A stretch of DNA of 64,000 nucleotides from Rhizobium terrae (GTDB lineage Bacteria; Pseudomonadota; Alphaproteobacteria; Rhizobiales; Rhizobiaceae): the NCBI RefSeq assembly GCF_003425685.1, contig NZ_QJKM01000017.1, positions 1 through 64,000 of the forward strand, written 5' to 3'. The notes under the pieces were generated by a model, which searched no databases, was not told the DNA's origin, and worked only from the letters and a program-made list of their open reading frames with translations. Each line of letters starts with the position of its first letter. The stretch's first letter is position 1. A program made the position numbers and the translations under genes. Below, one piece after another: positions 1-64,000 of this stretch.

Positions 1-311
1 GACATAGCTGAAGAGTTCCCCCGTCCGAACATCGCCGCCACGCATTCCATAATCCCCAAAGCCCCTCGGACGCAGTGAATCATTTCGAAGCAGTCAATGC
101 CAGTGGCTTTTTCAACAGCCTGCTAGATAGAGGGCGAGCACGGCGCAACCGTCAATAGGTTTTCACCATCTATGTGGGCGAAGTGTTGCTTTGAATTTTC
201 GTCGCGGCAACGGGAGGAAGTGAAGCGCGATCCCGAGTGAAACCCAAGACAGGTATCGATCCTCATTGCCGTTTTTAGGTCGGTTGGCAGAAAATCACGA
301 GAGTGACCTGA
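1..311. other. Gene-free left edge
   Basis: No convincing coding sequence, RNA or repeat was found. In the frame of the comM remnant that follows, the last 70 bases read as a degenerate stretch with two stops (TAG near 276 and TGA at 309-311). The roughly 200-residue N-terminal domain expected in a whole ComM is absent. Confidence 0.5.
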
Positions 312-1223
312 GGCGGACCTATTTTGCTGATGGTCGGCCCGCCCGGCTCGGGAAAGTCCATGCTCGCGGCACGCCTGCCGTTCATCCTGCCGCCGCTTTC
401 GGCCGCCGAACTTCTGGAAGTCTCGATGATCCATTCGATCGCCGGGCAGCTTTCCGGCGGCAAGCTTTCCGATCGACGGCCCTATCGCGCGCCGCATCAT
501 TCCGCCACCATGGCGGCGCTGGTGGGCGGCGGCCTGCGCGCCAGGCCGGGTGAAGCCTCGCTTGCTCATCATGGTGTGCTCTTCCTTGATGAGTTTCCGG
601 AATTCTCGCCCCAGGTGCTCGACGCGCTCCGCCAGCCGCTGGAAAGCGGAGAATGCATCATCGCCCGGGCCAATCATCGCGTTTCCTATCCCGCCAGCAT
701 CCAGCTCGTCGCCGCCATGAACCCCTGCCGCTGCGGCATGGCCGGCGAGCCGGGCCATAGCTGCGCCCGCAGTCCGCGCTGCGCAGCCGACTATCAGGCT
801 CGCATTTCCGGCCCACTGATGGACCGTATCGACATTCGCATCGACGTACCTGCTGTCTCGGCCGTCGATCTCATCCGCCCGGCGCCGGCGGAAAAAAGCG
901 CCGACGTGGCAAAACGGGTCGCCGGCGCCCGCGAGCTGCAGAGGGAACGTTTCGAACGGGCCGGTGCCTCGGGCACGCTCACCAATGCGCGCTGCTCGAC
1001 CTAGCTGATCGAGACATTCGCCGAACCGGAGCCGAGCGGGCTGCAATTGCTGCGCGATGCGGCGGAGAAGCTGAAGTTCTCCGCCCGAGGTTATCACCGC
1101 GTATTGAAGGTTGCCCGCACGCTCGCCGACCTGGAGGGCAAGGCGACGGTCGGCCGTATCCATCTTGCCGAGGCGATCTCCTATCGCATCGCCGGCGAAC
1201 GGCTGGCGACCGCGGTGGCGTGA
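312..1223 (+). pseudogene. comM: Truncated, interrupted ComM/YifB-family Mg-chelatase-like AAA+ ATPase
   Basis: Intact ComM proteins are about 500-residue AAA+ helicases that promote branch migration during natural transformation. Only the ATPase core and C-terminal part are here. Homology starts at a Walker A motif (GPPGSGKS, about 333-356) with a Walker B-like LFLDEFPEF and the Cys-rich NPCRCG segment. An in-frame TAG at 1002-1004 interrupts the chain. The same frame then resumes with family-like C-terminal sequence (LLRDAAEKL, RVLKVARTLADLEG, AISYR) and ends at TGA 1221-1223. The start and N-terminal domain are missing and a TGA lies at 309-311. I read this as a dead remnant. A shorter expressed ATPase ending at 1004 is possible but unlikely. 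Confidence 0.85.
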
Positions 1224-1292
1224 ATAGGGTGGGTGGTGAATGAGTTGTTGGGGATGGTGTTTTGCGGTTGCCGATGGCCGGTACCCGCCGAT

Positions 1293-1335
1293 ACTACCCA
1301 CTACCCACTACCCACTACCCACTACCCACTACCCA

Positions 1336-1338
<3 letters not shown>
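1293..1338. repeat. Heptanucleotide tandem repeat (ACTACCC)6
   Basis: Six perfect units of ACTACCC (1293-1334) plus a partial ACTA. The last bases, CTA at 1336-1338, are the reverse complement of the cysK stop codon TAG, so the array abuts and partly forms the end of cysK. Arrays of this kind change copy number by slippage. No function is evident. Confidence 0.9.
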
Positions 1339-2298
<960 letters not shown>

Positions 2299-2576
2299 GT
2301 GCTTTCTCCCTGGTCGGTCACTGAGCTGTCTGAGAACATAGGTACAAAGGGGCCAGGAAGCCAGCCGGCTTTGATCCGGGATAAGCCGTTCCCGGAGAAA
2401 AACATGCGCTTGGAAAAGAGGATTAGGAATGGTTTGCTCATTGTTGACTGCGACAGAAGGTCCTCGCAATTCGGAAAATGTTCCCATTGAAATTGCCGCG
2501 GACGGCGGCACTTTAAATCACGTGGTCGCGAGGTTCCCGATGAACTCGCACTCGATCTTTCAAGGGGATTGGATCC

Positions 2577-3098
2577 ATGTCCGACGACAGTACCGCTAAG
2601 AACCGTAAGCATGCAGCGCTTTCCACGCCGTCCGATCTCGGCTCGAATGCTGTGAAGGATATTGCCGCCGCGCTGACGACGCTGCTTGCCGATGTGTTTG
2701 CCCTTTATCTCAAGACCAAGAATTTCCATTGGCATATGTCCGGTCCGCATTTCCGGGATTATCATCTGCTTCTCGACGAGCAGGCCGAGCAGATCTTCGC
2801 GATGACGGACGAGATTGCCGAGCGCGCCCGCAAGATCGGCGGCACCACGCTGCGCTCGGTCGGTCATGCTTCCCGCCTGCAGCGCCTTTCCGACAACGAT
2901 GCCGATTTCGTCACGCCGGACGATATGCTGGCGGAGCTTCGGGATGACAACAAGCGGCTGATCGGGCTTCTCAGGGAAACCCATGATCTCTGCGACGAGC
3001 ACAACGACGTCGCGACCGCCAGTCTCCTCGAAAACTGGATCGACGAAGCCGAACGCAGACACTGGTTCCTGTTCGAGACCACCCGTCGCGAAAGATAG
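2577..3098 (+). CDS. dps: Dps-family DNA-binding ferritin-like protein
   Basis: A 173-residue member of the Dps/miniferritin family, which forms 12-mers that oxidise and store iron and shield DNA during starvation and oxidative stress. The ferroxidase signature is visible at about residues 48-70: KNFHWHMSGPHF followed by a LLDEQAEQ helix. The charged N-terminus (KNRKH) is typical of a DNA-binding tail. AAGGGGA lies 9-15 bases before the ATG. The gene is divergent from cysK and convergent with dut. Control by OxyR or similar would be expected from the family, but no site was identified. Confidence 0.93.
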   Translation: MSDDSTAKNRKHAALSTPSDLGSNAVKDIAAALTTLLADVFALYLKTKNFHWHMSGPHFRDYHLLLDEQAEQIFAMTDEIAERARKIGGTTLRSVGHASRLQRLSDNDADFVTPDDMLAELRDDNKRLIGLLRETHDLCDEHNDVATASLLENWIDEAERRHWFLFETTRRER

Positions 3099-3131
3099 TT
3101 TCTCGTGCCGTTTTGAAATGCCGGCGTCGCC

Positions 3132-3602
3132 TCAGACGCCGGTCGAACCGAAGCCGCCCGCACCGCGCGCGGTGGCGCTCGTCTCCGAAATCTCCGCGAC
3201 CCGCGCTTGCGTTACCGGCGCCACGACGAGCTGGGCGATCCGCAGGCCTCGGGTGATCACGAAATCCTCGTCGCCGAGATTGATCAGCAGCACCTTCACC
3301 TCGCCGCGATAATCGCTGTCGATCGTGCCGGGCGTGTTGAGGCAGGTAATGCCGTGCTTGAAAGCAAGACCGGAGCGCGGGCGTACCTGCATTTCGAAGC
3401 CTTCCGGGATTTCGAAGATAAAACCGGTCGGCACCAGCGCCCGCTTGCCCGGCGCGATCGTCAGCGGCGCCTCTTCCGCAACGGCAGCCCGGACGTCCAT
3501 GCCGGCGGCGCCGGCGGTTTCATAGGACGGCAGGTCGAGGCCCGCGCCATGCGGCAGGCGGACGAGATTGAGCTTGGGCGAGGATGGGGTGTGGATGTTC
3601 AT
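3132..3602 (-). CDS. dut: Deoxyuridine 5'-triphosphate nucleotidohydrolase
   Basis: A 156-residue homotrimeric dUTPase that hydrolyses dUTP to dUMP and pyrophosphate, keeping uracil out of DNA and feeding dTMP synthesis. All five family motifs are present in order: [24 protein letters not shown] with the catalytic Asp, RIAQLVV, and the C-terminal [10 protein letters not shown] arm that closes the active site. Length is standard. It is divergent from prfC with a 90-base gap. In many rhizobia dut lies next to coaBC; here they are about 10 kb apart. Confidence 0.96.
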
Positions 3603-3692
3603 AGGGCATTACTTTGCCGCCAAGGCCTGCAGGTCAATTGCATTGACGGGCTTTAATCGCTAGATACGCCCGCAATTCACAGGATTTAAAAA

Positions 3693-5276
3693 ATGCCCGA
3701 GACCATTGCCGAGGCGGTATCCCGCCGTCGCACATTCGCAATTATTGCCCATCCGGATGCCGGCAAGACGACGCTCACCGAAAAGCTGCTGCTGTTCGGC
3801 GGCGCCATCCAGCTTGCCGGCGAAGTGAAGGCCAAGAAGGATCGCATCCAGACCCGTTCCGACTGGATGAAGATCGAGCGCGAGCGCGGCATCTCGGTCG
3901 TCACCTCGGTCATGACCTTCGAATATGACGGCAACGTCTTCAACATTCTCGATACGCCCGGCCACGAGGACTTCGCCGACGACACCTATCGCACGCTGAC
4001 AGCGGTGGACGCAGCGGTGATGGTGATCGACGCGGCAAAGGGTATCGAGCCGCGCACGCTGAAGCTTTTCGAAGTCTGCCGCATGCGCGATATCCCGATC
4101 ATCACATTCGTCAACAAGATGGACCGCGAAAGCCGCGATCCCTTCGAGATTCTGGATGAGGTCGAAGAAAAGCTGGCGCTCGACTGCGCCCCGGTCACCT
4201 GGCCGATCGGCCGCTCGAAGACCTTCTGCGGCTCTTATCATCTTGCCGAAAATACGGTGCGCGGCTCGGATACCGAGGTGACGCCGACCAAGGTCAACGG
4301 CCCGCAATCCGTCGCCGACCGCCTGCCGGAAAACGAGCGCGACGCCTTCGTCGAAGAGACGGAATTGGCGATCGAGGCCTGCAGGCCCTTCGACAGGCAG
4401 GCCTTCCTTGAAGGCCATATGACGCCGGTCTTCTTCGGCTCGGCGCTCAGGAATTTCGGCGTCCGCGATCTTATCGATGCGCTCGGTGACTTCGCGCCGC
4501 CGCCGCGTGATCAGGTGGCCGACATCCGCAAGGTGCATGCCGCCGAAGACAGGATGACCGCCTTCGTCTTCAAGATCCAGGCGAACATGGACCCGAACCA
4601 TCGCGACCGCATCGCCTTTGCCCGCATCTGCTCCGGCAAGTTGGAGCGCGGCATGAAGGCGCGGCTGTCGCGCACGGGCAAGCAACTGGGATTGACGGCG
4701 CCGCAATTCTTCTTCGCCTCGCAGCGCCAGTTGGCGGACACAGCCTATGCCGGCGATGTGGTCGGCATCCCGAACCACGGCACGCTGCGCATCGGCGACA
4801 CGCTGACCGAGGGCGAGCCGCTGGTCTTCCAGGGCGTCCCGAACTTCTCGCCTGAAATCCTTCGCCGCGTCCGGCTGGAAGATGCCATGAAGGCGAAAAA
4901 GCTCAAGGAGGCCCTGCAGCAGATGGCGGAAGAGGGCGTCGTGCAGCTCTTTTCGCCGGAAGACGGCTCGCCGGCCATAGTCGGCGTCGTCGGCGCACTG
5001 CAGCTTGACGTCTTGAAGGAGCGGCTATCGGCGGAATACGGCCTGCCGGTTTCCTTTGAAATGTCGCGTTTCTCCGTCTGCCGCTGGGTCTCGTCGGACA
5101 ATCCCACCGACCTCGAAAAATTCCTGACGGTCAAACGCGGCGACATTGCCCGCGATCTCGACGGCGATCCCGTCTTCCTGGCGCAGGACGCATTTTCCCT
5201 GCGTTATGAAGCGGAGCGGTATCCGACGATCAAGATGGTGGCGATCAAGGAATATCATGTCGCTAAGGCGGCGTGA
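3693..5276 (+). CDS. prfC: Peptide chain release factor 3 (GTPase)
   Basis: A 527-residue translational GTPase that recycles RF1/RF2 from the ribosome after peptide release. The G-domain motifs are clear: G1 AHPDAGKTT near residue 17, G3 DTPGHEDF, G4 NKMD. Domains II and III follow, including the family-typical KLKEALQQMAEEG and GALQLDVLKERL. The length matches E. coli RF3 (529). Intact, monocistronic, divergent from dut and convergent with the Rid-family gene 10 bases downstream. Confidence 0.96.
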   Translation: MPETIAEAVSRRRTFAIIAHPDAGKTTLTEKLLLFGGAIQLAGEVKAKKDRIQTRSDWMKIERERGISVVTSVMTFEYDGNVFNILDTPGHEDFADDTYRTLTAVDAAVMVIDAAKGIEPRTLKLFEVCRMRDIPIITFVNKMDRESRDPFEILDEVEEKLALDCAPVTWPIGRSKTFCGSYHLAENTVRGSDTEVTPTKVNGPQSVADRLPENERDAFVEETELAIEACRPFDRQAFLEGHMTPVFFGSALRNFGVRDLIDALGDFAPPPRDQVADIRKVHAAEDRMTAFVFKIQANMDPNHRDRIAFARICSGKLERGMKARLSRTGKQLGLTAPQFFFASQRQLADTAYAGDVVGIPNHGTLRIGDTLTEGEPLVFQGVPNFSPEILRRVRLEDAMKAKKLKEALQQMAEEGVVQLFSPEDGSPAIVGVVGALQLDVLKERLSAEYGLPVSFEMSRFSVCRWVSSDNPTDLEKFLTVKRGDIARDLDGDPVFLAQDAFSLRYEAERYPTIKMVAIKEYHVAKAA

Positions 5277-5285
5277 TTTCGCGCG

Positions 5286-5672
5286 TCACGCTGCGGCGAT
5301 GATCTCGATCTCAACCAGCCAGTCGTCGCTCAGCGTTGCGACGACAATGGCGGTGGTCGGTATGCGGCGGCTTCCAAGCGCCGCCAGCCGCGCGTTCTGG
5401 TTCGCCTCCACATAAGAGGCGTCACGCAGATAGCTGGTCAGTCTCACGATATTGCTCGTGGTCATTTCCGCTTCGGCGAGAATGCGTTCCAGGTTCGACC
5501 AGATAAGGGCGAGCTGCGCATCGAGGTCGGTACCCGGGACCCCTGTCTTGTCGAGCCCCATCGTGCCGCTGACGAAGAGAAAGCGCTGCGGGTGGCGCAC
5601 TTCCATGGCATGCACATAATCGGGCGTGGCGGCATAAATGTCGTCCGCGGGGTTTCTGACGATGAGGTACAT
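5286..5672 (-). CDS. Rid-family (YjgF/YER057c/UK114) protein
   Basis: A 128-residue Rid-superfamily protein. RidA members hydrolyse reactive 2-aminoacrylate and related imines produced by PLP dehydratases. Seen here are FLFVSGTMGLDKTG, QLALIWSNLERILAEAEM and the NARLAALG-RRIPTTAIVVATL block that forms the trimer pocket. Canonical RidA carries an arginine before the ‘PAR’-like motif; here the local sequence is RRIPTTA, so it may be one of the Rid1-7 subgroups rather than true RidA. It is divergent from an Lrp/AsnC regulator, and a serine/threonine dehydratase lies just beyond, which fits a role in amino-acid catabolism. Function inferred. Confidence 0.85.
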   Translation of the reverse strand: MYLIVRNPADDIYAATPDYVHAMEVRHPQRFLFVSGTMGLDKTGVPGTDLDAQLALIWSNLERILAEAEMTTSNIVRLTSYLRDASYVEANQNARLAALGSRRIPTTAIVVATLSDDWLVEIEIIAAA

Positions 5673-5751
5673 CTATTTCTCATGGATTTTATCTGGCACT
5701 GGCGCAATCTTGCCGAAGATTATTCAGGAGAGAAGCGGAAGATTCGGAAAA

Positions 5752-6279
5752 ATGGAAAATATAGAAGACATTCGGCCGAAGCGGCGGGAGCCGGCCGTAC
5801 TCGATTCCTTCGACCGAAGAATATTAGCCGCGCTCGCTGCCGATGCGGACCGGAGTTATGCCGCGCTCGGCGAAAAGGTCGGCCTTTCGCCGCCGGCGGT
5901 ACATGAGCGGGTGAAACGGCTGAAACGCTCCGGTGTGATCCGCGACGTGGTGGCACGGCTGGATGGCACCGCGGTCGGCAAGCCGCTGATCGCTTTCGTG
6001 CATGTCGAGGCTGCTGGCTGGGGCAAGAGCGAGCGATTGATGCAGATCGCCCGCTTTCCGGAAGTCGAGGAAATGCATTCCGTCGCTGGCGATGCGAGCA
6101 TGATCCTCAAGGTGAGGATGGAAAGCCCGCAGGCGCTGGAATTCCTGCTGGGCCAGATCCATTCCGTGCCCGGAGTGCGCGGCACGAAGAGCTATATCGC
6201 GCTTTCCACCTATCTCGACCGGCCGGTTCAGGCAGAGGTCACGGCCGACTGGCCGAATGTGCCCCTTCCGCCGGAATGA
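5752..6279 (+). CDS. Lrp/AsnC-family transcriptional regulator
   Basis: 175 residues from the ATG at 5752. An N-terminal winged HTH (DSFDRRILAALAADADRSYAALGEKVGLSPPAVHERVKRL as the general region, about residues 19-58) is followed by an RAM/ligand-binding domain (VHVEAAGW, HSVAGDASMILKV). Such proteins sense amino acids and act as octamers. It is transcribed away from the Rid-family gene (79-base gap), so it probably controls that gene and itself. An upstream in-frame ATG at 5638 would lie inside the divergent gene and lacks family sequence. AGGAG at about 5725 and GGAAG at about 5737 precede the chosen start. Confidence 0.88.
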   Translation: MENIEDIRPKRREPAVLDSFDRRILAALAADADRSYAALGEKVGLSPPAVHERVKRLKRSGVIRDVVARLDGTAVGKPLIAFVHVEAAGWGKSERLMQIARFPEVEEMHSVAGDASMILKVRMESPQALEFLLGQIHSVPGVRGTKSYIALSTYLDRPVQAEVTADWPNVPLPPE

Positions 6280-6294
6280 GGATTGCCGGTGTTT

Positions 6295-7233
6295 TTAGCC
6301 GAACTTGACGGCCGTTGTGTTGGAACCGCAGACCAGCACGCAAACCTTCTCGTCCGGCCCCGGCACATATTTCCCGGAAAGCAGCGCCGCGAAGGCTGCC
6401 GCTCCGCCCGGTTCTGCAACGAGCCGTGCGCCGGCCCACAGCGCTTTCTGGGCATGGAGGATATCTTCATCCGTGACCAGCACCGGCGGCTCGACGAACC
6501 GCTGCGCCACGGGGAACATCAACTGCCCCACCTGTTTCGGCGCCAGCGAATCCGCCGCGATGCCACCGGCCGGCGCATCCACCGGCTTGCCGGCCTTGAA
6601 GGCTTCGTGAAGCGTCGGCGCACCGTCGGATTCGACGGCGACGATCTTCACCCGCCCGCGCAGCCACGACGCAATGCCGCCAATCAGCCCGCCACCGCCG
6701 ACCGCGACCAGCAGCGTGGTCATATGTGGCAGGTCTTCCTCGATCTCCTTGCCGAGTGTCCCCTGGCCGGTCAGCGTTTCCGCCTGGTCATAGGCATGGA
6801 TCGGCAGTGCGCCGCTTGTCTCCACATAGGTTTCGCTCGCAGCCAGCGCATCCGCATAACGGTCGCCGCCCACCACCAGTTCGGCGCCATAGGAGCGGAT
6901 CAGGTCGATCTTGGCCTGTGAGGCGACGCTCGGCACGAAGATATGCGCCGGCACGCCCCGTTCCCGCGCAGCATAGGCCACCGCCGCGCCGTGATTGCCG
7001 CCCGAGGCGGCGACGACGCCGGCCGACGGAACTTCACGGGTCAGGAGGCTGGTAAAGGCGCCGCGCACCTTGAACGAGCCGGAATGCTGCAGGAGCTCGA
7101 GCTTCAGATCGGCCGGCATGGCCTTGCCCCCGAAATCCTTCAGATCGATGCGCATGACCGGCGTGCGGCGGATGAAGGGGCGGATGAGCTTTTCGGCTTC
7201 GGCTATGCGTTCCTGCGTGACTTCGATCGACAT
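6295..7233 (-). CDS. PLP-dependent serine/threonine dehydratase
   Basis: A 312-residue fold-type II PLP enzyme. It deaminates serine or threonine (or threo-3-hydroxyaspartate) to the keto acid. The Schiff-base lysine is K55 in SGSFKVRGA. AASGGNHGAAVA holds the substrate carboxylate, and VAVGGGGLIGG is the PLP-phosphate glycine loop. There is no C-terminal ACT domain, so it is a catabolic or serine-racemase-like form, not biosynthetic IlvA. Start chosen at the ATG 7231-7233 behind AGAGGT; the frame upstream runs through the divergent ArsR gene. A toxic enamine product would suit the nearby Rid-family protein. Likely controlled by the divergent ArsR regulator. Confidence 0.88.
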   Translation of the reverse strand: MSIEVTQERIAEAEKLIRPFIRRTPVMRIDLKDFGGKAMPADLKLELLQHSGSFKVRGAFTSLLTREVPSAGVVAASGGNHGAAVAYAARERGVPAHIFVPSVASQAKIDLIRSYGAELVVGGDRYADALAASETYVETSGALPIHAYDQAETLTGQGTLGKEIEEDLPHMTTLLVAVGGGGLIGGIASWLRGRVKIVAVESDGAPTLHEAFKAGKPVDAPAGGIAADSLAPKQVGQLMFPVAQRFVEPPVLVTDEDILHAQKALWAGARLVAEPGGAAAFAALLSGKYVPGPDEKVCVLVCGSNTTAVKFG

Positions 7234-7250
7234 GATGACCTCTTGGAATA

Positions 7251-7284
7251 TTGACTTTAGTTCGTTACTTGGCAAATTAACGAA
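7251..7284 (+). promoter_or_regulatory. Promoter and candidate ArsR operator
   Basis: A TTGACT -35 (7251-7256), 16 bases, then CAAATT (7273-7278) as a weak -10, ending directly at the ArsR start codon. Within it lies a perfect 7-bp inverted repeat, TTCGTTA (7261-7267) and TAACGAA (7278-7284), with a 10-base spacer. Dyads of this size overlapping the promoter are typical ArsR-family operators. It also lies in the promoter zone of the divergent dehydratase. Confidence 0.6.
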
Positions 7285-7587
7285 ATGCAAGATTCCGATA
7301 TTCTGAAAGCCTTCGCCAACGATCGCCGGCTCGTCATTCTGGATTGGCTGAAGTGCCCACGCGAGCATTTTATGCCGCAGGTCGATGGCGATCTGGTGGA
7401 GGACGGCGTCTGTGCCGTGTTGATCGCCGAAAAGCTCGGAGTCTCGCCGGCAACGCTCAGCGAACATATGCGCATTCTCGTCCAGGCGGAACTCGTGCAC
7501 GCCAGACGAATCAAGCAGTGGATCTTCTATCGCCGCAACGAGGAAAGGATCGAGGCACTGAAGAACGGGCTCTTCGCCAACCTTTAG
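7285..7587 (+). CDS. ArsR-family winged-helix regulator
   Basis: A 100-residue ArsR/SmtB-type repressor: helix 1 DILKAFANDRRLVILDWL, recognition region SPATLSEHMRILVQAELVHARR, and the wing KQWIFYRRNEERI. No CxC metal site is seen in the recognition helix, so it is probably not an arsenic or zinc sensor. It is divergent from the dehydratase, with a dyad immediately before its ATG. The stop TAG (7585-7587) lies inside the left arm of the large inverted-repeat element. Confidence 0.87.
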   Translation: MQDSDILKAFANDRRLVILDWLKCPREHFMPQVDGDLVEDGVCAVLIAEKLGVSPATLSEHMRILVQAELVHARRIKQWIFYRRNEERIEALKNGLFANL

Positions 7588-7856
7588 AGCGTTTCCTGGT
7601 TATATTGAAGCATTCTGCCGGAGCAGGTTTTCGTCAGGGCGGAGGCGATTGGCGAGAGGCATACCTCGTGGTACGTCCGAGCCGATCGCCTCCGCCCTGA
7701 CGGAAAGATGCCCGGCCCTCGGGTTGGCTGAAACGGGCCGCCTGATCGACCGGCCGGCTTGGCCGTAGAGCCTGGCTACGACGCGCGCCGGCCGGTCGAC
7801 CATCCGACTCCGTTTGAGCCAACAGAATGCTTCAATATAACCAGGAAACGCTCTAA
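7584..7856. repeat. Nested inverted-repeat element (MITE/RIME-like)
   Basis: Perfect 34-bp terminal inverted repeats (7584-7617 and 7823-7856) bound a 273-bp unit that encodes nothing. Inside are an 18-bp hairpin (7632-7649 with 7685-7702), a stem of 13 of 14 matches (7723-7736 with 7810-7823) and, nested in that, a 13-bp GC-rich stem (7746-7758 with 7787-7799). The whole can fold into a branched cruciform. It resembles the palindromic intergenic mosaic elements known from rhizobia, but a family match cannot be verified by eye. The arm ends supply the TAG stop codons of both convergent neighbours. Confidence 0.88.
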
Positions 7857-8758
7857 CACGCTTCGACCCCGATCTTCTCGCTGAGGAAATCCACCACTGC
7901 CCGCACGGCTGGAAGCTGACCGCGGCGGTGCGGCATCAGGATCGTGGTGGTGATGCTGCCGACGGTCCATTCGGGCAGCAGACGGACGAGCCTGCCATCT
8001 TCCAGGGCGCCGCGGCAGACGGAGGTCGGCAGGCACGTGAGGCCGAGACCTGCGAGCGCGGCCTTCATCATCACCATGGGTTCGTCCGCGGCAGTGACAG
8101 GCTTAGGCGTTACGGAAACTTCCTCGCCCTCGGTCGAGACCATTCGCCAGGTCGTGTCGTTCAGCCCGGCGGTGATGGCGGGATAACCGCCGATCTCTTC
8201 AGGCCGCTGCGGCACGTCATGCGCCTCGACGTAGTCCGGCGAAGCCACCAGGAAGAAGGGATGCGTGGCAAGTTTGCGTTGCAGGAGGCTGGAATCCGGC
8301 AGCGATGCTTGGTGGCTGCGCACGGCGATATCGAAACCCTCCTGCACGATGTCGACGAAGCGGTCGCTCACGTGCAGCGAGAGCATCAACTTCGGAAAAC
8401 GTCGGGATAGTTCGGCCAGGTGATCGGCGATGATGAACTGCGCGGTCGGCACCGCAGCCGTCATTCGCACGATGCCGCTCGGTTCGCCGAGATGCGTACG
8501 CACGATGGCCTCCGCCATCTCCGCCTCGATCACCGAAGCCTGTGCGTGCCGGAAGAAATCCCGGCCGAGATCGGTCAGCGAGAAACTGCGCGAGGTGCGC
8601 TGGATGAGCCGCACCCCGAGGCGGTTCTCGAGTTCGGCCACCCGCTTACTGACAGTGGATTTGGGTACTCCAAGCCGGCGGCCGGCGGCGGAGAATCCGC
8701 CATGCTCTACCGCCTGGACGAAGAAATGCAGGTCGTTGAGGTTCAGTGGCGCGGCCAT
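7853..8758 (-). CDS. LysR-family transcriptional regulator
   Basis: 301 residues from the ATG at 8756-8758. The N-terminal HTH reads LHFFVQAVEHGGFSAAGRRLGVPKST then VSKRVAELENRLGVRL; the C-terminal half is a PBP2-type effector domain. It is divergent from the GST-like gene (108-base gap), so that gene is the likely target. The C-terminus ends at a TAG contributed by the right arm of the 273-bp inverted-repeat element, so insertion of the element may have trimmed or replaced the original terminus. The upstream extension of the frame overlaps the GST gene and is ignored. Confidence 0.92.
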   Translation of the reverse strand: MAAPLNLNDLHFFVQAVEHGGFSAAGRRLGVPKSTVSKRVAELENRLGVRLIQRTSRSFSLTDLGRDFFRHAQASVIEAEMAEAIVRTHLGEPSGIVRMTAAVPTAQFIIADHLAELSRRFPKLMLSLHVSDRFVDIVQEGFDIAVRSHQASLPDSSLLQRKLATHPFFLVASPDYVEAHDVPQRPEEIGGYPAITAGLNDTTWRMVSTEGEEVSVTPKPVTAADEPMVMMKAALAGLGLTCLPTSVCRGALEDGRLVRLLPEWTVGSITTTILMPHRRGQLPAVRAVVDFLSEKIGVEAC

Positions 8759-8866
8759 ACATCCTCCAGATTTGTGAACTTTGAGGTGCAATAGTGGCAT
8801 CTGGTGCCGCATCGTCCATGAAATCATATTCACGTCATCCGCAAAATCAAAGAGAGGAATGATGCG

Positions 8867-9574
8867 ATGACACCGATTCTGTTTTATGGCGTGCCGGAAG
8901 GATGCTCCTTCGGCTCGATCGTCGCGCTCGAATGGACGGGCGCTCCCTACCGCCTCTGCCGCATCGACATGCCCGGTACGGTATCGAGCAATGCGTATGG
9001 CCCGATCAACCCAGTGCACGAAACCCCGTCGCTGATGCTGCCGAATGGCCATGTGCTGAGCGAAAGCATGGCGATCCTCAACCACATTGCCGCCCGCACG
9101 GTTGCCAAAGGCTGGGGTTTCGAGCCGAAGTCGGAAAAGTTCGATCGGCTGAACCAGATGCTCGCCTTCCTCAACACCAGCTTCTTCAACGCTTTCAGCC
9201 CGCTCTGGCATGTGGTGGAGCACGAGTTGGAGGCATCGGCAAAGGAAGTGATCCGTGCTTATGGCATCGCCAAAGTGGAAAAGGCGCATGCTCAGCTCGA
9301 AACCCTGCTCGGCGGCCGCGATTGGCTGGTCGGAGAGGAGAAGAGCTTGGCGGACGCCTATTTCGCAGGCATTGCCCGCTGGAACGATTTCCACCAAGCC
9401 GTCGATCGTCGGCAGTTCCCGGCGGTGAGCGCACTCTACGATCGGCTGCAAGGGGACGCGGCGATGCGTTTCGCCTGGGCAATCGAGCATGAGGCGGAGG
9501 CAAAAACCACCGGCCAGTTCCTCGGCCATGTGACCCTTCAAGAGGCGCTGGGCGAGATCAGGCAGGCCGCTTGA
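8867..9574 (+). CDS. Glutathione S-transferase family protein
   Basis: A 235-residue two-domain GST. The N-terminal thioredoxin-fold half contains the cis-Pro motif (HETPSLMLPNGHVLSESMAI, about residues 52-70), with SES as the glutathione gamma-Glu contact. The all-helical C-terminal half includes WLVGEEKSLADAYFAG, the family N-capping box region. The presumed catalytic position near EGCSFGS has Cys and Ser candidates. Substrate unknown. AGAGAGGAA precedes the ATG. Paired with the divergent LysR regulator. Confidence 0.87.
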   Translation: MTPILFYGVPEGCSFGSIVALEWTGAPYRLCRIDMPGTVSSNAYGPINPVHETPSLMLPNGHVLSESMAILNHIAARTVAKGWGFEPKSEKFDRLNQMLAFLNTSFFNAFSPLWHVVEHELEASAKEVIRAYGIAKVEKAHAQLETLLGGRDWLVGEEKSLADAYFAGIARWNDFHQAVDRRQFPAVSALYDRLQGDAAMRFAWAIEHEAEAKTTGQFLGHVTLQEALGEIRQAA

Positions 9575-9801
9575 CCGAGGTATCGCTGGCCGCGGCGATG
9601 CGGATGCGGCGCGCCTCCAGGCTGACACCCCTTTTGCCGGTTGGCGGTGCTTGAGCCGCTCTCCACTTTACGGCACGCCGCTTCTCGACCTCAAGCCGGA
9701 CCGCACCCGCCAGCGTCCCAGATCTTAACGACCGCAGATCATCGAGAAGTGATCACCTGCCGATACTCGGTGCGCACATGTGCTGTCGCGGTGCCTTTGG
9801 G

Positions 9802-11178
9802 TCATGCCGATGTAAGATCCTGCAGGAAATCCCTGCACCAGCGGTTGATGTCATTCTTCAGGAGATGCTCCATCATCTTCTCCCAGCGCTGCTTGCGCTC
9901 TTCGAGCGACATGGTGAGGCCGCGGGCGATCGCATGCGCTGTCCCCTCGATGTCGTAGGGGTTGACGAGGAGTGCGCCGGTCAGCTCGCGGGCCGCTCCC
10001 GCAAAGCGCGACAGCACCAGCACGCCGGGATTTTCCGGATCCTGGGCGGCGACATATTCCTTGGCGACGAGGTTCATGCCGTCGCGCAGCGGCGTCACCA
10101 GCCCGATCCGCGCCAGTCGATAGAGGCCGGCAAGCACGGGCCGCCCGATCGAGCGATTGATGTAACGGATCGGCACCCAGTCGACCGTGCCGATCGCGCC
10201 GTTCACCCGGCCGGCCTGTTCGGCCACGGTGCGTTGCATCTGTTCGTATTCAGGTACTTCCGAACGGGATTTCGGCGTGATCTGCAGATAGGTCACCTTG
10301 TTTTGGAAGCCCGGGTTGAGAGTGACGAATTTCTCGAAAGCATCGATGCGCTGAGTGATTCCTTTGGAATAATCCAGACGGTCCACGCCGATGATCAGAT
10401 CGCGGCCCTCGACGCTCTGCTTGGCCTTGCGCACCATCACGTTGCTGGCCGCCTTCCTGGCATATTCCGCAAAGGCGGCGGTTTCGATGCTGATCGAATA
10501 CCTGCCGCCCTTGAAGGTGCGGCCATAGGAGGTGAACTTGCCTTCGCTCAGCCGCTCGCCGATCCCTTCCCGTACCAGGCCGCCGCCGAAATTATCGAGG
10601 TCGTGATCCGTCTGGAAACCGACGAGGTCGTAATGGGACAGCCCCCGCATGATCTCCTCGTGGACGGGCATCGTGAACAATACGTCCGCAGGCGGCCATG
10701 GAATATGCAGGAAGAAGCCGATCTTGTTGGTAAGTCCCATCTGACGCAGTTCCGCCGCAAGCGGGATCAGATGATAATCATGTATCCAGATGATGTCGTC
10801 CTCCTTCAGCAGCGGCGCGAGCCGATGGGCGAAGAAGCGGTTGACGCGGAAGTAACCGGCCATCTCCTTGCGACCGTATTCGGCAAGGTCCAGGCGATAG
10901 TGGCAGATGGGCCAAAGTACCCGGTTGGCAAAACCGTGATAATACTCTTCCACGTCCTTCTTGGTGAGATCGGTCAGCGCATAGGTGATGTTTCCATGCG
11001 TCTTTATGTCGAGCGGCGCGGGCTCCTTCACGCCGCTGGATTTGCCGGACCAGCCCATCCAGATGCCGCCATGCTCTTCGAGCGCTGCCTGCAATGCCAC
11101 GGCAAGTCCGCCGGCGGGCGCCTCGCCGCTTTTCTGGGGCAGGGTTACGCGGTTTGAAATGACCACAAGACGGCTCAA
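9802..11178 (-). CDS. otsA: Alpha,alpha-trehalose-phosphate synthase
   Basis: A GT20 enzyme of 458 residues that joins UDP-glucose and glucose-6-phosphate into trehalose-6-phosphate, an osmo- and desiccation protectant. Diagnostic segments: VVISNRV at the N-terminus, [28 protein letters not shown], and the C-terminal [24 protein letters not shown] nucleotide-sugar site. The start is a TTG (11176-11178) that shares bases with the TGA of otsB (TTGA), with AAAGGAA just upstream, so translation is probably coupled. Alternative ATG starts within the domain would delete the first strand. Confidence 0.94.
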
Positions 11179-12002
11179 GGTGTTTCCTTTCGGCCAGGCT
11201 GGAACGCGGCCTCGGCAGCCGCCGCGATGATCACGCGAAGTGCGCCGGCCGATGGAAGGGTAGCTGTCGCCTCGGTCGCGGCGGGGGTCTCGGCGATGCG
11301 GATCGAATGGCCGCCGAACTCGTTGGCGACTCGAAACATCGCCTCGTCGGTCACGTCGTCGCCGATGGCAATGGGCCGGCGGCCTTCGAACGGCGGCTGA
11401 TCGAGAAAGGCCTTCAGTGCATGACCCTTGCTCGCCTGTGCCGGACGGATTTCCTCCACCATCTTGCCGTGCTGCAGCGCGAAATCCGGTCCCGCCATAG
11501 CGAGATAGCGCTCCATCATCGCCGCGATTGCCTCGCGGCATTCGGGCACCTGGCGATAGTGCACCGCGACTGCCGCGCCCTTGTCTTCCACCAGAACGCC
11601 GGGCCATTGCATCGCCTCGCGGCGAAGTGCGGCTTTCAGCGTTTCGAACTCGCCGCCGACCTCGATGCGGCTGATTGCGCCGGACGGATCGCGGCGCTCG
11701 GACCCGTGCAGCCCGGCGATCGGGAATTTATAAGGCTCGAAAAGCCGGTCGGCATAAGGCAATGCCCGCCCGGTGACGAGGGCGAGTGCACCGCCGAGCC
11801 TGCGGAAGAGGTGATGCAGGTCTCGCGGCAGGCCGGGCGGAACCACGATTTTGTCGGGCGTATCGGCAAGATCGATCAGCGTACCGTCGATATCCAGAAA
11901 CAGCGCCCATCGCTCCGGTTCGAGCACGAGCTTTTCAAGGATCGGATTGCCCGGGTTTCCGCCACGGATGGCGGTCGGGCTCGGCATTTCCTGACGCGGC
12001 AT
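11175..12002 (-). CDS. otsB: Trehalose-6-phosphate phosphatase
   Basis: A HAD-superfamily phosphatase of about 275 residues that dephosphorylates trehalose-6-phosphate. Motif I is FLDIDGTLIDL with the nucleophilic and acid/base Asp pair, motif II VTGRAL, and motif IV GDDVTDEAMF. The start is uncertain: the ATG at 12002 (MPRQEM) is chosen, but one 18 codons upstream (12056) and one 5 codons downstream are possible; none has a strong ribosome site. First gene of otsBA, overlapping otsA by 3 bases (TTGA). Confidence 0.93.
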   Translation of the reverse strand: MPRQEMPSPTAIRGGNPGNPILEKLVLEPERWALFLDIDGTLIDLADTPDKIVVPPGLPRDLHHLFRRLGGALALVTGRALPYADRLFEPYKFPIAGLHGSERRDPSGAISRIEVGGEFETLKAALRREAMQWPGVLVEDKGAAVAVHYRQVPECREAIAAMMERYLAMAGPDFALQHGKMVEEIRPAQASKGHALKAFLDQPPFEGRRPIAIGDDVTDEAMFRVANEFGGHSIRIAETPAATEATATLPSAGALRVIIAAAAEAAFQPGRKETP

Positions 12003-12197
12003 TCGGGTCCATTTAGGTCTCGACGCGGCTTCGGCAAGCGCGAAACACAACGGCATGTCGCAAAAATTGATATTTCGTTTGCCAAAAATCTGTCACGAGA
12101 GTCCCGGTTTTATGTTTCGTTAAGCATTTGTCGAGACCCTGAAATTCCGGATATTCGAGCCGCGGACGGGCGGCCAGCGTTGGAGCAGCAAAGACCC

Positions 12198-13004
12198 ATG
12201 TGCCGTTGGGCAGCCTATCGCGGCGAACCGCTTTACCTCGAAGAGCTTGTTTCCTCGCCGGCTCATTCTCTGATCGAGCAATCCCATTGCGCCACCCGCG
12301 CCAAGACGGCGACGAACGGCGACGGTTTCGGTATCGCCTGGTACGGCGACCGCCCCGAGCCCGGGCGCTATCGTGACATTCTGCCGGCCTGGTCCGACTG
12401 CAACCTGAAGAGCCTCGCGCGGCAGATCCGCTCGCCGCTCTTCCTGGCCCATGTGCGGGCGGCGACCCATGGCGGTACGCGGCGCGACAACTGCCACCCC
12501 TTCGTGCACGGTCATTGGTCCTTCATGCACAACGGCCAGATTTCCGGTTTCGACGCCATCCGCCGGCACATGGAATCGATGCTCGGCGACGAGCTTTTCC
12601 ATGCACGCACCGGCACGACGGATTCCGAACTGCTCTTCCTGCTGGCGCTGGAGTTCGGCCTGGACGGCAACCCTATCGGTGCCATGGAAAAGGCGATCGC
12701 TACGGTGGAAAGCCTGTCGCGCGAAAAATCCGGCGAGGCGCTGGTGCGCTTCACCGCGGCCTTTTCCAATGGCCGTGAACTCTATGCCATCCGTTACGCG
12801 ACGGATCATAAGCCTCCGACGCTCTATGCGGCCCCGATGGGGGAGGGCAAAGGCGGCAAAACGGGCTACTGTCTCGTTTCCGAGCCACTCAACGACGAGG
12901 CGGATACCTGGGCGGAAATTCCCGACGGCAGCGCCGTAAAGGTTTGCCCGGATGGCATGCAGGCCCTGCTGTTCCAGCCGCAGGTGCTGCAGAACGCTGC
13001 CTGA
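12198..13004 (+). CDS. Class II glutamine amidotransferase (YafJ-like)
   Basis: 268 residues. The protein begins Met-Cys-Arg-Trp, so removal of Met exposes the N-terminal nucleophile Cys2 used by Ntn glutaminases. GDGFGIAWYGD, LAHVRAATHGG and the HPFVHGHWSFMHNGQISG block complete the glutaminase site. There is no synthetase domain; free-standing members such as E. coli YafJ have no firmly assigned substrate, so only ammonia release from glutamine can be inferred. The ATG at 12198 is fixed by the Cys2 requirement. Divergent from otsBA with about 195 bases between them. Confidence 0.88.
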   Translation: MCRWAAYRGEPLYLEELVSSPAHSLIEQSHCATRAKTATNGDGFGIAWYGDRPEPGRYRDILPAWSDCNLKSLARQIRSPLFLAHVRAATHGGTRRDNCHPFVHGHWSFMHNGQISGFDAIRRHMESMLGDELFHARTGTTDSELLFLLALEFGLDGNPIGAMEKAIATVESLSREKSGEALVRFTAAFSNGRELYAIRYATDHKPPTLYAAPMGEGKGGKTGYCLVSEPLNDEADTWAEIPDGSAVKVCPDGMQALLFQPQVLQNAA

Positions 13005-13020
13005 CCCCTGTAAGCAGTCG

Positions 13021-13386
13021 TCACGACGTCAGCGCGATTCCCAGTTCCTGCCGGAGCTTTTTCGTCAGACCGGCTGCCACCAGTTCATGCGAGCGGGTCA
13101 GGTAGTGCTTCACCTCCTCGGCAGAAAGAGGCGCGTGGATATGGATCTCCACCCATTTGCGTTTGGCGAAATACGGCGCCTGCCCGATGCCTTCGAGCGC
13201 CGTCAGGATCTCGAAACTTTCTTCCGTGCATTTCGCTACCACCCGTGCTTGTCCGTCTTCGCCGGAGAGCAGGGTGAAGACCTTGCCGCCGACTTTCGCC
13301 ACATGCGAATCCCACTGGTCGACGAAGGATGTGCCGGGCAGGCTTTTCACGAATGCGTCGAAACCCTTGCGTTCGAAAACGCTCAT
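13021..13386 (-). CDS. MmcQ/YjbR-family protein
   Basis: A 121-residue protein of the MmcQ/YjbR (CyaY-like fold) family. Typical positions are FVKSLPGT, KVFTLLSGEDG, VVAKCTEE, APYFAKRKWVEI and the C-terminal SHELVAAGLTKKLR. Members bind DNA in some reports, but no firm function is known. It begins one base after the coaBC stop and is probably co-transcribed with it. Confidence 0.85.
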   Translation of the reverse strand: MSVFERKGFDAFVKSLPGTSFVDQWDSHVAKVGGKVFTLLSGEDGQARVVAKCTEESFEILTALEGIGQAPYFAKRKWVEIHIHAPLSAEEVKHYLTRSHELVAAGLTKKLRQELGIALTS

Positions 13387-13387
13387 C

Positions 13388-14599
13388 TCATGTCTCCATC
13401 AGGCGGGCGGCGATCAATGCCGCCAGACGGTCCGCGACCTCCTCTTTGCCGAGGTCCGGCCATTCGTCGATGCCGTTCGCGCTGATGATCTTCACCTTGT
13501 TGCGGATGCCGCCCATCACGCCGGTCTCCGGCGAGACGTCGTTGGCGACGATCATGTCGGCACCCTTGCGCTCCAGTTTCGCTCGGCCGTTGTTCACCAC
13601 GTCCTGCGTTTCGGCCGCGAAGCCGACCACCAGTTTCGGCCGCTTTTCGTGATGACCGACGGTTTTGAGGATGTCGGGGTTTTCGGCAAGTTGCAGCGGC
13701 GGTGGCGGCTCGCCCGGTTGTTTCTTGATCTTTTGGCCGGCGGAGGAGGCGACGCGCCAGTCCGCGACGGCCGCTACCATCACCGCGATATCGGCCGGCA
13801 GGCGTGAGATCACCGCCTGAAGCATTTCCTCGGCCCGCTCCACATGCACGGTCCGCACACCTGCCGGATCGGGTATCGTCACCGGACCCGAGACGAGGGC
13901 GACGTCGGCACCAAGCTTTGCCAGCGCGGCGGCGATCGCATGGCCCTGCCGGCCTGAGGAGCGGTTGGCGATGTAGCGCACCGGGTCGATGGGCTCGTGG
14001 GTCGGGCCGGAGGTGACGATGACGGTCCTGCCGGCAAGCGGCTTCGGCCCGCCGTCGAGCAGTTTGACGACCGCCGAAACGATCTCCAGCGGTTCGGCCA
14101 TTCGCCCGACACCCGCCTCGTTGCTTTCCGCCATCTCGCCGGCCATCGGACCGACGAAATGGATACCGTCGCGCTTCAACGTCTCGGCATTGCGCCTGGT
14201 CGGCGGCGCGTCCCACATCTTGGGGTTCATGGCGGGCGCGATCAGTACCGGCCGGTCGGTGGCGAGCAGCACGGCGCTGGCAAGGTCGTCTGCCAGCCCA
14301 TGCGCCATCTTCGCCATCAGGTCGGCGCTTGCCGGTGCGACGACCACCAGATCGGTATCGCGGGCGAGCCGGATATGCCCGACGTCCTGTTCGTCCTCGC
14401 GCGAAAAGAGGTCGAGATAGACATGGCCGGCGGAAAGCGCCCCGACCGCGAGCGGCGTGATGAATTCCTGCGCCGCCTTGGTCATGACCGGCCGCACGCT
14501 CGCCCCGTGCTCGCGAAGCCGGCGGATGAGATCGAGGCTCTTGTAGGCCGCGATGCCGCCGGAAATGATCAGAAGGATGCGCTTGCCCGAAAGTTCCAT
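13388..14599 (-). CDS. coaBC: Bifunctional phosphopantothenoylcysteine decarboxylase/phosphopantothenate-cysteine ligase
   Basis: A 403-residue fusion that catalyses two coenzyme A steps. The N-terminal CoaC half is a flavoprotein (GKRILLIISGGIAAYKSLDLI, PAMNPKMWDAPPT with the PXMNXXMW motif; VGPMAGEMAE). The C-terminal CoaB half starts near residue 190 with VIVTSGPTHEPIDPVRYIANRSSG and KLVVGFAAET. A Cys in the active-site loop equivalent to E. coli C158 is not obvious by eye (the segment reads GPMAGEMAESNEAGVGRMAEP), consistent with an alphaproteobacterial variant. Standard length. Confidence 0.95.
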   Translation of the reverse strand: MELSGKRILLIISGGIAAYKSLDLIRRLREHGASVRPVMTKAAQEFITPLAVGALSAGHVYLDLFSREDEQDVGHIRLARDTDLVVVAPASADLMAKMAHGLADDLASAVLLATDRPVLIAPAMNPKMWDAPPTRRNAETLKRDGIHFVGPMAGEMAESNEAGVGRMAEPLEIVSAVVKLLDGGPKPLAGRTVIVTSGPTHEPIDPVRYIANRSSGRQGHAIAAALAKLGADVALVSGPVTIPDPAGVRTVHVERAEEMLQAVISRLPADIAVMVAAVADWRVASSAGQKIKKQPGEPPPPLQLAENPDILKTVGHHEKRPKLVVGFAAETQDVVNNGRAKLERKGADMIVANDVSPETGVMGGIRNKVKIISANGIDEWPDLGKEEVADRLAALIAARLMET

Positions 14600-14805
14600 G
14601 CCTTGACCCGCGATGACAGTGGCCGGAAGCTAAGCCTTTGCCGTTCGAAGTCAATCGGCATCGATGGGGGGCAGTTTGCCCCGGCTTGCATGGAGATCGG
14701 GACTGCGCTACTCCTGTCCGCGGCCGGATGCGGCCAGCCGCCCGCGGGTTTTCAGCCAAGGTGAATGCATCCTACGAATTCTCATCCTTGCCACTGGCTT
14801 AGATG

Positions 14806-14845
14806 ACGAACGGTTCAGCAATGCGGGCACTGACACGCCGTTCGT
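14806..14845. promoter_or_regulatory. Inverted repeat in leader of glyoxalase-like gene
   Basis: ACGAACGG (14806-14813) and CCGTTCGT (14838-14845) form a perfect 8-bp dyad with a 24-base spacer, ending 17 bases before the next start codon and just upstream of its GGAGGA ribosome site. It could be a hairpin in the leader or an operator. Confidence 0.35.
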
Positions 14846-14862
14846 TGTTTGGAGGATAGAGA

Positions 14863-15417
14863 ATGCGCGATTTTCGCGATGCAAAACTGATGGCCCAAAA
14901 TCTACGCGAGGCGCTCGCCTTCCGCAAGATCGACGTGACCCACAGCCAGGCTCTGGAACTGGTCGCTGCCGAATTCGGCTACGACGAATGGAATGTACTC
15001 GCTGCCAAGATCGCGGCGGCCGAACCACAGCCTGAAAAATCGGACGATATCTGGATCCAGCCGGCTATCCCGATCTTCCGGATATTTTCGATCGAAAAGG
15101 CAATGGAATTCTACTGCGACTTCTTAGGCTTCAAGCTGGACTGGGAGCACCGTTTCGGCGAAAACTTTCCGCTCTATTGCCAGGTCTCCCGCAGCGGTTT
15201 GCTGATGCACCTGTCGGAACATGCGGGCGATGCCTCGCCGGGCGCGCGCACCTTCGTGCCGATGCGGGGCATCCGCGCCTTCCACGCCGAGCTGAGCGGC
15301 AAAAACTACCGCTATATGAAGCCGGGTCTGGAACAGGCTGATTGGGGCCTGGAACTGGCCGTTACCGACCCCTTCAGCAATCGCATCACCTTCTGCGAGC
15401 GGGAAATTAAGGGCTGA
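14863..15417 (+). CDS. Glyoxalase-superfamily protein with N-terminal helical domain
   Basis: A 184-residue protein with two parts. The first 50 residues (LREALAFRKIDVTHSQALELVAAEFGYDEWNVLAAK, split here as SHSQALE-like then GYDEWN) match the small helical domain found with a subset of glyoxalase/bleomycin-resistance-like proteins. Residues 63-184 are a VOC fold (FRIFSIEKAMEFYCDFLGF, GARTFVPM, DPFSNRITFCE). Its substrate is unknown; related proteins are annotated as bleomycin-binding, which I cannot support here. Strong GGAGGA ribosome site at about 14851. Confidence 0.8.
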   Translation: MRDFRDAKLMAQNLREALAFRKIDVTHSQALELVAAEFGYDEWNVLAAKIAAAEPQPEKSDDIWIQPAIPIFRIFSIEKAMEFYCDFLGFKLDWEHRFGENFPLYCQVSRSGLLMHLSEHAGDASPGARTFVPMRGIRAFHAELSGKNYRYMKPGLEQADWGLELAVTDPFSNRITFCEREIKG

Positions 15418-16290
15418 TCACACCAATCCCATCAGGTTGAGCGCGATCGGGGAGCGCTGTGCCTTCAACATGGCGAGCCCCAGCCGTGCGATCAGCGGCG
15501 GCCCTTCGATCGGCCGGAAGACCACGCCTTCGATCGCCAATTTGGCGATCGAAGCGGGTACGATCGACACGCCGAGATCGGCGGCCACCAGATTGATCAC
15601 CGAGGGGATCTGCGGCGCCTCCTGCGTCACCGCCAGATCGAACCCCGCCTCGCGGCAGCCGCGCACGATATCGTCGTAGAGGCTGAGGCCCACCGTGCGC
15701 GGGAAAAGAATGAAGGGCTCGCCGGCCAGCGCTGAAAGCGGCACCTGACTGTGTCCGGCAAGCGGATGATGCGCCGGCAGCGCGATCAGCATCGGCTCGT
15801 CGGGCAGGCGTTTCATCCGCACTTCCCGCGGATCTTCCAGTCCGGGGCGAATGAAGGCTGCGTCCAGTTCACCGCGTACCAGCTTTTCCATCAGCCAGTT
15901 GCTGTTCATCTCGCTCAGCGCCAGCGCCACATCCGGCCACTGGTTGCGAAAGCGCCGGATCGCACCGGTCACCAGCGGATTGAAAGCGGCGGAAGCCGTG
16001 AAACCCAGGGCCAACCGCCCGGTTTCGCCGCGTGCTGTCCGTTGGGCGGAAAGGATGGCGTTGTCGGCGGAAGCCAGGCAAGCCTTCGCCTCGGCCAGGA
16101 ATGCAATGCCGGCCGCCGTCAGTTCCGCCCCGTGCGGCACGCGATGGAAGAGCGCAGTGCCGATCTCCATTTCGAGAACGCGGATCTGCTGGCTGAGCGG
16201 CGGTTGGCCGATGCCGAGCTTTGCCGCCGCGCGGGTGAAGTTGCCCTCCTCGGCGACCGCCAGAAAGTACCGGATATGCCGCAGCTCCAT
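15418..16290 (-). CDS. LysR-family regulator (YnfL-like context)
   Basis: A 290-residue LysR regulator: HTH at residues 1-60 (MELRHIRYFLAVAEEGNFTRAAAKLGIGQPPLSQQI, split: RYFLAVAEEGNF, GQPPLSQQIRVLE), then a PBP2-like effector domain. It diverges, with an 89-base gap, from a YnfM-like MFS transporter, the same arrangement as ynfL-ynfM in E. coli. The transporter is broken but the regulator is intact. A short TCCA-N5-TGGA dyad lies at 16317-16329 in the shared gap and could be an operator half-site pair. Confidence 0.9.
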   Translation of the reverse strand: MELRHIRYFLAVAEEGNFTRAAAKLGIGQPPLSQQIRVLEMEIGTALFHRVPHGAELTAAGIAFLAEAKACLASADNAILSAQRTARGETGRLALGFTASAAFNPLVTGAIRRFRNQWPDVALALSEMNSNWLMEKLVRGELDAAFIRPGLEDPREVRMKRLPDEPMLIALPAHHPLAGHSQVPLSALAGEPFILFPRTVGLSLYDDIVRGCREAGFDLAVTQEAPQIPSVINLVAADLGVSIVPASIAKLAIEGVVFRPIEGPPLIARLGLAMLKAQRSPIALNLMGLV

Positions 16291-16379
16291 ATGCAGAACC
16301 TATCGAGATTGTCTGCTCCATATATTGGACACATGAGGATCGCCTGGCTACCTTTTCCTCATCGAAAGGTTTTCTGATT

Positions 16380-17627
16380 ATGCCGCGTGCCGCCGACCTC
16401 CGGACAGATGCCCTCGCGTCTCCCGATATTCATCTCGTAAAACCTGCCGGGAAAGAGGCGGAAAAGCAGTTTCTGATTCGCGGCACCCCGCCTTACCGCC
16501 GCGCGAGCCTGGCCTTCTTCATGTCCGGCTTTGCCACCTTCGCGCTGCTTTATTGCGTGCAGCCGCTGATGCCGATCTTTTCGCAGGATTTCGGTGTGAG
16601 CCCGGCCGCAAGTTCTCTGTCGCTCTCGCTTTCCACCGGTTTTCTCGCGGTGGCGATCTTCTGCGCTGCGGCGGTCTCGGAGCGGTTCGGGCGGCGCAGC
16701 TTGATGTTCGTGTCGCTGCTCGGCGCCTCGCTCTGTACGATCGCCTGCGCCACTATGCCGGATTGGAATGCACTTCTGGTCATCCGGGCTCTGGAAGGTT
16801 TTCTGCTCGGCGGGGTGCCGGCCCCGTCGCCATGGCCTATCTTTCGGAGGAGATCGATCCCAAGGGGCTCGGCGCCTCGATGGGCCTTTACATCGCCGGC
16901 AACGCCTTCGGCGGTATGGCGGGCCGCGTCCTCACCGGCATGCTGGCGGAATATTTCTCCTGGCGCCTGGCTCTGGCCGGCATGGGAGCGATGGGCATCG
17001 CCGCAGCGATCGGTTTCCTGGTCCTTTTGCCGCCGTCGCGCAATTTTCACCCGCGCAAATCCGATGCGCGATACCATATCGATGCTTGGCTCGGGCACCT
17101 GAGGAACCCCGCGCTGGCCCTACTTTTCGCCATCGGCTTCCTGGCGATGGGCGCCTTCGTGACCATCTATAATTATGCGGGCTTCCGCCCAGACCGAACT
17201 CGGCCTGATCTTCACGGTCTACCTCTTCGGCATCGCAGCCTCCTGGGCGGCGGGGCATTTCGGTGATCGCTTTGGCCATTTCCTGGTCATGCCGATAGGC
17301 ATTCTCGTGGCTGTGGCGGGGGTGGTGGCCACGCTCGCGCCGTCATTGTGGCTGATCATCCTCGGCATCGTGCTGCTCACCGCCGGCTTCTTCATGGCCC
17401 ATTCGGTGGCGAGCGCGCTGGTCGGCAAGCTGGCGCGCGGCACCAAGGGCCACGCATCGTCGCTCTATCTGCTGGGATATTATCTCGGCTCCAGCATTGC
17501 TGGCTCGCTCGGCGGCCATTTCTGGAGCGCCGATGGCTGGCGGGCGGTCGCCGCCTTCACCGGCATCATGCTGCTCGCCTCGCTTGCCGCTGCACTGCAG
17601 GCCGGGCGAATCGCCCGGAGGGACTAG
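16380..17627 (+). pseudogene. MFS transporter (YnfM-like), frameshifted
   Basis: The three reading frames together give a nearly complete 12-TM major facilitator. Frame 1 runs from 16380 to about 16826 (FFMSGFATFALLYCVQP, SERFGRRSLM). The second frame takes over with VAMAYLSEEIDPKGLG up to YNYAGFR at about 17186, and a third frame continues with QTELGLIFTVYLFG to the stop at 17627. The first break is in GCCGGCCCCGTCGCC, two extra bases (or one missing). The second looks like a deletion: related transporters have 8-9 more residues between GFR and the QTE-like segment. Two independent lesions argue for a true pseudogene. Divergent from its putative LysR regulator. Confidence 0.87.
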
Positions 17628-18406
17628 CCCTTCCTTTTCGCCGTGGGCATGGATTCCACGGGTGTGGTCAGCCTGAAATCGGCCATTTCAGCAGGGGTAA
17701 GGTAATAGAGCCGGTCCGGGGGCGTTTCGAGCGCGTTGATCCAGAGACCCGCGCCGATGCCCATCGCGTCGAGATGCCGGGCGACCCGTGCGGTGGTCGA
17801 TTGCGCCGAAGACATCGCCTGTTCCGCCGTCGGCTGGTTCCTGGCCCCATTGAATACCTGATGGACGCCGATCACCGCATCCTTCTCCGCCACACGGCCG
17901 AGGCCGCCGGCAAAGACGATCGGGCAGGAGGAGGCGCAAAGCGCCTTGCTGGCGACCTTCGTATTGAGCTTCTTCTCCCTGATCAGTTTCGACATGGCCA
18001 GCGCATCGTCGACTGAACCGCCGGGAGAATTGAGCGCCACCACCTTCACATATTCGCCGCGCGCCTCGATCTCCTGCGCAAACCGTCCGGCTGCACCCAG
18101 ATCGATCGTTCCTTCGGCCAGGAGCATGCCGCCGGGTTTCAGTTCGAACTTCATCGGCTGGCGCAATACTTCCTTCGGGCTTGCAGGCTGCACCGGCGGT
18201 GCCGCCGGCACACCTTCGGTAAGCGCCGGCGGCAACACGGGCTGGTCCTCATGCATCGGATCGAAGCCCGGCAGCTCCGCATTGGCGGTGGCGATTTCGC
18301 GAATGTCAACGACCAGAAACGCGGCCGCCACACACAGCAGGATGTAGAAGGCGCCGCGCATCAGCGCCCCGTCGTCGAGCCTCCTGACCGCGTCACCGAT
18401 CCTCAT
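17624..18406 (-). CDS. ClpP-like periplasmic serine protease homologue (COG3904 type)
   Basis: 260 residues from the ATG at 18406. A cytoplasmic N-terminus is followed by one membrane anchor (about 17-33) and a Pro-rich linker, placing the rest in the periplasm. Residues 95-230 follow the ClpP/crotonase fold: VVALNSPGGSVDDAL, then CASSC with candidate nucleophile S160, and IGVHQVF with candidate H182, matching the Ser-His spacing of ClpP. Activity is inferred only. Its start overlaps the upstream membrane-protein gene by 14 bases and its stop overlaps the MFS pseudogene by 4 bases. Confidence 0.78.
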   Translation of the reverse strand: MRIGDAVRRLDDGALMRGAFYILLCVAAAFLVVDIREIATANAELPGFDPMHEDQPVLPPALTEGVPAAPPVQPASPKEVLRQPMKFELKPGGMLLAEGTIDLGAAGRFAQEIEARGEYVKVVALNSPGGSVDDALAMSKLIREKKLNTKVASKALCASSCPIVFAGGLGRVAEKDAVIGVHQVFNGARNQPTAEQAMSSAQSTTARVARHLDAMGIGAGLWINALETPPDRLYYLTPAEMADFRLTTPVESMPTAKRKG

Positions 18407-19736
18407 GCGTCCGGTCCCGTGTCCGCGATTTGAGGTCGATGCTGGTGATGTTGTTAGGCTCGGCTTCGATGGATGCCGTCTCTGGCGCGGCTTGCGGTTC
18501 CGGCTCCTGGCCGGCCTTCGCCTTCGCAACTGCCTGCTCAGCATGGATGCCGTCGGCGGTTACCGCGCGCTGCACTTCGAGCGCCCGCAGCAGTTCGGCA
18601 GCGGTGATCCTTTCGGCAAACGGCAGGCTTTCCTCCTGCCGGCGGATCGCGCTGTGCACCACGGCAAGGATGAATACCATTACGCCGGGCAGCAGGTCGA
18701 TCGAGATTGCCCCGGCCCATGCGGGAATGAAGTCCTGCGCATAATGCAGCACGGCTTCGGCGGAAGACAGCGGCACGAAACGCCGCTCCTGCACCGGCGA
18801 ACGGGCCAGGATCTCGTCGGCGGCCTTGGCAAGCGCCCTGGATTGCGCCGAAACGGAGGTGCGCACCGTATCCATCACCTGGTTCTGGCGATTGACGAGA
18901 TCTGCCGCGCCGCCATCCGGGACAGGCGCGATGAAACCGAGCGACAGATCGTCCGCCGCACGGCGGATCGACGGGGCGATCGAGGTTTGAGCGAGCGACG
19001 TGATGACGCCGGTCAGTGCCACTGCCTCGGTGGAGAACTGGTCGGCGCGCGGCTCGATCGCGCCGGGCGCGGAAACCAGCGAGCGCATCGTCTCCAGCCG
19101 CTTCTGTCCTTGTTCGAAGAGATCGGTCACCTGCTCGCGCGAGGCATTGATGCCGGCTTCGAGCGACTTCATCTGTGCCGACATCTGCGAAAGAAGCTGA
19201 ACGACGCTGCCGGAGCCGGTCGTGCCGGTCAGCGAGCCTGACTGGCGTTCGATCGCCGCAAGCTGGGCGAAACGTTCCGAGGCGCGCTGGATATCCGGCA
19301 GCAGGCTCTGGGCGGCGAGCGCATTCTGGTGTGCCCGGTCGAGATCGGCCGTATAATCCTCCACCGTCTCGGCGAGATGCTGCTCGACGGCGGCTGAACC
19401 GGCAAGCGCAGCCGCATTCAGCCAGCTCGACATGGCCAGGATCATCGCCGCACCCGTCGCCATAACGCCGAGCATCGCGGTGCGGCCGGTGCGGGTCGTC
19501 ACATGCGGATAGAACCGTGCCATGTAGGACCAGAAGGCGTAGATGCCGACCGAGACCGAAGCCGAATAGATGACGGCCGCAAAGAAGACGGCGGTGGGCG
19601 ATCCGTCGAGGATCGTGCGGGCGCCGAGATAGGTATAGACACCCGACGCGAGCGCCAGCACCGCGAGCGCAAAACGGGTCGTCGTTTCCACGGCGGCAAT
19701 GCCGCCCTGCAGTCTCTGAGAAGCGCCAAGCGCCAT
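18393..19736 (-). CDS. Membrane protein with large periplasmic coiled coil, unknown function
   Basis: I do not recognise this 447-residue protein. Three hydrophobic segments lie at about residues 20-41, 47-69 and 88-112, then a long helical, Gln/Ala/Leu-rich region (about 115-350, e.g. DLDRAHQNALAAQSLLPDI, SQMKSLEAGI-like heptads), then a fourth hydrophobic segment (about 354-378) and an acidic, Pro/Glu-rich cytoplasmic tail. The layout suggests a periplasmic coiled-coil loop. The gene overlaps the ClpP-like protease gene by 14 bases, so the two products are probably made together. Confidence 0.8.
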   Translation of the reverse strand: MALGASQRLQGGIAAVETTTRFALAVLALASGVYTYLGARTILDGSPTAVFFAAVIYSASVSVGIYAFWSYMARFYPHVTTRTGRTAMLGVMATGAAMILAMSSWLNAAALAGSAAVEQHLAETVEDYTADLDRAHQNALAAQSLLPDIQRASERFAQLAAIERQSGSLTGTTGSGSVVQLLSQMSAQMKSLEAGINASREQVTDLFEQGQKRLETMRSLVSAPGAIEPRADQFSTEAVALTGVITSLAQTSIAPSIRRAADDLSLGFIAPVPDGGAADLVNRQNQVMDTVRTSVSAQSRALAKAADEILARSPVQERRFVPLSSAEAVLHYAQDFIPAWAGAISIDLLPGVMVFILAVVHSAIRRQEESLPFAERITAAELLRALEVQRAVTADGIHAEQAVAKAKAGQEPEPQAAPETASIEAEPNNITSIDLKSRTRDRTHEDR

Positions 19737-19844
19737 GCCGTGTCTCCGAAAAGGAATGTATTCCTTAACAAGCGGTGAAGAAACCGGCGAAATGAAGGCC
19801 GCTCCCGGTTGCGGTTCTCCGAACCCGTTTGGCCCCGCTTCAGT

Positions 19845-21440
19845 TCAGGCGGTCAGAGGCCGCAGCTGATGAAGACTGCCGATGCGAAAACCGCCGAGGA
19901 CGAAAAAGCCGTCGATTGCATGGATCGGCGAGATGGCGATGAGTTGCGTCAGAAATTGTTCCGAGGACAGGTCCTCCTCGATCGCCTCGACCTCGGCGGA
20001 GAGAGGCCGGTCGACGGAGTAGAAGGCTGCATGCCGCCTGACTATGTCGTAGACGAGCTTCACGGCGCCGCCCGGTTCGTCGCCATGGATGTCCATCGCC
20101 TGGGCGGCGAGCAGGGCTTCCAGCGCCGCAAGCCGTTTCAGGGCCTGCATCTGCCTCTCGAACCGCTCGATGACGAGCGGCAGGAAGGCAGCCTCGTCCT
20201 CCATGCCGCCGGCGACGACGAGCGATTGCGCCGAGACCGGATTGGTCATCGAAAGCACGCGCGAAAAGATCTCGCCGGCGAGCTTGATGATCGGTCCGAA
20301 GCCGGTGGCGATCGCTCCTTCCGGTACGAGATTGACCGGCAGCCCGCGCCTTTGCCCGTTGCCGAGCAGGACACAGCGGTTGAAGGCGTTGCGGGCCGCA
20401 TGCGCCATGCAGAGCGATGCCGATTCCAGAAGGACCGTGACGTCGAGCGGCAGAGAGCCGCCCGAGGTCAGAACCCGACCCTGGGCAATGACGGGATTGT
20501 CGTCCGAACGGCCCGTTGCCGCCAGCACCTTGTGGCCCGCCGCCAGCAGGCTTTCGAAGACCGAGCCGAACACCTGGGCGATCATGCGCAGGCTGAGCGG
20601 GTCCTGCACATGCGTGCCGTCCGGCCAGTCCCAGCCTTCTGAGGCGTTGCACAGCCACTTGCCGATCATCGCCTCGCGCGCCGTGCCGACATGGGTGACG
20701 GCGACCCAGGGGTCGCGCGAGGCTCCCATGGCGCCTGAGGCGGCAAGGCCGGTGGCCAGCAGGGTACGCAGCGCTCCGGCTGCGGCGCGGATCGTTTCAG
20801 CCGCTGCTGCGAAGCTCACCGAATTGACACTGAGCGATGCCAGGCTGTCGCGCGGCGCCATACGGGTGGGTTTGAGGCCGGCGCGGCGGAAAGCGTCTGC
20901 CGCCGGAAGACGTTCGCCACGGTAAACGGCCTCGCCGACACCGGTCAGCACCGCGCCGATCTGCCCCATCAGGCCGATGTCGGCGCAGCCGATCGAGCCG
21001 GTGCGCCGCACCACGGGAATGACGTCCGCGGCAAGAAGATCGAGATAGGCATGCACGAGTTCTGTCGAGCAGCCGACATAACCGGTGAGCGCGGTGTTGA
21101 CGCGCAGCGCCATCGCATTGCGGACGACGGAAATCGGAAACGGGTCGCCGGTGCCGAAGTGATGGGCCCGCACCAGACCGAGGTTGAAGGCATCCAGTTC
21201 GGCATTCGACCAGGCGACGTCCTTCATTGCGCCGACCCCGGTTGTCGCTCCGTAGACCGGCGTGCCCTCGGCGATCGCCCCTTCGAGGATATCCCGCGCC
21301 GCCTGCACGCGTGCCAGCCCGGCGGGTTCCGCCGTCACCTTCGCTTTGCCCTGGCCGATCAGCAGCAATTCGGCAAAACCGATCGGCTGGCCGCTCAGCT
21401 CGATGTGCGTGTGTTCAACGGATGTGAAATCGTCGGGCAT
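19845..21440 (-). CDS. HAL/PAL-family aromatic amino acid lyase homologue lacking the canonical MIO triad
   Basis: 531 residues, the length of histidine ammonia-lyases. Family landmarks are present: Tyr63 in VYGATTGVG (HutH Tyr53), Asn206 in SVNSVSF (Asn195), Arg285 in QDPLSLR (Arg283). The Ala-Ser-Gly that cyclises into the MIO cofactor is absent: the segment reads RTGSIGCADIGLM, with Cys152-Ala153-Asp154 at that place (20979-20987). The tyrosine of QDPYSLR is Leu282. So an ordinary ammonia-lyase activity is doubtful. There are no other hut genes nearby. It stands alone between a membrane-protein gene and ubiB. Confidence 0.85.
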   Translation of the reverse strand: MPDDFTSVEHTHIELSGQPIGFAELLLIGQGKAKVTAEPAGLARVQAARDILEGAIAEGTPVYGATTGVGAMKDVAWSNAELDAFNLGLVRAHHFGTGDPFPISVVRNAMALRVNTALTGYVGCSTELVHAYLDLLAADVIPVVRRTGSIGCADIGLMGQIGAVLTGVGEAVYRGERLPAADAFRRAGLKPTRMAPRDSLASLSVNSVSFAAAAETIRAAAGALRTLLATGLAASGAMGASRDPWVAVTHVGTAREAMIGKWLCNASEGWDWPDGTHVQDPLSLRMIAQVFGSVFESLLAAGHKVLAATGRSDDNPVIAQGRVLTSGGSLPLDVTVLLESASLCMAHAARNAFNRCVLLGNGQRRGLPVNLVPEGAIATGFGPIIKLAGEIFSRVLSMTNPVSAQSLVVAGGMEDEAAFLPLVIERFERQMQALKRLAALEALLAAQAMDIHGDEPGGAVKLVYDIVRRHAAFYSVDRPLSAEVEAIEEDLSSEQFLTQLIAISPIHAIDGFFVLGGFRIGSLHQLRPLTA

Positions 21441-21547
21441 GAAATCCTCTTTCCACGCAAACTAGCGCGGCGGAGAGGGGAGGGAATATCCCAAATTGCG
21501 GACATCCCATGTCGCATCCATGCGGATACAGGTTCGATACGAGCTTT

Positions 21548-23110
21548 TCAGCCGAGCGCGAATGCCAGGTAGACGAGCGAAAGCGCGATGATCCAGAGCG
21601 CAACGCGGCCCGAGCGGCTGTGCCGCGCTTCCGACTTGCCGATCGCCTCGGCCGTTTCCGGATCGAAGCGCAGGCCGTGCTCGCTCATATGGACGAGTTC
21701 CTTGTGCAGCGTCTCGGTCTTGGAGGCGATTTCCGGCAGGGCCTCGGCGAGTTTCACGGCCGCCTTCACGCCGTCGCGCAAATCCGAGACGACGCGTTTC
21801 GGGCCGAGATTGTCGCGGATCCACTGGCCGACCACCGGTTCGGACGCCTTCCACATGTTGAAGCGCGGGTTGAGCATGCGCGACACGCCTTCCACCACCA
21901 CCATGGTCTTCTGCAGAAGGATGAGTTCCGGCCGCGTCTGCATCTCGAAAAGGTCGGTGACTTCGAAAAGCAGCGCCAGAAGCCGCGCCATGGAAATAGT
22001 CTCGGCCGGTTGCCCGTGGATCGGCTCGCCGATCGCCCGGATTGCCTGGGCAAAACTCGCCACATCGTGATGCGCCGGCACGTAGCCCGCCTCGAAATGC
22101 ACCTCGGCAACCCGCATGTAATCGCGGGTGATGAAACCGAAGAGGATTTCCGCAAGGAAGCGCCGCTCCTTCTTTCCAAGCCGCCCGACGATGCCCATGT
22201 CGACGGCGACGATCATGCCGGAGGAATCGACGAAGAGATTGCCGGGATGCATGTCGGCATGGAAAAAGCCGTCCCGCAGCGTGTGCCGCAGGAAGGACTG
22301 GATCAGCAGTTCGGCGAGCTTTTCGAGATCGTGCCCGGCTGCCCTGAGGCCTGTGACGTCGGACATCTTGAGGCCGTCGATCCATTCCATGGTGATGACG
22401 TCGCGGCCGGTCCGCTCCCAGTCGATCTGCGGCACGCGGAAACCGGGGTCGTCCTTGGTGTTTTCGGCGATTTCGGAAAGGGCCGCAGCCTCGAGGCGCA
22501 GGTCCATTTCCATCTTGGTCGTTTGTTCGAGGGTGCGTGTCACCTCGACCGGCTTCAGGCGCCGGCTCGATGGCACGAAACGCTCCTGCAGGCGCGAGAG
22601 CAGGTACATGCTCTCGATGTCGTGGGCGAAACGCTGGCGCACGCCGGGCCGCACGACTTTGACGGCCATCTTCCTGCCGTTCACCTCGGCGGGATGCACC
22701 TGCGCGATGGACGCCGCCGCGATCGGTTCGCCGAAGGACGTATAGAGATCGTCGATCGGGCGGCCGAGCGAACTTTCGATCGCGGATTTCGCCGCTTCGG
22801 TCGGAAAGAACGCCATCCGGTCCTGCAGCAGCGCGAGATCGACCGACCAGTCGATGCCGACCACGTCCGGCCGCGTCGCGAGGAACTGGCCGATCTTGAC
22901 ATAGGAGGGGCCGAGCCGGTCGACGGCACGCGTCAGCCGCTCGCTGCGGGCCTGTTTCTTGGCGCGAAACCGGGCCAGCGGATCGACCAGCGATTTGACG
23001 ATGCCGACGACGGGCGGCATGTCCTGCGTCGGCAAGGCCGAGACCACGCCCTCGCGCACCAGAACCCAGCCGACGCGGACAAGCCGGAAATAAGCGCCGA
23101 TCGTGCTCAT
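21548..23110 (-). CDS. ubiB: Ubiquinone biosynthesis accessory kinase-like protein UbiB
   Basis: A 520-residue ABC1/ADCK atypical kinase-like ATPase that supports ubiquinone synthesis at the inner membrane. The family KxGQ motif is VKIGQFLATRPD (about residues 73-84), followed by the Ala-rich loop replacement (AAASIAQVHPAEVNGRKMAVKV, with AQVH and the lysine), and HADMHPGN as the catalytic loop. A C-terminal hydrophobic stretch (VALWIIALSLVYLAFALG) is the membrane anchor. Starts 5 bases downstream of the ubiE stop, so the two form an operon. Confidence 0.95.
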   Translation of the reverse strand: MSTIGAYFRLVRVGWVLVREGVVSALPTQDMPPVVGIVKSLVDPLARFRAKKQARSERLTRAVDRLGPSYVKIGQFLATRPDVVGIDWSVDLALLQDRMAFFPTEAAKSAIESSLGRPIDDLYTSFGEPIAAASIAQVHPAEVNGRKMAVKVVRPGVRQRFAHDIESMYLLSRLQERFVPSSRRLKPVEVTRTLEQTTKMEMDLRLEAAALSEIAENTKDDPGFRVPQIDWERTGRDVITMEWIDGLKMSDVTGLRAAGHDLEKLAELLIQSFLRHTLRDGFFHADMHPGNLFVDSSGMIVAVDMGIVGRLGKKERRFLAEILFGFITRDYMRVAEVHFEAGYVPAHHDVASFAQAIRAIGEPIHGQPAETISMARLLALLFEVTDLFEMQTRPELILLQKTMVVVEGVSRMLNPRFNMWKASEPVVGQWIRDNLGPKRVVSDLRDGVKAAVKLAEALPEIASKTETLHKELVHMSEHGLRFDPETAEAIGKSEARHSRSGRVALWIIALSLVYLAFALG

Positions 23111-23114
23111 GCGG

Positions 23115-23891
23115 TCAGAGCTTCCAGCCGGAATGCAGCGCTGCAATGCCGCCGGTGTAGTTGGTGTAGGTCACGCGCGAAAAACCGGCATTGCGGATCA
23201 TCGCGGCAAAATTCTCCTGGTTAGGGAACTTGCGGATCGATTCCACCAGATACTGATAAGGTTCCGCGTCACCCGTGATCATCCTGCCGAAGCGCGGGAT
23301 CGCCTTGAACGACCATTCGTCGTAAAAGCGTTCGAGCAGCGGGAGTTCCACTTCCGAAAACTCCAGCACCAGCAGCCGGCCGCCCCGTTTCAGCACGCGA
23401 TAGGCTTCCTTCAGCGCCACATCGATATGCGGTACGTTGCGGATGCCGAAGGCGACCGTGTAGGCGTCGAAGGAATTGGCCTCGAAGGGCAGCGATTCCG
23501 CATTCGCCTCTACGAAATCGAGGTTTTGGGAAAGCTTCCTCTTTTCGGCCCGCTCGGCGCCGACGGCAAGCATCGAACCGTTGATGTCGAGCACGGTCGT
23601 GTGCGCCTTGCGCTCCGATGCCTCGACGATTCGGAAGGCGATGTCCCCCGTCCCGCCCGCGACATCCAGGGTTTTGTAGCCCCCGTCCTTTCTCGGGTTG
23701 AGCACATTGATCATCGCATCTTTCCAGACCCGATGCATGCCGGCCGACATAACGTCGTTCATCACGTCGTAGCGCTTGGCCACCTTGTGGAAGACGTCGT
23801 TGACCAGGCCCTGCTTCTCGCCATCGGCCACCTTGCGGAAGCCGTAGGAGGTCTCCATGCCGCCTTCGGCGTTGGTGCGGGCCTCGGTCAT
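23115..23891 (-). CDS. ubiE: Ubiquinone/menaquinone biosynthesis C-methyltransferase
   Basis: A 258-residue SAM-dependent methyltransferase that methylates the benzoquinol ring. Family signatures: [21 protein letters not shown] motif [13 protein letters not shown], the AFGIRNVP segment, and the C-terminal [12 protein letters not shown]. It leads the ubiE-ubiB operon and is divergent from mutM (about 150 bases apart). Confidence 0.97.
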
Positions 23892-24042
23892 CGGTGAACT
23901 CCTTAATTCTCTACCTTCGGGCGACCATAGCGAAGTCGTTCCGCTCTCGCTATCTGTGGCTCGCCTATTATAGATGAATGCGACATCGGGTCCGGTCTAT
24001 AGATCAGGAACCGGGTGCTTGGAACAGGAAGTTAGGTAGATC

Positions 24043-24921
24043 ATGCCCGAATTGCCAGAGGTGGAAACGGTTCGCCGCGGCCTTGCGCCCGCGATGGAGG
24101 GCGCGATCGTCGAAAAGCTCCAACTGAACCGCCCGGACCTGCGATTTCCGCTGCCGGAAAATTTCGGCGAAAAGGTTGGCGGCCGCCGTATCGTCTCGCT
24201 CGGCCGCCGTGCGAAATATCTGCTGATCGATCTGGAGGACGACCTGACCGTCATCAGCCATCTCGGCATGTCCGGATCGTTCCGGATCGAGAACGAGACA
24301 CCCGGTAAATTCCATCATCCGCGCTCCAAGGACGGCAAGCACGACCACGTCGTCTTCCATCTGAAGCATGAGAAAGGCTCGCTCCGGGTCATCTACAATG
24401 ATCCCCGCCGTTTCGGGTTCATGCAGCTTTGGAAGCGCAGCGAACTCGACCTCTACCCGGCATTCGCCGGACTTGGACCGGAGCCCACCGGCAATGCCCT
24501 CGACGCCGATTATCTGGCCGGCCGCTTTGCCGGCAAGGCGCAGCCGCTGAAAGGAGCACTGCTCGATCAGACGGTGATCGCCGGCCTCGGCAATATATAT
24601 GTGTGCGAGGCGCTGTGGCGCTCGCACCTTTCGCCGAAACGCCCGGCAGGCAGTGTCGTCACCAAGACCGGCAGGCCGAAGAAGGAGCTGGAGCTTCTCA
24701 ACGCCTCCATCCGCGAGGTGATCGCCGATGCGATCGCGGCCGGCGGCTCTTCGCTCAAGGACCATATCCAGACGGACGGCTCGCTCGGTTATTTCCAGCA
24801 TTCCTTCTCCGTCTACGACCGGGAAGGGGAGGCTTGCCGCACGCCGGGCTGCGGCGGTACGGTCGCCCGCATCACCCAGGCGGGTCGCTCCACATTCTAT
24901 TGTCCGGCTTGCCAGAAATAG
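24043..24921 (+). CDS. mutM: Formamidopyrimidine-DNA glycosylase
   Basis: A 292-residue bifunctional glycosylase/AP lyase that removes 8-oxoguanine and formamidopyrimidines. The mature N-terminus is Pro2 (nucleophile) with Glu3 in MPELPEVET. The C-terminal zinc finger has the exact C-X4-C-X16-C-X2-C spacing (CRTPGC...YCPAC). The H2TH segment and the [12 protein letters not shown] motif are present. Standard length; divergent from ubiE. Confidence 0.97.
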
Positions 24922-24981
24922 GACCCGCCGAAAATAGCGCATCAGAAACGAAGACAGGCCGGAAACCCGAGGAGACGCCGG

Positions 24982-25755
24982 ATGAGTTACGAAACCCTGC
25001 TGACCGAAACCCGAGGCGCCGTCGCGCTCGTCACGCTCAATCGTCCTAAGGCGCTGAATGCGCTGAATTCCGCCGTCATGGCGGAGCTCGCCGACGCGCT
25101 TTCCGGTTTCGGCAGGGACGAGACGATCGGCGCGATCGTGTTGACCGGTTCGGAAAAAGCCTTTGCCGCCGGCGCCGACATCAAGGAGATGCAGGGCATC
25201 GATTTCGTCGAGGCCTATGTGAACGACTTCATCTCGGGCTGGGAGGCGATCGCTGCGACCCGCAAGCCGATGATTGCCGCCGTCTCCGGTTTTGCGCTCG
25301 GTGGCGGCTGCGAGCTTGCCATGATGTGCGATTTCATCATCGCCTCGGAGACGGCCAAGTTCGGCCAGCCGGAGATCACGCTCGGCGTCATTCCCGGCAT
25401 GGGCGGTTCCCAGCGCCTGACGCGCGCTGTCGGCAAGGCGAAAGCCATGGATCTCGTGCTCACCGGCCGGATGATGGATGCGGCGGAGGCCGAGCGCGCC
25501 GGGCTGGTGTCGCGGATCGTCGCACCCGAGCGGCTGATCGACGAAGCGGTGGAGGCGGCGGAAAAGATCGCTGCCTTCCCGCGCGCCGCGGTACTGATGG
25601 CCAAGGAAGCGGTCGCCCGCTCCTTCGAGACGACGCTTGGCGAGGGGTTGAGGTTCGAGCGGCGGCTTTTCCACTCGCTGTTTGCCACCGCCGACCAGAA
25701 GGAAGGCATGGCGGCCTTCGTCGAAAAGCGCAAACCTCAGTTCCGGAATCGGTGA
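24982..25755 (+). CDS. Enoyl-CoA hydratase
   Basis: A 257-residue crotonase. Oxyanion-hole segments are AAGADIKEM and [15 protein letters not shown]; the catalytic glutamates are in GGGCELAM and [15 protein letters not shown]. It hydrates trans-2-enoyl-CoA in beta-oxidation or branched-chain amino-acid breakdown; the exact substrate cannot be read from sequence. It follows mutM by 60 bases with GAGGAGACG before the ATG. This position next to mutM and rpsT is usual for rhizobia (often named fadB1 there). Confidence 0.93.
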
Positions 25756-25784
25756 AAGAGGATCGTTACCGATCAAAATCTGCG

Positions 25785-25812
25785 TTGACGGGAGCGGGTA
25801 TTCCGGCTATAT
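25785..25812 (+). promoter_or_regulatory. Consensus housekeeping promoter of rpsT
   Basis: TTGACG (25785-25790) and CTATAT (25807-25812) reproduce the rhizobial consensus TTGAC-N17-CTATAT exactly. Transcription would start about 25820, giving a leader of roughly 115 bases before rpsT. Confidence 0.8.
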
Positions 25813-25937
25813 GCCCGCCCACAGTTGGGAAAGCCCGATCGCGGCTTCCTCTATTGCTCCCGAATTGCTGGATCGAGGGTCGCAGGACCGACGCGGCAAC
25901 GGCGGAGTTTTGGTTCGAATTCGTAGAGAGGCATGAA

Positions 25938-26204
25938 ATGGCCAATACAACTTCGGCGAAAAAGGCGACCCGCAAGATCGCTCGCCGTACCGCCGTCAAC
26001 AAGGCTCGTCGTTCGCGCGTCCGTGGTTTTATCCGCAAGGTCGAAGAAGCCATCGCATCGGGCGATCTCGCCGTAGCCGCCGAAGCCCTCAAGGCTGCCC
26101 AGCCGGAGATTGCTCGCGCCGCCTCCAAGGGTGTGCTTCATAGCAACACGGCATCCCGCAAAGTGTCCCGTCTTGCGGCACGCGTGAAGGCCCTGTCGGC
26201 CTAA
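25938..26204 (+). CDS. rpsT: 30S ribosomal protein S20
   Basis: An 88-residue, Lys/Arg-rich helical protein that binds 16S rRNA early in 30S assembly. Typical are [17 protein letters not shown], the [19 protein letters not shown] helix and [17 protein letters not shown]. Start ATG 25938, preceded by AGAGAGG. It has its own consensus promoter upstream and a rho-independent terminator downstream. Neighbour of dnaA, as usual in Rhizobiaceae. Confidence 0.97.
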
Positions 26205-26226
26205 TTATTGTCACAAACTGGTTCAT

Positions 26227-26257
26227 AAAAAAGCCTGGTCGATTGACCGGGCTTTTT
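26227..26257 (+). terminator. Rho-independent terminator of rpsT
   Basis: An A-run leads into a GCCTGGTC / GACCGGGC stem with a GATT loop, followed by CTTTTT (26252-26257). It begins 22 bases after the rpsT stop. Confidence 0.85.
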
Positions 26258-27063
26258 CTGCTTCTCTCAGCCTGCCTGATATTTACCCGGCTCATTGACA
26301 TTTTCGTGTCAGGGTCGTGACATAAAAAACATATAAAAATCAATAACTTGCTAGAGGTCCATGAGTCTCCGTCCAGCTTACGCTGCGGCAGAAAGCCCTC
26401 GGAACGAGTCAAGGGAATTTTTATTTTTCCTGTGAACAATGCCGCCTGCAGTATGTCATTTTTGAATCCCATTGATTCAACAGCGATTCTCCATCGGACG
26501 TTCTGCGGCATTCAAACCATGCCCCGCGAGTCAACGCCCGGCTCTTAATTTTGCGTAAAATTCATCATTGATCTTGGCATTTGATCCTGCCTAAATGGCT
26601 TTCAGCAAGGGGCGCGGGGATTACTTCAAAGGGCTGCCGGCAACCGTCTGTTACAGATGGTGTGGAGACCTTATTGCCTCTTGCTACGGGAGAAACGTGC
26701 CCGTTTTCCAGATAACCATCGGTTGCAGGCCGGAAATTGGCATTTTCCGGAGGCGGTCGATTTTGTCAACGCCCAACTCGGCCTCGTTGCCGAACGAAGG
26801 AGGTTGGATAGGGTCCGGACGGCTCATGATGAGGATGAGGCGTTTGTACGCGCGGGATGGCTCCCGCAGGTTTGTGCTCGTGTACGAGGCGGGCTCAGGC
26901 GAGCTTTTGTCGACTGCGAGGCGGCAGGGGCTTTGAAAAAGGGGACGGGCGGCGACGGTTCTCAATGACTGGGAATGGTTTTGCTGTGCCTTAAAAACGA
27001 GGTTTGTCCTGGCGGCGTAAACGAGAACCGCCGGGCTGCAGAGATTGGAAGGCGGCGATTAAA
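26258..27063. other. Long non-coding region before dnaA
   Basis: About 800 bases without a convincing gene. The part 26270-26350 and 26400-26440 is AT-rich for this genome. No cluster of DnaA boxes (TTATNCACA) was seen; one distant match on the minus strand (TTGTTCACA, near 26430) is the best. TTAA-N7-TAAA near 26547 resembles a weak CtrA half-site pair. Short open frames here lack ribosome sites and family likeness. It probably holds the dnaA promoter and long leader. Confidence 0.6.
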
Positions 27064-28626
27064 ATGCAGATGAATACCGTATCGGCCCGTGCAGGTAATG
27101 GGGACCACGCGCGGCAGGCGCTCGATTCAGTTTGCTCCCAGGCGGCAGGGGAAACATCAGAAATGAAGCATGATGCTCTTTTCGAGCGGTTCAGCGCACG
27201 TCTGAAAGCACAGGTCGGCCAGGACGTATATGCAAGCTGGTTCGGCCGCTTGAAGCTGCACTCGGTCTCGAAGAGCGTCGTCCGGCTCACGGTGCCGACG
27301 ACTTTCCTGAAGTCATGGATCAACAACCGGTATCTTGATCTGATCACCTCCATTTTCCAGGCGGAAGATGCGGAAATCCTCAAGGTGGAAATCCTGGTGC
27401 GCAGCGCAAGCCGCAGCACCCGCGCTCCGGCGCTGGGCGAAGAACGCGTTCAGCCCGAGCCGCAGGTTCAGTCGGCCTCCTTTCCGCGTCGCGAAGCTCC
27501 TCGCGAAATCGGCAGGGTAGCCTCTTTGCCGGCGCCGGCTGCCGCTCCGGCGGCCCGTCCGGCCCAGGCGCCGCTTTTCGGCTCGCCGCTCGATAGCCGT
27601 TTCACCTTCGAAACCTTCATCGAAGGCCCTTCCAACCGGGTCGCACTCGCCGCCGCCAAGACGATTGCCGAAGCCGGCGCCGGCGCGGTGCGTTTCAATC
27701 CGCTCTTCATCCATTCGGGCGTCGGGCTCGGCAAGACCCATCTCCTGCAGGCGATCGCCAATGCTGCCGTCAGCAGCGAGCGCATGCCGCGCGTCGTTTA
27801 TCTGACGGCGGAATATTTCATGTGGCGCTTCGCCACTGCGATCCGCGACAACGACGCGCTGACGCTGAAGGACTCGCTGCGTAACATCGACCTTCTGATC
27901 ATCGACGACATGCAGTTCCTGCAAGGTAAGATGATCCAGAACGAATTCTGCCATCTTCTGAACATGCTGCTCGACAGCGCCAAGCAGGTGGTGGTTGCCG
28001 CCGACCGGGCTCCCTGGGAACTGGAATCGCTCGATCCGCGGGTTCGTTCCCGCCTTCAGGGCGGCGTGGCGATCGAGGTCGAGGCGCCGGACTATGAAAT
28101 GCGTCTCGAAATGCTGAAAGGACGTCTGGCGACGGCGCGTCAGGACGATCCGTCGCTCGATATTCCGACGGAAATCCTGAGCCACGTGGCCCGCAACGTC
28201 ACCGCCAGCGGTCGCGAACTCGAAGGTGCCTTCAACCAGCTTCTGTTCCGTCGTTCCTTCGAGCCGTCGCTGTCGATCGAGCGCGTCGACGAACTGCTCG
28301 CCCATCTGGTCGGTGCAGGCGAGGCGAAGCGCGTCCGCATCGAAGACATCCAGCGCATCGTCGCGCGCCATTATAATGTCTCGCGCCAGGAACTGGTGTC
28401 CAACCGCCGCACGCGCGTCATCGTCAAACCGCGCCAGGTCGCCATGTATCTGTCGAAGACCATGACGCCGCGCTCATTTCCGGAAATCGGCCGTCGGTTC
28501 GGCGGTCGCGATCACACGACGGTGCTGCATGCGGTCCGCAAGATCGAGGAAATGATCTCCGGCGACACGAAGCTCAGCCATGAGGTCGAGCTGCTGAAGC
28601 GGCTGATCAACGAAAACAACGCCTGA
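27064..28626 (+). CDS. dnaA: Chromosomal replication initiator DnaA
   Basis: 520 residues from ATG 27064. Domain I ([24 protein letters not shown]), a Pro/Ala-rich linker (about 115-172), the AAA+ domain with Walker [11 protein letters not shown] (about 218-227) and Walker [10 protein letters not shown], and DNA-binding domain IV ending in the DnaA signature [16 protein letters not shown]. The protein opens the origin and regulates genes. An ATG 6 bases on, or the one at [10 protein letters not shown], could also start it. In this family the replication origin is usually elsewhere (near hemE), and no origin is evident here. Confidence 0.96.
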
Positions 28627-28633
28627 TGCTGTC

Positions 28634-28670
28634 GGATCGTCGCGCCTCGCGCGACGATCCATGGCTTTTC
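28634..28670 (+). terminator. Rho-independent terminator of dnaA
   Basis: A perfect 12-bp stem GGATCGTCGCGC / GCGCGACGATCC (28634-28645 and 28649-28660) with a 3-base loop, followed by a short T-run (CTTTTC). It lies 8 bases after the dnaA stop. Confidence 0.8.
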
Positions 28671-28846
28671 GGGTGGAGCGACGAAATCTCCGGCCCGGAT
28701 TCGGATGATCTCGGCCCGTTGTTGGCTGTCTCGGTCTATCTGTGCGGATAGAAGTATTGCGGCCCTGCTTCGGGGCAAACGCGATTCTCCTTGACCTGCC
28801 GGCATGCTTGGCTCATCAACCGAATGACAATGCGCGTTGGAGTCCG

Positions 28847-29467
28847 ATGATGTTTCTTCTGTCGGTCGCGATGATCTGGGCCGTGGCCTGCGTCACGCCG
28901 GGGCCGAACACTCTCTTGATCATGCGCTACTGCCTGACCGCGCCGCGGCAGGTGGCAATCGTTGCCGCGATTGGCACGATCACAGGCACCTTCTGCTGGG
29001 GACTAGCCGGCTGGCTCGGCATCAATGTTCTCTTTCAGGCGGCGCCCTTTGCCTATCTGGCGCTGAAGATCGTCGGCGGGCTTTATCTTGTTTGGCTGGG
29101 CCTCAAGATATTCCTGGATGTCCGCAAGACGCGCCGGGTGGACGATATCGGTGCGGCCAAGGTCGATGTGCCGCTGAAGACGGCCTATCGCATGGGGCTT
29201 GCCACCAATCTGGCCAACCCGAAGTCGGCGCTGTTTGTCGCTTCCCTCTTTGCGGCGACCATGCCGGCCGGCACGCCGTTTCTTTATGGCCTCGCGGCGA
29301 TTGCCGTGATGGTCGCCGTCTCGGCCACCTATTATACGATCCTGATCGGCCTCATCACGCATCGCACGGTGGCGGCCGCCTATCTGAAGGCCAAGAAAAA
29401 GATCGATCTCGGCGTCGGCATGGTCTTCGTCGGTTTCGGCACCAAATTGCTCCTGTCTCAGAGGTAG
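28847..29467 (+). CDS. LysE/RhtB-family amino-acid exporter
   Basis: 206 residues, about six membrane segments. The family N-terminal CVTPGPNTLLIMRYCL motif, the GTITGTFCWGLAGWLG helix and LKIVGGLYLVWLGLK are typical, as is ATNLANPKSALFVASLF. It pumps out an amino acid or derivative; substrate unknown. Two tandem ATGs (28847, 28850) are equivalent starts. The methyltransferase gene starts 4 bases after its stop, suggesting co-transcription. Confidence 0.88.
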   Translation: MMFLLSVAMIWAVACVTPGPNTLLIMRYCLTAPRQVAIVAAIGTITGTFCWGLAGWLGINVLFQAAPFAYLALKIVGGLYLVWLGLKIFLDVRKTRRVDDIGAAKVDVPLKTAYRMGLATNLANPKSALFVASLFAATMPAGTPFLYGLAAIAVMVAVSATYYTILIGLITHRTVAAAYLKAKKKIDLGVGMVFVGFGTKLLLSQR

Positions 29468-29471
29468 CGGG

Positions 29472-30080
29472 ATGAGCGGCATCGACAATCCGACGACCCG
29501 TTTTTATTCCGACAATGCCGCCACCTATGCCGCACGTCTTTCCGAAGCGAGCCTGATGCGGCTCGACCGGTTCCTGGAAAAATTGGCGCCGGGCGCGGAA
29601 ATCCTCGAACTCGGCTGCGGCAACGGTCGCGACAGCGCCGAGATGATCCTCCGCGGATTTCGGGCTGTGCCGACTGACGGCACGCTGGAAATGACGGCGG
29701 AGGCTTCGAAGCGCCTCGGAATTCCGGTCGGGGTCCTGCGTTTCGAAAATATCGATATGATCGAGGCCTTCGACGGCGTCTGGGCCAATGCCTGCCTGCT
29801 GCATGTACCGCGCCCCGAACTCGGCGATATCCTTGCCAGGATCCACGCGGCGCTTCGCCCGGGCGGCGTCTTTTACGCCAGCTTTAAGGCCGGCGAGGCC
29901 GAGGGGCATGATAGCCTCGGCCGCTTCTTCAATTATCCCTCGAAGGACTGGCTGGAGACGGCCTATTGGGCCATGCCCTGGGCCTTAGTGGAGATCGAGG
30001 GCAATAAGGGAAGTGGTTACGACAGCCGGCCGACCGATTGGCTGCATGTCTTGGCGGTGAAAGATTCGCCCTCTCCCTGA
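29472..30080 (+). CDS. Class I SAM-dependent methyltransferase
   Basis: 202 residues with a Rossmann methyltransferase core: motif I ILELGCGNGRDS (about 43-54), acidic residue in VPTDGT, motif IV VWANACLLHVPRPEL, motif VI LRPGGVFYASFK. Similar to the TehB-like/UbiE-like small methyltransferases. Substrate unknown. Follows the LysE-type exporter by 4 bases. Confidence 0.83.
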   Translation: MSGIDNPTTRFYSDNAATYAARLSEASLMRLDRFLEKLAPGAEILELGCGNGRDSAEMILRGFRAVPTDGTLEMTAEASKRLGIPVGVLRFENIDMIEAFDGVWANACLLHVPRPELGDILARIHAALRPGGVFYASFKAGEAEGHDSLGRFFNYPSKDWLETAYWAMPWALVEIEGNKGSGYDSRPTDWLHVLAVKDSPSP

Positions 30081-30152
30081 TGGGAGGGTGAGGTGCCGGA
30101 ACTTATTCGCATCTTGCAGAAATGCGGTAGACCGGTGCCATGCCGCCAATCG

Positions 30153-31331
30153 TCAACACGCGAGATCCGCCACCACCGCATCCAGGACCAGCATGCCGGA
30201 CGGCGTGCAGCGCAGGCGCGAGTTTCCAAGCCGTTCGATAAACCCATGCTCCAGCAGCCGCTCTTCGCGGATGGGATCCGGATCGCGGCCGGAAAGCTGC
30301 TGCCAGCGGGCCAGATCGACACCTTCCCGTAGTCTCAGTCCCATTAGCAGCAGTTCGTCGGCCTGTTCCTCGTAACCGAGGACTTCCTCTTCCAGCATGC
30401 CGTGGCCGATGCGTTCCACCTGTTCGAGCCAGGTTTCTGGCCGCCGTTCGGTAGAGGTGGCGATTTTGGCAGAGCCCCTTGTCAATCGGCCGTGCGCCCC
30501 CGGGCCGATGCCGGCATAATCGCCGTAGCGCCAGTATGTCAGGTTATGCCGGCTTTCGGCCCCCGGCCTTGCGTGATTGGAAACCTCGTAGGCCGGCATG
30601 CCGTGGCGTCCGGTGATCTCCTGGGTTGCCTCGTAGAGTGCCGCCGACTGGTCGCCGTCCGGCACGATTAGCTTGCCCGCCTTGTGCAGGCCGAAAAAGG
30701 GCGTGCCCTCCTCGATCGTCAGCTGATAGAGCGACAGATGGTCGACGGCATAGGAGATGGCTTCCTCGAGTTCCGCCTCCCAGGCCTTAACCGTCTGGTT
30801 CGGCCGGGCATAGATGAGGTCGAAGCTCATGCGCGGAAAGATGTCGCGCGCCAGCCGGATCGCCTTCAGTGCATCGGCAACGTCGTGCAGCCGGCCGAGA
30901 AACTTGAGATCCGTGTCGTTCAGGGCCTGCACGCCGAGCGACACCCGGTTGACGCCGGCGTCCCGATAACCCCGGAAACGGGTCGCCTCGACGCTGGAGG
31001 GGTTGGCCTCCATGGTGATTTCGATCCCGTCCGGCACATGCCAGTATTTTGCAATGCCGTCCAGGATCGCGGCGACAGTGGCGGGATCCATCAGCGAGGG
31101 CGTGCCGCCGCCGAGGAAGATGCTGGTGACCGTCTTCGGCCCGCTCATCTTCCGCATCACGTCCATTTCCTTCAGGAAGGCGGCGGTAAAGCGCGGCTGG
31201 TCCACCGGCTGGTGGCGCACATGGCTGTTGAAGTCGCAATAGGGACATTTGGCCGCGCAGAAGGGCCAATGGACATAAACGCCGAACCCGGGTTCTCCGG
31301 TATCGGGCAGAAGGGGTGCGGCGGGATTCAA
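30153..31331 (-). CDS. hemW: Radical SAM heme chaperone HemW
   Basis: 392 residues from a proposed TTG at 31329-31331. The radical SAM cluster motif CxxxCxxC is CAAKCPYC, continuing DFNSH; the GGGTPSLM and EANPSS segments and the C-terminal HemW domain (YEVSNHARPG, HNLTYWRYGDYAGIGPGAHGR) identify HemW rather than HemN. HemW delivers heme to respiratory enzymes. The TTG lies 8 bases after the rdgB stop with GGAGG upstream; the alternative ATG at 31409 would overlap rdgB by 71 bases and adds unconserved residues. Confidence 0.92.
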   Translation of the reverse strand: MNPAAPLLPDTGEPGFGVYVHWPFCAAKCPYCDFNSHVRHQPVDQPRFTAAFLKEMDVMRKMSGPKTVTSIFLGGGTPSLMDPATVAAILDGIAKYWHVPDGIEITMEANPSSVEATRFRGYRDAGVNRVSLGVQALNDTDLKFLGRLHDVADALKAIRLARDIFPRMSFDLIYARPNQTVKAWEAELEEAISYAVDHLSLYQLTIEEGTPFFGLHKAGKLIVPDGDQSAALYEATQEITGRHGMPAYEVSNHARPGAESRHNLTYWRYGDYAGIGPGAHGRLTRGSAKIATSTERRPETWLEQVERIGHGMLEEEVLGYEEQADELLLMGLRLREGVDLARWQQLSGRDPDPIREERLLEHGFIERLGNSRLRCTPSGMLVLDAVVADLAC

Positions 31332-31338
31332 TGCTAAC

Positions 31339-31983
31339 TCACGCCTCCAGGCACGTTTCCACGAAACGCTTGAAAGCGCGGGCGCGGTGCGAAAGCGCTT
31401 CCGGTTCACCGGGCTTCCAGCCGTGTTTCTGATCGCTCGTCATTTCGCCGAAAGTAATGTCGTAACCTTGCGGCTGGAAGATGGGATCGTAGCCAAAACC
31501 TTGGCCGCCGCGCGGCGGCCAAGCGACGGTGCCCTCCACCTCGCCGCGGAACATTTCCGTATGCCCGTCTGGCCAGGCAAGGCAGAGAACGCTGACGAAC
31601 CGGCAGGAACGCTGCTCGGGCTTTGTCGCGCCTTTTTCCTGAAGCGCCTTCTCCACCTTTTCCATCGCCATCTGGAAATCGCGGCTGCCGTCCTCGCGCT
31701 CCGCCCAGTTCGCCGTATAGACGCCCGGCGCGCCGTCCAGCGCATCGATCACGATGCCGCTGTCGTCCGAAAGCGCCGGCAGGCCGGATGCCTTGGCGGA
31801 GGCCAGCGCCTTGATCGCCGCATTCTCCTCGAAGGTCGTGCCCGTCTCGTCCGGCTCCTCGAACTTCAGCTCGGCTGCCGATTTCGCCGAAAAGCCGAAC
31901 GGGCCGATCAGATCGGCGATCTCGCGGATCTTGCCCTGGTTGTGACTGGCGACGACGATGGTTTTGGTGTCGAGTTTGCGCAT
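31339..31983 (-). CDS. rdgB: dITP/XTP pyrophosphatase
   Basis: A 214-residue Ham1-family house-cleaning NTPase that removes dITP, dXTP and [13 protein letters not shown] at the N-terminus, [11 protein letters not shown] with the metal Asp, [21 protein letters not shown] and the C-terminal SHRARAF are the family landmarks. Start ATG at 31983. Upstream of hemW; in many rhizobia the order rph-rdgB-hemW is contiguous, whereas here two small genes lie between rph and rdgB. Confidence 0.96.
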
Positions 31984-32041
31984 TCTTGGTCTTTATGAAA
32001 TGAAAAACGGATAGTCGCTGGGCTTGTCGGTCGGGTTTAGC

Positions 32042-32347
32042 CTAGACTTCTTCGACCACTTCATGATGTGCCACGAAATCGTCGAAATCGACCAGCGCGG
32101 CGATCGCACCCGGCTCGACGACGGCCTTGTCAGGTGTGTCGCCGGCGAAATCGCGAATGGCCTTCATATCTTTCCAGCGTGTCAGCACGACAAACTCTAC
32201 GCGATCGTCCAGCCGCCGTCGGCTGAGGTGTGCGCCTACAAATCCCGGCAGTTCCTTCAGTTCCGGCACCACATGATTCCGAAAGTGAATCGGATAGGCG
32301 TCCGAATTGGCAGCGGAGGCGCGGCCTCGCCATTCGCGTATGATCAT
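32042..32347 (-). CDS. ABM-domain (antibiotic biosynthesis monooxygenase-like) small protein
   Basis: 101 residues. The dimeric alpha-beta barrel of the ABM type is suggested by an N-terminal strand (IIREWRG), a PELKELPGFVGAHLSRR helix-strand, VEFVVLTRWKDMKAIRDFAG and a C-terminal acidic tail. The function is unassigned; members include small heme- or quinone-related oxygenases. The start is ATG 32347. Confidence 0.72.
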   Translation of the reverse strand: MIIREWRGRASAANSDAYPIHFRNHVVPELKELPGFVGAHLSRRRLDDRVEFVVLTRWKDMKAIRDFAGDTPDKAVVEPGAIAALVDFDDFVAHHEVVEEV

Positions 32348-32426
32348 GGGGAACTCCCGGGTCCTGCTGTTGCGCTTATATCGGAGTTTGGCGGTGGAGA
32401 CCAAGAGCCTTGTGGGCGGCCGCCCC

Positions 32427-32834
32427 CTAGTCGAGATTCCAGAGCTTAGGTTCCGCACATTCGAGACTGTTGCCGGCCGGATCGCGAAAATAGATCGAGC
32501 GGGCGCCGTTCGGCCAGCGGAAATCGCTTTCGATTGTTATGTCTGCCTTGTTCAGCTTTTCGGCCATCCTGTCAATCGTTTCGCCGTTCATGCGGAAACA
32601 GGCGTGCCCGGGACCGGTCGCGCCGTGCGGCGGCACCGGCAGGGCGTCGGCTGACGGCGGCTTCACGGTTTCGGCAGGGTTGAAGATCAAAAGGATGCCC
32701 GGACCGCAGCGGAAGAACACATGCCGGTTGCCGGTGCGCAGCACTTTTTCGAGCCCCAGAACGCCGCTGTAAAAGGCCTCCGCCGCATCAAGATCATCGG
32801 CATAGAGCGCGGTTTCGAGAATGCCTTCGATCAT
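32427..32834 (-). CDS. VOC-superfamily (glyoxalase/bleomycin-resistance-like) protein
   Basis: 135 residues. Two beta-alpha-beta-beta-beta modules: ETALYADDLDAAEAFYSGVLGLE with FFRCGPGILLIFNP, then GHACFRM and SIYFRDPAGNSLECAEP. The terminal Glu of LECAEP is the usual metal ligand. Reaction unknown. It is followed by the ABM gene on the same strand after an 79-base gap. The upstream extension of the frame to 32918 runs through a palindromic repeat and is not coding. Confidence 0.8.
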   Translation of the reverse strand: MIEGILETALYADDLDAAEAFYSGVLGLEKVLRTGNRHVFFRCGPGILLIFNPAETVKPPSADALPVPPHGATGPGHACFRMNGETIDRMAEKLNKADITIESDFRWPNGARSIYFRDPAGNSLECAEPKLWNLD

Positions 32835-32876
32835 CTTCCCTTCTCCCGCGTGCTGCCCCTCATCCGCCTGCCGGCA

Positions 32877-32902
32877 CCTTCTCCCCGCAGGCGGGGAGAA
32901 GG
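32877..32902. repeat. Palindromic intergenic repeat A
   Basis: A perfect 12-bp inverted repeat, CCTTCTCCCCGC and GCGGGGAGAAGG, with a 2-base loop. Motifs of this form, with the preceding CCTCATCCGCCTGCCGGCA, are frequent between genes in rhizobial genomes. It could act as a terminator for neither strand clearly, as no T-run follows. Confidence 0.75.
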
Positions 32903-32960
32903 AAATATGCCGCACCATTTCCCGTCAGAGCGACGTCGAATGATCGGTGAGGCACGTCCC

Positions 32961-32984
32961 CTCTCCCCGCGTGCGGGGTGAGGG
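32961..32984. repeat. Palindromic intergenic repeat B
   Basis: CCTCTCCCCGC and GCGGGGTGAGG form an 11-bp inverted repeat with one mismatch and a 2-base loop. It is a relative of the palindrome 60 bases to the left, and sits 28 bases after the rph stop. Confidence 0.7.
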
Positions 32985-33011
32985 TTAGGGTGCGAGGCAT
33001 CGGCCAATCGC

Positions 33012-33728
33012 TTACGCGATCGCCTGCTTCTGCAGCGCCACCAATTCCTGCGTGCCGTCCTGTGCAAGCGAGAGCAGCTTCAAGAACTCTTCCTGGCTGA
33101 ACGGCGCACCTTCCGCCGTGCCCTGCACCTCGACGATGCCGCCGGCGCCGGTCATTACGAAATTGGCGTCCGTCTCGGCAGCCGAGTCTTCCAGATAGTC
33201 GAGGTCGATCACCGGCTGATTGGCGAAGATGCCGCAGGAAATCGCGGCGACGTGATCCTTCAGCACCTTCTCGACCTTGACCATCGAGCGTGCTTCCATC
33301 CACTTCAAACAGTCATGGAGCGCGATCCAGCCGCCGGTGATGGAGGCCGTGCGGGTGCCGCCATCCGCCTGGATGACGTCGCAGTCGACCGTGATCTGCT
33401 TTTCGCCGAGCGCTTCGAGATCGACGACGGCGCGCAGCGACCGGCCGATCAGCCGCTGGATCTCCTGGGTGCGGCCGCCCTGCTTGCCCGCCGCCGCTTC
33501 GCGCTTCATGCGTTCGCCGGTGGCGCGTGGCAGCATGCCGTATTCGGCTGTGACCCAGCCCTTGCCGGAATTCCTGAGCCACGGCGGCGTCTTTTCTTCG
33601 AGGCTCGCGGTGCAGAGCACATGCGTATCGCCGAACTTCACGAGGCACGAGCCTTCCGCGTGCTTGGAGAAATTGCGCTCGAAAGAAACCTTGCGCATCT
33701 GGTTGGTCTGTCTGCCTGACGGCCGCAT
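33012..33728 (-). CDS. rph: Ribonuclease PH
   Basis: A 238-residue phosphorolytic 3'-5' exoribonuclease that trims tRNA 3' ends, hexameric. [59 protein letters not shown] and [18 protein letters not shown] are family-defining. The start is the ATG at 33726-33728. Divergent from hrcA, an arrangement conserved in rhizobia. Confidence 0.97.
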
Positions 33729-33762
33729 GCTTCGCTCCCTGTAATTCGGTTTTCGCCTTCTA

Positions 33763-33804
33763 AAGCAATTCCTGGAAAAGTGTGAGCGGTTTTCCGCCTG
33801 CAAT
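33763..33804. repeat. Degenerate rhizobial-type palindromic element
   Basis: AAGCAATTCCTGGAAAAGTGTG then AGCGGTTTTCCGCCTGCAAT has a TGGAAAA / TTTTCCG dyad and looks like a worn copy of a palindrome common between rhizobial genes. It lies in the rph-hrcA intergenic gap. Confidence 0.5.
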
Positions 33805-33882
33805 CATGAAACCGAAAATCCTTCGCCCGGCCGCCGACAGGGACTTTAAGGCGGGCGATGGTGGCGACTGCCGATTTTCTCT

Positions 33883-33910
33883 TTGGCGAAGGCGTCGCGA
33901 ATGACTATAT
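33883..33910 (+). promoter_or_regulatory. Candidate hrcA promoter
   Basis: TTGGCG (33883-33888), 16 bases, CTATAT (33905-33910): the same spacing and -10 as the rpsT promoter with one change in the -35. It lies 38 bases before hrcA. No CIRCE element (TTAGCACTC dyad) was found. Confidence 0.6.
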
Positions 33911-33947
33911 TTTTCCGGAAGACCAACGGCCAGGGTGAAAGCAGTAG

Positions 33948-35027
33948 ATGGAATTTTCGGTATCGACGGCGAGGGACAGCGGCTCTGTGCTTGACGACCG
34001 TTCGCGCGAAATCTTCCGCCGCATCGTAGAGAGTTATCTGGAAAACGGCGAGCCGCTCGGCTCCCGTAATCTGTCCCGCCTTCTGCCCATGTCGTTGTCT
34101 CCCGCCTCGGTGCGTAACGTCATGAGCGATCTGGAAGAGCTCGGCCTCATCTATTCGCCGCATATCAGCGCCGGCCGCCTGCCCACCCAGTCCGGGCTCA
34201 GGTTCTTCGTCGACGCTTTCATGCAGGTGGGTGATCTCTCGGACGAGGAGCGGGCCAATATTGACCGTCAGATCAGGCCGGCCAATCGCGATCAGACGAT
34301 GGAAGCCCTGATGGCGGAAGCGAGCCTCATGCTGTCGGGCGTGTCGCGCGGGGCTGGCATCGTCATCACCACCAAAAGCGACCCGGTCCTCAAACACGTG
34401 GAATTCATTCGGCTGGAACCCACCAAGGCGCTTGCCGTGCTGGTCGGCGATCACAATCAGGTGGAAAACCGTATCATCGATCTGCCGGCCGGCGTGACCT
34501 CGTCGCAATTGACGGAGGCTGCGAATTTCCTGAACGCGCATCTCTCCGGCCAGACACTGCCCGAGCTGCGAGGCGAGCTCAAGAAGCTCAAGGATCGGGT
34601 GCAGAATGAGCTTTTTTCTCTCTCGCAGGATCTCGTCGAACGGGGGCTTGCCGTCTGGTCAGGCGATGTCCAGGAGGGAAAGCCGAGCCAGCTCATCGTG
34701 CGCGGCCGCGCCAACCTGCTCCAGGGTCTCGACGAAGCGGCCGATCTCGACCGTCTGCGGCTTCTGTTCGACGATCTCGAAAAGAAGGACAGCCTGATCG
34801 AGATCCTCGATCTTGCGGAAAAGGGGCCGGGGGTCCGGATTTTCATCGGCTCGGAAAACAAGCTGTTTTCGCTCTCCGGATCGTCGCTCATCGTCGCGCC
34901 CTACCGCGACGGCGAAGACCGGATCGTCGGCGCCGTCGGCGTCATCGGGCCGACGCGGCTCAATTATTCGCGCATCGTGCCGATGGTCGACTATACGGCC
35001 CAGTTGCTGGCGAGGCTGTCCCGCTGA
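33948..35027 (+). CDS. hrcA: Heat-inducible transcription repressor HrcA
   Basis: A 359-residue repressor of CIRCE-controlled chaperone operons. N-terminal winged HTH ([29 protein letters not shown]-like, split: [35 protein letters not shown]), [21 protein letters not shown], the central GAF-like domain, and the C-terminal [19 protein letters not shown]. Upstream of grpE by 144 bases, the classic heat-shock arrangement. Confidence 0.96.
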
Positions 35028-35075
35028 AGCCTTTTCGTGCCGTTTGCGCTTGGGTGACCTAGTTTCCTGCCAAGC

Positions 35076-35104
35076 CTTGATTTTTTCACCTTTAGCCTCG
35101 ATAT
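35076..35104 (+). promoter_or_regulatory. Possible RpoH-type promoter of grpE
   Basis: CTTGATT (35076-35082) and CCTCGATAT (35096-35104) with 13 bases between resemble the heat-shock sigma consensus (CTTGAAA, then CCCCAT-T). It is in the hrcA-grpE gap, 68 bases before grpE. The match is partial. Confidence 0.4.
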
Positions 35105-35171
35105 CGGGGCACAAAACCAAGCCCATCGATCCAAGCCCGGAAGTCCGGGCCAGGAATAATCGGAGACCGTC

Positions 35172-35816
35172 ATGACCGACGAAACCAAGAAGAATGGACC
35201 TGACGCAACGGCCGCCGACAACACGGCGGAAGCCGTGGCATCTGCTCTGGAAGAGGCGGCCAAGCGAAATGCTGCCGAAGCGCCGGCTGCCGAGCCGGAT
35301 CCGCTCGAGTTGCTGAAGGCGGAAAACGCTGAACTGCGCGATCGCTTCCTCCGTCTCGCCGCCGAGATGGACAATCTGCGCCGCCGCACCGAACGTGACG
35401 TGAAGGATGCGAAGTCCTATTCGGTCGCGGGTTTTGCGCGCGATATGCTCGCCGTGTCAGACAACCTGCGCCGGGCGCTCGATGCCGTGCCGACCGAGAT
35501 GCGGGCGGGAGCCGATGCGACGCTCACCACGCTTCTCGAAGGCGTGGAAATGACGGAGCGCTCCATGCTTTCGGCGCTCGAACGCCACGGCGTGAAGAAG
35601 ATCGACGCCGAAGGCGAGAGGTTCGATCCGAACTTCCACCAGGCCATGTTCGAAATTCCTAACTCGAATGTGCCGAACAATACGGTGGTCCAGGTAGTCC
35701 AGGCAGGTTTCACCATCGGTGAGCGTGTCCTGCGCCCGGCCATGGTCGGCGTCGCCAAGGGGGGGCCGAAAGCGGATGCCGCCGCGGCCGAACCCGCCGG
35801 CGAAAAGAACCTCTGA
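35172..35816 (+). CDS. grpE: Nucleotide exchange factor GrpE
   Basis: A 214-residue DnaK co-chaperone that releases ADP. A long N-terminal coiled coil ([47 protein letters not shown] as the general region, about residues 25-75) is followed by the family blocks [33 protein letters not shown] and [10 protein letters not shown] plus [22 protein letters not shown]. Follows hrcA. Confidence 0.96.
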
Positions 35817-35826
35817 GGATTGAGAG

Positions 35827-35851
35827 GGCGGACGGCTTTGCCTCGTCCGCC
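35827..35851. terminator. Hairpin between grpE and a convergent small gene
   Basis: GGCGGACG (35827-35834) and CGTCCGCC (35844-35851), 9-base loop. It sits 10 bases after the grpE stop and 4 bases before the end of the convergent gene, so it may act for both directions although the T-run is weak. Confidence 0.55.
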
Positions 35852-35855
35852 TGTT

Positions 35856-36092
35856 CTAATGCGCGGTGTCCAGCGCCTTGCTGGCCAGCGTCCTGATCAT
35901 CTCGAGCTCGCTGTGCAGGTGCTGGCGCGTCCTGCGATCGGCCTTGCCGATCGGATTGCCCTCGTCGCCGGCGATCATGAAGATCATGTCCAGTTCGTCG
36001 AGCAAATCGGGATCCTTGATCGCCAGCAGCGTGATGAGGGCTTTCAGCAGTTTGTCATTGGCTGCAATGCGGGCACGGGTTTCGTCATTCAT
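35856..36092 (-). CDS. Small conserved-looking acidic protein, unknown function
   Basis: 78 residues from the ATG at 36090-36092, which has a strong GGAGG 6 bases upstream. It is all helical in appearance (NDKLLKALITLLAIKDPDLLDELDMIFMIAGDEG, split: KLLKALITLLAIKD, DLLDELDMIFMIA) and has no membrane segment or known motif. A real gene judging by ribosome site and codon use. The frame continues upstream to 36242, but that part lacks a start signal. Confidence 0.65.
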   Translation of the reverse strand: MNDETRARIAANDKLLKALITLLAIKDPDLLDELDMIFMIAGDEGNPIGKADRRTRQHLHSELEMIRTLASKALDTAH

Positions 36093-36184
36093 ATCTGCCT
36101 CCACAGCTTCAGCGAGACATGTGGCGGAAGCGGCGAAAGGCAAATTCAAAACCGCAGCGTTCATCAGACGTCCGGTCGACCTCG

Positions 36185-37189
36185 CTACGGCCGATCGGGC
36201 AATTCGGCTTGCGCCTCCATGACGAGGCCGACGAATTCCCATAGTTTTCTGAACTGTTCCGGTGTGCGCTCCACCGATTGGGCCAGATGCGCAATGACGA
36301 TCTCCCGTTCCGGCATCACCGCGATCATCTGCCCGTAATGGCCGTGGGCGAAGTATCGAAAGGCAGGCAGGAACCGTCGAAATTCATTCGGCTTGGTGTG
36401 TTGCGCTTCGCCCTCATGCCCCGTCGTCCACCACATGTAGCCGTAGCCGGACTGTCCATCGAAGGAATGAGCGTGGACGCTGTCGCGCACCCAGCCGCCC
36501 GGCACCACCTGTCGATCTCTCCACCGTCCGTTATTGAGATAAAGCCATCCGAAACGCGCCATGTCCCGGCTCGTCATGCGCATGTGATAGGCCGGATGGA
36601 TCGATTCCGCGCCACGCCGATAGGCGCCGTCCGATGCCGCAAAATCCTGCATGCCGATCGGCTCGGCTAGGTCCAGATAGACGCCCTCGAAGACGGACTG
36701 CCCCGTTGCCGCCTCGTAGATCGTCCCCAGCGCGTTAAAATCCCAGTTGTTGTAAAGCCAGTGCGATCCCGGAGCCTTGCTTCCCCGGGGCGGCTTGGCC
36801 TTCATGGCGGCCGATTCGGCGATCGCGGGATGGTAGATTCCCGATCTCGCCTGCAGCAGATGCCGGACGGTTGCCTGGCGCTCGGCGTGGCTGAGGCCTT
36901 CGACATCGTCGATGCCAAGAATTTCCAGCGTATCGCCCAGCCTGATGCGTCCGCGCCCTACCTCGATGCCGATCACCGCGCTGAGAACGCTCTTGCGGAT
37001 GGAGCGGATCAGCACCTTCTGGTCCTGCGGCCCACCGCTGGCGACGACCGCACCCCGATGGATCACAGTCGCCGAAATGGTTCCGAATTCGATCGCAGCC
37101 TGTCTTGCTCTCTCCAGAAGGTCGATCCGCCAGCCGCCGGCTTCGGCATTCCGGAACTCCCAGGCACCATCCGGAAATGTCCTATCCAT
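36185..37189 (-). CDS. Serine hydrolase of the beta-lactamase/penicillin-binding family (class C-like)
   Basis: 334 residues. The SxxK nucleophile motif is S63-I-R-K66 in IRSIRKSV, and the YxN motif is Y146-N-N148 in WLYNNWDF. The third motif (KTG equivalent) reads HGHYGQ near residue 294. No signal peptide is visible, so it is probably cytoplasmic: an esterase or EstB-like hydrolase rather than a resistance enzyme. Substrate unknown. Divergent and unlinked to its neighbours. Confidence 0.85.
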   Translation of the reverse strand: MDRTFPDGAWEFRNAEAGGWRIDLLERARQAAIEFGTISATVIHRGAVVASGGPQDQKVLIRSIRKSVLSAVIGIEVGRGRIRLGDTLEILGIDDVEGLSHAERQATVRHLLQARSGIYHPAIAESAAMKAKPPRGSKAPGSHWLYNNWDFNALGTIYEAATGQSVFEGVYLDLAEPIGMQDFAASDGAYRRGAESIHPAYHMRMTSRDMARFGWLYLNNGRWRDRQVVPGGWVRDSVHAHSFDGQSGYGYMWWTTGHEGEAQHTKPNEFRRFLPAFRYFAHGHYGQMIAVMPEREIVIAHLAQSVERTPEQFRKLWEFVGLVMEAQAELPDRP

Positions 37190-37347
37190 CCCATCCTCGC
37201 CCTGTCCCTCGATTGCCGGAATGTAGATCGGAGAAGATGACGGTTTTGCGTCGGACTATAGCGAAGACGCCAAAAGACAAAATCGCCCGGCGCTTGTCCA
37301 GCGGCCGGGCGGTTCCGTTTCGTCCCCACGAAAATGGTTGGGCGGCG

Positions 37348-37812
37348 TCAGGCCGCGTGGTTAGCCTGTTCCTCGTTGAGGAAGGCGTAGATCGCCGAAG
37401 CGGAGTCGGTCTTGCGGAGCTTGGCCACCAGTTCCTGGTCGCGCAGCACGCGGGCGATGCGCGACAGCGCCTTGAGGTGGTCGGCGCCGGCGCCCTCGGG
37501 AGCGAGCAGCAGGAACACGAGATCGACCGGCTCGTCGTCAAGCGCTTCGAAATCGACCGGCGCGTCCAGGCGCGCAAAAATCCCCTTGATAGAGGAAATA
37601 TTGCCGAGCTTGCCGTGCGGAATGGCGATGCCGTGGCCGACACCCGTCGAGCCCAGCCGTTCCCGCTGCAGAATGACGTCGAAGATTTCCCGCTCGGCTA
37701 TGCCGGTGAGCTTGGAGGCCTTGGCCGCCAGCTCCTGCAACAGCTGCTTTTTGGAGTTCACTTTCAGGGCAGGAATAATCGCATCTTGCTGCAGCAAATC
37801 TGCCAATGCCAT
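37348..37812 (-). CDS. ptsN: Nitrogen-PTS EIIA component
   Basis: A 154-residue PTS EIIA-Ntr regulator that is phosphorylated by the PtsP-NPr relay and adjusts potassium, nitrogen and carbon metabolism. The phospho-acceptor is His66 in GVGHGIAIPHGKL. The fold landmarks ALKVNSKKQLLQELA and RIARVLRDQELVAKLRKT are present. Start taken as MALADLLQQD (37812); an in-frame ATG 3 codons upstream is possible. Downstream of hpf in the rpoN cluster. Confidence 0.95.
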   Translation of the reverse strand: MALADLLQQDAIIPALKVNSKKQLLQELAAKASKLTGIAEREIFDVILQRERLGSTGVGHGIAIPHGKLGNISSIKGIFARLDAPVDFEALDDEPVDLVFLLLAPEGAGADHLKALSRIARVLRDQELVAKLRKTDSASAIYAFLNEEQANHAA

Positions 37813-37890
37813 TCTCGTCATCCTTCGTGCCGCAAGAGCTTTTGCCCTAGGCGAAGGAGAGCGCCGCTTCCGACGCTCCCCCAAGATTTT

Positions 37891-38466
37891 TCAGTTCTTG
37901 ATATTGGTGGAGTCGATCCAGCCAATATTGCCGTCGTTGCGGCGGTAAACAATGTTCAGATGTTCCTTGCCGGGGCTGCGGAACAGGAGAACGGGTTCAT
38001 CTGTCATATCGAGTGCCATGACGGCGCTCGCCACCGACATCGTCTTTAACTGCTTTGAGCTCTCCGCGACGATGGTCGGCGCGAAATCCTCAGGTATTTC
38101 ATCCGCTTCATCCGGTACGCCATCCATGACCGTGTAAGCAACTTCGGCAAAGCCGTTCACGTGGTTGCCCGCATGATGATCCTTGAGCCGCCGCTTGTAG
38201 CGACGAAGGCGCTTTTCGATCCGCTCTGCGGCGGCGTCGAAGCTTGCCTGCGGGTCATTCGCTTCTCCCGCCGCATGCAGGACGATCCCGGTGTCGAGAT
38301 GCACCTTGCAGTCGGCAGAAAACCGCGAGCCGGACTTCTCCACGATCACCTGGCTCGAATAACCGCCGTCGAAGTATTTTGTTACCGCTTCTCCGATGTG
38401 GTCCTCGATCTTTTGACGGAACGAGTCACCAATTTCCATATGTTTACCGGATACACGCACACTCAT
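37891..38466 (-). CDS. hpf: Long-form ribosome hibernation promoting factor
   Basis: 191 residues, the long-HPF type that dimerises 70S ribosomes into 100S particles in stationary phase. The N-terminal ribosome-binding domain includes VRVSGKHMEIGDSFRQKI, KSGSRFSADCKVHLDTG and RIEKRLRRYKRRLKDH; the C-terminal dimerisation domain has TMSVASAVMALDM and NIVYRRNDGNIGWIDST. Between rpoN and ptsN. Confidence 0.95.
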   Translation of the reverse strand: MSVRVSGKHMEIGDSFRQKIEDHIGEAVTKYFDGGYSSQVIVEKSGSRFSADCKVHLDTGIVLHAAGEANDPQASFDAAAERIEKRLRRYKRRLKDHHAGNHVNGFAEVAYTVMDGVPDEADEIPEDFAPTIVAESSKQLKTMSVASAVMALDMTDEPVLLFRSPGKEHLNIVYRRNDGNIGWIDSTNIKN

Positions 38467-38716
38467 GGAGTTCTTCCTTCTTGTCGTGACTTGCGTGTTT
38501 CAGTCTACGCCAAGCCGCCGCCTCATCCAAGCCGTTCGCATGCGACAAGGTGAAATTGCTGCGATCGTGCCTGCCGGGGATGGTGGGTATGTCAGTTCCA
38601 GGTCCCGTGCCGCTGCGGCGGGCTTCTAATCCGCGCGGCTTTCAATGTCAACAAGCGCGGCTCTTGGGATATTTACGTAGTTCTGTGGAAAATCGCCCCT
38701 CGGGAGAGGACAAGCC

Positions 38717-40273
38717 TCAGAACGCGGCGACCTTGGCGAGCGCCCGCTTTTCCCGGCGCCGCTGCACCGAGGAGGGGATGTTCATCGCCTCGCGATATTT
38801 CGCCACCGTCCGGCGGGCAAGCTCCACGCCGCCGTTCTTCAGGCCGATGACGATGTCGTCATCGGAGAGCACCGCTTCCGGCGTTTCCTGGGCGATAAGC
38901 TGGCGGATGCGGTGGCGCACGGCTTCCGCCGAATGGCTGTCGCCGCCTTCTTCCGCCGAGCCGATCGACACGGTGAAAAAATATTTGAGCTCGAACAGGC
39001 CGCGCGGTGTCAGCATGTATTTGTTGGAGGTGACGCGGCTCACCGTCGATTCATGCATCTTGATCGCTTCGGCGACGGTCTTGAGGTTGAGCGGCCGCAG
39101 GTGGTCGACGCCGTGCATCAGGAAGGCGTCCTGCTGGCGGACGATTTCGGCGGCCACCTTCATGATCGTTTTGGCGCGCTGGTCGAGACTGCGCGTCAGC
39201 CAGTTGGCGTTCTGCAGGCATTCCGACAGGAAATTGCTGTCCTCGCCGTTTTTGCGACAATGTTTCGAGACCGTCTGGAAATAGGCCTGGTTCACCAGCA
39301 CGCGCGGCAGCGTGTCGGGATTGAGCTCGACCATCCAGCTTCCGTCCGGCGCGGCGCGCACGATGATGTCGGGCGAAATCGTCTCGGAAGGGCCGCTTTC
39401 GAAACCGGCGCCGGGTTTCGGATTGAGATTGCGGATCTCCGCCAGCATATCGAGCAGGTCTTCGTCGTCGACGCCGCAGATTTTTCGAAGCGAGGCGAAA
39501 TCGCGCTTGGCCAGCAGATCGAGATGTTTGACGAGGGCGTCCATCGCCGGATCGAGCCTGTCCTTCTGGCGAAGCTGGATCGCCAGGCATTCGCTGAGCG
39601 AGCGGGCGAAGACGCCGGGCGGATCGAGGCTCTGCAGTGAGGTCAGGATGGCTTCCACGTCGCCGGCGCCCTTGCCGAGCCGGGCTGCGATCTCCGCGAT
39701 GCCGTCCTGCAGGTAACCGGCGTCGTCGAGCTGGTCGACCAGATGCTGGGCGACCAGCCGATCGGTCGCGCCAGTCATCAGGAAGGGGATCTGCTGGTTC
39801 AGATGGTCGCGCAGCGTCACATGGCCGGCGACGAAATCGTCGAGGTCGTAGTCCTCACCGGATTCGCCGCCCGGCATGGACTTCCATTGGCTCAGAAGTT
39901 CCGGCGCATCGGCACGGCGGGCCGGGCCGTCATCGGGAAAGACGTTCTCGAAGCCCGTGTCGAGATTGTCGCCCAGCCGTTCGGCGGTCGCCGGCGAGGA
40001 GCCTTCGTACCAGTCCCCATCGGGTGCCAGGGACGGCCTGCTCTCGCCGTCGCCGTTGGCACTGTCGAACGTGTCGTCCTCGAAGCCTGTTTCCGTGCCG
40101 CTTTCGCCGTCGCCTGCCGTAATTTCGAGCAGCGGGTTCTTCTCGACTTCCTGGGCGATGAACTGGTTGAGCTCGAAATGCGTCATCTGCAGCAGCTGAA
40201 TCGATTGCATCAGCTGCGGGGTCATCACCAGCGATTGGGTCTGCTTCAGGAAAAGGCCGGCGGATAAACCCAT
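38717..40273 (-). CDS. rpoN: RNA polymerase sigma-54 factor
   Basis: 518 residues from MGLSAGLFLKQTQSLVMTPQ. Region I (Gln/Leu-rich LMTPQLMQSIQLLQM-like activator segment), an acidic region II (about 50-130), the core-binding and HTH region III, and the RpoN box ARRTVAKYREAMNIPSS that contacts the -24 element. It directs nitrogen-fixation, nitrogen-assimilation and dicarboxylate genes with enhancer-binding proteins. Flanked by hpf and lptB as in other rhizobia. Its promoter region holds a sigma-54 site in opposite orientation. Confidence 0.97.
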   Translation of the reverse strand: MGLSAGLFLKQTQSLVMTPQLMQSIQLLQMTHFELNQFIAQEVEKNPLLEITAGDGESGTETGFEDDTFDSANGDGESRPSLAPDGDWYEGSSPATAERLGDNLDTGFENVFPDDGPARRADAPELLSQWKSMPGGESGEDYDLDDFVAGHVTLRDHLNQQIPFLMTGATDRLVAQHLVDQLDDAGYLQDGIAEIAARLGKGAGDVEAILTSLQSLDPPGVFARSLSECLAIQLRQKDRLDPAMDALVKHLDLLAKRDFASLRKICGVDDEDLLDMLAEIRNLNPKPGAGFESGPSETISPDIIVRAAPDGSWMVELNPDTLPRVLVNQAYFQTVSKHCRKNGEDSNFLSECLQNANWLTRSLDQRAKTIMKVAAEIVRQQDAFLMHGVDHLRPLNLKTVAEAIKMHESTVSRVTSNKYMLTPRGLFELKYFFTVSIGSAEEGGDSHSAEAVRHRIRQLIAQETPEAVLSDDDIVIGLKNGGVELARRTVAKYREAMNIPSSVQRRREKRALAKVAAF

Positions 40274-40371
40274 GATGGAACGCGAAACTCCCCTGAGATC
40301 CCTTGTCGTGACCCCGTCATGGGGTGACGACGCACTCCTCCGGACAAGCCCCATATGGCCGGATTTGCATC

Positions 40372-40386
40372 TGGCACAAGAATTGC
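40372..40386 (+). promoter_or_regulatory. Sigma-54 -24/-12 element opposing rpoN
   Basis: TGGCAC (40372-40377), AAGAA, TTGC (40383-40386), a perfect match to TGGCAC-N5-TTGC. It reads on the plus strand, away from rpoN, and would start transcription near 40398 toward the 3' end of lptB. Its -12 part overlaps the putative -10 of the rpoN promoter. Confidence 0.75.
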
Positions 40387-40408
40387 TTTTTTGAAAGATT
40401 TGGTCAAG
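40380..40408 (-). promoter_or_regulatory. Candidate housekeeping promoter of rpoN
   Basis: On the minus strand: CTTGAC (40403-40408), exactly 17 bases, then CAATTC (40380-40385). The -35 is perfect for rhizobia, the -10 matches CTATAT at 3 of 6. It would give rpoN a leader of about 100 bases. Confidence 0.55.
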
Positions 40409-40464
40409 CGCTGCGGTGCGGGAAAGGTAAACTTCTTTGACGCACCGCCGCAAGGCAGATCGGC

Positions 40465-41271
40465 CTAGAGGCTGAACTTGTCGCCGAGATAGAGACGGCG
40501 GACATCCGGGTTGTTGACGATGTCGTCGGCCCGGCCATGCGTCAGAACTTCGCCCGCGTGGATGATATAGGCCCGGTCGATGAGGCCGAGCGTCTCGCGC
40601 ACGTTGTGGTCCGTTATCAGAACGCCGATCCCGCGCGCCGTCAAGTGGCGAACGAGGTTCTGGATGTCGGAAACCGAGATGGGATCGACGCCGGCGAAAG
40701 GTTCGTCGAGCAGCATGAAGGCCGGATCGGTGGCCAGCGCTCGGGCGATTTCCAGGCGGCGACGTTCGCCGCCGGAAAGCGCCACGGCTGCGGACTTCCG
40801 GAGCTGGCTGATATGGAATTCCTCCAAGAGCTCGTCCAGCTTGCTTTCCCGCTTGTCCCTGTCCGGCTGGTGCACTTCCAGCACCGCGCGGATATTTTCC
40901 TCGACCGTCAGGCCGCGGAAGATCGAGGCTTCTTGCGGCAGATAGCCGACGCCGAGGCGGGCGCGGCGATACATCGGCATGCGGGTAACCTCGTTACCGT
41001 TGATCGCGATCATGCCTTCGTCCACCGGAACGAGCCCGGTGATCATGTAAAAGCAGGTGGTCTTGCCGGCGCCGTTCGGACCGAGGAGGCCGACGGCCTC
41101 GCCGCGGCGCACGACCAGAGACACGCCATTGACGACGCGGCGCGTATCATAGGTCTTCGAAAGCCCATGCGCGACGAGCGTGCCTTCGTAGCGCGCTTTA
41201 TCGCGTACCACGAAAGGCTCGGGCGCGGACGGCTTCCTTGCCGATAGACTGGAGAGCAGCGGTATTTTCAC
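40465..41271 (-). CDS. lptB: LPS export ABC transporter ATP-binding protein
   Basis: A 268-residue ATPase that powers extraction of lipopolysaccharide from the inner membrane by LptB2FG. Walker A GPNGAGKTT, signature ALSGGERRR, Walker B FMLLDEPFAGVDP and the His loop ITDHNVRE. About 25 extra N-terminal residues compared with E. coli LptB (241). Follows lptA by 12 bases and precedes rpoN, a widespread arrangement. Confidence 0.96.
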   Translation of the reverse strand: MKIPLLSSLSARKPSAPEPFVVRDKARYEGTLVAHGLSKTYDTRRVVNGVSLVVRRGEAVGLLGPNGAGKTTCFYMITGLVPVDEGMIAINGNEVTRMPMYRRARLGVGYLPQEASIFRGLTVEENIRAVLEVHQPDRDKRESKLDELLEEFHISQLRKSAAVALSGGERRRLEIARALATDPAFMLLDEPFAGVDPISVSDIQNLVRHLTARGIGVLITDHNVRETLGLIDRAYIIHAGEVLTHGRADDIVNNPDVRRLYLGDKFSL

Positions 41272-41283
41272 GTGGTCGATCTG

Positions 41284-41841
41284 TTATGGCTTCGGCTGCT
41301 GGCGCGACTTCGGATCGAGCATGATCTCGACGCGCCCGCCGCCGCATGGATCGAGCTTGGCCTGTCCGGTCGCCATCTGAACGGTCAGCTTGCAGCCCTT
41401 GAAGACATTGGTGCCTTCGGAAAGCACGACCTGCTTGCCCGACAGCACGAAGGTCTGAGAGGTCATGTCGAACTCGCCCTTGTCGGCGGTCGCCTGCTGG
41501 GTGCCGGAGGTCAGGAAGACCGTATCGTCGAGGAAGATCTTGTCGATATTGGCGTTGCCGGAGGTCACCGACGCGCCTTCGCCGGTATAGAGCACGGTCA
41601 TCTTGCCCGCCTTCATCGTCGTGGTGCCTTGCACCACCTGGACGTTGCCGGTGAAATAGGCCTTCTTTTCCTGCTCCTTGATCTCGAGCTGGTCGCTGCC
41701 GATCTGGATCGGCTGGTCGCCGGAAAGCTTCAGGCCGTCCAGCTGGGTGGTCGATTGGGCGTGGGCCGTGGCGGCGAGACAGGACAATCCTGCCGCGATC
41801 AGCACTGCGGTATTGCGGGGAAGAAAGCGGCGATGGGTCAT
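41284..41841 (-). CDS. lptA: LPS transport periplasmic protein LptA
   Basis: A 185-residue OstA-like protein with a Sec signal peptide (MTHRRFLPRN then a hydrophobic core ending LAATAHAQ, cleavage after about residue 28). The beta-jellyroll OstA domain shows DQLEIKEQEKKAYFTGNVQV, TMKAGKMTVLY and a C-terminal VEIMLDPKS. It bridges LptC to LptD across the periplasm. Middle gene of lptC-lptA-lptB. Confidence 0.92.
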   Translation of the reverse strand: MTHRRFLPRNTAVLIAAGLSCLAATAHAQSTTQLDGLKLSGDQPIQIGSDQLEIKEQEKKAYFTGNVQVVQGTTTMKAGKMTVLYTGEGASVTSGNANIDKIFLDDTVFLTSGTQQATADKGEFDMTSQTFVLSGKQVVLSEGTNVFKGCKLTVQMATGQAKLDPCGGGRVEIMLDPKSRQQPKP

Positions 41842-41853
41842 GGCGGCCGGGCT

Positions 41854-42618
41854 CTATTTGCCTTGGTTTCGGATGGTGGCAGGGTCGAGGTGAAGCTGAA
41901 CCTTGCCTTTGAATGTGATGGTGCGTCCCTTATCCGTTATCTTTAAAGACTCTGCAACAATCGAGCCTTCTTTCATCGAGATATCGACAGGGGTGGGTGA
42001 ATCCATCACGCCGGCATTGATGTCGAGATGGGCGGACTTGAATCTCGCGGTGATGCCGTTCGAGAGGTTGACGTCGAACGGCGAAGCGAGATCGAGCATG
42101 TCGGTGCCGCGGTCGAAATCGGCGGCCGTTGCGGTCACGCGAGCAATGACGTCGTCATTGACCGGCACGGCGGCCTTCACGTCCTCAAGCGTGATCATGT
42201 TCGGGTTCTGGATGTCCTGCAGCGCGCGGTTGGCGGTCATCGAATAGCTGATGCCCTGGTTGTTGCGGCCGGAAATGGCCGGCCGCTCCATGACGATCTT
42301 GCCGTTCTCGATCCGGGCATTTTCGATGGACAGGTTTTCCGGGAGATAGGTCCGGATGATCGAAATGCCGATGAATGCAGCGGAGATCACCCCGGCCAGG
42401 ATCGGCAGCAGGATCTTCAGTTTGCGCACGAGCGCCGAATGGGCAAGCGCCGCCTGATAGGCGTCCGCATGCGTCTCCAGTGCCCCAACAAGGCCTGCCG
42501 TCTTTCGGATATGCTGCAGCATGAGTGCCGGGTCGATCCTTTGGCCCCGTTCCGGGCGCCCGAAATGGGGCCGGAACGTCGGGGCAGTCTTCTGTCCGCC
42601 AATATGGTTTTTATTCAT
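41854..42618 (-). CDS. lptC: LPS export system protein LptC
   Basis: 254 residues. A single membrane anchor (about 68-88: LLPILAGVISAAFIGISIIRT) is preceded by a long cytoplasmic N-terminus and followed by the YrbK/LptC periplasmic beta domain (ISYSMTANRALQDIQNP, DLASPFDVNLSNGI, GSIVAESLKITDKGRTITFKG). It hands LPS from LptFG to LptA. Start uncertain: ATG 42618 chosen, but no ribosome site is visible there; the ATG at 42522 (MLQHIRKTAG) is a strong alternative. First gene of the cluster, divergent from sppA. Confidence 0.85.
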   Translation of the reverse strand: MNKNHIGGQKTAPTFRPHFGRPERGQRIDPALMLQHIRKTAGLVGALETHADAYQAALAHSALVRKLKILLPILAGVISAAFIGISIIRTYLPENLSIENARIENGKIVMERPAISGRNNQGISYSMTANRALQDIQNPNMITLEDVKAAVPVNDDVIARVTATAADFDRGTDMLDLASPFDVNLSNGITARFKSAHLDINAGVMDSPTPVDISMKEGSIVAESLKITDKGRTITFKGKVQLHLDPATIRNQGK

Positions 42619-42720
42619 CAACAAACAATAATGAACAACATAAAAACGTGATGCCGCCTGCTGTAAAACGCGCTAGAGAGCCTATTTAGCAACGGAAGCG
42701 GAATTGGAAGGGCATTTTCC

Positions 42721-43677
42721 ATGGATCAAATGGCAATCGCGGATCGGCGCAGTCTGCGCCGCAAGCTGAGCTTCTGGCGTGTCGTCGCTTTGGTCTTCCT
42801 CGTCGGCATCGGCTTTGCGCTCTATCGGACGTTCGCCGGCCCGGGCGTCGGTTCCGCCGTGCCGCATGTCGCCCGTGTCGAAGTCTCCGGTGTAATCACC
42901 GACGACAAGGAACTCCTGGAGCGACTCGACCGGATCGCCGACAGCAGCCAGGCCAAGGCGCTGGTCGTGTCCATCTCCTCCCCGGGCGGCACGACCTATG
43001 GCGGCGAGCGCATCTTCAAGGCGATTCGCCAGGTGGCCGAGAAGAAGCCGGTCGTTTCCGACATCCGCACGCTCGCCGCCTCCGCCGGCTATATGGTCGC
43101 CACTGCCGGAGACCAGATCGTCGCGGGCGAAAGCTCGATCACCGGCTCTATCGGCGTCATCTTCCAATATCCGCAGATCGACGAGGTGATGAAGAAAGTC
43201 GGCATCTCGCTGGAAGAGATAAAGTCGGCGCCGCTGAAGGCCGAGCCGTCACCCTTCCATCCGGCGAGCGAGGAAGCCAAGACGATGATCCGCAACATGG
43301 TCATGGACAGCTATGCCTGGTTCGTCGATCTTGTCGCCGACCGCCGTAAGATGCCGCGCGAAGACGTGCTGAAGCTGGCCGACGGGGCGATCTTCACCGG
43401 CCGCCAGGCACTTGGCGTCAAGCTGGTGGACAAGCTCGGCGGCGACGACGATATCCGCGCCTATCTCGAATCGCGCGGCATCTCGAAGGACCTGCCGGTG
43501 GTCGACTGGAAGGAGCGCCGTTCGTCCTCGTCCTTCTGGTTCGCGAGCGCTATGGCGGAATTACTCAAACTGACCGGATTGGGTCAGGCGCTCGCTCCCG
43601 ATACGCTCCGGACCTTCGGCGCAGACAAGTTGTTCCTTGACGGTCTTGTCTCGGTTTGGCAGGTTGGGCGCGGATAA
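42721..43677 (+). CDS. sppA: Signal peptide peptidase SppA (short form)
   Basis: A 318-residue S49 protease that digests cleaved signal peptides. An N-terminal membrane anchor lies at about residues 19-37; [14 protein letters not shown] is the substrate strand, the nucleophile is Ser121 in TLAASAGYM and the general base is probably Lys173 in [10 protein letters not shown]. This is the single-domain form that works as an octamer-like ring. Divergent from lptC and followed by ihfB after 26 bases. Confidence 0.93.
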
Positions 43678-43703
43678 AAAACCAATTTTTTCAGGGGGCA
43701 ACC

Positions 43704-44003
43704 GTGATCAAGTCAGAACTGGTGCAGATCGTTGCGGCTCGCAATCCGCATCTCTACCACCGCGACGTCGAGAACATCGTCAATGCCGTGCTCGACGAGA
43801 TCACAGATGCCCTGGCATCGGGAAACCGGGTCGAATTGCGCGGTTTCGGCGCCTTCTCGGTCAAGAATCGTCCCTCCCGTTCCGGCCGCAATCCGCGTAC
43901 CGGCGAAAGCGTCTTCGTCGAGGAGAAGTGGGTTCCCTTCTTCAAGACCGGCAAGGAACTGCGCGAGCGCTTGAACCCCGGCCTTGCCGATGAAGACGAT
44001 TGA
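43704..44003 (+). CDS. ihfB: Integration host factor subunit beta
   Basis: A 99-residue HU/IHF-type DNA-bending subunit; IHF also helps sigma-54 activators loop DNA. The sequence [50 protein letters not shown] and the [12 protein letters not shown] end are typical of IhfB. The start is a GTG (43704-43706) with GGGGG 5 bases upstream. It follows sppA by 26 bases. Confidence 0.95.
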
Positions 44004-44158
44004 TCGAATTGAGGGCCGTCGTCCGCGCAGACGAACCGCTTTCGAGAGACAATCAACCCAGGCCGCGGCCTTCCGCCGCCCTTGAATCCCCTTAAACCGC
44101 GCCTATTCTGCAACGGATGCCGCTGAAAGCGGTAGATGTCTGGATGCCGGAGATTGTC

Positions 44159-44494
44159 ATGAACAAGCTCAAAAAGATCATCAGCCTCGCGATCTTCGTT
44201 CCGCTCGGCATCGTGCTGATCGTACTGGCGGTGGCCAACCGCCAGACGGTCACGCTGGCGCTCAATCCGTTCCGGCCGGAAGACGGCGTGCTGTCGGTGA
44301 GCGCGCCCCTGTTTCTCTTTCTGTTCATCGCCGTTTTGATCGGCATGCTGATCGGCTGGGCCGTCACCTGGATCGGTCAGGGCAAGCACCGCAAGCAGGC
44401 CCGCATCGAGGCGCGCGAAGCCGTCAAATGGCAGAATGAACACAAGGCCGTGGTCGCAGGACGCACGGCTTCGTCGCAACTGCCTTCCAAATAG
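44159..44494 (+). CDS. LapA-domain (DUF1049) inner-membrane protein
   Basis: 111 residues. Two membrane segments (about 6-24 and 46-68) flank a short loop with the LapA-family NRQTVTLALNPF segment, then a cytoplasmic helical tail rich in Lys/Arg/Glu. LapA in E. coli is linked to LPS assembly, and the context here is similar. Start ATG 44159; the earlier in-frame ATG (44117) has no ribosome site. Confidence 0.85.
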   Translation: MNKLKKIISLAIFVPLGIVLIVLAVANRQTVTLALNPFRPEDGVLSVSAPLFLFLFIAVLIGMLIGWAVTWIGQGKHRKQARIEAREAVKWQNEHKAVVAGRTASSQLPSK

Positions 44495-44530
44495 TCCGAT
44501 TTCAGGCCTCGGATCGCAGGCCCTTCGATA

Positions 44531-44986
44531 TCAAGCCTGGGTGGCCCTGGCGACCACGGCCTTGTTGAAGTCCGCGAAGAACTGCGCCGCGAGCTTCTGG
44601 GACGTGGAGTCGATCAGGCGCGAGCCGAGCTGTGCGAGCTTGCCCCCGACCTGTGCCTTGGTCTGGTAGCGCAGCAGCGTGTCGCTGCCGTCTTCCACCA
44701 GCGTCACGGTCGCCGAACCCTTGGCGAAACCGGCGATGCCGCCCTTGCCTTCGCCGGAAATTGTGTAGCTCTCCGGCGGGTTGATGTCGGAAAGGGTCAC
44801 TTCGCCCGAAAAACTGGCCGAAACCGGCCCGATCTTCAGTTTCACGGTTGCTGCGAGTTCGGTAGGGGACTTCTGCTCCAGCGTCTGGCAGCCTGGAATG
44901 CACTGCCGCAGGATTTCAGGATCGTTCAATGCCGCCCAAACCACTTCGCGGGGTGCCGCAATCCGCTCTTCGCCGCCCATGTCCAT
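44531..44986 (-). CDS. CoxG-like SRPBCC-family protein
   Basis: 151 residues from MDMGGEERI. The START/SRPBCC fold of CO-dehydrogenase subunit G-type proteins is shown by VVWAALNDPEILRQCIPGCQTLE, VKLKIGPVSASFSGEV, GKGGIAGFAKGSA and the terminal helix LAAQFFADFN. It is not with cox/cut genes, so the role is unknown (membrane recruitment of a molybdo-hydroxylase is the family guess). GGAGG precedes the start. Confidence 0.85.
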   Translation of the reverse strand: MDMGGEERIAAPREVVWAALNDPEILRQCIPGCQTLEQKSPTELAATVKLKIGPVSASFSGEVTLSDINPPESYTISGEGKGGIAGFAKGSATVTLVEDGSDTLLRYQTKAQVGGKLAQLGSRLIDSTSQKLAAQFFADFNKAVVARATQA

Positions 44987-45181
44987 GTGATGATCCTCCG
45001 AAAAATGCGTCTTCTCAGGCTTATTGCAAGGCCCGGATTGTTTGCCAAGGGGACAGTTGGGGGACAATATGAAGAATGTAGTATCGTATGACAAGAAATA
45101 AAACGCAGTCCTGACTGATTCGTGCGTCTTTGAAGAACGGCGGCTAGATGCTATCTGCTGGTCACCAGAAATTCCAAGCGG

Positions 45182-46327
45182 ATGAACGCATTGAAGAACA
45201 AGGAAAGGCGGCCGGCCGGAAGAGGCCAGGCTGCAGCCGGCACCCGCCCCTCGCGTGGGCCTGCCGGACAGGCAAGATCACCGTCTCCGAAACCGTCCGG
45301 CCGTCCGCCCGAGAAGGCCGCCAAGCCGGCGCCGGAAAAGGCCGCCAAACCCACCCAAGCCGCACCTGTCGAAACCCGTGCGCTTCTGTCGCGAAACGGC
45401 GAACGGCCGGCGGAACGGGTGCCGGTCATCCTGGAATCCGCCGGTGCCGGCGATTTCCACCTGATCGACAGCGGCAATGGCCTGAAGCTCGAGCAATACG
45501 GCCCCTACCGTATCGTCCGGCCGGAGGCACAGGCGCTCTGGCAGCCCTCGCTGCCGGCGCATCTCTGGGAAAAGGCCGACGCCGTGTTCACCGGCGATAC
45601 GGACGAGGATGGCATGGGCCGCTGGCGTTTTCCGAAGGAGGCGCTCGGTGAAACCTGGCCGCTTTCCCTGGCGGGCGTCGATTTTCTCGGCCGCTTCACG
45701 GCCTTCCGGCATGTCGGCGTTTTTCCGGAGCAGATCGTCCATTGGGATTGGATGAAGGCGCGCGTGGAAGAGGCCGAAAGAGAAAAAGAGCGGCCGGTCC
45801 GGGTGTTGAACCTTTTCGGTTATACGGGCGTCGCCTCGCTGGTCGCCGCCGCCGCCGGCGCGGAAGTCACCCATGTGGATGCCTCGAAGAAGGCGATCGG
45901 CTGGGCACGCGAAAACCAGGCGCTTGCCCGGCTCGATAAGGCGCCGATCCGCTGGATATGCGAGGACGCGATGAAGTTCATCCTGCGCGAGGAGCGGCGC
46001 GGCAATAGATACGACATCATCCTCACCGACCCGCCGAAGTTCGGCCGCGGCCCGAATGGCGAGGTCTGGCAGCTTTTCGACCATCTGCCGCTGATGCTGG
46101 ACATCTGCCGCGAACTCCTTTCCTCGAAAGCCATCGGCCTGGTGCTCACGGCCTATTCCATCCGCGCGAGCTTCTATTCCATTCACGAGCTGATGCGCGA
46201 GACGATGCGCGGCGCCGGCGGTGCGGTCGAATCGGGCGAACTCGTCATCCGCGAGGCGGGCCTGGACGGCAAAAGCCCCGGCCGTGCGCTTTCCACGTCC
46301 CTCTTCAGTCGCTGGGTGCCGGCATGA
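45182..46327 (+). CDS. RlmI/RlmK-like SAM-dependent rRNA methyltransferase
   Basis: 381 residues. The first 65 are Lys/Pro/Ala-rich and disordered (EKAAKPAPEKAAKPTQ). The core is a class I methyltransferase: motif I NLFGYTGVASLVAAAAGAEV, then VDASKKAIGWARENQ, motif IV LTDPPKFGRG, and TAYSIRASFYSIHEL. Members methylate C5 of cytidines in 23S rRNA; here the exact target is inferred. The ATG at 45182 lies within the low-complexity lead, so a later start is possible. Overlaps the trmH-like gene by 4 bases (ATGA). Confidence 0.86.
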   Translation: MNALKNKERRPAGRGQAAAGTRPSRGPAGQARSPSPKPSGRPPEKAAKPAPEKAAKPTQAAPVETRALLSRNGERPAERVPVILESAGAGDFHLIDSGNGLKLEQYGPYRIVRPEAQALWQPSLPAHLWEKADAVFTGDTDEDGMGRWRFPKEALGETWPLSLAGVDFLGRFTAFRHVGVFPEQIVHWDWMKARVEEAEREKERPVRVLNLFGYTGVASLVAAAAGAEVTHVDASKKAIGWARENQALARLDKAPIRWICEDAMKFILREERRGNRYDIILTDPPKFGRGPNGEVWQLFDHLPLMLDICRELLSSKAIGLVLTAYSIRASFYSIHELMRETMRGAGGAVESGELVIREAGLDGKSPGRALSTSLFSRWVPA

Positions 46328-47199
46328 CCGACGATTTTCAGAAATCCGCAGCCCACAGGCCGGGACCGGGGCGGGTCGGCCAGGTGAAGGAAGTCACCTC
46401 GCTTGCCAATCCGATCATCAAGGACATCAAGGCGCTCACGAACAAGAAGGACCGAGAGGAAAGCGGCACCTTCATGGCGGAAGGCCTGAAGCTCGTCATC
46501 GAAGCCCTGGAGCTCGGTTGGTCGATCCGCACGCTGGTCTACGCCAAGGCCGCCAAGGGCAAGCCGCTGGTCGAGCAGGTGGCCGCAAAGACCGTCGCCC
46601 ATGGCGGGCTTGTCCTGGAAGTCAGCGAAAAGGTGCTGTCATCCGTCACCCGCCGCGACAATCCGCAGATGGTCGTCGGCATCTTCGAGCAGCGCTGGAA
46701 ACGGCTGGACGATCTCAAACCGCAAAGAGACGAGACTTTCGTGGCGCTCGACCGCGTCCGCGATCCCGGCAATCTTGGCACGATCATCCGCACGGCCGAT
46801 GCAGCCGGCGCTTCCGGCGTCATCCTCGTCGGAGAAAGCACCGATCCCTTCTCGCTCGAAACCGTGCGCGCTACCATGGGCTCGGTCTTCGCCATGCCGG
46901 TCGTCAGATGTTCGGCGGAAGAGTTTCTCGCCTGGCAGAAGCGTTCCGGCGCGCAGGTCGTCGCGACCCATCTCTCCGGCGCCGTCGACTACCGTACGGT
47001 GGATTATGCGAAGAAGCCGACCGTCCTTCTGATGGGCAACGAACAGTCCGGCCTGCCGGACAATCTCGCCGGGGCCGCCGACCGCACCGTGCGTATTCCG
47101 CAGCAGGGCAGGGCGGATTCGCTCAACTTGGCCGTCGCCACCGCCGTGATGCTGTTCGAGGCTCGCCGCCAACTGCTTTCCCTGGATGAGAAGAAATGA
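46324..47199 (+). CDS. SpoU/TrmH-family RNA 2'-O-ribose methyltransferase
   Basis: 291 residues with a deep trefoil knot. Motif 1 [21 protein letters not shown] (shortened here: [15 protein letters not shown]), motif 2 [10 protein letters not shown], motif 3 [22 protein letters not shown]. The N-terminal L30-like substrate domain ([20 protein letters not shown]) suggests rRNA (RlmB/TsnR-like) rather than tRNA. Middle of a three-gene run with 4-base ATGA overlaps on both sides. Confidence 0.93.
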
Positions 47200-47699
47200 C
47201 CGGACGCCGCGCTTTTTTGTCGAGGCCGCTCGCGGCCGTGATCGTCATCGTGTTCGCCGTCATCCTCGACCAGGTGATCAAGATCGCCGTCGAAAACTAC
47301 CTGCCGATGGAAGAACCGGTGCCTCTTCTGCCGGTTCTGGCGCTTTACCGCACCTATAATCTCGGCGTCGCTTTCTCGCTTCTGTCGGGCATGGAGCGGG
47401 AATTCATCGTCGGCATGCGGGTCCTTATCGTCGCCTTCGTGCTCTGGCTCTGGCGCCGCACGCCGAAGGACCGGCCTTTTGCCCATTCCGGGTTCGCGCT
47501 GATCATCGCCGGCGCTGTCGGCAACCTGATCGACGGCTTCGTTTACGGCCACGTGATCGACTATGTCCTGTTCCACACCGAGACATGGTCCTTCGCCGTC
47601 TTCAACCTTGCGGACAGTTTCATCACCATCGGCGCGGGTCTGGTGATCCTCGACGAACTTTTCGGCCCGAAAAACAAGCCGGAAACGACCGATCAGTAA
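47196..47699 (+). CDS. lspA: Lipoprotein signal peptidase (SPase II)
   Basis: 167 residues, four membrane helices. The catalytic aspartates are D122 (GHVIDYV) and D140 (FNLADSF); also [10 protein letters not shown] and [10 protein letters not shown]. It cleaves prolipoproteins at the lipobox. ATGA overlap with the trmH-like gene. A 12-bp palindrome, GTAAAATTTTAC (47696-47707), overlaps the stop codon. Confidence 0.95.
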
Positions 47700-47754
47700 A
47701 ATTTTACCGGATTGATCTAAGGATTGGGAAAGAAACCTCGGTAGTCTTTCCCGC

Positions 47755-49524
47755 ATGCGCGATATTGCCGAAATACATGAACGTATCTCCAGAGCGTTCG
47801 CGTCTCCCGCCGCGGCCGATGTCGCCGCGCCGGCGGCCGAACAGGTCGTGCCTGCCTTGGGATTGCAGGCGAACGGCCGGGAGAGGCGTTCCCGCAATGC
47901 GTTCGCCGCTCTCTTCGCGCGGATTTCCGCATGGCGGCAGAAACGCACGGTCGCGCGCCTCCATCAGGCCTGGAAGGATGCCGAGTCGGCAAGCGCCGCA
48001 AAATCCCGGCAGATCGCGACCGTCGTCCATGAGATACGCACCCCGCTGAACGGCATTCTCGGCATGACCCATCTGCTCGGCCAGACGAAACTGACGGCCG
48101 AGCAGCAGAATTACCTGAGCGGCATCCGCCAGTCCGGCTACGCGCTGGCGCAGCTCGTCGAGGACCTGCTCGATTATTCGACGCTGGAGGCCGGCCGCTT
48201 CAAGCTGAACAACCGTGCCGAAAACCTGCGGCACCTGATCGAAAGCGTGGTCGAGATGCTGGCGCCGCGTGCGCACGAAAAGCGCATTGAGATCGCCGCG
48301 ACCGTCGCCGCCGACGTGCCGGATCTTCTGGATTTCGACCCGGCGCGCATCCGCCAGGTCCTCTTCAACGTCATCGGCAATGCCGTGAAGTTCACGTCCG
48401 AAGGCGGCGTGCTGGTCCGCGCCTTCCTAGAGAACGATACCGTGGCGATCGCCGTCGTCGATACCGGCCCGGGCATGACCCTCGTTGAGCAGGAACGGAT
48501 CTTCGGGGAGTTCGAACAGGCCGGCAGCCCGGAGGCGCGCAGCGGCGGCACGGGCCTCGGGCTCGGCATCGCCTCCCGCATCCTTGCCGAATTCTCGGGC
48601 TCGCTTTCCGTGATCAGCCGCAAGGGGATGGGCAGCACGTTCACGATCCGCTTTCCGCTGCACCTTGCGGAAGCGTCGCAATCCGGGGCGGTCGAAAGGG
48701 ACCAGTTGCTGGCGAAATCGCGGGTCCTGTTGCTGGCACCCGACGGCCCGGCCGCAAAGGCGACCGTCGCCACCATCGAGACGCTCGGCGGACGGTGCCG
48801 GCACGTCTCGAACACGGCCGAAGCGCAGATGCTGATCGATCGCGCCGCCGCCGGCCCGGTCGCCTATACGGACCTGATCGTCGACCATCGGCTCGCATCG
48901 GATTACGCCCATGAAAAGGCGCATGCGCCTCTCCACCGCATCCTGCTCGTCAATCCGGAGGAACGTGCCTCCCAGCCGCAGGATTTCTTCGACGCCTGGC
49001 TCATCCGACCGCTGCGCGAAAAGTCCCTGATCGATGTGTTGAGCGGCCGCCTGCGCGGCTTCGGCACGCGCGACGCCTTGAACGACAATCAGGCGGTGCC
49101 GCCGCCGCCGGTGATCGAGAAACATGCCGAAGGGCTCGACGTCTTGCTCGGCGAGGACGACCCCGTCAACGCGCTTCTCATCCGGGTCGCTCTGGAAAAG
49201 GCCGGCCACCGGGTGCGCCGTTTCGAGGATTTTACGGCTTTGATCGAGGCGGCTGCCGACGAGGAAAGGCGGCCCGACCTCATCCTGTCCGACATGCACA
49301 TGCCGGGCGGAACCGTCCTCGATCTCCTCTCGGCGCTGCATGCCGACGCCCGCCCGCCGCTTCCCGTGATCGTACTGACCGGCGACGGTCGGGACAAGGC
49401 GAAGCGCGAAGCATTGCTTGGCGGGGCCAGCTGCGTGTTGGAAAAACCTGTTGATCCGATGAGGCTTTTGAAGGAGGTCCAGGCGCTCGGCGTTCTGGCC
49501 GCCGAGCGGCAACAGGCACGTTGA
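47755..49524 (+). CDS. Cytoplasmic hybrid histidine kinase with degenerate and intact receiver domains
   Basis: 589 residues, no membrane segment. A short N-terminus with a helical lead (about 60-85), HisKA with H92 in VVHEIRTPLNG, and HATPase_c (NAVKFTSEGG, DTGPGM, GGTGLGLGI). Next, a receiver-like domain at about 322-432 (LIVDHRL holds D377 but the acidic pocket is altered), then a true receiver at about 463-580 with phospho-acceptor D513 in LILSDMHMPGG. The signal is unknown. In rhizobia a kinase of this type sits between lspA and olsB. Confidence 0.88.
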   Translation: MRDIAEIHERISRAFASPAAADVAAPAAEQVVPALGLQANGRERRSRNAFAALFARISAWRQKRTVARLHQAWKDAESASAAKSRQIATVVHEIRTPLNGILGMTHLLGQTKLTAEQQNYLSGIRQSGYALAQLVEDLLDYSTLEAGRFKLNNRAENLRHLIESVVEMLAPRAHEKRIEIAATVAADVPDLLDFDPARIRQVLFNVIGNAVKFTSEGGVLVRAFLENDTVAIAVVDTGPGMTLVEQERIFGEFEQAGSPEARSGGTGLGLGIASRILAEFSGSLSVISRKGMGSTFTIRFPLHLAEASQSGAVERDQLLAKSRVLLLAPDGPAAKATVATIETLGGRCRHVSNTAEAQMLIDRAAAGPVAYTDLIVDHRLASDYAHEKAHAPLHRILLVNPEERASQPQDFFDAWLIRPLREKSLIDVLSGRLRGFGTRDALNDNQAVPPPPVIEKHAEGLDVLLGEDDPVNALLIRVALEKAGHRVRRFEDFTALIEAAADEERRPDLILSDMHMPGGTVLDLLSALHADARPPLPVIVLTGDGRDKAKREALLGGASCVLEKPVDPMRLLKEVQALGVLAAERQQAR

Positions 49525-49623
49525 CGAGATCGGGTCGGGAACATATTGTGACAGCAACTGTCACGTTCTTGTCGCAGAGAAGTGATTAATGACGGTGATC
49601 TAACCGGTACGGGAAGAATCACC

Positions 49624-50496
49624 ATGGCTATTGAACTCCTGAACCGTGAATTGACCCCTGAAAAAAACCAGGCGCCGGCCCCTATTCCGGCAAGCGGCGA
49701 TACATTCGGCCGCATAGGCTCGCTTGAAACCCGACTGGCTCGCAACGAGCGCGAAATCGATGCTGCGCAGGCGGTTCGGTATCGCGTTTTCGTCGAGGAG
49801 ATGAATGCGACCCTGAACCCCGAGGCGATGCGCATCCAGCGTGACGTCGATGCCTATGATCCTATCTGCGACCATCTTCTGGTCGTCGATCACGCGATCG
49901 AAGGCGATATCGAGGAACAGATCGTCGGCACCTATCGCCTGCTCCGGCAGGAAGTGGCGCTCGCCAACGGCGGCTTCTATTCCGCGTCCGAATTCGACAT
50001 CGAGCCGCTGCTCGCCCGGCACCCGGACAAGCAGTTCATGGAGCTCGGCCGTTCCTGCGTGCTGCCGGACTACCGCACCAAGCGCACGGTGGAACTGCTC
50101 TGGCAAGGCAACTGGGCCTATTCGCTGAAGCATGGCATGAACGCCATGTTCGGCTGCGCCTCCTTCCCCGGCACCGATCCTAAGGAGCACGCGATGGCGC
50201 TCTCCTTCCTGCATCACACGGTTCTCGCGAAGGGCGATTGGGCGGTTTCCGCGCTTCCGGAACTGCACCAGTCGATGGATCTGATGCCGACGGAGGAGAT
50301 CAACGGCCGCAAGGCGCTCTCCTCCCTGCCGCCCCTGATCAAGGGTTACCTCCGCCTCGGCGCCATGGTCGGCAACGGCGCGGTCATCGATCACGCCTTC
50401 AACACCACCGACGTCCTGATTGTCCTGCCGATCGCCTCGATCTCGGACCGCTACATCAATTATTACGGCGCCGACGCCGGCCGGTTCGCAAGCTGA
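49624..50496 (+). CDS. olsB: Ornithine N-alpha-acyltransferase (lyso-ornithine-lipid synthase)
   Basis: A 290-residue GNAT-type, hemolysin-like acyltransferase that transfers a 3-hydroxyacyl chain from ACP to ornithine, the first step in making phosphate-free ornithine lipids. Seen: ARNEREIDAAQAVRYRVFVEEM, DVDAYDPICDHLLVVD, IVGTYRLLRQE, FMELGRSCVLPDYRT, MFGCASFPGTDP. Assignment rests on this sequence and on its place upstream of maeB(tme), as in Sinorhizobium. Start ATG 49624. The partner olsA (second acylation) is not in this window. Confidence 0.85.
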   Translation: MAIELLNRELTPEKNQAPAPIPASGDTFGRIGSLETRLARNEREIDAAQAVRYRVFVEEMNATLNPEAMRIQRDVDAYDPICDHLLVVDHAIEGDIEEQIVGTYRLLRQEVALANGGFYSASEFDIEPLLARHPDKQFMELGRSCVLPDYRTKRTVELLWQGNWAYSLKHGMNAMFGCASFPGTDPKEHAMALSFLHHTVLAKGDWAVSALPELHQSMDLMPTEEINGRKALSSLPPLIKGYLRLGAMVGNGAVIDHAFNTTDVLIVLPIASISDRYINYYGADAGRFAS

Positions 50497-50502
50497 TATG
50501 TT

Positions 50503-50891
50503 CTAGCGAACGAGCCGGATCGGCCCGTCATACTGTGCGACCCTTTCATCGGATGTAAGCAGAAGCATGCCTTCCGAAGTGGCTTGCGCAATTAAAATGC
50601 GGTCGAACGGGTCCTTGTGAATGATCTCGAGGCTGGCAACGAAAAGTCCGTGAGCTGCGGTGATCTGGACTTCATGAAAATCGTTTTTGATCAGCTGCTC
50701 ATATAGAAACCGAGGATGCAAAGCCAGCCGCGCCTTACCGGTGGAGTGTTTGATTGACAGTTCCCATATGCTGGCGGAGCTGAAGAATACTGTATTTCAG
50801 GATCCTCGATCATGCTGCGTGCATCTGAAGGAAGCCTGTCGGATGCGCCGACGAGCCATATTAAAAAATGAGAATCGAGAAGGATTCTCAT
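50503..50891 (-). pseudogene. PIN-domain toxin (VapC-like), frameshifted
   Basis: The N-terminal frame (50891 down to about 50780) encodes MRILLDSHFLIWLVGASDRL, a PIN start with the first Asp. The C-terminal frame (from about 50780 to 50503) gives SIWELSIKHSTGKARLAL then LEIIHKDPFDRILIAQATSEGMLLLTSDERV with the remaining acidic residues. They join at GCTCCGCCAGCATATGG, where two extra bases (or one missing) shift the frame. Neither half alone would be an RNase. The 5' end overlaps the antitoxin gene by 4 bases. Confidence 0.83.
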
Positions 50892-51145
50892 TTGTGCTCG
50901 CTGTAGAAGAGGTCTTCGATTTCCTTGTCGAGCGCTTTGTCGAGGTCTTCTGGAATGAAGAACTGACCGTCAAGAAACCCGATCCGGCGCTTCTTTTTCG
51001 GCGTCTCTTCTGCCGCCTCGTTGAGCGGCACCACCTTCACCATGGGCTTGCCGGCCTTGGCGATGACGAAACCTTCGCCCTTCGCGGCCTCTTCGACAAG
51101 GCGCGAAAGATGGGTCTTCGCTTCATGGATATTGACGGTCTTCAT
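50888..51145 (-). CDS. Phd/YefM-family antitoxin
   Basis: 85 residues. The N-terminal DNA-binding half is the Phd fold (KTVNIHEAKTHLSRLVEEAAKGEGFVIAKAGKPMVKVVPL: seen as IHEAKTHLSRLVEEA and VIAKAGKPMVKV); the C-terminal half (IPEDLDKALDKEIEDLFY) is the toxin-binding tail. ATGA overlap with the toxin gene is standard for these modules. It remains intact although the toxin is broken, so it may survive as a stand-alone repressor. Confidence 0.88.
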   Translation of the reverse strand: MKTVNIHEAKTHLSRLVEEAAKGEGFVIAKAGKPMVKVVPLNEAAEETPKKKRRIGFLDGQFFIPEDLDKALDKEIEDLFYSEHK

Positions 51146-51161
51146 GGCAAATATCCGGGCG

Positions 51162-51186
51162 GACTTAGTCCACTGAACTTAGTCCA
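51162..51186. promoter_or_regulatory. Candidate operator of the toxin-antitoxin module
   Basis: Two copies of ACTTAGTCCA (51163-51172 and 51177-51186), 14 bases apart. The first belongs to the palindrome GGACTTAGTCC. The pair lies 17-41 bases upstream of the antitoxin start, where Phd-type proteins bind to autoregulate. Confidence 0.55.
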
Positions 51187-51209
51187 CCCGGGGCGCTTTT
51201 CAACGGGAC

Positions 51210-53507
51210 TTATGTCCCGGCGTTGTAGGCCGCGATCGCCGCCATATTGACGATGTCTGAGTCCTTGGCGCCCATCGAGGTGATCTGCACCGATTTGTCG
51301 AGGCCGACGAGCAGCGGGCCGATGACGGTCGAGGCGCCGAGCTCCTGCAGCATGCGGGTCGAGATCGAGGCGGAATGGATGGCCGGCATGATGAGCACGT
51401 TGGCCGTGCCGGAAAGCCGGCAGAAAGGATACTGCTCCATCCGATGCGGATTGAGCGCCACGTCGGCCGCCATCTCGCCGTCATATTCGAAGTCGACACG
51501 CCGCTGGTCGAGGATTTTCACCGCTTCCCGCACCCGCTCCGAGCGTTCGCCGATCGGCTGGCCGAAGGTGGAATAGGCAAGCAGCGCGACGCGCGGCTCG
51601 TAGCCCATGCGTTTGGCGACCCGGGCGGCTTCGACGGCGATATCGGCGATCTGCTCGGCATTCGGCATGTCGTGCACGGCTGTATCGGCGACAAAGATCG
51701 TCCGGCCGCGGGAAATCACCAGCGATACACCGATCACCTTGTGACCCGGCTTGGCGTCGATGCAGCGGCGAACGTCCTGCAGCGCGGTGGCATAGTTACG
51801 GGTCGTTCCGGTCACCATCGCATCCGCATCGCCGATCGCCACCATCGTGGCTGCGAAATGGTTGCGGTCGTTATGGATCAGGCGCTGCACGTCGCGGTGA
51901 AGGAAGCCCTCACGCTGCAGGCGGGCGTAAAGATGATCGATATAGGCATCCACCCGGTTCGAGAGGCGGGCGTTGACGATCTCGATGCCGGGGCGGTCGA
52001 GGTCGATGCCGGCCTTTTCAGCCGTGGCACGGATCACGTCGTCGCGGCCGAGCAGGATCGCCGTGCCGAGCTTATGATGCGTGAAGGTGATCGCCGCACG
52101 CATGACCTGCTCTTCCTCGGCCTCGGCGAAGACGACCCGCTTGGGGAAGCGGCGGACGCGCTCGTAGATGCCCTGGGTGGTTGCTGCGATCGGGTCGCGA
52201 CGGGCGGAAAGCTCGCGGCCATAGGCGGCAAGGTCGGCGATGTTCCGGCGCGCGACGCCGCTCTCCATGGCCGCTTCCGCGACCGCCACCGGGATCGCCG
52301 AGATCAGCCTGGGATCGAACGGCACCGGAATGATGTATTGGGCGCCGAACCGAGGACGGTTACCCTGGTAGGCGGCGGCGACGTCGTCCGGCACATCCTC
52401 GCGGGCAAGGTTTGCAAGCGCTTGCGCGGCTGCGATCTTCATCGCATCGTTGATCTGGGTGGCGCGCACGTCGAGCGCACCGCGGAAGATGTAGGGGAAG
52501 CCGAGAACGTTGTTGACCTGGTTCGGGTAGTCGGAACGGCCGGTGGCCATGATCGCGTCGTCGCGGATGCGGGCGACTTCCTCCGGGGTGATTTCTGGAT
52601 CCGGGTTCGCCATGGCGAAGATGATCGGCTTATCGGCCATGGAGCGGATCATGTCTTCGCTGAAGGCGCCCTTCTGCGACAGGCCGAACACGACGTCCGC
52701 GCCCTGCATCGCCTCTTCGAGCGTCCGCTTGCTCGTCTTCACCGCATGGGCCGACTTCCACTGGTTCATGCCTTCGGTGCGCCCCTGGAAGATGACGCCC
52801 TTGGTGTCGCAGAGGATGATGTTTTCCGGGTTGAAACCCATCGCCTTGATGAGTTCGACGCAGGCGATTGCCGCAGCGCCCGCGCCGTTGCAGACGAGCT
52901 TGGTGGTCTTCAGGTCGCGCCCGGTGAGCTCCAGCGCGTTGATGAGGCCGGCGGCGGCGATGATCGCTGTTCCGTGCTGGTCGTCGTGGAAGACCGGGAT
53001 ATCCATCAGCTCGCGCAGGCGGCTTTCGATGACGAAGCACTCCGGCGCCTTGATGTCCTCCAGGTTGATGCCGCCGAAGGAGGGGCCGAGGTAGCGCACG
53101 CAGTTGATGAACTGGTCGACGTCTTCTGTATCCACTTCGAGATCGATGGAATCGACGTCGGCAAAGCGCTTGAAGAGGACCGACTTGCCTTCCATGACCG
53201 GCTTAGAGGCCAGCGCCCCGAGATTGCCGAGGCCGAGGATCGCCGTGCCGTTGGAGATGACGGCCACCATATTGCCGCGCGTCGTGTAATCATAGGCCGT
53301 CGCCGGATCGGCGGCGATCGCCTTCACGGGAACGGCAACGCCTGGAGAATAGGCGAGCGAAAGATCTCTCTGCGTCGCCATCGGCTTGGTTGGAACGACT
53401 TCCAGCTTACCGGGGCGGCCTTCGGAATGGAAATCGAGCGCTTCCTGTTCCGTCACCGAAGCGCGCGCCCGTGCGGCCTTCTCCGTGGCCTTGTCTTTCG
53501 CAGGCAT
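51210..53507 (-). CDS. maeB: NADP-dependent malic enzyme with phosphotransacetylase-like domain
   Basis: 765 residues: malic N-domain ([29 protein letters not shown]), NAD(P)-binding domain ([16 protein letters not shown], about 190-420) and a C-terminal phosphate-acetyltransferase-like domain (about 440-765, [21 protein letters not shown]). The last domain is regulatory in characterised relatives. Converts malate to pyruvate and CO2 for anabolism. Size and position next to mutS fit the rhizobial tme gene. Start ATG 53507. Confidence 0.96.
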
Positions 53508-53587
53508 GTTCCCTCCAGGTTTTTGTGGGCAGCCGTCCTCTTGGCCGCGGCAGATGTTGTATTACAAGGGCCTTCATCGATAGTGTC

Positions 53588-56368
53588 GTGAATTCCCGTG
53601 CGCAACAAAAAATCGATTCCGTGACCCAATTCGAAAGATTCTCGCCCCAGGCTCAGAGTGGCGAAGCCCTGAATGCCTCCGAGCTCGCCTCGGAAGAAAG
53701 CCGTGCGTCGGCGACGCCGATGATGGAGCAGTATATCGAGATCAAGGCGAACAACCCGGGTTCGCTGCTCTTTTACCGTATGGGCGATTTCTACGAGCTG
53801 TTCTTCGAGGACGCGGTGGATGCGTCGCGCGCGCTCGGCATCACGCTGACCAGGCGCGGCCAGCACATGGGTCAGGATATCCCGATGTGCGGTGTGCCCG
53901 TCCACGCGGCGGACGACTATCTCCAGAAACTCATCGCGCTCGGTTTTCGCGTCGCCGTCTGTGAGCAGGTGGAGGATCCGGCGGAGGCCAAGAAGCGCGG
54001 TTCGAAATCCGTGGTGAAGCGCGACGTCGTGCGCCTCGTCACGCCCGGCACGATTACCGAGGAAAAACTCCTCATCGCCTCGGAATCGAACTATCTGATG
54101 GCGCTCGCCCGCATCCGCGGCTCGTCCGAGGCGCAGATGGCGCTCGCCTGGATCGATATCTCGACGGGCGTCTTTCGTCTGGCGGAGACCGATCAGTCGC
54201 GGCTCCTCGCCGATATCCTGCGCATCGATCCGCGCGAGCTGATCCTGCCCGACACCATCTTTCACGATGCGGAGCTGAAACCGGTTTTCGACGTGCTCGG
54301 CAAGGTCGCGGTGCCGCAGCCGGCCGTGCTGTTCGACAGCGCCAGCGCCGAAGGACGCATCGCCCGTTATTTCGGCGTCGGCACGCTGGATGGTTTCGGC
54401 ACGTTCTCGCGCTCGGAACTCGCCGCGGCGGCCGCGGCGGTCGCCTATGTGGAAAAGACGCAGATTGCCGAACGCCCGCCGCTTGGCCGTCCGGAGCGGG
54501 AAAGCGGCGCCTCAACCCTGTTCATCGATCCGGCGACGCGCGGCAACCTCGAACTTACCCGCACGCTTTCGGGCGAGCGCGACGGCACGCTTCTGAAGGC
54601 CATCGACCGCACCGTTACCGGCGGCGGTGCCCGCCTGCTCGCCGAGCGGCTGATGTCGCCGCTGACTGATCCCGGCCGCATCAACCGCCGGCTCGATTCC
54701 ATCTCCTTCCTGCTGGAGGAGCCCAATCTCTGCTCCGGCCTGCGTTCGGCATTGAAACACGTGCCGGATATGCCGCGCGCCCTCTCGCGACTGGCGCTCG
54801 ACCGCGGCGGTCCGCGTGATCTCGGCTCCATCCTGCAGGGCCTCGAAGCTGCCCGCGGCGTTGCCTCCTTCATGGAAGCCGCCATGCTGCCTGAAGAGCT
54901 CGGCGAAGCGCTCGCCGATCTGAAAGCGCTTCCGCTGCATCTGGAATCGATGCTCGCCAACATGCTGGCCAACGAACTGCCGCTCTTGAAGCGCGACGGC
55001 GGTTTCCTGGCGGAGGGCGCCAATTCCGAACTGGACGAGGTCCGGGCACTCCGCGATCAGTCGCGCAAGGTGATCGCCGGCCTGCAGCTGCAATATGCCG
55101 AGGAGACCAGCATTAGGTCGCTGAAGATCAAGCACAACAATGTGCTCGGTTATTTCATCGAAGTGACGGCCGGCAATTCCGGCACCATGACTGACACGCC
55201 GGAAGGCAAGGCGCGGTTCATCCATCGACAGACCATGGCAAGCGCCATGCGCTTCACCACGACCGAACTTGCCGATCTGGAAAGCCGCATCGCCAATGCC
55301 GCCGACCGTGCGTTGACCATCGAACTCGAAGCCTTCGAGAAAATGGTATCGGCCGTCACATCCGAAGCCGAAACGATCAAGGCGGGTGCCCGCGCGCTCT
55401 CCATCATCGATGTCGCAGCCGGTCTCGCCATGCTGGCCGAGGAATGGAACTATCGCCGCCCGGCGGTCGATGCGACCCGCATGTTTTCGATCGAAGGCGG
55501 TCGCCATCCGGTTGTCGAGCAGGCGCTTCGCCGCCAGTCCTCCGGTCCGTTCATCGCCAACGATTGTGACCTGTCGCCCGTAGGGGCCGGCGAATTCGGT
55601 GCGCTCTGGCTGCTCACCGGTCCGAACATGGGCGGTAAGTCGACCTTCCTGCGCCAGAACGCGCTGATCGCCATCCTCGCCCAGATGGGCTCCTTCGTGC
55701 CGGCGACGTCGGCTCATATCGGCATCGTCGACCGGCTCTTCTCCCGCGTCGGCGCCTCCGACGATCTCGCCCGCGGCCGCTCCACCTTCATGGTCGAAAT
55801 GGTCGAGACCGCCGCTATCCTCAACCAGGCGACCGACCGCTCGCTGGTCATCCTCGATGAGATCGGCCGCGGCACGGCGACCTTCGACGGTCTCTCCATC
55901 GCCTGGGCCGCCGTCGAACATCTCCACGAGGCCAACAGGTGCCGCGGCCTCTTCGCCACCCATTTCCATGAACTGACCGTGCTGTCGGAAAAGCTCACCC
56001 GCCTCTCCAACGCCACGATGAAGGTGAAGGAATGGGACGGCGAGGTGATCTTCCTGCACGAAGTCGGCCCCGGCGCCGCCGATCGCTCCTACGGCATCCA
56101 GGTCGCCCGCCTCGCCGGCCTGCCGGACAGCGTCGTCGCCCGCGCCCGCGACGTGCTGACCAAGCTCGAAGACTCCGACCGCAAGAACCCCGCCAGCCAA
56201 CTGATCGACGACCTGCCCCTCTTCCAGGTGGCCGTGCGCCGAGAAGAGGTTAAACGCGCCGGGCCGTCGAAGATCGAGGAAGCGCTGAAGGCAATCAACC
56301 CCGACGACATGACCCCGCGCGAGGCATTGGACGCGCTTTATGCTCTGAAGAAGCAGCTTCCTAAATAA
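53588..56368 (+). CDS. mutS: DNA mismatch repair protein MutS
   Basis: About 926 residues from a GTG at 53588. Mismatch-reading domain with the Phe-x-Glu motif in [11 protein letters not shown]; connector, lever and clamp domains; C-terminal ATPase with Walker [22 protein letters not shown], Walker [17 protein letters not shown] and FATHFHEL. The real start is uncertain: conserved sequence begins at [15 protein letters not shown] (53720), and the leader is variable in rhizobia. Divergent from maeB. Confidence 0.96.
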
Positions 56369-56664
56369 GACTTTTCTGAACGTCGCTACGAACGCCTCGC
56401 CGGCAGCGTGCCGGATTTCACCGGCAAAGGCATCCTTGCCGCTCGTTGCTCTCGACAGCGAAGGATATCAACGCTCCGACCAATCTGCCTTGCCGGGTTA
56501 GGCGCTGCTTGTCTTCGCTGCCCATTGATGCAGCGTTTCACCCTTCCCGAAGCTGTCAGGTCGAATACGGCGGGATATGTTTTCCCCCGCATGGCTTTTA
56601 CCGGCAGAGATGCTAAACCGATGGGCAAGACTATCATCGAGGCCGCGCTCACAGGGTATCCGCC
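56369..56664. other. Non-coding gap between mutS and AraC-type gene
   Basis: About 296 bases with no convincing gene, hairpin or repeat. It presumably contains the promoter for the AraC-type gene. Confidence 0.4.
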
Positions 56665-57693
56665 TTGCTTTCCATCCCCTTGCCCTTCCTTGCCGGCCTC
56701 GTCTTCGCGCTGACGCTCTACCGCAGCCTGAAGGGTGTGGAACTGCCGGGAAGCCGGCGGTATTTTTATGCGTTTCTCGTTCTTTACGCCTTGCAGGGCG
56801 TCGGCATCGGTCTGAGGTTCGGTTACGGCGTCGATGCGCTTATCCCCTTCCTGCCGGTCTCGGCGTCGGTCATGCCGCCGCTCGCCTATCTTGCCTTCCG
56901 GGCGTTGACCGGCGACGGACCCGCCAGACCCTGGCTGCATCTGCTGACGCCGGTCTCGGTGGCATTCGCCGTCGCCTTCCTCCGGGACCTCGTCGATGCG
57001 CTTCTGCTGGTTGTCTTTCTGGCCTATGGAACAGCTCTTTGGCGGCTGACGCTGTCCGGCGGCGACGATGTCATGGCCGAGGCAGCCCTGCAGCGCATGC
57101 GCCCGGCGCTGAGGGCGGCGCGGCTGGCGGCCGGGCTGATGTTGTTCTTCGCGCTGAGCGACGGCGCACTTGCGGTCTATACCGGCATCTACGGACCGGC
57201 CGACGTGCCCTTCGCCGTTGCCCTCATGAACCTTGCCGCAATCGCCGCCGTCCTCGTCTATTATTTCGCTCCCGACTTTTCTTCGGGCCGCCCTCCGGCT
57301 GTCGGCAAGGAAGGCCCGACCGAGGCGGACAAGGCCGTGATCGCCCGCGTCGAAGCGACGCTCGACCAGGGAGAGCTGTACAAGAACGAGGACCTGAGTC
57401 TCGCGAGGCTCGCCCGCAAGGCCGGCCTGCCTGCCCGCGAGGTCTCGGCGGCTGTCAATCGGGCGACCGGTCTCAACGTTTCGCAATTCGTCAACGATCG
57501 CCGCATCGCCGAAGCCTGCCGGCAATTGCGCGAGACGGAAAAGACGGTCACCCAGATCATGCTCGACACAGGTTTTTCGACCAAGTCGAACTTCAACCGG
57601 GAATTCCGCCGCGTCACCGGCACGAGCCCCAGGCAGTGGCGGGCCGGGGCCGGCACCGCGCAGGCCCGCGATGCCAGAAAAACACAGGCTTGA
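56665..57693 (+). CDS. AraC-family regulator with N-terminal membrane domain
   Basis: 342 residues with a TTG start. Residues 1-200 hold about six to seven hydrophobic helices (LSIPLPFLAGLVFALTLY, SVAFAVAFLRDLVDALLLVVFLAYGTAL, FAVALMNLAAIAAVLVYYF); residues 235-330 are an AraC DNA-binding domain (LARLARKAGLPAREVSAAVNRATG, then MLDTGFSTKSNFNREFRRVTGTSPRQWR). So it is a membrane-embedded one-component regulator. Ligand and targets unknown; the gap to glnD is 112 bases. TTG is the best start as no ATG lies before the first helix. Confidence 0.86.
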   Translation: MLSIPLPFLAGLVFALTLYRSLKGVELPGSRRYFYAFLVLYALQGVGIGLRFGYGVDALIPFLPVSASVMPPLAYLAFRALTGDGPARPWLHLLTPVSVAFAVAFLRDLVDALLLVVFLAYGTALWRLTLSGGDDVMAEAALQRMRPALRAARLAAGLMLFFALSDGALAVYTGIYGPADVPFAVALMNLAAIAAVLVYYFAPDFSSGRPPAVGKEGPTEADKAVIARVEATLDQGELYKNEDLSLARLARKAGLPAREVSAAVNRATGLNVSQFVNDRRIAEACRQLRETEKTVTQIMLDTGFSTKSNFNREFRRVTGTSPRQWRAGAGTAQARDARKTQA

Positions 57694-57805
57694 ACTTCGC
57701 ATGGCGAAGCAACAACTTTGAAACGCCCGGCGAGGATAATCGTTGGTCAAGGTGCCTCAAAAAGACTATAGCCTCCCACCGCAGGCCGGGCACCGGCAGG
57801 ATAAC

Positions 57806-60643
57806 ATGGCCAGACACGACATCGATTTTTCCGAACTTCTCGACGTTGCCCGCCTCCGGGCCGATTGCCGGATGATCGTCCAGGACAAGGGACGCCCGCA
57901 GCTGGAACTGCGCGCCGCGCTGCTGCCGGTGCTGCGCCGGGCGAGCGTGGAGGGGCGCGAGAAAGCCCGACAGCTGCTCCTGAAGGACGGCAGCGGGCTT
58001 GCCTGCGCCCGCCGTATCTCATGGCTGCAGGATCAGATCATCTCCGCGCTGCACGACGCGATCGTCGGCAGCGTTTATCCGGAAGGCGCCGATATCGCGG
58101 TCGCGGCCGTCGGCGGTTATGGCCGCGACACGCTGGCGCCGGGCTCGGATATCGACCTTCTTTTCCTTCTGCCGGAGAAGAATTCGGAAAACATGCGCAA
58201 GGCCGTGGAGTTCCTGCTCTACGTCCTCTGGGACATGGGCTTCAAGGTCGGCCATGCAACGCGTACCGCCGAGGAATGCATCCGCCTTTCCAAGACGGAC
58301 ATGACCATCCGCACCGCCATCCTCGAAAGCCGCTACATCTGCGGCCACGAGCCCTTGGTGAAGCAGCTCGAAACCCGTTTCGACAAGGAAATCGTCGCCG
58401 ATACCGGGCCGGAATTCATTGCCGCCAAGCTTGCCGAGCGCGACAACCGCCACCAGAAGGCGGGCGACACCCGCTATCTCGTCGAACCGAACGTCAAGGA
58501 GGGCAAGGGCGGGCTTCGCGACCTCCACACGCTGTTCTGGATCGCCAAATATTATTACCGCGTCCGCGATACCGCCGATCTCGTCAAGCTCGGCGTACTC
58601 TCCCGCGAGGAAACCCGGCTCTTCGAAAAGGCCGACGATTTTCTCTGGGCGGTCCGCTGCCACATGCATTTCCTCACCGGCAAGGCGGAGGAGCGGCTCT
58701 CCTTCGACATCCAGCGGGAAATCGCCGAAAGCCTCGGTTACCATTCGCGTCCCGGCCTGTCGGCGGTCGAACGCTTCATGAAGCATTATTTCCTGGTTTC
58801 CAAGGATGTCGGCGACCTGACCCGCATCCTGTGTGCGGCGCTCGAGGAGCAGCAGGCGAAGGAAGCACCGGGTCTCACCAAACGCGTCATCAACCGCTTC
58901 ACCAAGCGGCTGCACAAGATCCCCGGCACGGTGGAATTCGTCGAGGATCGCGGCCGCATCACGCTCGCCGATCCCGACGTCTTCAAGCGCGACCCGATCA
59001 ACATCATCCGTTTCTTCCATGTGGCGGATATCAACGGCCTGGAACTGCATCCTGATGCGCTGAAGCGCATGACCCGCTCGCTTTCGCTGATCGACAATGA
59101 CGTGCGCGAGAACGAGGAGGCGAACCGGCTCTTCCTCTCGATGCTGACCTCCAGGCGCGACCCGGCGCTGATGCTCCGTCGCATGAACGAGGCGGGCGTC
59201 CTCGGCCGCTTCATCCCGGAATTCGGCAAGGTCGTCGCGATGATGCAGTTCAACATGTATCATCACTATACCGTCGACGAACATCTGATCCGGTCGGTCG
59301 AGGCGCTCTCGGAAGTCGATCAGGGCAAGGCGGCCGATATCCACCCGCTCTCCAACAAGCTGATGCCGAGCATCGAGGATCGCACGGTGCTTTACGTCGC
59401 CGTGCTGCTGCACGACATCGCCAAGGGCCGCCAGGAGGATCATTCGATCGCTGGCGCCCGAATTGCCCGAAAACTCTGCCCGCGGCTCGGCCTCAATCTC
59501 AAACAGACCGAACTCGTCGTCTGGCTGATCGAAGAACATCTGCTGATGTCGATGACTGCCCAGACCCGCGACTTGCACGACCGCAAGACGATCACTGACT
59601 TTGCCGAAAAGGTGCAGTCGATGGACCGGCTGAAGCTGCTGCTCGTTCTGACGATCTGCGATATCCGCGCCGTCGGCCCGGGCGTGTGGAACGGCTGGAA
59701 GGGCCAGCTGCTGCGCACGCTCTATTACGAGACCGAACTTCTGCTCTCCGGCGGCTTCTCCGAGGTCTCGCGCAAGGAGCGGGCCAAGGTCGCGGAAGAG
59801 GCGCTTTTCGAGGCGCTCGGCGACTGGTCGGTCAAGGACCGGCGCGCTTATCTCAAGCTGCATTACCAGCCCTATCTTCTTTCGGTTTCGCTGGAAGACC
59901 AGATCCGTCATGCGAAATTCATCCGCGATGCCGACAAGGCGGGTCAGGCGCTCGCCACCGTGGTCCGCACCGACAGCTTCCATGCGATCACCGAGATCAC
60001 GGTGCTGGCGCCCGACCATCCGCGCCTTCTGTCGATCATCGCCGGCGCCTGCGCCGCCGCCGGCGCCAACATTGCGGACGCGCAGATCTTTACGACGTCG
60101 GACGGCCGTGCGCTCGACACCATCATCGTCAACCGCGAATTCACGGTGGACGAGGACGAACTTCGACGCGCCGGTACGATCGGCCGCATGATCGAGGACG
60201 TGCTTTCGGGCAAGAAACGCCTGCCGGAAGTCATCGCGACGCGCGCCAAATCCCGCAAGCGCAACAAGACCTTCGTGCTTCCGCCCTCGGTCACGATTTC
60301 GAATGCGCTTTCCAACAAGTTCACGGTCATCGAGGTGGAGTGCCTCGACCGCACCGGCCTGCTCGCGGATATCACCGCGGTCCTGGCCGACCTGTCGCTG
60401 GATATCCATTCCGCCCACATCACCACCTTCGGAGAGAAGGTCATCGATACGTTCTACGTCACCGACCTCGTCGGCCAGAAGGTCGTCAACGAGAACCGCC
60501 AGGGCAATATCGCCGCAAGGCTGAAGGCCGTGATGTCCGAACAGGAGGACGAGCTTCGAAGCGGCATGCCGGCCGGTATCATCGCGCCCGCCCACAACCC
60601 CGCCCGCGCTCCGGCGTTGCGGAAGACCAAGGCGGGTGCGTGA
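57806..60643 (+). CDS. glnD: Bifunctional uridylyltransferase/uridylyl-removing enzyme GlnD
   Basis: 945 residues from [10 protein letters not shown]. Nucleotidyltransferase site [18 protein letters not shown] (about 103-120, Asp115 and Asp117), HD hydrolase HDIAKG and [11 protein letters not shown], and two C-terminal ACT domains ([18 protein letters not shown] and [19 protein letters not shown]) that bind glutamine. It uridylylates PII proteins as the cell's nitrogen sensor. An upstream in-frame TTG at 57743 adds 21 unconserved residues. Confidence 0.97.
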
Positions 60644-60748
60644 GTTGGTTTTGACGCGGGGCCTTGCATGGGAGCTTATCCCCCTCTGCCTTGCCGGGCG
60701 TCACCTCGGATACCGGCCTGCCGTCTCCTTCACTACGAGCCCCACCCC

Positions 60749-62335
60749 ATGAGCCTCGTCAAGAAATTCGCCACCGTCGGCGGCGCCACGCTCGGCAGCC
60801 GCATCTTCGGTTTCGCCCGCGAAACCTTCATGGCGGCGGCGCTCGGCACCGGCCCGATGGCGGACGTCTTTTATGCCGCCTTCCGCTTCCCGAACCTGTT
60901 CCGCCGGCTTTTCGCCGAAGGCGCGTTCAACGCCGCCTTCGTGCCGCTGTTTTCGAAGGAGATCGAGGCGAACGGCGTCGAGGGCGCCAAGCGGTTTTCG
61001 GAGGAAGTCTTCGGCGTCCTCTTCTCCGCACTGCTGGTCATCACCATCGTGATGGAACTCGCCATGCCCTGGCTGGTCGAGTGGATCATCGCGCCGGGTT
61101 TTGCCGACGACCCGGAAAAGACGTCGCTCACCATCCGCATGGCGGCGGTGATGTTCCCCTACCTCATGTGCATGTCGCTGACGGCGATGATGAGCGGCAT
61201 GCTGAATTCGCTGCATCACTTCTTCGCGGCGGCGGTCGCGCCGGTCTTCCTGAACGTGGTGATGATCGCGGCGCTCTTATACGGGCTCTGGGCTGGCGCG
61301 GAACCGCGGGTGATCGCCTGGTATCTTTCCTGGAGCGTGCTTGCGGCCGGCATCCTGCAGCTCGCCGTGGTTTACGCCGGCGTGCGTCATGCCGGCATCA
61401 ACATCGGCTTCCGCCGCCCGAGGATGACGCCGAACGTCAGGCGGCTGCTTTGGCTGGCGGTGCCCGCCGCCGTCACCGGCGGCATCACGCAGATCAACCA
61501 GATCATCGGCCAGGCGATCGCATCCGGCAAGGAAGGCGCGATCGCCGCCCTCCAATATGCCGACCGCATCTATCAGCTGCCGCTGGGCGTGGTGGGCGTC
61601 GCGGTCGGCGTCGTGCTCCTGCCGGAGCTCGCCCGCGCGCTCAAGGCCGGGTTTTTGAAGGAGGCGGCCAACACTCAGAACCGCTCGATCGAATTCGTGC
61701 TGTTCCTGACCCTCCCGGCCGCCGCGGGCCTGTGGATCCTCTCCGACGCGATCATCCGCGTGCTTTACGAACGCGGTGCCTTCTCCGCGGAAAACACCGC
61801 CGTGGTCGCCTCCATCCTCGCCATTTACGGCATCGGCCTGCCGGGCTTCGTGCTCATCAAGGCGCTGCAGCCGGGTTTTTATGCCCGCGAGGATACCCGG
61901 ACGCCGATGCGGTTCACCATGATCTCGGTGGTCATCAATTCCGGCCTCGCCATTACGCTTTTTCCCCTGATCGCCGAGCGCGGCATCGCCACCGCCGAGG
62001 CCGCAGCCGGCTGGACGAACACGATCCTGCTCTTTTCGACGCTGCTGTGGCGCGGCCATCTGTCCTGGGAATGGGCGCTTGCCAGACGCACGGCCCTGCT
62101 TCTCGTCGCAACCGCCGTCATGTCGGCGGCGCTCGTTTATGCGCTTCCCTATGCGGCCTCTTGGCTCACACCCGGCGCGCATCTGGTTCAGCAGGTCCTG
62201 GCGCTCGGCTGCCTGCTCGCGCTGGCGATGGTGGTCTACTTCGCTTCCGCCTTCCTGATCGGCGGTGCCGATCTCGGAATGATCAGGCGGAACATGAAGC
62301 GGAAGCCGAAGGCGCCCCGGATGCCGCCGGAATAG
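60749..62335 (+). CDS. murJ: Lipid II flippase MurJ
   Basis: 528 residues, 13-14 membrane segments of the MOP superfamily. MSLVKKFATVGGATLGSRIFGFARE, the ADVFYAAFRFPNLFRRLFAEGAFNAAFVPLF block and QINQIIGQAIASG, YADRIYQLPLGVVGVAVG are diagnostic. It flips lipid II for peptidoglycan synthesis. Follows glnD by about 105 bases, an order conserved in rhizobia. Confidence 0.96.
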   Translation: MSLVKKFATVGGATLGSRIFGFARETFMAAALGTGPMADVFYAAFRFPNLFRRLFAEGAFNAAFVPLFSKEIEANGVEGAKRFSEEVFGVLFSALLVITIVMELAMPWLVEWIIAPGFADDPEKTSLTIRMAAVMFPYLMCMSLTAMMSGMLNSLHHFFAAAVAPVFLNVVMIAALLYGLWAGAEPRVIAWYLSWSVLAAGILQLAVVYAGVRHAGINIGFRRPRMTPNVRRLLWLAVPAAVTGGITQINQIIGQAIASGKEGAIAALQYADRIYQLPLGVVGVAVGVVLLPELARALKAGFLKEAANTQNRSIEFVLFLTLPAAAGLWILSDAIIRVLYERGAFSAENTAVVASILAIYGIGLPGFVLIKALQPGFYAREDTRTPMRFTMISVVINSGLAITLFPLIAERGIATAEAAAGWTNTILLFSTLLWRGHLSWEWALARRTALLLVATAVMSAALVYALPYAASWLTPGAHLVQQVLALGCLLALAMVVYFASAFLIGGADLGMIRRNMKRKPKAPRMPPE

Positions 62336-62357
62336 CGCCGGCCGAATTGACGTCCCG

Positions 62358-62825
62358 TCAGGACCGGCTGCGGCGTTTGAGGCCGGCCAGGCCCTTTCCT
62401 CTGCCGCAATGCGCCCATGTGCGCTTGGGGCCGATATCGACATGCACGATGCCGTTGCAGTAGCGGCCGATCCCGCCGATGCCCGGTGCGCCGGCCGCTG
62501 CGGCAAGGATCACCTTTTCGGAAACGCCCGGCACACGGATATCTGCGGCATAACAATGGCTGTGCTGTGATCTTCCGGAATGTGGCCGATGCCCGGACGT
62601 CACCATCGGTTTTTGGCCCGTCTCCTTGGCGATATGGGCAAGGATGGCGCCGAGCTTCTCCGGAAAGCAGGCGGTACGGACGCTGATCCGCTGGACGGTG
62701 TAGTAGGCGGAGTAATCGTGTTTGAAGGAAGTGCCGCGACGTTTCCGGTTTTCGCCGGCTTCAGTCTGATAGGCCAAGCTTACTGTCATAAGGCAGGCAA
62801 GCGCGACGCGAAAAATGATGCGCAT
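62358..62825 (-). CDS. Secreted M15-type (YcbK-like) peptidoglycan peptidase
   Basis: 155 residues with a signal peptide (MRIIFRVALACLMTVSLAYQTEA). The Peptidase_M15A region includes TSGHRPHSGRSQHSHCYAADIRV with likely zinc ligands His and Asp, and IVHVDIGPKRTW with the third ligand His. It may trim D-Ala-D-Ala or related cell-wall bonds. Convergent with murJ, 22 bases apart. The Lys/Arg-rich end (GKGLAGLKRRSRS) is unusual for the family. Confidence 0.83.
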   Translation of the reverse strand: MRIIFRVALACLMTVSLAYQTEAGENRKRRGTSFKHDYSAYYTVQRISVRTACFPEKLGAILAHIAKETGQKPMVTSGHRPHSGRSQHSHCYAADIRVPGVSEKVILAAAAGAPGIGGIGRYCNGIVHVDIGPKRTWAHCGRGKGLAGLKRRSRS

Positions 62826-63502
62826 GATATCCCCCGAGATGAGACCGTGTCTTCATGACCGGTTAACCGTGGTAATCATTGGGTATTTCATTTCGAAAAG
62901 GGGCGCGAATAAGGAGCTTTTTGCTCAAAATTGGGATTTTTGACGCCTTAAAGTCTAACATGCGTTAATCATTTTGGGGGAAAGCGGGGAAGAATTTTGC
63001 CTTTCGATACTGCAGATTCAATATCTTGCTTCAAAAGTGGTAGCCGAATTTCCCCGCCCTCCTCTACTACGCCTATAATTACCCCGCTTCCGTCGCCGGA
63101 GTGTTTCGCGAGACGTCGCGGGCAGGCGGGAGCCGGCGCTTTCATCGGAACCGTAACGTGCGGGGAAGGTGGAAGAGGTGAAAGCCATGGAGCGCGTGCC
63201 CGCAAGGCAGGTGTTCTTATCAAGCCTCCCCCTGGCCGCCGGGCCGGGTTCGGTTGAGCCGTGCAAGTGGCGGAAATGCCACGCAGCGAGGCGAGGTGAT
63301 CACCTGTAGGGACCGGAAGTCCTGACAAGACGCCGAAGGCCACGCGAATGCGGAGCCACATACTAAATCATTTGAGGTTCCGCATTCGTATGGGCTCTCC
63401 AATGTTGCAGATCACGGGCGCCATTCGCCGCGTGAACGATTACGCTTGCCTGATGCCCAGGTATGTTCCAGGCCGCCACCACCAATAAAGGGAGAGCCTC
63501 AT
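62826..63502. other. Gene-free region with strong hairpins
   Basis: 677 bases without a convincing gene. It contains an AT-richer part (62850-63000), the perfect palindrome AGGTGATCACCT (63292-63303), a small hairpin GTGGC-GGAAAT-GCCAC (63265-63280) and a 13-bp stem, CGAATGCGGAGCC (63343-63355) with GGTTCCGCATTCG (63374-63386), one mismatch, 18-base loop. Could hold a small RNA or decayed mobile DNA. Confidence 0.5.
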
Positions 63503-63901
63503 ATGTCCGGTCAGTCCGTCTTTCTCGTCACCCTCCTCGTCGATGACTACGATCGCGCCAAGGCATTCTATGGTGACGTGCTCGGCTTCGAATGCGTGGA
63601 AGATACGCCGCTTCCGGATGGCAAACGCTGGGTCGTGGTAAAGCCGAAGGGCGGGCAGGGGGCTGCGTTGCTGCTGGCGCAGTCGGCCAACGATCGGCAG
63701 AAGGCTGCGATCGGCAACCAGACCGGCGGCCGGGTCGGCTTCTTCTTGAAGACCGATAATTTTGCCCGCGATCATGCCGCCATGCTGGCGAGCGGCGTCC
63801 GCTTTCTGGAGGAGCCGCGACATGAGGTTTACGGCACGGTCGCGGTGTTTTCCGATCCTTATGGCAACACCTGGGATTTGATTGAACACGCGCCCCGTTA
63901 A
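63503..63901 (+). CDS. VOC-superfamily (glyoxalase-like) protein
   Basis: 132 residues. FLVTLLVDDYDRAKAFYGDVLGFE and the second module VAVFSDPYGNTWDLIEH, with Glu before His as the likely metal ligand, are typical VOC halves; middle strand KRWVVVKPKGGQGAALLLAQ. Substrate unknown. A strong AAAGGGAGAG precedes the ATG at 63503. Confidence 0.85.
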   Translation: MSGQSVFLVTLLVDDYDRAKAFYGDVLGFECVEDTPLPDGKRWVVVKPKGGQGAALLLAQSANDRQKAAIGNQTGGRVGFFLKTDNFARDHAAMLASGVRFLEEPRHEVYGTVAVFSDPYGNTWDLIEHAPR

Positions 63902-64000
63902 GCCCTTGATCCTGTCCCGCCGCCCGTGCATAAGCCCGCCCGTTAGCTACATGGCCCGCGGGGCGCGCCCGCCGGAGACGTTCACACCTTCCGGAGACGC
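63902..64000. other. Right edge of window
   Basis: No supported gene. CCGGAGACG occurs twice (63972-63980 and 63991-63999). A short open frame from an ATG at about 63950 runs off the end without a ribosome site. Confidence 0.3.

Follow-up and report, generated by a model that had tools for sequence, protein, structure and literature searches.

The gene rpoN encodes sigma-54, a protein that switches bacterial genes, and is probably governed by a negative feedback that needs no activator, in which the closed complex of sigma-54 polymerase would occlude the housekeeping promoter of rpoN itself; we put the probability of this reading at roughly three in four. A sigma-54 site facing away from rpoN appears to be maintained where it overlaps the gene's housekeeping promoter, which is of the sigma-70 type. 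When sigma-54 is plentiful, its polymerase would park on this site as a stable closed complex, oriented in the wrong direction for rpoN, and would thereby keep sigma-70 polymerase off the rpoN promoter; when sigma-54 falls, the site would empty and rpoN could be transcribed. We infer three things here: that rpoN is transcribed from the -35 and -10 elements named below, that binding represses this promoter, and that it does so without an activator. The away-facing site looks like the physical basis of the rpoN self-repression reported for rhizobia.

The rpoN upstream region in the window

The original prediction, made on the window (the whole analysed stretch of 64 kb), had placed TGGCAC-N5-TTGC at 40372-40386 on the plus strand of the rpoN upstream region, facing away from the gene, and a minus-strand CTTGAC-N17-CAATTC sharing bases with the sigma-54 -12 element; sequence, positions and overlap were all recovered as described (Table 1). 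The plus-strand element carries GG at -24 and GC at -12, and CTTGAC (40403-40408) and CAATTC (40380-40385) are separated by 17 bases. One copy of rpoN was found in the genome, and the gene order on from rpoN in the window continues with a hibernation-factor gene and ptsN. Between CTTGAC and lptB lies an inverted repeat (40413-40448), with the arms GCGGTGCG (40413-40420) and CGCACCGC (40441-40448) and no T run.

Table 1. Coordinates of rpoN, its upstream neighbour and the elements between them
Feature	Position	Strand	Basis or remark
Sigma-54 -24/-12 type site, TGGCAC-AAGAA-TTGC	40372..40386	+	Sequence reading; points away from rpoN, toward lptB
TGGCAC half of the site	40372-40377	+	Followed by N5, then TTGC at 40383-40386
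CTTGAC, putative -35 of the rpoN housekeeping promoter	40403..40408	-	Sequence; TTGAC-GCAA distance kept in relatives
CAATTCT, putative -10	40379..40385	-	Overlaps the sigma-54 -12 element; AATTCT in TATAAT register
rpoN (sigma-54), 518 aa	38717..40273	-	TIGR02395, 426 bits; ATG at 40273
lptB, upstream neighbour of rpoN	40465..41271	-	TIGR04406, 378.6 bits; stop codon at 40465

The exact motif matches once in the 64-kb window (0.16 expected), and so does a relaxed form (TTGCW, at most one mismatch; 1.73 expected). Over the whole genome of 7.0 Mb, the exact motif has 15 matches, about as many as the 16 of a reversed-pattern control. Taken by itself, the motif is thus no more frequent than chance predicts, and its rarity was dropped as evidence. 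The significance of the site rests on its place and its conservation, not on motif counts.

Conservation and orientation in the family and order

Conservation in relatives had been proposed as a check on the prediction, and when this was run, the site and its orientation proved to be kept through most of the family of the window. The strict form was defined as GCAA-N5-G[GT]NCCA on the rpoN strand within 300 bases upstream, and the core form as GCAA-N8-CCA on the same strand. The family sample comprised 165 upstream regions from 166 genomes with an rpoN match (one contig ended), one of them only 79 bases long, and was assembled in two batches, 135 regions first and then 30 that are mostly more divergent. 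The strict away-facing site was found in 138/165 regions and the core site in 150/165. Within the first batch, 123 of the 135 regions contained the strict form, compared with none in the reversed control and a mean of 0.58 (maximum 3) in 50 Markov shuffles of the same regions, and 134 contained the core form, compared with two in the reversed control; the later batch yielded 15/30 strict and 16/30 core sites. A strict site facing rpoN turned up once in each batch (1/135 and 1/30). The sole member of the first batch without even the core site is L153.

From the other families of the order, 105 regions were read, out of 144 matched genomes; 38 contained the strict away-facing site, 42 the core site and 11 a site facing rpoN. 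Counted by family, 13 out of the 46 other family codes had the strict away-facing site, four had only the rpoN-facing site and 29 had neither. Outside the order, the strict site was absent from all 28 regions (the best-scoring 28 of 108 matched genomes), and no site was found upstream of rpoN in the class loci L200 and L205. The 80 named loci divide into 55 with the strict away-facing site, 10 with the core only, two with only the rpoN-facing site and 13 with none, one of these last having just 4 bases upstream. Those with the strict site include Rhizobium freirei, Agrobacterium pusense, Ensifer sp. BR816, Mesorhizobium tamadayense, Bradyrhizobium japonicum SZCCT0153 and Rhodopseudomonas palustris XCP, and the rpoN-facing site occurs in Devosia pacifica and a Phreatobacter.

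Sites facing rpoN (for example TGGCATGAACCTTGC) were seen at L165, L167, L170, L173, L217, L241, L242, L281, L356, L375 and L383, the last belonging to the family of the window. They could each be either a brake placed the other way round or a genuine promoter from which sigma-54 polymerase transcribes rpoN. On a tree of 145 RpoN rows, built with fasttree, containing long branches and serving only to count changes, the rpoN-facing sites require at least two changes and all five labels require 10.

Second copies and genomes without rpoN were also inspected. The three rpoN2 copies L101, L102 and L103 (the second rpoN of G129, G127 and G133) have no site upstream, which agrees with reports that rpoN2 is controlled differently; the second family copies in G029, G064, G107 and G119 fall outside this comparison. 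A second rpoN copy from another family (L286) likewise has no site. Eight family genomes in which rpoN had no match also lack the site in the stretch that follows lptB; this is weak evidence, given the small size of most of them, and one (L296) offers just 140 bases there.

Overlap in two registers and the competing readings

The constant positions of the element are those of sigma-54 promoters, and TGGCAC-N5-TTGC, with its GG and GC, is the sigma-54 promoter consensus as quoted in a passage of PMC9977809. The N5 differs among the three groups A, B and C described below, with the variants TTTTT, AAGCC, GAGCC and GAATC by clade. The site is read as a sigma-54 element because the -24/-12 positions stay constant while N5 varies by clade, and a binding site for sigma-54 holoenzyme is the best reading of the conserved element.

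The regions with a strict site (215 of 355, giving 200 unique contexts, with the grouping made before the 30 late family regions) were grouped by the placement of TTGAC into A (99 unique contexts), B (43) and C (58, mostly from other families). In architecture A, which includes the window and Rhizobium/Agrobacterium/Ensifer-like sequences, the start of TTGAC precedes GCAA by 21 nt in 96/99 contexts, and in the Mesorhizobium-like architecture B it does so by exactly 7 nt in 43/43. The best-scoring -10 falls on the sigma-54 -12 element in 95/99 contexts of A and beyond the site, at +16 or +17, in 39/43 of B, counts that are not independent proof because the groups were set by TTGAC and the allowed spacing largely fixes the -10. 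With its -10 beyond the site, architecture B would have the sigma-54 site itself as the spacer between -35 and -10, and in both A and B the -24/-12 site lies, by sequence, inside the -35/-10 footprint. The T content of N5 is 90% in A, where these bases would double as the -10, compared with 6% in B. Scored as a -10, the B flank has a mean of 0.48 against a maximum of -1.63 in 200 shuffles; the A flank scores -0.90 against -1.76 for its shuffles, a smaller margin than that of B, and since it too exceeds its shuffles, the contrast between A and B is blurred. The N5 contrast and the B-flank score are evidence independent of the TTGAC grouping. In group C, no sigma-70 promoter could be linked to the site (23/58, against a control mean of 19.8 and maximum of 23). 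In the window, the putative -35 is conserved and the putative -10 weak, AATTCT matching TATAAT at 3/6 positions, and a strict sigma-70 scan of both strands between 40200 and 40700 returned no promoter. For the window and group C the occlusion claim therefore rests on comparison, since no promoter was found by the scan in the former or tied to the site in the latter.

The same site could also be an active sigma-54 promoter driving a divergent transcript that runs antisense into the end of lptB, with the conservation of the site reflecting that RNA, which would possibly interfere with rpoN transcription. The full -24/-12 element and the orientation prevailing in the family would agree with this, and in a transcript starting near 40398 the lptB stop codon would be reached some 67 nt from the start. 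Against it, among the 22 columns beyond CTTGAC in architecture A none reaches 90%, the distance to the lptB stop spans 46-313 nt within A, no terminator-like site was detected on the near side, no Rfam match was obtained, and four other family codes have only the rpoN-facing site. We regard this reading as unlikely and retain it because a transcript need not be conserved. The original prediction had also raised the possibility of an antisense transcript into lptB; this part found no support in the terminator scan, the Rfam comparison or the columns beyond CTTGAC, and the occlusion part stands better, backed by a conserved away-facing overlap in two registers.

That the conserved bases are the housekeeping promoter of rpoN and nothing else, their likeness to a sigma-54 site being incidental, is very unlikely. 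In A the -10 would indeed use the same bases, and TTGAC is as well conserved as the site. However, the CCA at the -24 end falls outside the -10 in A, and GCAA-N5-GGGCCA is conserved in B where a sigma-70 promoter requires no sequence; moreover, a Bradyrhizobium RpoN binds its own promoter fragment, according to a passage of PMC13207237. Even less probable is that some other repressor binds here or that, in Bradyrhizobium-type genomes, the site forms one half of an inverted repeat acting in the DNA or in the mRNA leader. An opposed TGG-N8/9-TTGC does stand before the start codon in 11 out of 21 Bradyrhizobium-type regions; nevertheless, no second copy was seen in the window, and the conserved positions are the sigma-54 promoter positions quoted in PMC9977809. 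In Bradyrhizobium-type regions (L160, L337, L345, L346 and L351 among them), the away-facing site and an opposed copy just before the rpoN start make up an inverted repeat that could be a leader hairpin. Positive autoregulation, in which sigma-54 polymerase and an activator would start rpoN transcription from the site, is the least probable of all: it would suit the rpoN-directed sites in family codes f6, f20, f22 and f50 and a survey, seen in the relevant passage of PMC12316311, that reads rpoN sigma-54 promoters of several classes including alpha-proteobacteria as autoregulation, but the window and the majority of its family have the site facing away, and PMC3538637 states that R. leguminosarum rpoN is under negative autoregulation.

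Occlusion of the rpoN promoter by sigma-54 polymerase is favoured by the retention of site and orientation in the family together with a second overlap register in another clade. Besides the weak -10 and the results in the window and group C, further points count against it: 29 of the 46 other family codes have the site in neither orientation, the later family regions keep it in half, and the four family codes with only the rpoN-facing site would also fit activated sigma-54 transcription. In its widest form, the proposal is that an activator-free homeostat operates in the family and parts of the order with parked sigma-54 polymerase as the repressor, and that selection keeps the overlap and not the register or even the orientation, the site having moved (at least two registers) and come to face rpoN in at least two lineages while still acting as a brake; we advance this tentatively, at somewhat less than even odds. 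If occlusion is true, rhizobial rpoN autorepression would gain a physical basis open to testing with a two-base change, and the inactive closed complex, usually seen as awaiting its activator, would become a regulator itself. The site would then help to set the supply of sigma-54 to its dependent genes without a nitrogen-sensing activator.

Comparison with known systems

Negative autoregulation of rpoN occurs in R. etli as well as in R. leguminosarum. No description of an opposed, overlapping sigma-54 site at rpoN was found in the literature searched; Michiels 1998, Clark 2001 and Dombrecht 2002 may contain one, and the last reportedly ends with the suggestion that RpoN might work through interference with the DNA contacts or other binding of further proteins. 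The autorepression in rhizobia that the original prediction had mentioned is indeed stated for R. leguminosarum VF39SM, as cited in PMC3538637. Both rhizobial cases resemble the present one in the gene, the bacterial group and the predicted outcome; the passage in PMC3538637 on R. leguminosarum gives no site or mechanism, whereas a candidate site is offered here. The same source states that growth is restored by M. loti rpoN1 carrying 118 bp of the DNA upstream of it. A promoter inside this stretch would agree with that result, with transcription from the vector also possible. The prxS-rpoN2 operon is activated by NifA (PMC3538637) and, like the proposal here, places a sigma-54 gene under sigma-54 control; as described there, however, that control is positive and activator-dependent, and the three family rpoN2 regions here lack the site.

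Direct binding of RpoN upstream of rpoN, as predicted here, is described for Bradyrhizobium sp. DOA9, in which an EMSA shows purified RpoNc retarding a fragment of its own promoter, about 300 bp long (PMC13207237); in the part of that report concerned, the EMSA addresses the whole fragment, without a site, an orientation or repression. In Yersinia pseudotuberculosis, mutation of four out of five intragenic antisense-strand RpoN sites increased the expression of the opposite-strand gene, by a mechanism that its authors find unclear (PMC7657599, in the relevant passage); those sites are intragenic, whereas the site here lies at a putative promoter. The data in a passage of PMC4591121 are consistent with competition at intergenic sites and speak against roadblocks inside genes.

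The closest mechanistic parallel comes from E. coli, where sigma-54 competes with sigma-70 at overlapping sites (PMC4551910, which lists Zafar et al. 2014 among its references). As in the rpoN region, the -24/-12 site there overlaps the -35/-10 footprint, and the repressive sites have C at -12. The passage concerns tested sigma-70 promoters, those of argT, chaC, mdfA and patA, whereas the target here would be rpoN itself, as read from sequence; unlike the E. coli case as given in that passage, the overlap at rpoN is kept, in two registers, across a family. Both rpoN autorepression and the occlusion of promoters by sigma-54 polymerase have been published already, and the present contribution is a conserved element that connects the two.
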